From Fluviicola sp. (GTDB lineage Bacteria; Bacteroidota; Bacteroidia; Flavobacteriales_D; Crocinitomicaceae), in NCBI GenBank assembly GCA_002733985.1, contig NVXP01000006.1, positions 7,049 through 39,585 on the forward strand: a DNA stretch of 32,537 nucleotides, read 5' to 3'. Position 1 is the first letter of the stretch; every line of letters starts with the position of its first letter. The notes beneath the pieces are model-generated. The model worked only from the letters and a program-made list of their open reading frames with translations. It was not told where the DNA came from and did no database searches. Made by a program: the position numbers and the translations under genes. Of the stretch, positions 1 to 32,537 are shown piece after piece.

Positions 1-112
1 AATCAAGGAAAACACATTTGTCGCATGGTTACCGCTGTGGGACATCTTCTACGCTATTTGGACGCCCATTATGTTCTATACAGTTAGTAAAACAGAATCG
101 GACAAATGGTAG
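1..112 (+). CDS. C-terminal fragment of a membrane protein, probably a family 2 glycosyltransferase (5' end outside window)
   Basis: Reading from base 2, the frame is open to a TAG at 110-112 and encodes 36 residues. They include an aromatic, hydrophobic stretch (WLPLWDIFYAIWTPIMFY) followed by a short polar tail ending in DKW. This looks like the last membrane helix and cytoplasmic tail of Bacteroidota family 2 glycosyltransferases, which often end this way and sit beside similar housekeeping genes. That identification rests on resemblance alone, because the catalytic domain is outside the window. The stop codon overlaps the ATG of the sigma-factor gene (106-108), so the two are probably co-transcribed and translationally coupled. 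Another polytopic inner-membrane protein is possible. Confidence 0.5.
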   Translation, partial: IKENTFVAWLPLWDIFYAIWTPIMFYTVSKTESDKW

Positions 113-714
113 AAAATCAAGATCACTTATCAGACAAAGGGAAACGCGATCTCCTATTGGTTCATGCTGCAATTGATGGAGATCAATTGGCTTATGGTGA
201 ATTAATGGACCGTTACCGCGAATCGATTTACTACATGATGTTGAAAATGGTAAAGAATACAGATGATGCTGATGATCTCACGATTGAAGCATTCGGAAAG
301 GCATTCAACCGTTTGAAGCAGTATTCACCGAATTACGCATTCAGTACGTGGTTATTCAAAATCGCATCAAACAATTGTATTGACTTTATCAGGAAGAAAC
401 GCATCAAAGTGACTTCGATGGATTCAGGGATCAAAAATACAGACGGAGAAACGATTTATATTGATGCGAGAAGCAACACCTTAGACCCAGAAGAGACGAT
501 CATGCAAAAGCAAAAAGTATTGCACATGAGAAGTCTTGTCAGCAAATTGAAACCACGCTACCGAATTCTGGTTGAAAAACGATATTTCGAAGAACTGAGC
601 TATGAAGAGATTTCTGAAGAACTCGGACTTCCTCTTGGAACGGTTAAAGCACAGCTCTTCAGAGCACGTGATTTCCTTTCTAGTATGATTGAGAACACGA
701 AAGACACGATCTAA
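106..714 (+). CDS. ECF-type RNA polymerase sigma-70 factor
   Basis: The 202-residue protein has the two-domain plan of extracytoplasmic-function sigma factors. Region 2 lies at about residues 22-97 (DGDQLAYGELMDRYRE, DDADDLTIEAFGKAFNRL, FSTWLFKIASNNCIDFIRKK) and binds core polymerase and the -10-like element. Region 4 lies at about 140-195 and carries the helix-turn-helix YEEISEELGLPLGTVKAQLF, which recognises the -35-like element. The linker between them is about 40 residues. The ATG at 106 overlaps the stop of the upstream membrane-protein gene, and rsmG starts 2 bases after the stop, so all three look like one transcript. No anti-sigma factor with a membrane segment lies next to it, so the control signal cannot be read from this window. 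Family assignment is secure; the regulon is unknown. Confidence 0.93.
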   Translation: MVENQDHLSDKGKRDLLLVHAAIDGDQLAYGELMDRYRESIYYMMLKMVKNTDDADDLTIEAFGKAFNRLKQYSPNYAFSTWLFKIASNNCIDFIRKKRIKVTSMDSGIKNTDGETIYIDARSNTLDPEETIMQKQKVLHMRSLVSKLKPRYRILVEKRYFEELSYEEISEELGLPLGTVKAQLFRARDFLSSMIENTKDTI

Positions 715-716
715 TT

Positions 717-1346
717 ATGGAGGGCATAGAACTCGTATTAAAGTATTTCCCAGACCTCAGCGACAAGCAGAAGCAACAATTTGAGCGTTTGGAAGCGTTA
801 TACAGTGAATGGAATGCACAAATCAACGTCATTTCTAGAAAAGACACCGACAATTTCTACGAACGCCATGTTTTGCATTCTTTGGCCATTGCCAAGGTCA
901 TCCAATTCACTGATGGAACGAAAATCTTAGACGTAGGAACTGGCGGAGGATTCCCCGGAATTCCATTGGCGATCCTTTTCCCTAAATGCAACTTCCTATT
1001 GGTTGATTCTATTGGAAAGAAGATAAAAGTGGTAAAAGAAGTCACGGAAGCACTTGGATTGAAAAATGTTGCCTCTAGACATGAAAGAGCCGAAAACATC
1101 AAAGAACAGTTCGATTTTATTCTTAGTCGAGCAGTGACAGCTATGCCCAAGTTCATTACATGGACGAAAGGGCAATTCCTGAAGAAGAACAACAATACAT
1201 TCAAAAATGGAATCCTCTATTTAAAAGGTGGTGATCTAACGGAAGAAATGGCAACTGTAAAGAAAGCAGTCCAATACTTCGACTTATCCGATATTTACTC
1301 TGAAGAATTCTTTGAAACGAAAAAAGTGGTATACGTTCGAAACTAA
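717..1346 (+). CDS. rsmG: 16S rRNA (guanine-527-N7)-methyltransferase RsmG (GidB)
   Basis: The 209-residue length is normal for RsmG, which uses S-adenosylmethionine to make m7G527 in the 530 loop of 16S rRNA. The N-terminal helix has the family signature FYERHVLHSLAIAK (residues 47-60). It is followed by the Rossmann SAM-binding loop ILDVGTGGGFPGIPLAILFP (70-89), an acidic strand end (LLVDSIGKKIKVVKEV) and the late motif ILSRAVTAMPKF. The gene starts 2 bases after the sigma-factor stop, so it is co-transcribed and probably coupled. Its TAA at 1344-1346 overlaps the stop codon of the converging gene on the other strand by 3 bases, with no terminator between them. Confidence 0.95.
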   Translation: MEGIELVLKYFPDLSDKQKQQFERLEALYSEWNAQINVISRKDTDNFYERHVLHSLAIAKVIQFTDGTKILDVGTGGGFPGIPLAILFPKCNFLLVDSIGKKIKVVKEVTEALGLKNVASRHERAENIKEQFDFILSRAVTAMPKFITWTKGQFLKKNNNTFKNGILYLKGGDLTEEMATVKKAVQYFDLSDIYSEEFFETKKVVYVRN

Positions 1347-1882
1347 TCGACTCTGTACTTTTTAAAGAACGCATCCCAATCCCATACGAAGTTTTCCATC
1401 AACTCATCCATTCGTTTTAAAAACAACGGATTTGGAACTTGCATTCTTCTAAAATATTCGTCTTGAAAATTATAGAGGGTGTACTTATCAAAAATCGTTT
1501 TTGACATCGCATAAACCACATTTTTCGACGGGTGATTCAAACGATTCATCAGGTGACGGTAATCTTTCACGAGTGATTTAAACTCGAACACACTCATTCC
1601 GTAAGCCTTTGATAACTTTTCAAAAATCAATCGCTCTACTTCAAAAGCTTGCTCTCCATCAAACGTACTTTCCAATAAATTCATATTTCCAATCAAAACG
1701 ATTAGCGAAAATTCATGGTGATCCTTTGGATTAATATTCGGCTGCGTTGAGAAAGAAGCATCTTCGTTGATGAATTCAGCGACCACAGGAAAACCATGCT
1801 CCGTAGCATCAATTAAACCGTTGATAAACACATTTGCGAGTTTATCACTACTAACTTTTTTCTTTAAACTTAAACCAAACAT
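1343..1882 (-). CDS. Conserved-looking hypothetical protein, 179 aa
   Basis: I do not recognise this family. The frame is open from 1999, but I place the start at the ATG at 1882. The product then begins MFGLSLKKKVSSDKLANVF, and a perfect TAccTTTG promoter element with an upstream TTG lies just before it, inside the longer frame (1918-1950). The protein is soluble and mixed alpha/beta, without a signal peptide or membrane helix. It has a hydrophobic strand (EFSLIVLIGNMNLL), a basic helical middle (LVKDYRHLMNRLNHPSKNVVYAMSKTIFDKY) and an aromatic C-terminus (ENFVWDWDAFFKKYRVD). No catalytic motif stands out. It is transcribed toward rsmG and is likely monocistronic. It is probably a lineage-specific cytoplasmic protein; function unknown. 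Confidence 0.7.
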   Translation of the reverse strand: MFGLSLKKKVSSDKLANVFINGLIDATEHGFPVVAEFINEDASFSTQPNINPKDHHEFSLIVLIGNMNLLESTFDGEQAFEVERLIFEKLSKAYGMSVFEFKSLVKDYRHLMNRLNHPSKNVVYAMSKTIFDKYTLYNFQDEYFRRMQVPNPLFLKRMDELMENFVWDWDAFFKKYRVD

Positions 1883-1917
1883 AATGCTGAGGTTGAGCGT
1901 TTTATTGCTTGTTACGC

Positions 1918-1950
1918 CAAAGGTACGCACTATTACGCCAATGTTATCAA
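1918..1950 (-). promoter_or_regulatory. Promoter of the 1343-1882 gene (TTG-N22-TAccTTTG)
   Basis: Read on the minus strand, TACCTTTG (1925 to 1918) is an exact match to the Bacteroidota -7 element TAnnTTTG. TTG at 1950-1948 lies 22 bases upstream, within the 17-23 spacing described for Flavobacterium. The predicted transcript would start about 30 bases before the ATG at 1882. Confidence 0.65.
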
Positions 1951-2021
1951 CACTGATTTTAAGGTTTTCAACATGTTTTTCCACACAAGGGCTACACAAG
2001 AACGTTAAACATTCTCATCAA

Positions 2022-2079
2022 GCAATTTGACACTTCAACACGGGTATCTACTTTTCATACTTATTCAGTGTCAAATTGC
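2022..2079. repeat. Perfect 13-bp inverted repeat upstream of the RND operon
   Basis: The left arm GCAATTTGACACT (2022-2034) and the right arm AGTGTCAAATTGC (2067-2079) are exact reverse complements separated by 32 bases. The loop is too long and there is no T-tract, so it is not a terminator. It lies in the divergent region between the 1882 minus-strand gene and the efflux operon. The right arm is just upstream of a weak -7-like element (TACTTTTA, 2092-2099). A pair of operator half-sites for a regulator encoded elsewhere is the simplest reading. Confidence 0.7.
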
Positions 2080-2125
2080 CTATTGGATATGTACTTTTAG
2101 ACAGTAAAAATCGATTGCATATTTT

Positions 2126-3247
2126 ATGAAACGAAGTCAACTTATCTTACTTGCCGTTTTTGTAGTTATATCAGGTGTTATCTATCTAACACTTGCCAAT
2201 AACAAGAAGGATGTGGTAAAGAAAATGAAACCTGAAGAAAAAACGGTCTACGTTCCAATTCGGGCAGTTCAGAATCAATTGAGGACGGTCTCAATGGAAT
2301 CATATGGACAGGTAAATCCGAATTCAGAAATCAATATCTCCTTCGAAGTACAAGGGAAGTTAATTCGTGGAGCTGTCACGATGAAGCCTGGAATGAAATT
2401 TCGAAAAGGGCAATTGCTCTACCGATTAAATAAATCAGATTCAGAATATACCTTGATGGCTAGAAAATCAGCCTTAACAACGTTAATCGTTGCTTCATTA
2501 CCTGATATTGAACTTGATTTCCCCTCTGAAAAAGACAAATGGATTAAGTTCTTAAATGGACTGAATCCAAATGCCAGTGCACTTCCTGATTTTCCAGCTA
2601 CGAATTCGGAAAAGGAAAGTCTCTTTATAGTTGGAAGAAACATTCTCACGGAATATTACACGCTAAAAAGTCTGGAGGAACAACTCAAGAAATATTCATA
2701 CTACGCGCCTTTCAGCGGGACAGTAATATCTGTGAATGCAGAACCTGGTGCAATTGCTAGTCCAGGAATGATGATTGCTCGAATTGCCAAGACCGGTGAT
2801 TACGAAGTAAAGATTCCTATTTCAATGGATGATCTTGACAAATTCAAGAATCAAGAATCAGCGACATTCAAGAATTCAAATGGTGAGGTTATTGGAACAG
2901 GAAAAATCATTCGAATATCAGATGTCGTGAATCAACAAACACAATCTGTAGATGTCTACTATTCAATTAAGGCATCAAAAGGAAGTCAAATCTATAATGG
3001 GATGTTCTTAACTGTGACCATTCCCATTCAAGAAATAAAGAATGTAATGGCCATTCCACGTGTAGCGCTAAAAAAAGGAAAAGTGATCTTACTAGAAGGT
3101 GATAAAATGATCGAACGCAGTGTTCTTCAAGTCGGAGAAGTCCCTGACTCAGTTTTTATCACAGGATTAAAGAATGGCGAATTATTGGTTTTGGAAGAAC
3201 TTGAGAAAGTAGATCCAAACAAAAAATACATTGGAATCAAACGATAG
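2126..3247 (+). CDS. RND efflux periplasmic adaptor subunit (HlyD/MFP family)
   Basis: The 373-residue protein is a membrane fusion protein that bridges an inner-membrane RND pump and an outer-membrane channel. A single N-terminal membrane anchor (LILLAVFVVISGVIYLTLA) is followed by the first half of the lipoyl/barrel-sandwich domain (ISFEVQGKL, KPGMKFRKGQLLYRLNKSD). A hairpin insertion carries an IELDFP sequence, then comes the second lipoyl half (YYAPFSGTVISVNAEPGAIASPG), the beta-barrel and the membrane-proximal domain (MAIPRVALKKGKVILLEGD). There is no lipobox. The hairpin is short compared with AcrA. The pump gene begins 2 bases after the stop and the channel gene follows, giving a complete tripartite operon. 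No regulator gene is adjacent. Confidence 0.92.
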   Translation: MKRSQLILLAVFVVISGVIYLTLANNKKDVVKKMKPEEKTVYVPIRAVQNQLRTVSMESYGQVNPNSEINISFEVQGKLIRGAVTMKPGMKFRKGQLLYRLNKSDSEYTLMARKSALTTLIVASLPDIELDFPSEKDKWIKFLNGLNPNASALPDFPATNSEKESLFIVGRNILTEYYTLKSLEEQLKKYSYYAPFSGTVISVNAEPGAIASPGMMIARIAKTGDYEVKIPISMDDLDKFKNQESATFKNSNGEVIGTGKIIRISDVVNQQTQSVDVYYSIKASKGSQIYNGMFLTVTIPIQEIKNVMAIPRVALKKGKVILLEGDKMIERSVLQVGEVPDSVFITGLKNGELLVLEELEKVDPNKKYIGIKR

Positions 3248-3249
3248 GC

Positions 3250-6200
3250 ATGAGAAAAGTTATTGAATTTTTCATAAAACGACCTGTCTGGGGGAATGCT
3301 GCGATCGCCGTCGTATTAATGTTCGGTTTGTTCTCAGTCTTCACCATGAAGCGATCGTTTTTCCCAGAACTGGAACCCAACAATATAAACGTAAGTGTCC
3401 TTTATCCTGGAGCATCACCTGCAGAAATGGAGGAAGGTGTTACGATTAAAATTGAACAAGCCGTAAAAGGTCTTGAAGGAATCGAGCAAATCAACTCAAC
3501 TTCGGTTGAAAACATGTCGCAGATTTCCATTGACGCTTATCCAGGCACAAAAATGGAGGAGCTGCTCAATGAAATTGAGAATGCAGTAAATTCCATCAGT
3601 TCTTTCCCGCAAGGCGCAGAACGACCATTTGTCAAGTTGAGAAAATCTCGTGGAATGGCAAGTGTGGTTGCATTCGTTGGAGTTTCAGCAACATCTGACA
3701 CGACTGAACTGATCGGTCTAACGGACATGGCAACCAAGATCGAACGTGACCTGCTCAACACTAAAGTGATCACGCAGGTTTCAATGACGGGATTCCCAGA
3801 GAAAGAAATTGCAATCAATACGCGTGAACAAGATCTACTGCGCTACAACCTATCATTCCAAGAAATTGCCTTGGCTGTTGGCTCAAGAAACATTGATATA
3901 ACAACTGGAATTATTCGTGGTGGAGTTGAAGACATGAACATCCGCTCGAATAGTCGTGTAACTAGTCAAGCGGAAATCGAGGAAATTGTCGTTCGAACGA
4001 CTCCAGATGGTCAAAAAATTACCGTTGGAGATGTAGCTGATGTTGAAGTTGGATTTACAGAGTCATCGCAAGAGGCGAAATACAATGGTTTTCCATGTGT
4101 TCAATTTCAAATCGAAAAAACAACAGACCAAGATATCACAGAGATTACTGAAGAGCTGCATAAATATCAGAAAGAATTCAATGAGAAAAATAGCGAATAC
4201 AGTTTCGATATTTATTACGAGTTCAACAGTATGCTCAACGATCGAATCGACTTACTTTCCAGCAATGGACTGATGGGATTGATTCTCATATTGCTCTTCC
4301 TTGGACTCTTCCTCAACCTTAAGTTATCCGCTTGGGTAGCATTTGGAATTCCATTTTCCTTCCTCGGAATGTTCATCTTCGGATTGCCTTATGGCATGTC
4401 CATCAACATGATTTCCCTTTTCGGGATGATCCTCGTAGTTGGAATTTTAGTGGATGATGGAATCGTAATCGCTGAAAACATCTATACCCATTTTGAAAAA
4501 GGAAAAACGGCAAGACAAGCTGCCCTGGATGGAACAATGGAAGTTTTACCTTCGGTATTCTCTTCTGTATTGACGACAATTGTTGCGTTTAGTATTCTTC
4601 TCTTCGTTGAAGGAATGGAAATGATGCAAGAGATGGCTTTTGTTGTGATTGCCTGTCTCGCCTTCTCACTTTTCGAAGCATTCATTATTCTTCCTGCTCA
4701 CCTTGGACATGAAAATGTATTGAAGGATGAAAAAAATCCAGTACATGAATGGGGCTATTTGAAAGGAGCAATCTTCATCGTTCTAGGATTAGTTACGATG
4801 TACCTCGCTACATTCTTAATTCCTTCTGGAGATGTCTCAGCTGTAATCTACCTTTTCCCAGTGGCCATAATTTTCGTTGGGATTTTCGTTTTCCTAGCTG
4901 GATATTCAAAATCGCCCATTGAGTTAAAAGTCCGAGGAACTGCCGATCGTGCAATCAAGTACGTCAGAGATAATTGGTTCAAGGCTGCCATTCAAAATAT
5001 CATTGGAACTAAACGACGCTGGTACATCGCGGGATTCATTTTTCCATTGTCCTTCGTTATCATGACATTCGTTCTACTTGGAACAAGCGTGATTGGATTT
5101 ACCTTCTTCCCAGATATTCAACCTGATTTCATCAACATTGAGGCGGTCTACATGCCTGGAGACAACAAGGCAAAGTCCGATAGATTTGTGGCGAGCGCGA
5201 CAAACATCCTCATGGAGGAAAATCAACGGATAATCGATGAATCTGGGGATACACTTCTCTCCTACTTCTCAAGCAACATTGGATTTGCTCAGAATCTAGG
5301 TCAAGTTGGTAATCACGCGAGTGGATTGATGGTTTTCCTCAATGGAGAAGAATCAAACACTCCTGTTGACACCTTAACAAATCGAATTATCCGAAGATTA
5401 GACACTTCACCAGAAGCCAAACTCGCGCAGGAAACCTTCGTTGGCGGATTCAATCGATTCGGAAAAGAAATTGAGTTAGGTTTCACTTCAGAAAATGAAA
5501 AGAGCCTCGAAGGAGCACGAGACATGTTCAAAGCCGAATTGGCGAAAATCGATGGTGTGATCAACATCAAAGACAACATGCCTCCGGGGAAAAAAGAAGT
5601 TTATTTGACCATGCGTCCTCAGGCAGATATGATAGGAATCACGAAAAGTGAAGTCCTAAATCAAGTACGACAAGGATTTTTCGGGCAAGAAGCACAGCGC
5701 GTCATCATAGGAACGGACGAAGTAAAAATCTGGGTGCGCTACCCAAAGGAAGATCGAAATTCACTCTCTGACTTGGAGAATATGAAGATTAAATCCATAC
5801 AAGGAGTTGCTGTTCCACTGAAAGAAATTTGTGATTTCAAAATGGGACGTGCTCCTGAAGCATTGAAACGGATAGACGGTCAACGAATCGTGAAGATTGA
5901 TGCAGAGTCGACTGATCCAGATCGCGTAGCAGACATTAACGACATCATCAATGATTCGATCTTACCGAAAGTAAGACAGTTGTATCCCGACGTGCAGTCC
6001 CGATATTTTGGACAAGTTGAGCAAAGTGAGAAGACTACTAATTCAATGATGTACGTTACGCTTATTGGAATTGCGATCATGTTCATTATTCTGGCTTTGC
6101 ACTTTAATAGTTTATCGAGTGCGTTCCTTATTATGTTGGTAATTCCTGCGGGACTTGCTGGCGCGATCATGGGACATGGATTGATTGGTATTCCAGTCTC

Positions 6201-6636
6201 CCTCCTATCGGTATTTGGAATGATTGCATTGATTGGAGTCCTGATTAATGACGCCATTGTCTTCCTCGATCGCTACAACGATCTGATTGTTGAAGGTTAT
6301 ACAACGCGACATGCTGCCCTCGAAGCCGCAATTTCCAGATTCAGGCCAATTATATTGACATCACTGACGACTGTCGCTGGACTACTTCCGATAATATCAG
6401 AAACGAGCATGCAGGCACAATTCCTTATTCCAATGGCGACATCAATTGCATTTGGCGTCTTGTTCGGAACCATCTTCATTCTCTTCTTCTATCCTTCTGC
6501 AATTCTATTGTGGAATGTTCAACGTCGAATTGGACATAAGCTTTGGACGGGCGAATGGATGAAAAATAGTGCCGAAATTGAACCCGCATTCCGTATTTCA
6601 AAAAATGATCATGAAATTGAAAAAATTAACCAGTAG
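3250..6636 (+). CDS. RND-family efflux pump permease (AcrB-like), with an unusual membrane insertion
   Basis: At 1128 residues this is a full-length RND pump, which exports substrates by proton antiport as a trimer. The first membrane helix (WGNAAIAVVLMFGLFSVF) is followed by a porter domain with the signature LYPGASPAEMEEGV. TM4 carries the proton-relay pair in GILVDDGIVIAENIY. The C-terminal half repeats the fold, with helices around residues 930-1040. The position where AcrB has its TM10 lysine reads GVLINDAIVFLD, so the relay partner differs. Residues 502-553, between the usual TM6 and TM7, add two further hydrophobic segments, giving about 14 predicted helices instead of 12. The gene lies 2 bases after the adaptor and its 3' end overlaps the channel gene. 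The substrate cannot be deduced. Confidence 0.94.
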   Translation: MRKVIEFFIKRPVWGNAAIAVVLMFGLFSVFTMKRSFFPELEPNNINVSVLYPGASPAEMEEGVTIKIEQAVKGLEGIEQINSTSVENMSQISIDAYPGTKMEELLNEIENAVNSISSFPQGAERPFVKLRKSRGMASVVAFVGVSATSDTTELIGLTDMATKIERDLLNTKVITQVSMTGFPEKEIAINTREQDLLRYNLSFQEIALAVGSRNIDITTGIIRGGVEDMNIRSNSRVTSQAEIEEIVVRTTPDGQKITVGDVADVEVGFTESSQEAKYNGFPCVQFQIEKTTDQDITEITEELHKYQKEFNEKNSEYSFDIYYEFNSMLNDRIDLLSSNGLMGLILILLFLGLFLNLKLSAWVAFGIPFSFLGMFIFGLPYGMSINMISLFGMILVVGILVDDGIVIAENIYTHFEKGKTARQAALDGTMEVLPSVFSSVLTTIVAFSILLFVEGMEMMQEMAFVVIACLAFSLFEAFIILPAHLGHENVLKDEKNPVHEWGYLKGAIFIVLGLVTMYLATFLIPSGDVSAVIYLFPVAIIFVGIFVFLAGYSKSPIELKVRGTADRAIKYVRDNWFKAAIQNIIGTKRRWYIAGFIFPLSFVIMTFVLLGTSVIGFTFFPDIQPDFINIEAVYMPGDNKAKSDRFVASATNILMEENQRIIDESGDTLLSYFSSNIGFAQNLGQVGNHASGLMVFLNGEESNTPVDTLTNRIIRRLDTSPEAKLAQETFVGGFNRFGKEIELGFTSENEKSLEGARDMFKAELAKIDGVINIKDNMPPGKKEVYLTMRPQADMIGITKSEVLNQVRQGFFGQEAQRVIIGTDEVKIWVRYPKEDRNSLSDLENMKIKSIQGVAVPLKEICDFKMGRAPEALKRIDGQRIVKIDAESTDPDRVADINDIINDSILPKVRQLYPDVQSRYFGQVEQSEKTTNSMMYVTLIGIAIMFIILALHFNSLSSAFLIMLVIPAGLAGAIMGHGLIGIPVSLLSVFGMIALIGVLINDAIVFLDRYNDLIVEGYTTRHAALEAAISRFRPIILTSLTTVAGLLPIISETSMQAQFLIPMATSIAFGVLFGTIFILFFYPSAILLWNVQRRIGHKLWTGEWMKNSAEIEPAFRISKNDHEIEKINQ

Positions 6637-7942
6637 TCTATTTTTCCTTGCATGTTTCGCGAGTTTCGGACAAACGGAACTGTCTGCAACTGATGCGGTA
6701 GTAATTGCACTTGAAAACAATTACCAAATTCTCATTGCCAAAAAGCAACAGGATATTTCAGTAATGAATAATAAATGGTCGGAAGCTGGAGCATTTCCAA
6801 CTGTCGATTTAAGCATTGCTCAAAATAACATGATTCAGGATAATACGAATAACCCATTCACCTTTACTCCTGGAATCATCCTCTCACAAGGAGTCAACCC
6901 TTCGGTGAATGTGAACTATAATATATTCACTGGGTTTGCGGTGAAAATGTCAAAACAGCGCCTTGAACAATTGGAAGTACAGAGTTCGAATAACGCGATG
7001 ACAGTGATCGAGTCAACAATTCAAGATGTATTGAAAGCGTATTTCGCTGCACAAGTACAAAAAGAACGATTGACACTTTTTCAAACGGTATTAGATCAAT
7101 CGCGAAAACGAAAGGAATACTATGTTTTGAAAGATAAATACAGTGCTACGACTTCCTTGGAATTGTTGCAATTTGAAAATCAATACCTCACGGATAGCAC
7201 GAACTACTTGATTCAAAAAATATCCTTGGACAATGCATATCGCAACTTGAAATTGATCATGAATGATGGCGACAGCACCGGGACTAAAAATTACACACTC
7301 ACCGATGAATTGATGGCGGACATTCCAGCGATTTCCTTTGACGAAGCTTACGCTGCTATGATTTCGAATAATTCAAACTTGAAAGGACAATACATCGGTT
7401 TGGAACTTCAGAGAACGGGAACAGAATTGCAGAAATCATTTCTGTATCCAACATTGAGTTTTCAGATGGGTGTTCAACCAAGCTTTTCAAAATTGAGAGA
7501 CTTGAACAATCCTAGTTTCAAGATCACCACGCAAAACTTGTCTTACTACGGAAATTTCAACCTTCGTTATTCCTTGTTCAACAATTTCAAAAACAAGCGC
7601 GCTGTTGAAGTTTCAAGAATTCAAGAAGAAATTGCGGGGTTGAACATCGAAAGCATGACCCAAACCTTGGAGAATACACTTCGAAACTTGGTCGAATTGT
7701 TTGACACTAGAAATCAATTGGTTTCTATTTCGGAGCAAAATTTGGATTACGCCACTCGTGCATTTGACATGGCCGAAAAACGATTCAACACTGGAGCACT
7801 AAACTCGATTGACTTGATGACGTTTCAAAGCAGTTACGAATCGACAATGATTCAACATTACGAGAATTTGTTTAATCGCTTGGATACTTATTTAGAGATC
7901 CATCGCTTGACAGGGAAGCTGGGCTTGACGTATGTGAAGTAA
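6611..7942 (+). CDS. TolC-like outer-membrane efflux channel (OEP family)
   Basis: I choose the ATG at 6611 because it gives a clean signal peptide (MKLKKLTSSLFFLACFASFG, then Q) and a 443-residue product. The same frame is open from 6569, and an ATG at 6605 is also possible. Two similar halves of long amphipathic helices and beta-strands follow the OEP pattern: LSATDAVVIALENNYQI near the N-terminus, its counterpart ISFDEAYAAMISNNSNLK near the middle, and the second-half motif AEKRFNTGALNSIDLMTFQ near the C-terminus. It overlaps the pump gene by 26 bases, completing the adaptor-pump-channel operon. It should form the trimeric outer-membrane exit duct. No terminator is evident after it. Confidence 0.9.
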   Translation: MKLKKLTSSLFFLACFASFGQTELSATDAVVIALENNYQILIAKKQQDISVMNNKWSEAGAFPTVDLSIAQNNMIQDNTNNPFTFTPGIILSQGVNPSVNVNYNIFTGFAVKMSKQRLEQLEVQSSNNAMTVIESTIQDVLKAYFAAQVQKERLTLFQTVLDQSRKRKEYYVLKDKYSATTSLELLQFENQYLTDSTNYLIQKISLDNAYRNLKLIMNDGDSTGTKNYTLTDELMADIPAISFDEAYAAMISNNSNLKGQYIGLELQRTGTELQKSFLYPTLSFQMGVQPSFSKLRDLNNPSFKITTQNLSYYGNFNLRYSLFNNFKNKRAVEVSRIQEEIAGLNIESMTQTLENTLRNLVELFDTRNQLVSISEQNLDYATRAFDMAEKRFNTGALNSIDLMTFQSSYESTMIQHYENLFNRLDTYLEIHRLTGKLGLTYVK

Positions 7943-8005
7943 CACCTATTATTATTAGAATGTATCCTTTTTACATTTTTGGCTCGACTCTTGCTTAGGT
8001 ATGGG

Positions 8006-8027
8006 TGTCGGAGAGTTTTATCCGGCA
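8006..8027 (+). promoter_or_regulatory. Short hairpin in the leader of the cold-shock gene
   Basis: TGTCGG (8006-8011) pairs with CCGGCA (8022-8027), with one G-T pair, around a 10-base loop. The stem ends 17 bases before the cold-shock ATG. A near-consensus -7 element upstream (TACATTTT, about 7971-7978) would put the hairpin in a leader of about 60 bases. Cold-shock genes elsewhere have structured leaders; a role here is only inference. Confidence 0.35.
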
Positions 8028-8044
8028 TTATTTAATACAATAAT

Positions 8045-8236
8045 ATGACTAAGGGAAAAGTAAAATTTTTCAACGAGACCAAAGGATTTGGTTTCATTAA
8101 AGAAGAAGATTCAAACACAGAGCACTTCGTGCACGCATCAGGATTGATCGATGAAATTCGAGAAGACGATACTGTTGAGTTTGAGCTAGAAGAAGGTAAA
8201 AAAGGATTGAATGCAGTAAACGTTAAAGTCGTTTAG
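8045..8236 (+). CDS. Cold-shock domain protein (CspA family)
   Basis: The 63-residue protein is a single five-stranded OB-fold that binds single-stranded RNA/DNA and acts as an RNA chaperone. It starts with the hallmark GKVKFFN and contains RNP1 KGFGFI (residues 13-18) and RNP2 HFVHAS (27-32). The C-terminal strand reads KKGLNAVNVKVV. Its acidic middle (LIDEIREDDTVEFELEEGKK) is typical of Bacteroidota homologues. It stands alone between the efflux operon and an unknown gene, with its own terminator at 8262-8294. Which of several cold-shock paralogues it is cannot be told. Confidence 0.95.
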   Translation: MTKGKVKFFNETKGFGFIKEEDSNTEHFVHASGLIDEIREDDTVEFELEEGKKGLNAVNVKVV

Positions 8237-8261
8237 CAAAAACATACTTATTATTTTAATG

Positions 8262-8294
8262 AAAGAGACTTGTCTAAAGACAGGTCTCTTTTTT
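8262..8294 (+). terminator. Rho-independent terminator after the cold-shock gene
   Basis: A 13-bp stem with one G-T pair (8262-8274 with 8279-8291) and a TAAA loop is followed by a T-rich tail (TTT G TTTT). It starts 26 bases after the cold-shock stop and isolates that gene from 8384. Confidence 0.88.
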
Positions 8295-8352
8295 GTTTTG
8301 TAGCGATCTAGACAATCTACTAGTTGGCAACTATCAGTTTAAAAAAAAGTCT

Positions 8353-8360
8353 TACTTTCG
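8353..8360 (+). promoter_or_regulatory. Candidate -7 element for the 8384 gene
   Basis: TACTTTCG differs from TAnnTTTG at one base and lies 23 bases before the ATG. The nearest upstream TTG (8324-8326) is 26 bases away, longer than usual, so the promoter call is tentative. Confidence 0.35.
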
Positions 8361-8383
8361 AACAACCCTAACACACTACAATT

Positions 8384-8914
8384 ATGGAACAATACTATTC
8401 AAATGACTCCCTCACGGCTTTCACAACTGAAGACGGGATCTACATCGAAGAAAAGAAAAAAGGATCACTTAAAATGCTCCTCGTCATCTTAGGACTTGGA
8501 GTTCTTTTCGTAGTCGGAGCATTTATCATAGCTCTTATCGGAGGAACAATTGGCCGTGGAGTGGCTCCAGCATTTTTCTGGGGAGGAATCTTAATTGCGG
8601 CTGTAGCGCTCATAGCCTTCTTTGTAAAACTTGCTATTCAGTCTGACCCAAAAATTACATTCAACACAGGTAATAATGAACTTTCTGTTCGTGGAAAGGT
8701 GTTTGCATTTTCTGACATTGAAGAAATAGCGCCTCACATGCAACTGATGATGGGACGAACCATGATCGTTGCGTTCATTATGACAGGAGGTAAGAAAAAA
8801 TCGCTTTTCAGCACGTCAATTGTCGTTTCAGACCCAAAGGAAATGGAAGGTTTCATCAGCAACTTGAATGATCTCGTTCAAAATGGAAAAAACAAAACAG
8901 ACGCCGAAGTTTAA
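8384..8914 (+). CDS. Hypothetical membrane protein with two TM segments, 176 aa
   Basis: I do not recognise this as a named family. A short polar N-terminus (residues 1-29) precedes two membrane helices: LKMLLVILGLGVLFVVGAFI at about 30-49, and APAFFWGGILIAAVALIAFF at about 62-81. About 90 mostly beta-strand residues follow (KITFNTGNNELSVRGKVFAF, SDIEEIAPHMQLMMGRTMIV). A soluble domain that resembles a bacterial PH-like fold is a guess from this layout, with both ends of the protein probably cytoplasmic. The gene appears monocistronic. It ends 33 bases from the 3' end of the converging giant adhesin gene, with no strong terminator between them. Confidence 0.75.
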   Translation: MEQYYSNDSLTAFTTEDGIYIEEKKKGSLKMLLVILGLGVLFVVGAFIIALIGGTIGRGVAPAFFWGGILIAAVALIAFFVKLAIQSDPKITFNTGNNELSVRGKVFAFSDIEEIAPHMQLMMGRTMIVAFIMTGGKKKSLFSTSIVVSDPKEMEGFISNLNDLVQNGKNKTDAEV

Positions 8915-8947
8915 CTTCCAACGCCTGTCTCTTATTGCTGGTTAGCT

Positions 8948-11900
8948 TTATTTTAAAATCGACACGTGCCCTACAAATATTTTTGAATCCGAAGAATGTT
9001 TGATTCCTGCTTCAATTTTCCACGTGAACACTCCGTCCTGAACATTTTCATTCAGTTGTGAATAGTCTCCCTCCCATCCAACTTCCATATCATGCGACTC
9101 AAAAACCAATTCGCCCCATCGGTTGAAGATATAGAGTGTATAGTCATTTTCATCAAAGCCGTCTAAAACAGGTTTGAAGGTTTCATTTACCCCGTTTCCA
9201 TCTGGAGTAAAAGTGTTTGGAACGTAAATCGTGTAATCTTGTGTCACGTACACATATTTCACACGGTCGTCCATGCATCCTTCTTCTGAAAATGCAATGA
9301 GTATTATTTCGTAAGACCCAGGTTCCGAAGTTGGAAATTCGTGGTAAGGCTCAAAAGCATTACTAATACCAGAACCATCTCCAAAATTCCATTCATAGGC
9401 CACAGCTCCAGAGCTTAAATTATCGAATCCGGTCCCAGACATAACGGTTGTCAAGGTCATGTCGAGAATATTGAAATCAGCAATTGGTGGTTCAAATACT
9501 GTTACTTCTGCATTTGCTGTAGATGAACATCCGAAAATATTCGTGCCAGTCACTGTATAAGTTGCGGTTTGAGTTGGGAAAAATTCCTCACTATCAATTA
9601 CACCACCTGACCAAGAATATGATACTGCTCCTTGACCAGATAAAATCACTCCTTCTCCAGGACAAGCTTCCTGATCTTCTGCACTCACAATTGGATTCAA
9701 ATTTACGAGAACCATCATTTGATCAGAAGCAGAACAACCTGTAGAAAATGAATCAAAGACAGTATAAACTCCTGTTCCAATTACTTGATTGAATGGTACA
9801 TTATTAATTACACCACTGTCCCAACTAAGATTTGGCGTCCCGTTAGCGAAAAGTGTAATTGGCGTTCCATCACAAACAGTTTGATCTGGACCTGCATCCA
9901 CAACCGGAAGAGGATTCACTGTTACATTAACTTGATCCGAGTTTGAACAAGCATTTCCACCTGTTCCTATCACTGTATACATTACGGTGCCAACTGCTTG
10001 AACAAAGCTAATTCCATTCGTTACTCCATTGTCCCAAACATAACTTGTTGCTCCAGAACCATTCAAGGTAACTGAAACCCCTTCACAAACCGTTTGATCT
10101 GCACCAGCATTAACTAAAGGAAGTGGATTCACCGTTACATCAACTTGATCCGTATTGGAACAGCCATTTGCATCGGTTCCGACTACCGAATAAGTCGTTG
10201 TTCCAACTGCAGGAACAAAGCTAATCCCATCAATCACACCATTATCCCAAATGTAACCTGTTGCACCAGACCCATTCAAAGTAACTGAAACCCCTTCACA
10301 AACCGTTTGATCTGCACCAGCACTAACTACTGGAAGTGGATTCACTGTTACATCAACTTGATCCGTATTCGAACATCCATTTGCATCAGTCCCGATCACA
10401 GAATAAGTAACCGTTCCAACTACAGGAATAAAACTAATTCCATCAATAACGGCATTGTCCCAAGCATAGCTCGTTGCGCCAGAACCATTCAAAGTAACTG
10501 AAACGCCGTCACAAACTGTTTGATCTGCTCCAGCAACAACTACAGGAAGTGGATTAACCGTTACATCAACTTGATCCGTATTTGAACATCCATTTCCGTC
10601 CGTTCCGATTACTGTGTACGTCACTGTACCAACTGCTTGAACAAAGCTAATTGCATCCGTTACTCCATTGTCCCAAGCATAGCTTGTCGCGCCAGAACCA
10701 TTCAAGGTAACTGAAACGCCATCACAAACCGTTTGATTCGGTCCAGCAACAACTACTGGAAGTGGATTAACTGTTACATCAACTTGATCTGTATTTGAAC
10801 ATCCATTTGCATCGGTTCCGACCACGGAATAAGTCGTCGTTCCAACTGCAGGAATAAATGAAACTCCATCGGTTATTCCGTTGTCCCATACGTAGCTTGT
10901 CGCGCCAGAACCACTTAAGGTAACTGAAACGCCATCACAAACCGTTTGATCTGCTCCAGCAACAACGACTGGAAGTGGATTAACGGTAACATCAGCTTGA
11001 TCCGTATTGGAACAGCCATTTGCGTCAGTTCCGATCACTGAATAAGTAATGGTTCCTACTGCAGGAATAAAACTAACGCCATCAATAACGCCATTGTCCC
11101 AAGCATAGCTTGTTGCACCAGAACCATTCAGGGTAACTGAAACGCCTTCACAAACTGTTTGATCTGCTCCAGCAACAACTACTGGAAGTGGGTTAACCGT
11201 TACATCAACTTGATCTGTATTGGAACATCCATTTCCGTCCGTTCCGATTACTGAATACGTCATGGTTCCTACCGCTTGAACAAAACTAATTCCATCCGTT
11301 ACTCCATTGTCCCAGACATAACTTATCCCTCCAGAACCATTCAAGGTAACTGAAACGCCATCACAAACCGTTTGATCTGCTCCAGCAACAATTACAGGAA
11401 GTGGATTAACCGTTACATCAACTTGATCTGTATTAGAACAGCCATTTGCATCGGTTCCGATTACAGAATAAGTCGTTGTTCCAACTGCAGGGATAAAGCT
11501 AATTCCATCCATCACTCCATTGCTCCAAACATAACTTATCCCACCAGAACCACTCAAGGTAACTGAAACGCCATCACAAACCGCTTGATCTGTTCCAGCG
11601 TCAATTACTGGAAGAGGATTAACCGTAACCTCAACTTGATCAGTATTGGTACATCCATTTGCATCAGTCCCAACCACAGAATACGTAATCGTTCCAACTA
11701 CTTGAATAAATGAAACGCCATCAATAACGCCATTGTCCCAAACATAACTTGTCGCGCCAGAACCATTCAAGGTAACTGAAGCGCCATCACAAACCGCTTG
11801 ATCTGCTCCAGCACTAACAACAGGAAGTGGATCAACCGTTACATCTACTTGATCCGTATTGGAACAGCCATTTCCGTCTGTTCCGATTACTGAGTATGTC

Positions 11901-13510
11901 ACTGTGCCAACTGCAGAAATAAAGCTAATTCCATCGGTTACTCCATTGTCCCAAACATAACTTGTCGCGCCAGAACCATTCAATGTAACAGGAACACCAT
12001 CACAAACCGTTTGATCTATTCCGGCAACAACTAACGGAAGTGCATTAACCGTTACTGGGATCGAAATTGAATCAACACAGCCATCGGCGGATTGCACCCA
12101 TAATTCGACATTGAACACCCCAGCTGTCGCAAAGGTATGATCTGGAATTTGGTAGCTTCCAATAGTTTGAGGCACTGCTCCAATTGGTCCGTTCCCTTCA
12201 GGTGTAATAATTCCATCTCCAAAATCCCATCGATAGTTTACGATTGCTCCTGGCGCTGGAATAGTAGATAGGTCGGTAAACACGATCGACTCACCCGCAC
12301 AAATTTCAGTAATGCTACTAAAGTCAGCCGTTGGTGTAGGATATTCCGCGATTGTAATATCGAGCACGATGGAACATGCGCCACCTTGCGAAGGAGTGAG
12401 TGTACAACTATATGTTCCTCCTGTCGTTACTGTAGTCGACTGAGTTGTTGCTCCATTGCTCCAAAGATAATTCGCAGCACCTGGGGGAGCTGTCAATATT
12501 GTTGATTCTCCCGTACAGATCGTGTTTTGTGAAGCAATAAGTTGAGACATCCCACATGAGGCATCCACATATGCATAGCCATAATGACCAGATAGAGAAC
12601 AATCTCCACTCGTAAATTCAATTGTCACATTCTGACCAATATATGCAGTTAGATTTGCGAAAACTGTTTGCCAATCTTGATAAAGAACAGTTTCTCCACC
12701 TGATATTATTGTTTGAAAATTTGGCGCATTTGCCGCATCCGCAATAACAGAATAATCTCCACATGGCGCACTATTTCCGAATTCATCAAATACTCGAACG
12801 ACAAAATAAGGAAGTTGATTCAATGCATGCCCAGCTGGTGATTCGAAGACAACCGCATAGCTATAGGTAAACATGTAATTAGTGGCATCCACAAGAAAGG
12901 TTTGTTTCATTCGTGCAGCACGAGCTCCAGTACCGGTACCGTTTCCTAATCGGACTGAAAAATTCCCATTCAAAGGATTAACGCGTGGCACTCCAGTAAT
13001 TGGATCAACTCCTCCTCCAAAAATTTGGTGGTATGCCCCAGGTCCGACAGGAAACTCTGCCACGAAACTATAAGGTGCTGAGCCATCAACATTTCCACGA
13101 GTCAAATCCCAACCAGATAAATCACCAGTTTCAAAATCCATATTCACACACGGTCCATCTAGTAGTTTTGGTGATCCTAAAAATGGTTCATCCGGTAAAT
13201 TTTTCAGAGTGGTTTGCGTAGATAGAAGCAATGCTCCATATTCACTTTCAAGATCTGTAAGGGATAAAGAATCTCCTTGAGTCAGTCGTTCTTTGACCGA
13301 TAGAAAGAACGAATCATAGGTTTCGTTTATTTCATCAATTCGATTTAAGTGGATGTAATCGTCAGGCTGTATTCCGAGATCTATTTCGAATGTTCGCAGG
13401 TTATGATTCGAAAAAAAAGTTTCAAGCTGTTGGTGAATTTCTTGTGCATTGCAAATATTCGGCAAGAGGAGTAGCATGAATATCACCCGATTCAATTTGT
13501 TAGTTTTCAT
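8948..13510 (-). CDS. Giant secreted Ig-like/PKD repeat protein with CHU_C (T9SS) C-terminal domain
   Basis: The ATG at 13510 gives a signal peptide (NRVIFMLLLLPNICNAQ) and 1520 residues; the open frame runs upstream to 13537. After an N-terminal helical segment, residues about 120-330 form a jelly-roll-like region (MDFETGDLSGWDL and AYVDASCG). Next come an Ig-like domain (SQNTICTGESTILTAPPGAA), a PKD domain (YRWDFGDG), and then 12 Ig-like repeats (about 491-1338). Ten of these are near-identical 71-residue units, each with an AGADQTVC and a GTDANGCSNTDQ motif. A second PKD domain (YEWNFGDGSG) and the C-terminal domain follow, beginning YVPNTFTPDGNGVNETFKP with FNRWGELVFES. That last domain is the gliding-associated, type B T9SS sorting domain. 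It is most likely a surface adhesin or fibre. It is monocistronic. Confidence 0.92.
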   Translation of the reverse strand: MKTNKLNRVIFMLLLLPNICNAQEIHQQLETFFSNHNLRTFEIDLGIQPDDYIHLNRIDEINETYDSFFLSVKERLTQGDSLSLTDLESEYGALLLSTQTTLKNLPDEPFLGSPKLLDGPCVNMDFETGDLSGWDLTRGNVDGSAPYSFVAEFPVGPGAYHQIFGGGVDPITGVPRVNPLNGNFSVRLGNGTGTGARAARMKQTFLVDATNYMFTYSYAVVFESPAGHALNQLPYFVVRVFDEFGNSAPCGDYSVIADAANAPNFQTIISGGETVLYQDWQTVFANLTAYIGQNVTIEFTSGDCSLSGHYGYAYVDASCGMSQLIASQNTICTGESTILTAPPGAANYLWSNGATTQSTTVTTGGTYSCTLTPSQGGACSIVLDITIAEYPTPTADFSSITEICAGESIVFTDLSTIPAPGAIVNYRWDFGDGIITPEGNGPIGAVPQTIGSYQIPDHTFATAGVFNVELWVQSADGCVDSISIPVTVNALPLVVAGIDQTVCDGVPVTLNGSGATSYVWDNGVTDGISFISAVGTVTYSVIGTDGNGCSNTDQVDVTVDPLPVVSAGADQAVCDGASVTLNGSGATSYVWDNGVIDGVSFIQVVGTITYSVVGTDANGCTNTDQVEVTVNPLPVIDAGTDQAVCDGVSVTLSGSGGISYVWSNGVMDGISFIPAVGTTTYSVIGTDANGCSNTDQVDVTVNPLPVIVAGADQTVCDGVSVTLNGSGGISYVWDNGVTDGISFVQAVGTMTYSVIGTDGNGCSNTDQVDVTVNPLPVVVAGADQTVCEGVSVTLNGSGATSYAWDNGVIDGVSFIPAVGTITYSVIGTDANGCSNTDQADVTVNPLPVVVAGADQTVCDGVSVTLSGSGATSYVWDNGITDGVSFIPAVGTTTYSVVGTDANGCSNTDQVDVTVNPLPVVVAGPNQTVCDGVSVTLNGSGATSYAWDNGVTDAISFVQAVGTVTYTVIGTDGNGCSNTDQVDVTVNPLPVVVAGADQTVCDGVSVTLNGSGATSYAWDNAVIDGISFIPVVGTVTYSVIGTDANGCSNTDQVDVTVNPLPVVSAGADQTVCEGVSVTLNGSGATGYIWDNGVIDGISFVPAVGTTTYSVVGTDANGCSNTDQVDVTVNPLPLVNAGADQTVCEGVSVTLNGSGATSYVWDNGVTNGISFVQAVGTVMYTVIGTGGNACSNSDQVNVTVNPLPVVDAGPDQTVCDGTPITLFANGTPNLSWDSGVINNVPFNQVIGTGVYTVFDSFSTGCSASDQMMVLVNLNPIVSAEDQEACPGEGVILSGQGAVSYSWSGGVIDSEEFFPTQTATYTVTGTNIFGCSSTANAEVTVFEPPIADFNILDMTLTTVMSGTGFDNLSSGAVAYEWNFGDGSGISNAFEPYHEFPTSEPGSYEIILIAFSEEGCMDDRVKYVYVTQDYTIYVPNTFTPDGNGVNETFKPVLDGFDENDYTLYIFNRWGELVFESHDMEVGWEGDYSQLNENVQDGVFTWKIEAGIKHSSDSKIFVGHVSILK
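9911..12040 (-). repeat. Ten tandem 213-bp repeats encoding Ig-like domains
   Basis: Ten in-frame units of 71 codons lie head to tail without gaps, running from 12040 (unit 1) down to 9911 (unit 10). Two degenerate units follow, down to about 9490. Units 1, 4, 7 and 10 share the GNG/GNA variant before the conserved cysteine. Units 3, 6 and 9 share GTTTYS. Units 2, 5 and 8 share VIDG with GTITYS or GTVTYS. The array therefore looks like a three-unit block of about 639 bp that was itself duplicated. Confidence 0.92.
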
Positions 13511-13833
13511 AACGTTATGATTTAAGGGGTACACCAATAAAACGCACCAACCTTTGCTAGGTTGCTATGCATGCACAACTGTTCCTAGCTATGAAACTTG
13601 CCCATTCAGCTAATATTTTACACGTTTTGTCTTTGAAATTATTTCATTCATCTATAAAACGGGAGAATTATAGCGATTAAACCATTGAACATAGAGCACT
13701 TACCAGTGAACATACTAAAGGTACAGGTGAGTATTCTTGCTTAGAATACGATGGTTTTTCTAGAAATTTGACAAATAACCTTGAAATGCAAGAAAACCGT
13801 ATGATCTACACATAATTGCATGTAAATTTGGGC
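13511..13833. other. Divergent intergenic region between the adhesin gene and pabB
   Basis: No gene is supported in these 323 bases. There is a small hairpin at 13556-13589 (GCTAG with CTAGC around a TGCATGCA palindrome) upstream of the adhesin gene. A 7-bp inverted repeat lies at 13731-13749 (GTATTCT/AGAATAC). A near-consensus minus-strand -7 element, TACCTTTA, is at 13723-13716. The perfect plus-strand element TAAATTTG at 13823 serves pabB. The adhesin promoter is not certain. Confidence 0.5.
13823..13830 (+). promoter_or_regulatory. -7 element TAAATTTG immediately before pabB
   Basis: This is an exact TAnnTTTG match ending 3 bases before the ATG at 13834, so transcription would start at or next to the start codon. 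No TTG is found at the usual -33 distance. Confidence 0.5.
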
Positions 13834-15036
13834 ATGTATAAATTCCCCGTAGCTTATTTCAACAGTAATAATGGAATGGGTCGACTTGCGTTCGGCGATG
13901 GTCCAATGATTAAACTTTCTGGAGACAATCCGCTTGAACAATTACAGAACTTTATTGATGAGCATGAAGGAAAACACTTATTGGTTAATTTAAGTTACGA
14001 TCTAAAAAATAACATCGAGGATTTAACTTCAACAAATCCAAACTACCTGAATTTTCCATTAGGTTATGCATGGGTTCCGAAGTATATGGTTGATTTAGAC
14101 AATGAAAACCTTGACTTCGTACAAGGTCAGAAAGATTCTGAATCACTCAATTTTTTGGATCATTTCATGCAGGAGGAAATTGATGAAAACTATAAAGAAT
14201 TTCCGCATAAGTTGACACCGAGAATTACAAAAGAAGCATATTTAGAGGATGTTCGCTCGCTCCAAGACTCAATTCAACAAGGCGATATTTACGAAATAAA
14301 TTACTGTCAAGAGTTTTTTGCAGAAGATGTTGAGATTCCTCATCAACTAGATGCATATTTCAAATTGAATCATCTGACTCGAGCACCTTACTCATCATTC
14401 TTTTTCATTGATCATTTCACTCTATTTTGTGGAAGCCCTGAGCGCTATCTATATAAAAAGGATAATCACCTCATCTCAGAACCTATTAAAGGAACGAAGA
14501 AGCGTGGAAAGACAATAGAAGAAGACGATATATTGAAAGAATTATTACTCAACGATCCAAAAGAACGGGCTGAGAACGTAATGATTGTCGATATTGTTAG
14601 AAATGATCTTTCTCGAATTGCACTTCCGAACACTGTTAAAGTTGAAGAGTTATTTGGAATCTACACCTTCGAAACAGTCCATCAAATGGTTTCACGAATT
14701 GGATGTGATATTGCACCAGAAACTTCGTTTACAGATATTTTACGAGCAACATTTCCAATGGGATCGATGACGGGTGCACCGAAAATCAGCGCGATGAAAT
14801 TGATTGAAGAGCGAGAATGTTTTCAACGTGGAATTTATTCAGGCTCCATCGGATATATTCGTCCAAATGGTGATTTTGATTTCAATGTGGTCATTCGCAC
14901 CTTGGTGTACAATCACGATACAAAATATCTTTCGTGTGCAGTTGGTGGAGCGATTACAATCAAATCTGATCCCGAGCTAGAATACGAAGAATGCAACGTA
15001 AAAGTGAAAGGCATTTTAGATGGAATGAATGCTTAA
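13834..15036 (+). CDS. pabB: Aminodeoxychorismate synthase component I (chorismate-binding enzyme)
   Basis: The protein belongs to the chorismate-utilising fold. It combines chorismate with ammonia from a glutaminase partner to make 4-amino-4-deoxychorismate for folate synthesis. The motif PIKGTKKRG carries the lysine (K219) typical of PabB; anthranilate synthases usually have PIAGT there. Other active-site blocks follow: DPKERAENVMIVDIVRNDLS, FPMGSMTGAPKISAMKLIEE, YSGSIGYIRPNGDFDFNVVI and CAVGGAITIKSDPELEYEE. I choose the ATG at 13834 (400 residues) because a perfect promoter element ends 3 bases upstream; an in-frame ATG at 13816 would add six residues. tilS overlaps the 3' end by 8 bases. 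No glutaminase (pabA) or lyase (pabC) gene is adjacent. A dual role in tryptophan synthesis is unlikely but not excluded. Confidence 0.88.
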   Translation: MYKFPVAYFNSNNGMGRLAFGDGPMIKLSGDNPLEQLQNFIDEHEGKHLLVNLSYDLKNNIEDLTSTNPNYLNFPLGYAWVPKYMVDLDNENLDFVQGQKDSESLNFLDHFMQEEIDENYKEFPHKLTPRITKEAYLEDVRSLQDSIQQGDIYEINYCQEFFAEDVEIPHQLDAYFKLNHLTRAPYSSFFFIDHFTLFCGSPERYLYKKDNHLISEPIKGTKKRGKTIEEDDILKELLLNDPKERAENVMIVDIVRNDLSRIALPNTVKVEELFGIYTFETVHQMVSRIGCDIAPETSFTDILRATFPMGSMTGAPKISAMKLIEERECFQRGIYSGSIGYIRPNGDFDFNVVIRTLVYNHDTKYLSCAVGGAITIKSDPELEYEECNVKVKGILDGMNA

Positions 15037-16303
15037 TGTCTCCGAAAACACCCGATCTTTTTGGCAAGATTTAAGGAGTAAGAAAATTTATCTCGCCTGC
15101 AGTGGCGGGGTCGATTCGATGGTTCTCATGCACATTTTGATCGCTTTGAAAGTTGATTTGAACGTAATTCATGTGAATTATCAATTGCGCGGGGAGGCTT
15201 CAATTCAAGATGCTGAACTTGTTCAATCCGTTTGTCATCACTATAAAATTCCTTGCGAAATTCTAAGAGCTGATCTGAAAAAAAAGCTCGAAAACGGTGG
15301 GAATTTACAAGACGAAGCGCGAAAGGTTCGGTACAATTGGTTCCAGAAAATTTTAGCCAACGATCCAAATAATAGAATTGCCTTGGCTCACCATGAAGAC
15401 GATCAAACGGAAACGTTCTTCATGAATTTGGCACGGAAATCTGGAATTATGGGTCTGGCTTGCATGAAATATGAGCACAACGGTATTGTCCGTCCCCTAC
15501 TCGATTTTTCGAAGGCTGAGATTCTAAAATACGCCACAACACATTCTGTTCAGTGGAGAGAAGATCGATCCAACGAAAGCAATGCCTATACTCGAAACCG
15601 TCTACGCAATGAGTTTATTCCATTCCTAAAGAATGAATTTCCAACTTTAAACTCATCCATTTCACTACTAATTACACGTTTTCAGGCAACTCAAACTGGA
15701 TTAGAACAACATGTTATCCCAATCGTTGACTCCATTCGAGCGTCAAACTCATTACCGATTGAAATATTTGAAAAATTATCTGAATGGGAACGCGTTGAAC
15801 TTCTTCGTCAACTGGATATTACGGCAAGCTATGCAAGTCGAATTCTAGAATTGAGCGAACGAGGAAAGCAAGTTCACCTGAATAATTCTGATTTCTCGTC
15901 AATTGTTCGCGATGAAAATCAATATACGTTCCTTAAAACAGCTACTAACTCGCACCAATTAGTATTGGAAGAAGTTGATACTCTTCCGGAAGAGTTCAGC
16001 AAGGACGTAGCGTATTTCGATGTTTCAAAAATCCAAGGCAAGCTGCAAGTCCGCAACTGGGAAATAGGTGATCGAATCTCCCCCCTTGGAATGAAGGGTA
16101 GCCAATTGATTTCGGATGTTATCAAAGACGCGAAAATCACAGCTGACGCAAAACAAAACCAATTAGTTGTTCACGACGACGCGCGTATTCTTTGGTGTGT
16201 AGGATTGAAAATCAGTAGAAACGCACTTCCGAATGATCAAACAGAAAATATTCTTCGTTGTTCTATTATCGTTTTAGAAGCGGAAGAATCGGAACGCCCG
16301 TAA
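15029..16303 (+). CDS. tilS: tRNA(Ile)-lysidine synthetase TilS
   Basis: The enzyme uses ATP to attach lysine to C34 of tRNA-Ile(CAU), so that the tRNA reads AUA and is charged with isoleucine. The N-type PP-loop ATP-binding motif SGGVDS is at residues 25-30. The family blocks VNYQLRGEAS, LAHHEDDQTETFFMNLARKS, GIVRPLLDFSKAEI and REDRSNESNAYTRNRLRNEF follow in order. The C-terminal region (RNWEIGDRISPLGMKGSQLISDVIKDAKI) matches the TilS substrate-binding domain. The 424-residue length is normal. The ATG overlaps the end of pabB by 8 bases, which suggests coupled translation. The last 38 bases run into the 3' end of the opposite-strand phosphatase gene. Confidence 0.95.
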   Translation: MLNVSENTRSFWQDLRSKKIYLACSGGVDSMVLMHILIALKVDLNVIHVNYQLRGEASIQDAELVQSVCHHYKIPCEILRADLKKKLENGGNLQDEARKVRYNWFQKILANDPNNRIALAHHEDDQTETFFMNLARKSGIMGLACMKYEHNGIVRPLLDFSKAEILKYATTHSVQWREDRSNESNAYTRNRLRNEFIPFLKNEFPTLNSSISLLITRFQATQTGLEQHVIPIVDSIRASNSLPIEIFEKLSEWERVELLRQLDITASYASRILELSERGKQVHLNNSDFSSIVRDENQYTFLKTATNSHQLVLEEVDTLPEEFSKDVAYFDVSKIQGKLQVRNWEIGDRISPLGMKGSQLISDVIKDAKITADAKQNQLVVHDDARILWCVGLKISRNALPNDQTENILRCSIIVLEAEESERP

Positions 16304-17903
16304 GAGCATTTGGTCGTTGTAGAAACAACATATGCGTTAAAGTCGCTGCAATCGAAGTGATTTCGATGTCATCAAACAACTCTTGGTTCGGTACATTCTT
16401 TCCAAACCACAATAATGGAACATGTGTGTCGTAGCTAAATGCAGATCCATGACTTGTCCCTTTTCTCGCTCGTTCCGAATCCATCGACTTCGGCAAAAAT
16501 CCAGGTTCCAAAATGAAAACAACATCCCCACTTTCCTTGTGATGAACACCTTTTCGAACCATGTCCATCCATTCAGCATCGATGGACGCTTCGTATAATT
16601 GAGTGGCCGTAAAACAGCGCTTCACGCCTTCCCAAGATTGAATTTCAGATGAAATAAAGTTCTGCGCCTCAACAATGTCAATTCCTTTCGCCTTGATCGT
16701 TTCGTGATCTAGGTAAATATTCAAATTATCCTGATGCTCGACCAAGCTATCACCGTATTTCGCTGTCAACTTCAATTTCAAATCTGCCAAATGCTCATCA
16801 ATGAAAAAATATCCCGCAGGTAGTTTGTGGTCCATCAAATATTGAGGAACAGGAACAACAGCGTGATCAGCTGTCAAGAACAATACATAATTATCAGATC
16901 CAACTTGTTGCTCAATTTCCTTGATCAGTTTTTTGATTTCCAAATCCAAACGGATGTAAGTATCTTCTATTTCCACAGAGTAAGGACCAAAAGCATGACC
17001 AATAATATCAGGAGTCGAATAACTAATGCACAGCATATCCGTTTGATTGTCTTTCCCCATGTCTTCGCTTTTCATTGCTTCAATCGCAAAGTCCGTTAAA
17101 TATGTATTTGAGAAAGGTGTATAAACGAACAATCCATAGTTCAAGGAATCATTCGACATCTCTTTCAGGTCATATGGGAATGTTGGAGTTGTCTTGCCAG
17201 GAAGCAAATGCTCATACGGTGAATCGTCAGGTCCACTTTCTCCATACGCCCCAATATCCATAATTGGTTCCCATGTTTCTTTCAAGTATTTATCGACGTA
17301 TTTCTTACCATTGAATTTATCCACCCAACTCGGCATTTCACTTTTAAAGAACGAACTTGTAATGAACTTTCCAGAATAGTAATCGTACCAATATGAACCA
17401 TCGCTTAAATGTCCACCTGGAAGAATTGCTCCACGGTTTTTAATCGACACGGAAATCACTTTCGCCGTTGGATATGTCAATTTTAATTGGTCTGTAATTG
17501 TATTTGCTTTTAAACGGACAGGAGAATACTTTCCGTAATCAGAAGTTGAACCAATCGTCATGACCGTGCTGTCTTCTACACAATTCACCGACGCATGATC
17601 TTCTCGACTGTACCAATCATTTGCCACAATCCCGTGGTTGCTTGGTGTTGTTCCTGTGTAAATCGAAGCATGTCCCGGTCCAGTATATGTCGGAATGTAG
17701 TTGTATCGAACATTTCTGCAATTCGTTCCTTCATCCATCAACATACGGAATCCACCGTCACAAAACTTGTCATAATAGCGGTACAAATATTCGTAACACA
17801 TTTGATCTACGACAATTCCCACGACCAATTTCGGAGAATCAACTTGTTGGGCTTGTGTTGCTGTAATTGAAAATAAAAAACTGAGTGCGAAAAGATATTT
17901 CAT
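16266..17903 (-). CDS. PafA-like alkaline phosphatase (alkaline phosphatase superfamily), secreted
   Basis: The ATG at 17903 gives the signal peptide MKYLFALSFLFSITATQA and 545 residues; the open frame extends to 17957 without a signal at its start. The di-zinc site of the superfamily is visible: D33 (VGIVVDQM), the nucleophile T74 in YTGPGHAS, STPDIIGHAFG, TADHAVVPVP, and a late histidine in GTSHGSAFSYDTHVPLL. N95 and the K155-x-R157 pair (SIKNRGAILPGGH) match the residues that mark PafA-type phosphate monoesterases. It should release phosphate from organic monoesters in the periplasm or outside the cell. Its 3' end overlaps tilS by 38 bases on the opposite strand. No sorting domain is seen, so a periplasmic location is likely. 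Confidence 0.9.
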   Translation of the reverse strand: MKYLFALSFLFSITATQAQQVDSPKLVVGIVVDQMCYEYLYRYYDKFCDGGFRMLMDEGTNCRNVRYNYIPTYTGPGHASIYTGTTPSNHGIVANDWYSREDHASVNCVEDSTVMTIGSTSDYGKYSPVRLKANTITDQLKLTYPTAKVISVSIKNRGAILPGGHLSDGSYWYDYYSGKFITSSFFKSEMPSWVDKFNGKKYVDKYLKETWEPIMDIGAYGESGPDDSPYEHLLPGKTTPTFPYDLKEMSNDSLNYGLFVYTPFSNTYLTDFAIEAMKSEDMGKDNQTDMLCISYSTPDIIGHAFGPYSVEIEDTYIRLDLEIKKLIKEIEQQVGSDNYVLFLTADHAVVPVPQYLMDHKLPAGYFFIDEHLADLKLKLTAKYGDSLVEHQDNLNIYLDHETIKAKGIDIVEAQNFISSEIQSWEGVKRCFTATQLYEASIDAEWMDMVRKGVHHKESGDVVFILEPGFLPKSMDSERARKGTSHGSAFSYDTHVPLLWFGKNVPNQELFDDIEITSIAATLTHMLFLQRPNALTGVPILPLLKR

Positions 17904-17966
17904 TGTGCTTTTGATTATCCGATAAAAATATCGAAAAGCAGGCAGGGAATTCCACATAAGTTCGAT

Positions 17967-17974
17967 TAACTTTG
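17967..17974 (+). promoter_or_regulatory. -7 element TAACTTTG of the miaE promoter
   Basis: An exact TAnnTTTG match 27 bases before the miaE ATG at 18002. No TTG is present at the expected -33 distance. The phosphatase gene diverges from the same 98-base region. Confidence 0.55.
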
Positions 17975-18001
17975 CTTAAAATTTGTATTAAACGTTAAGA
18001 A

Positions 18002-18592
18002 ATGCTCGGATTAAAGCTACCAACAGACCCTAGATGGGTAAATATCGTTGAAAAGAACATTGAGGAAATCCTTACGGATCATGCATACTGTGAGCAAAAA
18101 GCTGCGAGTAATGCGATTACGATTATCGTGAAACATCCTGAATACCCTGATGTTGTAGATGCAATGATAGAAATTGCTCAGGAAGAAATGGAACATTTCG
18201 GAATGGTGCATGACAAAATTAAGGAGCGAGGGTATAAACTTGGGCGAGAGCGAAAAGACCCGTACGTGGGTGATTTACTTTCATTCATGGGAACTAGTTT
18301 TCCTGGTGGATCGAAGGACAGTCAATTTGTAAATCGTATGATATTTGCTGCGATTGTCGAGGCACGAAGCTGCGAACGATTCAGAATTTTATCCGAAGAA
18401 ATCGCAGATCCTGATTTAGCGGAGTTTTACCGTAGCTTGATGGAAAGCGAAGCGAGACACTACTCGACATTTTTAGGGTTCGCACGCAAATACTGTGGCA
18501 AGATTGATGTTGAATCACGTTGGACGACTTTCTTGGAGTTTGAAGCTAGTTTGATGGATAAGTACGGGAAGTCGGAAACGATGCATGGATAA
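18002..18592 (+). CDS. miaE: tRNA-(2-methylthio-N6-isopentenyladenosine) hydroxylase, MiaE-like diiron enzyme
   Basis: At 196 residues this matches MiaE-type proteins, ferritin-like diiron monooxygenases that hydroxylate the isopentenyl group of A37 in tRNAs. The expected carboxylate and histidine ligands appear in the right order: E31 (HAYCEQKAAS), the E62-x-x-H65 pair (EEMEHFG), E120 (EARSCERF), and E150-x-x-H153 (SEARHYSTF). There is no signal peptide and the protein is cytoplasmic. The gene has its own promoter element and is followed by a repeat-rich spacer. The substrate modification requires MiaA and MiaB, whose genes are not in the window. The assignment is strong at family level; the exact in vivo substrate is inferred. 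Confidence 0.9.
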   Translation: MLGLKLPTDPRWVNIVEKNIEEILTDHAYCEQKAASNAITIIVKHPEYPDVVDAMIEIAQEEMEHFGMVHDKIKERGYKLGRERKDPYVGDLLSFMGTSFPGGSKDSQFVNRMIFAAIVEARSCERFRILSEEIADPDLAEFYRSLMESEARHYSTFLGFARKYCGKIDVESRWTTFLEFEASLMDKYGKSETMHG

Positions 18593-18597
18593 TTATT

Positions 18598-18654
18598 GGA
18601 TAATTAGATACGGCTTCGCCTATAGATTATCCGAAACGGCTTCGCCTTTAGATT
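18598..18654. repeat. Intergenic hairpin and two direct copies of a GGCTTCGCC element
   Basis: Two 19-base copies that differ at one position (18610-18628 and 18636-18654) each contain GGCTTCGCC, which can itself fold as GGC-TTC-GCC. The first copy lies inside a larger inverted repeat, GGATAAT (18598-18604) with ATTATCC (18626-18632). The element is in the spacer after miaE and is probably a small genome-dispersed repeat. Confidence 0.55.
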
Positions 18655-18740
18655 GTCAGATTGCCAAATATTTCAACGAGGCTTGATTAATTAGCTTCAC
18701 TCATCAGTTATTCAAATAGCACTCAAAATTATTAAACAAA

Positions 18741-18776
18741 AAAAGGTCGACTCGATAGTTATCGAGCCGACCTTTT
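18741..18776 (-). terminator. Rho-independent terminator of the M14 peptidase gene
   Basis: A long stem, AAAAGGTCG/CGACCTTTT then CTCGAT/ATCGAG with one internal mismatch, closes on an AGTT loop. On the minus strand it is followed by a T-run, which fits termination of the gene ending at 18798. On the plus strand the tail is only TTTT, so weak bidirectional action toward miaE is possible. Confidence 0.88.
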
Positions 18777-18797
18777 CAAATTATCTTTCAGAATGTG

Positions 18798-21173
18798 CTA
18801 GTGAACGACCACCAATTTAACTGGCTTCACTGCAACACCTTTCTCTTCAACAAACACAAGGTAAACTCCTTGATCAAAATCAGCTGTATTTACAGTGATC
18901 TTGTTTGTCAATTGTGAAATCTCTTCTGTCTTAACGAGCTGTCCTGCTTGGCTGTAAATTTTCAAGGTACCATCAGAAATTGCTTTCGACATACTGATGA
19001 ATACTTGCTCATTTGCAGGGTTTGGAATTGTTTTCACATCAAATGCGAATTCATTCAAGCTTGAACTTGATGTATCTTGAAGATTGAATCCAACTTGGAA
19101 ATCATCAAAATAGAAACCATCCTCTCTCACTCCACCATCAGCTTCTAAAATGAAACGAAGTCGGATGTTTTGACCGAGGTAATCGCTCAAATTAACTTCT
19201 TCCAATACCCAACTCAATTGCGTTCCATCATAAACTGGTTTGTTATTCGGTTGAACACTACCATTTGCACTTGTTCCCAGCACAGTATAGTTTCCACATT
19301 GTCCAATCCAGTTAGATCCTCCATCTATCGAAACTTGGAATTGAGCGTAATCAAAATTTGCTTCGATATCCCATTTCGCATAGAACGATACATTTGCTGC
19401 AGTAGCCAATGTTAAATCTACATCTTGATCAAACTCGTACGTTCGAGATGAGTTATTCGAATAGTTACCTGATGGGCTATCCGTAAAACTAGTTGATGGC
19501 GATACAAATGTTGAATTCGTTGTCGACCATGTCCCTGTCCAGTTTGCTGTGCTAGAAGCATCTTCAGAAAATTGAAGTGTCGTTGCTCCAAACGTTTTCG
19601 TAATTGTATCCCGCTTCGTCCATGTTCCATATTCTAGATTGAGGACAAACTTCACCTCATCACCATAAGCAATCGCTGGATCCAACACATATGAGATCGT
19701 TCCATTATCTGTTTCGCGAACGTTCAAATTGTACACTACTGGTGCACCAATAGTCTGGATATTCACCAAAGGCTCAATTGACACCGTTACCGAACCATCT
19801 TTCAAGCCCAAACGTCTAATTTCATGAGAGAAATCTCCTGTTGTAGTGTTCAAGGTTGAAGGATCAGTATCTGACAGCAAGGAGTACTTGAGCGACAAAT
19901 GAGACATGATCAAATTAGGGAATATCATTTCGGTACATGTAGGTACGATTCCGGCTTGAGAAGGCCAAAAATCATCTCCAACTTCAGGTGTCATTGAAAA
20001 GATGGTGTCTTTCATTCCAACACCGATATCAACCTTATACATGTAATCGTCTGAATCTCCAGAAGCAGGATACAAACCAGAACTCTTTTGAGCTTCATAA
20101 TTGTTGTACATCGACATGTGATCGGTGTACTCTTGGAAATAATCATGGTGATCTGCAAATTCATTATCCGTTGTCCCGACTGGGAACAAAATTAAGTCAC
20201 CATATGAATGTGAATTTGATGCTAGCTTCACAAAGTGATTCTCAACAAACCATTTGATCGCTTGCGTTTCAGGCTCGGAAAAAGCAGAAGTTCCTGGGTA
20301 GACGTCACTATTTACATTTGTGCTTACTCCAGTTGTATTCCAACCATATGAGTAATTTCTATTCAAATCAACTCCCGGATTATTCGTTCCTACCGGTGCT
20401 TTGTTTTTACGGTGCATTCCGAAACCACTAGGATCATTTGACTCATTTTCAATGTAGCCATCAGGATTTAAACAAGGAACGAAGAACATTTGTGTGTTAT
20501 CAACTAAATATTTCACTTCATCATCTGTTGCGTAGTTTTCCAATAAATACCACATGTAATAGATCGTTTGTGACATTGACATTGGCTCACGTGCGTGATG
20601 AATCGCTGTGTACAAAACATTTGGTTCTGTTGGCGCTTCTTCAACATTAGGATTATCCGAAATCTTCACATGGTAAATTGGTCGATTTTCATGTGTTAGG
20701 AAAGTTGAAATCGGTGCTTTAGCGGATATCAAGTTTGGATATTGCGCGACCATATCGTCCAGTGCGTTCAACATATCTTGATACTTGTAGAACCCAGCGT
20801 AAGAATTATTTTCAAAGTGGTTCACAGGAACAGGCGGATTGAAACCTCCACCTCCAGAAGATTGATTACAGTTTATATTTTTCTCAAAATCAACAGGATC
20901 TTGGCTGTGCGCTGCGTAATATGCCTTCACATCATCCACAAGGATTTCGTATTCAAATCCGTTCGCTTCCATGATACTAATCTCGTACTCAGAAAAATCA
21001 CTGATGAAAAAAGTGTTCTTTTTAGATATACCGTGATCAACAGCAACACCTAGAGAAGCCAGTTGCCCTAGCCCTTGAGAATCAGTTAAAATTTTGACTT
21101 TAGAGTATTTTTGTTGAGCCGTGGAGAATAAGCTCAGGCCAATTATGGCTATCAGAGTAGTTAATAATTTCAT
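18798..21173 (-). CDS. Secreted M14 zinc carboxypeptidase with T9SS C-terminal sorting domain
   Basis: The 791-residue protein starts with a signal peptide (MKLLTTLIAIIGLSLFSTAQ). An N-terminal propeptide-like region precedes the M14 domain (about residues 125-430). Zinc ligands are H193 and E196 in HHAREP and H322 in SNSHSYGD. The substrate-binding motif DLNRNYSYGW is intact, and the catalytic glutamate is E397 in MTPEVGDD. A jelly-roll/MAM-like domain (about 545-700, with YFDDFQVGF) follows. The end is a type A T9SS domain with IPNPANEQVFISM and DQGVYLVFVEEKG. It should be exported across the outer membrane and trim C-terminal residues from extracellular peptides. It is monocistronic with a strong terminator. 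Carboxypeptidase specificity cannot be told. Confidence 0.93.
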   Translation of the reverse strand: MKLLTTLIAIIGLSLFSTAQQKYSKVKILTDSQGLGQLASLGVAVDHGISKKNTFFISDFSEYEISIMEANGFEYEILVDDVKAYYAAHSQDPVDFEKNINCNQSSGGGGFNPPVPVNHFENNSYAGFYKYQDMLNALDDMVAQYPNLISAKAPISTFLTHENRPIYHVKISDNPNVEEAPTEPNVLYTAIHHAREPMSMSQTIYYMWYLLENYATDDEVKYLVDNTQMFFVPCLNPDGYIENESNDPSGFGMHRKNKAPVGTNNPGVDLNRNYSYGWNTTGVSTNVNSDVYPGTSAFSEPETQAIKWFVENHFVKLASNSHSYGDLILFPVGTTDNEFADHHDYFQEYTDHMSMYNNYEAQKSSGLYPASGDSDDYMYKVDIGVGMKDTIFSMTPEVGDDFWPSQAGIVPTCTEMIFPNLIMSHLSLKYSLLSDTDPSTLNTTTGDFSHEIRRLGLKDGSVTVSIEPLVNIQTIGAPVVYNLNVRETDNGTISYVLDPAIAYGDEVKFVLNLEYGTWTKRDTITKTFGATTLQFSEDASSTANWTGTWSTTNSTFVSPSTSFTDSPSGNYSNNSSRTYEFDQDVDLTLATAANVSFYAKWDIEANFDYAQFQVSIDGGSNWIGQCGNYTVLGTSANGSVQPNNKPVYDGTQLSWVLEEVNLSDYLGQNIRLRFILEADGGVREDGFYFDDFQVGFNLQDTSSSSLNEFAFDVKTIPNPANEQVFISMSKAISDGTLKIYSQAGQLVKTEEISQLTNKITVNTADFDQGVYLVFVEEKGVAVKPVKLVVVH

Positions 21174-21354
21174 CTTATAGTTCTTTATAGTTCACTGCAA
21201 TTTACGTACTTTTTCTAAGATTCCATAAGAGATTCTGAACAATATTGGCGGATTCAACTCATATAATCCAGCTTCCATTCTCCACATCCAAGAAACCACC
21301 CATACCATTTCAAATTTATATTTCGCTTCTCCAGAGTATCTTTATCTGTGATAA

Positions 21355-21362
21355 TACACTTG
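21355..21362 (+). promoter_or_regulatory. Candidate -7 element for sppA
   Basis: TACACTTG differs from TAnnTTTG at one position and lies 15 bases before the ATG at 21378. No -33 TTG is clear. A tentative call. Confidence 0.3.
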
Positions 21363-21377
21363 ATTTAATACAATTCT

Positions 21378-23171
21378 ATGTCTACAACTCCGCAAAAAAT
21401 TCGATTCGGTCGTATCTTCTGGCCAAGCTTTTGGGCTGCACTTATCGTGTCAGTTATCGGGTTGCTCATTTGGATTCTAGTTCTTTCTGGAATTATCAGT
21501 GGTTTTCAACCTGAGCCTATGAAAGTTGAATCGAACACTGTTCTTCATATGTCGCTTAACAGCCGCATTGCGGAGAAAGGTCAAACGAAATTCAATAGCC
21601 ATTCATTCAGTGTGGATAAAACGATTGGATTGGCTGATATTCTTCACGGTTTTGAAACTGCCAAGACAGACGATAAGATCAAAGGAGTTTATCTTGAGTT
21701 AGAAGGAGCGTCTTGCGGATATGCTACAGCACGTGAAATCAGGAATGCAATCAATGATTTTGAAAAATCGGGAAAATTCGTAGTCGCTTACAATTCAGGT
21801 GAAGTAATAACGATGAAGCAATATTACATTGCTTCCGCTGCCAATGAAAACTATGGCTTCCCAACTTCAAACATGGCGTTTCTTGGTTTAGGAGGTGAGT
21901 TGAGTTTCTTCAAGAATACATTTGATAAACTTGAAGTTGAAATTCAAATTATTCGCGGTAGCGGAAACGATTTCAAAAGTGCTGTTGAACCTTTCTTCCG
22001 AGAAGAAATGAGTGATTCATCACGATTACAGATGGAGCGATATATTACAAGTATCTGGTATAATATCCGAAAGGACATTGCAAAGGATCGCAAATTGACT
22101 CCTGAAAAACTGGATGAACTAGCAGAGAACGCAGATGTCAAATCAGTGAAAGATGCGGTGACACACAAGCTAATGGATGGTGCAAAATACAAGGACGAAG
22201 TATTGGCATTACTGGCTAAAAAAGCAGGCATGAAAAAGGGCGAAGATGTTGAGTTCTTTGGCTTTGAAAAATATGCGAAAAAGCGATTCCAACAGAATCA
22301 AATCCTGTCCTTGGAAGACGAGCCAAATGTTGCCGTTATTATTGCAGAAGGAGCAGTTTCTAGAGAGGGCGAAGGATTGACTTCAAAACAGATTTGTAAA
22401 CTATTCCGTGAGGCGAGAAAGAATGAATCAATCAAAACAATTGTATTAAGAATCAACAGTCCTGGTGGAAGTGCATTAGCGAGTGATGAAATTTGGCGAG
22501 AAGTTAAATTGACGAATAAGACAAAGAAAGTCGTTGTATCTATGGGAGACGTAGCTGCTTCAGGCGGATACTACATCGCTGCACCCGCTTCGTATATTTT
22601 TGCCGAGCCAACAACAATCACTGGATCTATTGGTGTATTTGGTATGATTCCTTTTACAGGTAAGTTGATGGAAAATAAGTTGGGCATAACGTTCGATCGC
22701 GTTTCTACAAATAAGCATTCTGTAATGACGACCAACCGTAAATTGACAGAAGAGGAACTGACGATCATTCAGGCCAGCGTAGATGAAATCTATGTTCAGT
22801 TCAAAACAGTCGTTGCGAAAGGACGTGGATTAACAATGGATCGTGTTCAAGAAATTGCTCGCGGTCGGGTTTGGACTGGCGTTGATGCTAAGAGAGTTGG
22901 TTTAGTTGATGAATTGGGCGGTATGAAGGATGCAATTGCCTACGCCGCAAAACAAGCGAAAATTAAGGATGTGAAAGTCCTCTACTATCCACTCGTGAAA
23001 GATGATGAATTTGAAGCATTGCTAGAAAAGTTGAGTGGTAATGATGAAAGTATATCCATCTCGAGTGTTCAACTTCCAACTGAATTGTTGAATTATTACA
23101 AGCAAATAAAAGAAATCGAATCTTTGCAAGGCATTCAAATGCGACTGCCTTTTACATTAGATCTTAAATAA
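21378..23171 (+). CDS. sppA: Signal peptide peptidase SppA, long (67K) type
   Basis: The 597-residue protein has the duplicated S49 fold of long SppA. A single N-terminal membrane anchor lies at about residues 17-41 (FWAALIVSVIGLLIWILVLS). The catalytic lysine is K200 in the first half (FKSAVEPF). The serine is S395 in the second half (GDVAASGGYYIAAPA), preceded by the oxyanion motif NSPGGSALASDEI. Both halves of the Ser-Lys dyad are therefore present. The active tetramer sits on the periplasmic face of the inner membrane and degrades cleaved signal peptides. The gene diverges from the M14 peptidase gene across 204 bases and ends at a clear terminator. Confidence 0.95.
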   Translation: MSTTPQKIRFGRIFWPSFWAALIVSVIGLLIWILVLSGIISGFQPEPMKVESNTVLHMSLNSRIAEKGQTKFNSHSFSVDKTIGLADILHGFETAKTDDKIKGVYLELEGASCGYATAREIRNAINDFEKSGKFVVAYNSGEVITMKQYYIASAANENYGFPTSNMAFLGLGGELSFFKNTFDKLEVEIQIIRGSGNDFKSAVEPFFREEMSDSSRLQMERYITSIWYNIRKDIAKDRKLTPEKLDELAENADVKSVKDAVTHKLMDGAKYKDEVLALLAKKAGMKKGEDVEFFGFEKYAKKRFQQNQILSLEDEPNVAVIIAEGAVSREGEGLTSKQICKLFREARKNESIKTIVLRINSPGGSALASDEIWREVKLTNKTKKVVVSMGDVAASGGYYIAAPASYIFAEPTTITGSIGVFGMIPFTGKLMENKLGITFDRVSTNKHSVMTTNRKLTEEELTIIQASVDEIYVQFKTVVAKGRGLTMDRVQEIARGRVWTGVDAKRVGLVDELGGMKDAIAYAAKQAKIKDVKVLYYPLVKDDEFEALLEKLSGNDESISISSVQLPTELLNYYKQIKEIESLQGIQMRLPFTLDLK

Positions 23172-23190
23172 AATTAGCACATTGATTCGT

Positions 23191-23231
23191 AAGCGACTTG
23201 TACCTACTGCATTGGTATAAGTCGCTTTTTT
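23191..23231 (+). terminator. Rho-independent terminator after sppA
   Basis: AAGCGACTTGTACC (23191-23204) pairs with GGTATAAGTCGCTT (23214-23227), with one internal mismatch, and is followed by TTTT. It lies about 20 bases after the sppA stop and separates it from the kinase operon. Confidence 0.88.
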
Positions 23232-23312
23232 ATGTCTATACAACTTATGATCTGCTCAATACTCTCCTGTCAAGGGTTAATGATTGAACAAATTCCGATT
23301 CCATTATATTAT

Positions 23313-23320
23313 TACCTTTG
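23313..23320 (+). promoter_or_regulatory. -7 element TACCTTTG of the kinase-regulator operon
   Basis: An exact TAnnTTTG match 73 bases before the kinase ATG at 23393. The nearest TTG (23284-23286) is 26 bases upstream, slightly beyond the usual range. Confidence 0.55.
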
Positions 23321-23392
23321 TACCTGAGATAACTAATTATTTCATTGGACTACCCTCTTTTTGTTAATGTAAAAACACTTAACACAAAAGTT

Positions 23393-25273
23393 ATGCGCCT
23401 AATTTTATTTTTCCTGATCCTTTTTTCCGTACAAAATTCAATTTCTCAACAAACTGAGAAAGAGCAAATTTTGAACACTCTAGATTCCGCGATGCTTTTC
23501 TTTGAAACTGATTTGGAGTTGGCAAAACAAATGACACTTTCAGAAATAGAAAAAGCACGAGCACTTAATTTTAATAAAGGTTTGGGGTATGGTTTCATGA
23601 ACTTGAGTAGTCTTGCATATTATGATGGAAACATGAGTCTTGCTGTTGAATACTGCAATAAAGCAGATACAGTATTCAGGAAAGCAGGCGAGAAAGGATT
23701 AATCGCGAGTAATTTATCAAACCGAGGGGTGCTCTACAGCTACTTGAAATTTTACGATAAGGCAGTTGATGATTATCTAGTGGCCATCGATATCAATAAA
23801 AGCATTGGAAATGAAAATGGTCTCTCACATAACTATGTAAATCTTGGAGGGATATACCTGGATGAAGGTCTGTTAGATAAGGCAATGCATAATTACAAAA
23901 AAGCACTTAGTGTTGACGAAAAACTAGGTGATTCTGTAGAAATTGCGATTGACTATATCAATATTGGAGATGTTTGGGCGGCAAAAAACCAAGTACAAAA
24001 AGCGGACTCGCTATTTATTAAAGGGCTTTCCATATTTGAATCTTTCGGTATCGATTTCGGTATCATTGAATCGAATTATCACTTGGGTAACCTATACCTG
24101 AAAATTGGCGCTTTTCAAAAAGCCCGAGATTATTATACAGTCAGTTACGAACTCTCGAAAAAGGCAAACAAAAATGGCACTCTACTTAAATCAATTGTTG
24201 GAATAGCCAACTCGTATAAAAAGGAAGAGAATTATGCAAAAGGGGTAAATTGGTTTGAAGATGCTATTACAAAAGCTAAAGATGTTCAGGATTCCCTCCA
24301 ACTTCGGGATAACTACTTACAAGCGTCGCTTTGTTATTCGAAGCTAGAAAAGAATGAACTTGCATTTGATGCACTCGAACAATACACATTACTCAACTCA
24401 CTTATTAATCGATCAGAAAAAGATCAATTATTAAAAAGCATTGAACTAAAACATCAATTGTTTGATCAAGGGAAAGAACTGAAGCTCTTAGAACAAAAAA
24501 GTACTATCCAAGAATTTAAAATCAGGGAAACGAACACGACTCTCCTTGTTTCAATAATAGGCCTTCTACTCTTGATTGTAATATCTGTTATTCTATTAAA
24601 ATGGAGGCGAGAGAGATGGAAGCGAGAAAAAATTCAACTACAACAGAAATTATTCAGAAGTCAAGTTGACCCTCATTTCATCTTCAACGTTTTCAACTCA
24701 ATTCAATCCTGTTTAATCAACAAGGACTATAAAGAAGGACGAGTTTACCTTAAAAAATTCGCTCAATTAATGCGAGCCTTTTTAATGCGAGTTAATGAAC
24801 AGTACGCGACCATCGAAGAAGAAACCAATCTAATTCAGTTATACCTTGAAATTGAATCATTCCGATTAGAGGACAAAATGAGTTTTGAAATTTTGGTTGA
24901 TCCAGAAATAGATATCCACTCACAAAAAATACCAACCTTCATTGCTCAAACTTATTTAGAAAATGCTGTTTGGCATGGACTTGCAAGTTTGAAAACTGGA
25001 GGGATTATTAGGGTGAGTATTTCGCAGAAAGAACAAGGAAGTATTTACATGACCATTGAAGACAACGGTATTGGGATTAATCAGTCAAAAAAAGACAAGG
25101 AACTAAACAGTTCTAATCATACTTCTAGAGGAATGAGAATTACCTCTGAGAGAATTCAGAATTTAAATCACAAAACAAGAACTCGATTCAGTGTAAACAT
25201 TACAGATTTGAGTGATGTTTCAAAAGATAAAACAGGAACTCTCGTTAAACTTCAACTACCAATTATTAAGTAA
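23393..25273 (+). CDS. TPR-containing LytS-type sensor histidine kinase
   Basis: The ATG at 23393 gives a signal peptide (MRLILFFLILFSVQNSISQ) and 626 residues; the frame is open from a TTG at 23345. A periplasmic sensor region of TPR repeats follows (SLAVEYCNKADTVFRKAGE, FYDKAVDDYLVAIDINKSIG, LLDKAMHNYKKALSVDEKLG, and further copies). One membrane helix lies at about 382-404 (LLVSIIGLLLLIVISVILL). A short coiled linker leads to the His_kinase domain, with the phospho-acceptor H428 in QVDPHFIFNVFNS. The ATP-binding part has N524 (ENAVWHGL) and DNGIGI. This is the architecture of Bacteroidota LytS-like kinases. The response regulator starts 3 bases after the stop. The signal sensed is unknown, but TPRs suggest a protein or peptide partner in the periplasm. 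Confidence 0.92.
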   Translation: MRLILFFLILFSVQNSISQQTEKEQILNTLDSAMLFFETDLELAKQMTLSEIEKARALNFNKGLGYGFMNLSSLAYYDGNMSLAVEYCNKADTVFRKAGEKGLIASNLSNRGVLYSYLKFYDKAVDDYLVAIDINKSIGNENGLSHNYVNLGGIYLDEGLLDKAMHNYKKALSVDEKLGDSVEIAIDYINIGDVWAAKNQVQKADSLFIKGLSIFESFGIDFGIIESNYHLGNLYLKIGAFQKARDYYTVSYELSKKANKNGTLLKSIVGIANSYKKEENYAKGVNWFEDAITKAKDVQDSLQLRDNYLQASLCYSKLEKNELAFDALEQYTLLNSLINRSEKDQLLKSIELKHQLFDQGKELKLLEQKSTIQEFKIRETNTTLLVSIIGLLLLIVISVILLKWRRERWKREKIQLQQKLFRSQVDPHFIFNVFNSIQSCLINKDYKEGRVYLKKFAQLMRAFLMRVNEQYATIEEETNLIQLYLEIESFRLEDKMSFEILVDPEIDIHSQKIPTFIAQTYLENAVWHGLASLKTGGIIRVSISQKEQGSIYMTIEDNGIGINQSKKDKELNSSNHTSRGMRITSERIQNLNHKTRTRFSVNITDLSDVSKDKTGTLVKLQLPIIK

Positions 25274-25276
25274 GCC

Positions 25277-26020
25277 ATGATTAGAATTTTAGTTATAGAT
25301 GATGAAGTCAAAGCTCGAAAAGCTATTATCAATCTTGTGAATGAATACATCTCTGATTGCGAGATTGTTGGAGAAGCGGGATCTGTAGATGAAGGTATTT
25401 CTAAATTCAAAGAATTGCAACCTGATCTCCTATTGCTTGACATTAAGATCAACACGCAAACGGGGTTTGATTTATTGAACAAAATTGATCACAGTGATGT
25501 CAATGTTATTTTTACAACTGCACACAGTGAATTTGCTCTTAAAGCAATCAAGCATTCTGCTCTAGATTATCTTTTAAAACCAATAGATGAAGAAGAACTA
25601 AAAGCAGCTATTGATAAGGTTGAGATAAAATTAAGAGCGGATGAACAGTTCACTGTTCTTGAAGAGTTGATCAAAGAAAAAAGCAATGGATTTGAAAAAA
25701 TTATTCTCTCAGATGCCAGTGGGTTCAATATTGTCAAACTGAAAGAAGTTATTCGATGCGAAGGTGAAAAGAACTACACCACCTTTCACCTAACAAATGG
25801 TAAGAGAATTACAACAAGTAAATCGCTCATTGAATTCCAAAAACTTTTAGATCCAAATACCTTTATTCGAATTCATAAATCACATCTAATAAATATAAAT
25901 CTAGTGAGAGCCTTTAAAAAAGGAAAGAACAATACTGTTCAGATGGAAGATGGAATAGAAGTCCCCCTTTCTAGAGAAAAAAAGGCCCTTTTCATTGAAA
26001 AACTGAACAGGACACTCTAA
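25277..26020 (+). CDS. LytTR-family response regulator
   Basis: At 247 residues this has a receiver domain (1-120) and a LytTR DNA-binding domain (about 140-245). The receiver has the acidic pair D8-D9, the phosphorylated D55 (LLLLDIKI), the threonine pair in VIFTTAHSE and the lysine in DYLLKPID. The LytTR part shows the usual IRCEGEKNYTTFHLTNGKR, LIEFQKLLDPNTFIRIHKSH and LININLVRAFKKG motifs. It is 3 bases downstream of the kinase gene, so the two form a matched pair. A direct repeat fitting the LytTR operator consensus begins 38 bases after its stop codon, upstream of the beta-helix gene. That points to local targets. Confidence 0.95.
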   Translation: MIRILVIDDEVKARKAIINLVNEYISDCEIVGEAGSVDEGISKFKELQPDLLLLDIKINTQTGFDLLNKIDHSDVNVIFTTAHSEFALKAIKHSALDYLLKPIDEEELKAAIDKVEIKLRADEQFTVLEELIKEKSNGFEKIILSDASGFNIVKLKEVIRCEGEKNYTTFHLTNGKRITTSKSLIEFQKLLDPNTFIRIHKSHLININLVRAFKKGKNNTVQMEDGIEVPLSREKKALFIEKLNRTL

Positions 26021-26057
26021 ATACAACACTGTATTTCAACACATTAATAGAGAAACA

Positions 26058-26095
26058 TCCGTTTATCCTTAAAAAGGGACGGTTTATTCAAAGAA
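26058..26095 (+). promoter_or_regulatory. Predicted LytTR operator (direct repeat, 21-bp period) upstream of the beta-helix gene
   Basis: TCCGTTTAT (26058-26066) matches the LytTR half-site consensus [TA][AC][CA]GTTN[AG][TG] at every position. ACGGTTTAT (26079-26087) matches at all but one. The starts are 21 bases apart (12-base gap), the spacing known for this family. A tract AAAAAGG lies between the halves and ATTCAAA closes the element. A related element is present at 30483. Confidence 0.6.
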
Positions 26096-26201
26096 ACGCA
26101 CAACTAGTTCAAATCACGTCATTCGTGTGCGACTAAACCGATTAATAGCTCGAATTTTATTTTCAAATTGATGGAAACACTCATCTAAAAGAAAGAAAAT
26201 C

Positions 26202-28385
26202 ATGCTAAAGAAAACGTGTACTTTTATTGCCCTTTTAATCTTTACTATTGGTCAGGCACAGTCAACTTATTTTGTTGCCAATCAATCTGAAGGAGGTTCT
26301 GACACCAATTTAGGAACGATTACAGCTCCTTTTGCCACTGTAAATCATGCACTTTCCCAAATGATTGGTGGAGATACGTGCTATCTAAGAGGAGGAGTTT
26401 ATCACGAGGAAATTTTGATTGATGGTTTTAATGGAACAAGCACTACTGTCATAACGGCTTATGATAATGAATTTGTTCGCTTTGACGGAACACAAGAGAT
26501 TCAAAATAATTGGACTTTACATTCAGGAAACATCTATAAGACAACATTAACGGCACCTATTTGGCAATTATTTGTTGATAGTTCAAGGATGGTAATGGCG
26601 CGTTGGCCCAATGCCCAATTTAATGATGAATCCGCTTATAGTCATGACACTTGGGCTGAAGGGATTGAACCATCAAGTAACAATGGGTTTGCTTTAGTTG
26701 ATTCTTCTATTCACGATTTAGGAGCAACTGGAATAGATTTTACAGGAGCCATTGGTATCATGAATGTAGGCTCATTTAAAACTTGGACGCAACGTATCCT
26801 TAACCATACACCTGGAACGAATAACTTCGTTTATGACAGTGTACCGAACAACGGCTACAGAACGAAACATCACTATTATTTTTTCGAGGGGAAACTGGAG
26901 TTTCTCGATACTGTTAATGAGTGGTTTTACGATACAACATCCCATGTTATTTATCTTAATATGGAAAATGGTCAAAACCCGAACAACAACTTTATCCAAG
27001 GAAAAGTGCAAGATTACGCCATAACTATGACGAACTCTTCAAACGTCGAAATCTCTGAACTCTATTTCTTCGCAACAACTTTCAAGGCACAAAATTGCAG
27101 CGATATTTCCATTAGAAACAATCACTTCTCTTTCCCTAGTTGTTCTAAGCGTATGTTACAAAACCTCGATAAACCATTAGCAACACAATTTGGAAGCACA
27201 GGATCAGGAAACGAAGTTCACAACAGTATTCTTGAAAAATGTCTTTTTGAACATACAGATGGAGAAGCATTTAGAGTTTACGGAAATGACAATATTATTG
27301 AAAACAACTATTTGCATCACATTGATTACACTGCTTCTGAGTTGGAGTTTTTAATGGTAACGGTGAATATCAAAGGAGACAATAACACCTTTACTAAAAA
27401 CACGATCCATAGTACTGGTGCATCAGCAACAATAGCACCTGGAAACAGCTCTGAAGTTAGCTACAATGATGTTACCCAAACTGGATCGTTACAGTCTGAT
27501 GGCGCTGTTCATCAAGGAACTTCAGCTACAGTTCAGAATTCTAATTTGCATCACAATTGGATTTATCAAACACCGAAGTATGCGCTCAGATTTGATGCTC
27601 CTGGAGGAAGTCCTGGTGCTGCAGGTCAACATGGAAAAATTCATCACAACGTCGTTTGGTCTACCAATGGGATAATGGTTAAAGGAAATCATCACTACAT
27701 CTCACACAATACTTGTTTTTCAAACAATGGAAACGGTCTTATAATCTTAGATGAAGACAGTTCAAATGATAGCACTTACATACAAAACAATATAGCTAGT
27801 AAACTAAGTGCTCACAGACAACATCACATTTCATTATATCCTGTACCAGGTTTCTTTGACCATAATTGGAATGGGTATGACATGTCTCCACTATCAGTAA
27901 GCGATGTTATTGATACAATAACATATATTCCTTTGGCTGGTTCTTCTGTAATTGATGCAGGTATTGTCATTCCGCAAATACCACACACGGTCGTGGGTAC
28001 TTTACCAGACATTGGAGCTTACGAATTTGGAGGAATCGTTTGGACAGCTGGTGCAGATTGGTCGCCTAACTTTTTCCCTTGGAATGATCCGACTATAGTT
28101 CAAGATACATCTAGTGCAAGTTTAAACACAGTAGCAGCATTCAATGATGAATTTTTAGTGTACCCGAATCCTTTTAACGAAACCGTTACGATTGAGAGTA
28201 TCTCAAATAAAACGGAGCAGGCAATTGTATCTATATATTCGAGTACTGGACAACTAATTGGAAAAACGTTGCTTACAAATGGGAAAAAATCAATCGATCT
28301 ACACGATTTAGATCAAGGGGTTTATTGGGTTAACATACAATCCGAATCTGGATCAAATCAACTTAAACCAATTATTAAAAAGTAA
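26202..28385 (+). CDS. Secreted right-handed parallel beta-helix protein with T9SS sorting domain
   Basis: The 727-residue protein has a signal peptide (KKTCTFIALLIFTIGQAQ). The segment TYFVANQSEGGSDTNLGTIT with FATVNHALSQMIGGDTCYLR (about residues 24-64) is the usual entry into a parallel beta-helix of the polysaccharide-lyase/chondroitinase-B type. Residues about 270-560 carry repeated short coils rich in Asn (VEISELYFF, ISIRNNHFS, NIIENNYLHHIDYT, NTFTKNTIHSTGAS). The end (from VYPNPFNETVTIES) is a type A T9SS domain with DQGVYWVNIQ. Such proteins bind or cleave acidic polysaccharides, but I see no certain catalytic pair, so enzymatic activity is not claimed. It is the first gene after the LytTR site, and the next gene starts 2 bases after its stop. 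Confidence 0.88.
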   Translation: MLKKTCTFIALLIFTIGQAQSTYFVANQSEGGSDTNLGTITAPFATVNHALSQMIGGDTCYLRGGVYHEEILIDGFNGTSTTVITAYDNEFVRFDGTQEIQNNWTLHSGNIYKTTLTAPIWQLFVDSSRMVMARWPNAQFNDESAYSHDTWAEGIEPSSNNGFALVDSSIHDLGATGIDFTGAIGIMNVGSFKTWTQRILNHTPGTNNFVYDSVPNNGYRTKHHYYFFEGKLEFLDTVNEWFYDTTSHVIYLNMENGQNPNNNFIQGKVQDYAITMTNSSNVEISELYFFATTFKAQNCSDISIRNNHFSFPSCSKRMLQNLDKPLATQFGSTGSGNEVHNSILEKCLFEHTDGEAFRVYGNDNIIENNYLHHIDYTASELEFLMVTVNIKGDNNTFTKNTIHSTGASATIAPGNSSEVSYNDVTQTGSLQSDGAVHQGTSATVQNSNLHHNWIYQTPKYALRFDAPGGSPGAAGQHGKIHHNVVWSTNGIMVKGNHHYISHNTCFSNNGNGLIILDEDSSNDSTYIQNNIASKLSAHRQHHISLYPVPGFFDHNWNGYDMSPLSVSDVIDTITYIPLAGSSVIDAGIVIPQIPHTVVGTLPDIGAYEFGGIVWTAGADWSPNFFPWNDPTIVQDTSSASLNTVAAFNDEFLVYPNPFNETVTIESISNKTEQAIVSIYSSTGQLIGKTLLTNGKKSIDLHDLDQGVYWVNIQSESGSNQLKPIIKK

Positions 28386-28387
28386 AT

Positions 28388-30304
28388 ATGGAAAAGCACT
28401 ACACAAAGAGCATCGCAATTGCAGGAATATTTCTTTATTCTTCATTCAATGCATTCTCTCAAAGTAACCCTTTAGAATGGGCATCCGCTGCTGGAGGCGC
28501 GGGTAACAATGAAATTTCCAAAGCGGTTACCGTTGATAACAGCGGTAACGTATATACAACTGGTCGATTCTCAGGAACAAGCGATTTTGATCCAAGCTCA
28601 GGAACATTCGACATGACTTCTCAAGGGAACGCAGACGTCTTCATTCAAAAATTAAATAGCAACGGGGATTTAATTTGGTCAAAACAAATTGGTGGTTCAA
28701 CCGGAGCTGATCAAGGGTATGGAATTACTTCAGACGATTCTGGAATCTATATTGGGGGAAGCTTTAAAAGCTCCACAGATTTTGATCCAGGGACAAGTTC
28801 GTTTACCATGACACATTCAGGTAGTGGATTTGATGGATTTATTTTAAAACTTGATTTTGATGGCAATTTCATCTGGGCCAATCAATTTGGAGGAAGTGCA
28901 AATGATGCTCCCAATGAATTAATCATAGACGAAAATGGAGATTTACTCGTAACAGGGTACTTTAATGGTACAGCTGCCTTCGGTTCAACTTCTCTGACGG
29001 CTTCAACAAACGAAGATGCTTTTGTTTTCAAAATGGATAGCAATGGCAATTATGTTTGGGTAAAAGCATTTACTTCAAGCAGTTCGGCAAGAGGTAAAGG
29101 TATTACATCTGATTCTGAACTTGGAGTATATATTACAGGTTGGTTCGAGGGAAGTATTGATTTAGACCCTAGTGCTAATAGTTCGATGAATACATCTGTT
29201 GGAGATAGAGATGCATTCATGTGTAAACTAGATTCAAGTGGAACTTTTATTTGGGGACAGAGCATTGGCTCTATAGGTCTTGACCAAGGAAAATCACTAA
29301 GTGTAAATTCTCTAGGGGATATATACTTAATTGGTCAATTTAGCGAAACGGCAGACTTCGACAGCAATGGTAACTCCCTAAATCTTATATCTGATGGGGC
29401 TACTGATTGTTTCGTAAAAAAAATGAACCCAAATGGCACAATGATATGGGCCAAAAGATTTGGTGGTTTAAATGGCGATTTTGCTACTAAAATCATTGTT
29501 GATCCTAATGACGATATTTATTTGTCCGGAGTGTTTCAAGGAAGTGTTGACTTCGACTTAGGTACAAGTGAATTCATTTTATCATCAAATGGCGTTCAGG
29601 ATTTCTTTATAGAAAAATTGAATATTGATGGAGATTTAATCTGGGTAGAAGCTATTGGGTCTACAGGAAATGATCAATCATTTGATGCTGTTTTGGATGC
29701 AATCGGTAACATCTATGTTTGTGGTCACTATGAAGCAACTGTAGACTTCGATTTCGGAATTAATACGGACACATATACTTCAAATGGAGAACGCGATATT
29801 TTTGTACTTAAACTGGAAGCTTCTTGCATTCAGCCTGACAATACAGTAACATCAAATGGGAACACCATTTCAGCTGTAGTGAATAACGTGAATTATCAAT
29901 GGATTAACTGCCTTGATAACTCAGCGATAGTTGGAGAAACAGGACAATCATTTACAGCAACACAAAATGGTTCTTACGCGGTTGTTGTTGAAGACAACAA
30001 CTGTTCGGATACCTCTGAATGTGTTTCGATCAACAGCATTGGTATGAAAGAGTTTTCATCTAACCTCTTTTCTATATTCCCTAATCCAACCAATGATTTC
30101 TTGAACATTAATGTAATTGGACAAACTACGCCATTTAAACTTGAGATCATTTCTCTTTCGGGAGCTCAGATTTTTCAACAAGTCTTTAACAATGGAATCA
30201 CAAACCCGATTGATGTAAGAAACTTTACAGAGGGAATGTATTTTATTAAAATGACAACAAGTAACGGTAACAACAGTATTAAAAAGTTTCAGATAGTAGA
30301 GTAG
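28388..30304 (+). CDS. Secreted SBBP seven-bladed propeller protein with T9SS sorting domain
   Basis: The 638-residue protein has a signal peptide (SIAIAGIFLYSSFNAFSQ). Seven repeats of about 55-60 residues follow, each built on a core like GNVYTTGRFSGTSDFD. The other six cores are GIYIGGSFKSSTDFD, DLLVTGYFNGTAAFG, GVYITGWFEGSIDLD, DIYLIGQFSETADFD, DIYLSGVFQGSVDFD and NIYVCGHYEATVDFD. Seven SBBP units predict one closed beta-propeller. An Ig-like spacer (NYQWINCLDN, SFTATQNGSYAVVVEDNNC) leads to a type A T9SS domain (IFPNPTNDFLNINVIG, EGMYFIKMTTSNG). It is co-transcribed with the beta-helix gene and ends at a strong terminator. It may be a surface ligand-binding protein; no catalytic residues are evident. 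Confidence 0.9.
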   Translation: MEKHYTKSIAIAGIFLYSSFNAFSQSNPLEWASAAGGAGNNEISKAVTVDNSGNVYTTGRFSGTSDFDPSSGTFDMTSQGNADVFIQKLNSNGDLIWSKQIGGSTGADQGYGITSDDSGIYIGGSFKSSTDFDPGTSSFTMTHSGSGFDGFILKLDFDGNFIWANQFGGSANDAPNELIIDENGDLLVTGYFNGTAAFGSTSLTASTNEDAFVFKMDSNGNYVWVKAFTSSSSARGKGITSDSELGVYITGWFEGSIDLDPSANSSMNTSVGDRDAFMCKLDSSGTFIWGQSIGSIGLDQGKSLSVNSLGDIYLIGQFSETADFDSNGNSLNLISDGATDCFVKKMNPNGTMIWAKRFGGLNGDFATKIIVDPNDDIYLSGVFQGSVDFDLGTSEFILSSNGVQDFFIEKLNIDGDLIWVEAIGSTGNDQSFDAVLDAIGNIYVCGHYEATVDFDFGINTDTYTSNGERDIFVLKLEASCIQPDNTVTSNGNTISAVVNNVNYQWINCLDNSAIVGETGQSFTATQNGSYAVVVEDNNCSDTSECVSINSIGMKEFSSNLFSIFPNPTNDFLNINVIGQTTPFKLEIISLSGAQIFQQVFNNGITNPIDVRNFTEGMYFIKMTTSNGNNSIKKFQIVE

Positions 30305-30400
30305 TTCTGATTTTAGGTAGAGTTGATTGGTTAACACCAATTAACGAAGAGAAGTTTGCATAATAAATAAGTAGTTGGTACAATAGTTCAAAATGCAAGC

Positions 30401-30435
30401 AGGGCAGTCCATTATTGGACTGCCCTTTCTCTTTT
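30401..30435 (+). terminator. Rho-independent terminator after the SBBP gene
   Basis: AGGGCAGTCCA (30401-30411) pairs perfectly with TGGACTGCCCT (30416-30426) around a TTAT loop and is followed by TTCTCTTTT. It ends the beta-helix/SBBP transcript, so the gene at 30593 needs its own promoter. Confidence 0.92.
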
Positions 30436-30482
30436 AGGTATTCTTTCAATTTATACGCAATCCTGTTAATCGTCAAAATGAC

Positions 30483-30520
30483 CCCGTTCGTTCGAAAAAA
30501 GGTGTCATTCATTCAAATAA
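30483..30520 (+). promoter_or_regulatory. LytTR-like element upstream of the 30593 gene, related to the 26058 site
   Basis: Aligned without gaps, this 38-bp stretch is identical to 26058-26095 at 25 positions, including CCGTT, AAAAAGG and ATTCAAA at the same distances. CCCGTTCGT fits the LytTR half-site at all but the first base. The second half (GTCATTCAT) is degenerate. Inside it, TTCGTTCGAA (30487) and TTCATTCAAA (30508) are 21 bases apart. It lies 72 bases before the ATG at 30593. Confidence 0.5.
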
Positions 30521-30592
30521 CGAATACTTAACCTCTCACTTACAGTAGTTTACCGAACTTTAACATCAAATAAATGCTAACACATAGTACTC

Positions 30593-32537
30593 ATGCGAAA
30601 CATTCTACTCCTAATGTATACGTGCCTAGTTACCAATTTAACTTTGGGACAATTAGACGATACACATTACCTCCCTCCGATAAAAACGTCTAGTACATCG
30701 ACTGTCCTTAATCTACATAGAATATACTTCTCGACCCCTGTGTCGACTCCATTCGATGTATATATTTATCAAGGGACGAACACTACTCCAATTGCCACAA
30801 TTTCTGGTCTTGTTATTGGCGCCCCTAAAACATTTGATCCTGGGAATGGACAAAACAACATGACCAATATTAATAACTCGAACACTGGGGTCGTTTTAAC
30901 AAATGCTGGACTTAGGTTCGTATCTTCTGGTGGAGAAAAGTTCTTTGTAAACTACAGAGGACGTTCAAACCCACAAGGAGCATCGCTTACATGTAAGGGA
31001 AAATCCGCATTAGGAAATGAGTTCAGATGGGGAGGGATTTGGAATCGATCAGAAAAAATTGGTCAGTGCAATTCTATATTAGGAATAATGTCCGCCCAAG
31101 ATGGAAATGTGATTACCATAAGTGATTATGACCCTAACTGTGAATTTAGACTTGGTTCAAATGCTGGTGGAATTACATCCAATAGTATTTCAATTACTCT
31201 AAATGCAGGTGAAACATTCGTTTTGGAAGCTGTGACAGAACAACACATAGCAAACAAAGATGGTTTTCTAGGTGCTAAAATAATCTCTACAGGTCCAATC
31301 GCCATTGTTAATGGTGGGTTAAATTTCGGTGTTGTACCTGGAACAGAATCAAGAGATGCTGGTATTGATCAACCCGTTCCAACATCCCTATTGGGAAGAG
31401 AACATATTTTTATCAGGGGAAATGGTACCGATCAATTAGAATTCCCGGCTATTATTGGTGTCCAAAACAATACAGACATATATGCTGCAGGGAATTATAT
31501 TGCAACAATCAACGATGGTGAGTATTTAGAAATACCTGCCTCCAATTATTCGGGAACATCCGCAGGATCTAATATGTATGTTGAATCCTCCAAGGAAATT
31601 TATGCTTATCAATGTGTAGCAGCAACATCATCCAGGAATACATTAGGGATGAACTACATTGCACCTGTAAATTGTTTACTTCCAAATTCTGTATGTGAAA
31701 TCGCTTACATTGATAGTTTGGCAGATCTCAGCAACCAAATGGCCAGTGTAACGATAGTTGCGGCCTCTACAGAGCCAGATTCAGATTTGATAATCACGCA
31801 CGGTGGGGGAACCATCACAGGACTATCTTCAACTCCTGTACCAGGTACATCCGACTGGAAAACATTTTATGTAACAGGTCTAACTGGCCAAGTTAAAGTA
31901 GATTTCACCGCCCCTGTTGCAGTTGGATATTTTTTGAGTCATGGAACAAATGCTGGACTTGCTGCATATTTCTCTGGCTTCGACACTGCTCCAGATATTA
32001 CGATCACTGAAACTGGAACAGGATGTTATACAGGAGCGACCTTTAATGAAGTCTCTGGTTCATTCTCAAGTTATCAATGGTACCTCGATGGCCAACCAGT
32101 TTCTGCAGCAACAACACCAACCTATATCCCTGGGGATATTGGATATATTACTCTTGAAGTAAGTGACGGACTGTGTACGTATAATTCTAGTTCATTTAGT
32201 TTGTTTCACTGTAATCCCGAGGTACAAATATTAAAAACGGATAATGTTGACCCAGTACTAGTTGGAGATACTGTCATATTTACGATTACAGCACAAAATT
32301 TGGGTATCGATACAATTACAGGGCTCGTTGTTGAAGAGTCGATTCCCTTCGGATTTACCTTACTGAGCGTTACTGTTTCAAGTGGAACTTGGGTAAATCC
32401 AGATTGGATCGTTGGAACTTTAACCCCAGGAGAAATTCAAGAAATGACTGTAACAGTAACCGCTGATCTTGGAACGACAGGCCAAACTCTAATAAATATT
32501 GTAGAAAACACCCAAGATCAAACCGACACGAATGTTG
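30593..32537 (+). CDS. Large secreted protein with IgGFc-binding-like region and DUF11 domain (3' end outside window)
   Basis: The frame from the ATG at 30593 is open to the window edge: 648 complete codons and no stop. A signal peptide (NILLLMYTCLVTNLTLGQ) is followed by about 400 residues that resemble the IgGFc-binding N-terminal domain seen in Bacteroidota surface proteins (FVNYRGRSNPQGASLTCKGK, ALGNEFRWGG, NAGETFVLEAV, KIISTGPIAIVNGG). Next comes an Ig-like spacer (SYQWYLDGQPVSAATTPTY). The last 110 residues form a DUF11 domain (VQILKTDNVDPVLVGDTVIF, EESIPFGFTLLSV). In relatives such proteins end in a T9SS domain, which would lie beyond the edge. The gene has a LytTR-like element upstream and follows a terminator. 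The IgGFc name is by resemblance; no antibody binding is implied. Confidence 0.85.
   Translation, partial: MRNILLLMYTCLVTNLTLGQLDDTHYLPPIKTSSTSTVLNLHRIYFSTPVSTPFDVYIYQGTNTTPIATISGLVIGAPKTFDPGNGQNNMTNINNSNTGVVLTNAGLRFVSSGGEKFFVNYRGRSNPQGASLTCKGKSALGNEFRWGGIWNRSEKIGQCNSILGIMSAQDGNVITISDYDPNCEFRLGSNAGGITSNSISITLNAGETFVLEAVTEQHIANKDGFLGAKIISTGPIAIVNGGLNFGVVPGTESRDAGIDQPVPTSLLGREHIFIRGNGTDQLEFPAIIGVQNNTDIYAAGNYIATINDGEYLEIPASNYSGTSAGSNMYVESSKEIYAYQCVAATSSRNTLGMNYIAPVNCLLPNSVCEIAYIDSLADLSNQMASVTIVAASTEPDSDLIITHGGGTITGLSSTPVPGTSDWKTFYVTGLTGQVKVDFTAPVAVGYFLSHGTNAGLAAYFSGFDTAPDITITETGTGCYTGATFNEVSGSFSSYQWYLDGQPVSAATTPTYIPGDIGYITLEVSDGLCTYNSSSFSLFHCNPEVQILKTDNVDPVLVGDTVIFTITAQNLGIDTITGLVVEESIPFGFTLLSVTVSSGTWVNPDWIVGTLTPGEIQEMTVTVTADLGTTGQTLINIVENTQDQTDTNV

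Follow-up and report, generated by a model that had tools for sequence, protein, structure and literature searches.

Candidate LytTR sites with a 21-bp pitch ahead of T9SS surface-protein genes, and a putative LytTR-linked structured RNA, in Crocinitomicaceae

Introduction

LytTR response regulators recognize the consensus [TA][AC][CA]GTTN[AG][TG]. A LytTR regulator drives a regulatory RNA in the agr system, where RNAIII is made from P3, and VirR also drives VR-RNA. LytTR sites are described in PMC4847170 as two repeats of 9–11 nt with 11–13 nt spacers, and the E. coli YpdB site on PyhjX as a direct repeat of GGCATTTCAT. Similarly, the AgrA dimer occupies a pair of direct repeats ahead of P2 and P3 (PMC4227749), and the VirR boxes of the C. 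perfringens VirS/VirR system are paired imperfect direct repeats ahead of secreted-toxin genes (PMC2838878).

Here we analyse two similar intergenic elements, a and b, of a Fluviicola sp. contig; the window is the whole stretch of 32,537 nucleotides that was analysed. The elements resemble the YpdB and AgrA sites in being ~10-bp direct repeats upstream of a (here putative) promoter. They differ in their half-site, CNGTTCRTTCNAAA, in a conserved A-tract in the spacer and often in a third half-site, and they are accompanied by a candidate Bacteroidota -7 box and by T9SS cargo genes as putative targets. Paired direct repeats before secreted-protein genes are likewise common to VirS/VirR, but the latter is a Firmicute system with another promoter type and other targets. 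A search of the open-access literature (titles and abstract openings) found no paper on LytTR sites of this kind or a LytTR motif in Bacteroidota, nor on the structured RNA presented below.

Results

Two intergenic elements are built from half-sites 21 bp apart

The elements and their parts are as follows.
30483 to 30520, plus strand: element a, with half-sites CCGTTCGTTCGAA (30484) and TCATTCATTCAAA (30505), 21 bp apart, and a central A-tract
30463 to 30475, plus strand: weaker third half-site of element a, upstream, CTGTTAATCGTCA, 18.1 bits when paired with 30484
26058 to 26095, plus strand: element b, with half-sites CCGTTTATCCTTA (26059) and CGGTTTATTCAAA (26080), 21 bp apart
26101 to 26113, plus strand: weaker third half-site of element b, CAACTAGTTCAAA, in the 21-bp register

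The ungapped 25/38 identity between elements a and b that an earlier note had claimed was confirmed, as were the AAAAAGG and ATTCAAA common to both copies. The "internal 21-bp direct repeat" of that note stands as a 21-bp period, the starts of the half-sites being 30484/30505 and 26059/26080; the repeated unit itself is a half-site of ~13 bp. Each element thus has two strong half-sites and one weaker third in the same 21-bp register (starting at 30463 in a and 26101 in b). Similarity between a and b is limited to the half-sites and the A-tract, and the flanks share little. By itself the pair is just mildly surprising: when both intergenic regions were shuffled with dinucleotides preserved, 5 of 500 shuffles did equally well, a ~1% event for the pair alone.

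With a 21-bp period and half-sites of ~10 bp, the element has the spacing by which LytTR sites are defined. We therefore reject the proposal that it is longer than a standard LytTR site: two ~10-bp repeats with 11–12 bp between them fall in the standard range, and the 21-bp period is the ordinary LytTR one. Compared with the LytTR consensus, the two half-sites of element b have 0 and 1 mismatches, whereas in element a one half-site alone comes within 1 mismatch. A paralogous element on contig C101 has 0 and 0; in an element of another genus (genome G200, see below) the first repeat has 1 mismatch and the second 0, spaced there by 22 rather than 21 bp.

A sensor kinase/LytTR pair, T9SS genes and a terminator surround the elements

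The annotated surroundings are listed below.
23345 to 25273, plus strand: TPR sensor histidine kinase (PF06580)
25277 to 26020, plus strand: LytTR response regulator (PF00072 and PF04397), with element b directly 3' of the gene
26202 to 28385, plus strand: T9SS type A protein, first gene after element b
28388 to 30304, plus strand: SBBP beta-propeller T9SS type A protein, second gene after element b
30401 to 30426, plus strand: intrinsic-terminator hairpin between the upstream operon and element a, followed by TTTCTCTTTT
30593 to 32537, extending past the window, plus strand: IgGFc-binding/DUF11 T9SS type A protein after element a, with its C-terminal domain outside the window

The terminator said to precede element a is real: its hairpin folds at -22 kcal/mol (z -5.2), which none of 200 shuffles equalled. 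The T9SS signals claimed for the genes after both copies also hold, with a type A sorting domain in 26202, 28388 and the third gene. For the third gene (30593), no sorting domain was found within the part in the window; its complete 840-aa protein, read from the contig (L084:1642-4164), has one. The TIGR04183 C-terminal sorting domain scores above cut-off in 26202, 28388, L084:1642-4164 and the T9SS genes of C101 and G200, the G200 gene lying under the Pfam cut-off (22.6 vs 27). Homologs of 28388-30304 stand directly after the element in C101 and G200.

The element recurs at a paralogous locus of the same genome

When a pattern made from both copies was run over the 5.09-Mb source genome with up to three mismatches, three matches were obtained, against 0 for reversed-pattern controls: elements a and b and C101:2547-2580, in which CAGTTCATTCAAA occurs twice as a perfect repeat at a 21-bp pitch. 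C101 is a paralogous locus, its kinase/LytTR pair and its T9SS beta-propeller gene both being paralogs of those in the window, in the order kinase, LytTR (53% identical), element, SBBP gene; the SBBP protein is 41% identical to 28388-30304. A looser half-site pattern gave 17 matches (2 in controls), 13 of them inside ORFs. The 4 intergenic ones were elements a, b and C101 plus the overlapping third half-site of element b, so that intergenic matches in this genome cluster at LytTR/T9SS loci as the earlier note had predicted. Nine LytTR proteins are encoded in the genome (E≤1e-40); at the seven other LytTR neighbourhoods no comparable intergenic pair was found, the best reaching 13.0 bits beside a LytTR gene on contig C24. 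With 3 intergenic places in the source genome, a wide regulon is not supported; the putative regulon is small and local.

The element adjoins an orthologous LytTR gene in another genus

G200, a genome of another genus in the same family, carries a kinase gene, a LytTR gene (55%), CGTTTTGTTCGAAAAAGAGTACAGTTCGTTCAAA and an SBBP gene in that order. The half-site matrix had been built from the copies of the source genome before the G200 sequence was looked at. It gave the G200 element 25.7 bits, the sole pair above 13 in 18 kb, where the background maximum among 1,524,228 positions was 23.2; that top-scoring background position is itself a promoter array of the RNA described below. The G200 element matches an element of the source genome at 25 of 34 bases, an identity that none of 1000 shuffled versions of the G200 intergenic region equalled (best shuffle, 23). 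Across the four elements (a, b, C101, G200), 17 of 34 positions are invariant, the A-tract included, and the SBBP proteins are 41–52% identical to one another.

Conservation beside the LytTR gene in relatives, as proposed earlier, is thus borne out in one other genus. The element directly adjoins a LytTR gene in element b, C101 and G200; the 18 kb of G200 sequence covered showed no counterpart of element a. Repeat architecture and genomic placement are direct observations, as is the presence of the element beside an orthologous regulator and target in another genus. The suggestion of a regulon motif consequently stands in that the motif lies beside a LytTR gene and ahead of secreted-protein genes, in G200 as well, and falls in its extra-long site.

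Candidate promoters downstream of the elements

One candidate promoter box was noted downstream of element a.
30546 to 30553, plus strand: candidate -7 box TAGTTTAC; the R base of element a's proximal half-site is 39 bp away

The flavobacterial -7 box is TAnnTTTG according to PMC9723704. TAnnTT boxes lie at +39 in element a, +41 in C101 and +39 in G200, and an ATG follows 82–88 bp from the proximal half-site in all three, the ATGs of C101 and G200 having been picked by hand downstream of the longest-ORF starts. Element b breaks this spacing: whichever half-site is taken as the origin, it lacks a TAnnTT around +39, and the distance to its ATG is 119 bp (98 bp counted from the weak third half-site). 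The spacing common to element a, C101 and G200 lends weak support to a shared promoter arrangement, because a stretch of this length would contain about one TAnnTT by chance.

Window-type LytTR regulators are rare in relatives

LytTR proteins matching that of the window at E≤1e-60 were found in 3 of 240 family genomes, namely the source genome, G200 (55%) and G208 (45%), the G208 match being a regulator of the type linked to the RNA (sRNA-type) and not window-type. Across the phylum, with few candidates scored per genome, 1 of 395 genomes had such a protein, the source genome alone. Because the window-type LytTR is so rare, conservation of the element amounts to one other genus and one paralog.

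Pattern scans in the family gave no support for a wide regulon. With up to two mismatches, 54 matches were found in the 240 family genomes (22 with reversed-pattern controls). Those with 0 mismatches were elements a, b and G200 alone, all three known when the pattern was designed, and three had 1 mismatch (in G322, G106 and G369). Among 27 loci checked, 15 lay inside ORFs and 12 outside, G200 and element b included in the 12. An earlier scan of 60 relatives gave 37 matches in 25 genomes (8 in controls), with 22 of 28 loci inside ORFs and 6 outside.

A putative conserved structured RNA follows a related LytTR gene

The C24 LytTR of the source genome, which has an ortholog genus-wide, is 41% identical to the LytTR of the window. 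The intergenic region 3' of the C24-type gene carries as many as three half-sites (..ATTCATTCAAA / TRTTCA / ATRTTCAT), beyond which lies a conserved block in which no shared open reading frame was found. Alignment and folding of this block suggest an RNA of ~180 nt (range ~140–200 nt) in which the closing stem covaries, the core is near-invariant and a T-run forms the end. In the source genome it lies at L077:3996-4182 (C24:23995-24181), and others are at loci L086-L130. The source-genome copy folds at z -3.0, equalled by 2 of 200 shuffles. At the gathering score Rfam 15 gave 0 matches for the RNA over six sources, and in E-value mode 4 matches, all far under their gathering scores.

A covariance model found the RNA once each in 31 of 34 genomes of the genus and, under strict filters, in 39 of 199 genomes of the order, all of this family and spread over 8 of 62 genera; one genome (G183) had two matches. 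An exact-core scan of named genomes returned 83 stretches, most of them from MAGs of Crocinitomicaceae/Flavobacteriales (Fluviicola sp. and Taishania pollutisoli among them) and some under other MAG labels; identity of the core among these is by construction, since the scan used the exact core. Together with the source genome's own L100 they make 84 core matches, of which 52 were taken into alignment A5. In these 52 sequences two-sided compensated changes were seen at 17 of 35 pairs, 95.1% of cells pair, 0 of 500 shuffles reach any of five measures and slid controls give 5–8 compensated pairs, although the alignment leans toward the model because it was fitted to it. The core helices hardly vary. 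The idea that the core UUUCAUUUUCUAG acts as an antisense seed for ...CTAGAAAATGAAA at gene starts was unsupported: CTAGAAAATGAAA has 64 exact matches in the 34 genus genomes, and once the 28 that fall on the RNA gene are set aside, 36 remain, vs 16 in controls.

The RNA co-occurs with one LytTR type

Of the 199 order genomes, 54 encode a C24-type LytTR protein (E≤1e-75), and these 54 include every one of the 39 RNA-positive genomes, counts that are inflated by relatedness and depend on a strictly filtered RNA search. Fifteen genomes are thus LytTR-positive and RNA-negative. A shortened RNA with the core CCTGCTTGGAGAGGCAGTTTTCTAGTTT alone and two half-sites occurs 3' of the LytTR gene at L313:1824-1886 and L321:1899-1956 (18.5 and 19.0 bits); in the other 13 of the 15, no such core was seen by eye in the 360 nt after the LytTR gene. 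The best model match in RNA-negative genomes (L310, 20.1 bits) is on the wrong strand at 20% GC. By eye, L311 (G100) has, 3' of its LytTR gene, a GTCAGGTTAA...TTAACCTGAC stem and T-run without the conserved core, perhaps a diverged relative of the RNA.

In 17 of the 39 genomes the RNA and the LytTR gene are no more than 2 kb apart; in the other 22 the RNA lies elsewhere. Upstream, 77 of the 84 core matches have a GAAATAA-like start box and enough sequence; 5 lack the box and 2 the upstream sequence. In named loci (n = 76), an exact 21-bp RTTCA pair was found at 34 of 43 promoters with a LytTR gene in the locus and at 31 of 33 without, 9 of these 33 having too little upstream sequence to be sure; the array therefore stays with the RNA away from the LytTR gene. 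RTTCA pairs at 20 or 22 bp occur in 0 of 76 promoters, and at 18 or 19 bp in a few.

Set A3 comprised 42 of 48 non-redundant arrays, with L100 withheld as a test and L150, L163, L170, L190 and L206 omitted as weaker. Model R2, built from RNA promoters of other genomes, recovers the RNA array of the source genome at 38 bits. Elements a, b and C101 are absent from its 35 matches and their half-sites differ, so a specificity shared with the sRNA-type arrays was rejected. In G200 neither a C24-type LytTR nor the RNA was found in those searches, and the T9SS and RNA branches are therefore separable.

Some further sRNA-type arrays were observed. Intergenic ones at C21:2359-2397 (L234) and C159:3164-3212 (L235) of the source genome score 21.3 and 19.0 bits and are possible extra targets of the C24 LytTR. 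Inside the window, a weak one (16 bits, E 0.058 per genome) occupies 13686-13735 on the minus strand; it is intergenic, upstream of a giant surface-protein gene, with no -7 box seen by eye at the usual distance. That gene (8948-13537, minus strand) encodes 1529 aa with many near-identical repeats of the type ADQTVCDGVSVTLNGSG...

Discussion

We put at roughly 80% the probability that both copies are LytTR-type response-regulator sites, most likely for the protein encoded at 25277-26020, driven by its kinase and activating the promoters of the T9SS genes downstream. The TPR histidine kinase (23345-25273) would phosphorylate this regulator, which presumably binds the elements: a LytTR dimer would occupy two half-sites on one face of the DNA, 21 bp being two helical turns, and the weaker third half-site may extend the array. 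Bound LytTR would then activate the promoter immediately downstream, element b driving the operon 26202-30304 and element a, placed after its own terminator, driving gene 30593. We infer the binding, the activation, the promoter box and the action of 25277-26020, rather than the C101 paralog, at element a.

That last assignment meets the most serious competitor, an unlikely one in our judgement, in which the elements are indeed sites for LytTR proteins but element a responds chiefly to a LytTR other than the adjacent one, through the C101 paralog or cross-talk. The source genome has nine LytTR proteins to choose from, and over 34 bases element a is identical to b at 23, to C101 at 23 and to G200 at 24; because these values are nearly equal, the sequence fails to single out the local copy as its partner. 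Element a nevertheless belongs to the same cluster as 25277-26020, though at a distance of 4.4 kb from that gene, and none of the seven other LytTR neighbourhoods has a comparable pair, the 13.0 bits at C24 being their best.

Far less probable is that a duplicated intergenic segment or small repeat left the two copies behind, with no regulatory role. Their occurrence inside 4.4 kb would fit, as would a pairwise identity that is just a 1% event, but a duplication does not sit well with a likeness restricted to half-sites and A-tract with little in the flanks, nor with the same array, at the 21-bp pitch and in the same place, in another genus. Chance likeness of two AT-rich intergenic stretches, which the 5 shuffles in 500 reaching 25/38 might be taken to favour, is hardly credible when 0 of 1,524,228 background positions equal the score of the G200 element and the intergenic matches in the source genome are at LytTR/T9SS loci exclusively. 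LytTR-type sites for the local regulator are thus the reading we prefer.

The C24-type branch can be compared with agr P3–RNAIII. As there, a LytTR regulator of the sRNA type adjoins or co-occurs with a structured RNA, here preceded by LytTR-like direct repeats; the RNA differs in having no Rfam match and its promoter in having up to three half-sites. We consider it fairly probable that bacteria of the Crocinitomicaceae type possess a LytTR network in which the commonest branch is a LytTR that drives a hitherto undescribed regulatory RNA, structured by a rod-like closing stem and with the near-invariant core CUGCUUGGAGAGGCAGUUUCAUUUUCUAGUUUGAU. Its promoter would hold as many as three half-sites at a 21-bp pitch, in the manner of agr–RNAIII but in Bacteroidota. 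The elements of the window would then be the sites of a branch of its own, a less common one, acting as a switch for T9SS surface proteins.

The elements provide a concrete predicted LytTR site in Bacteroidota, of two half-sites 21 bp apart with an A-tract spacer, and tie kinase/LytTR pairs to T9SS surface proteins. The 21-bp pitch also led to a putative structured RNA in eight genera of the family among the genomes sampled, tied to one LytTR by co-occurrence and promoter architecture. If expressed, this would be a regulatory RNA of Bacteroidota under LytTR control.
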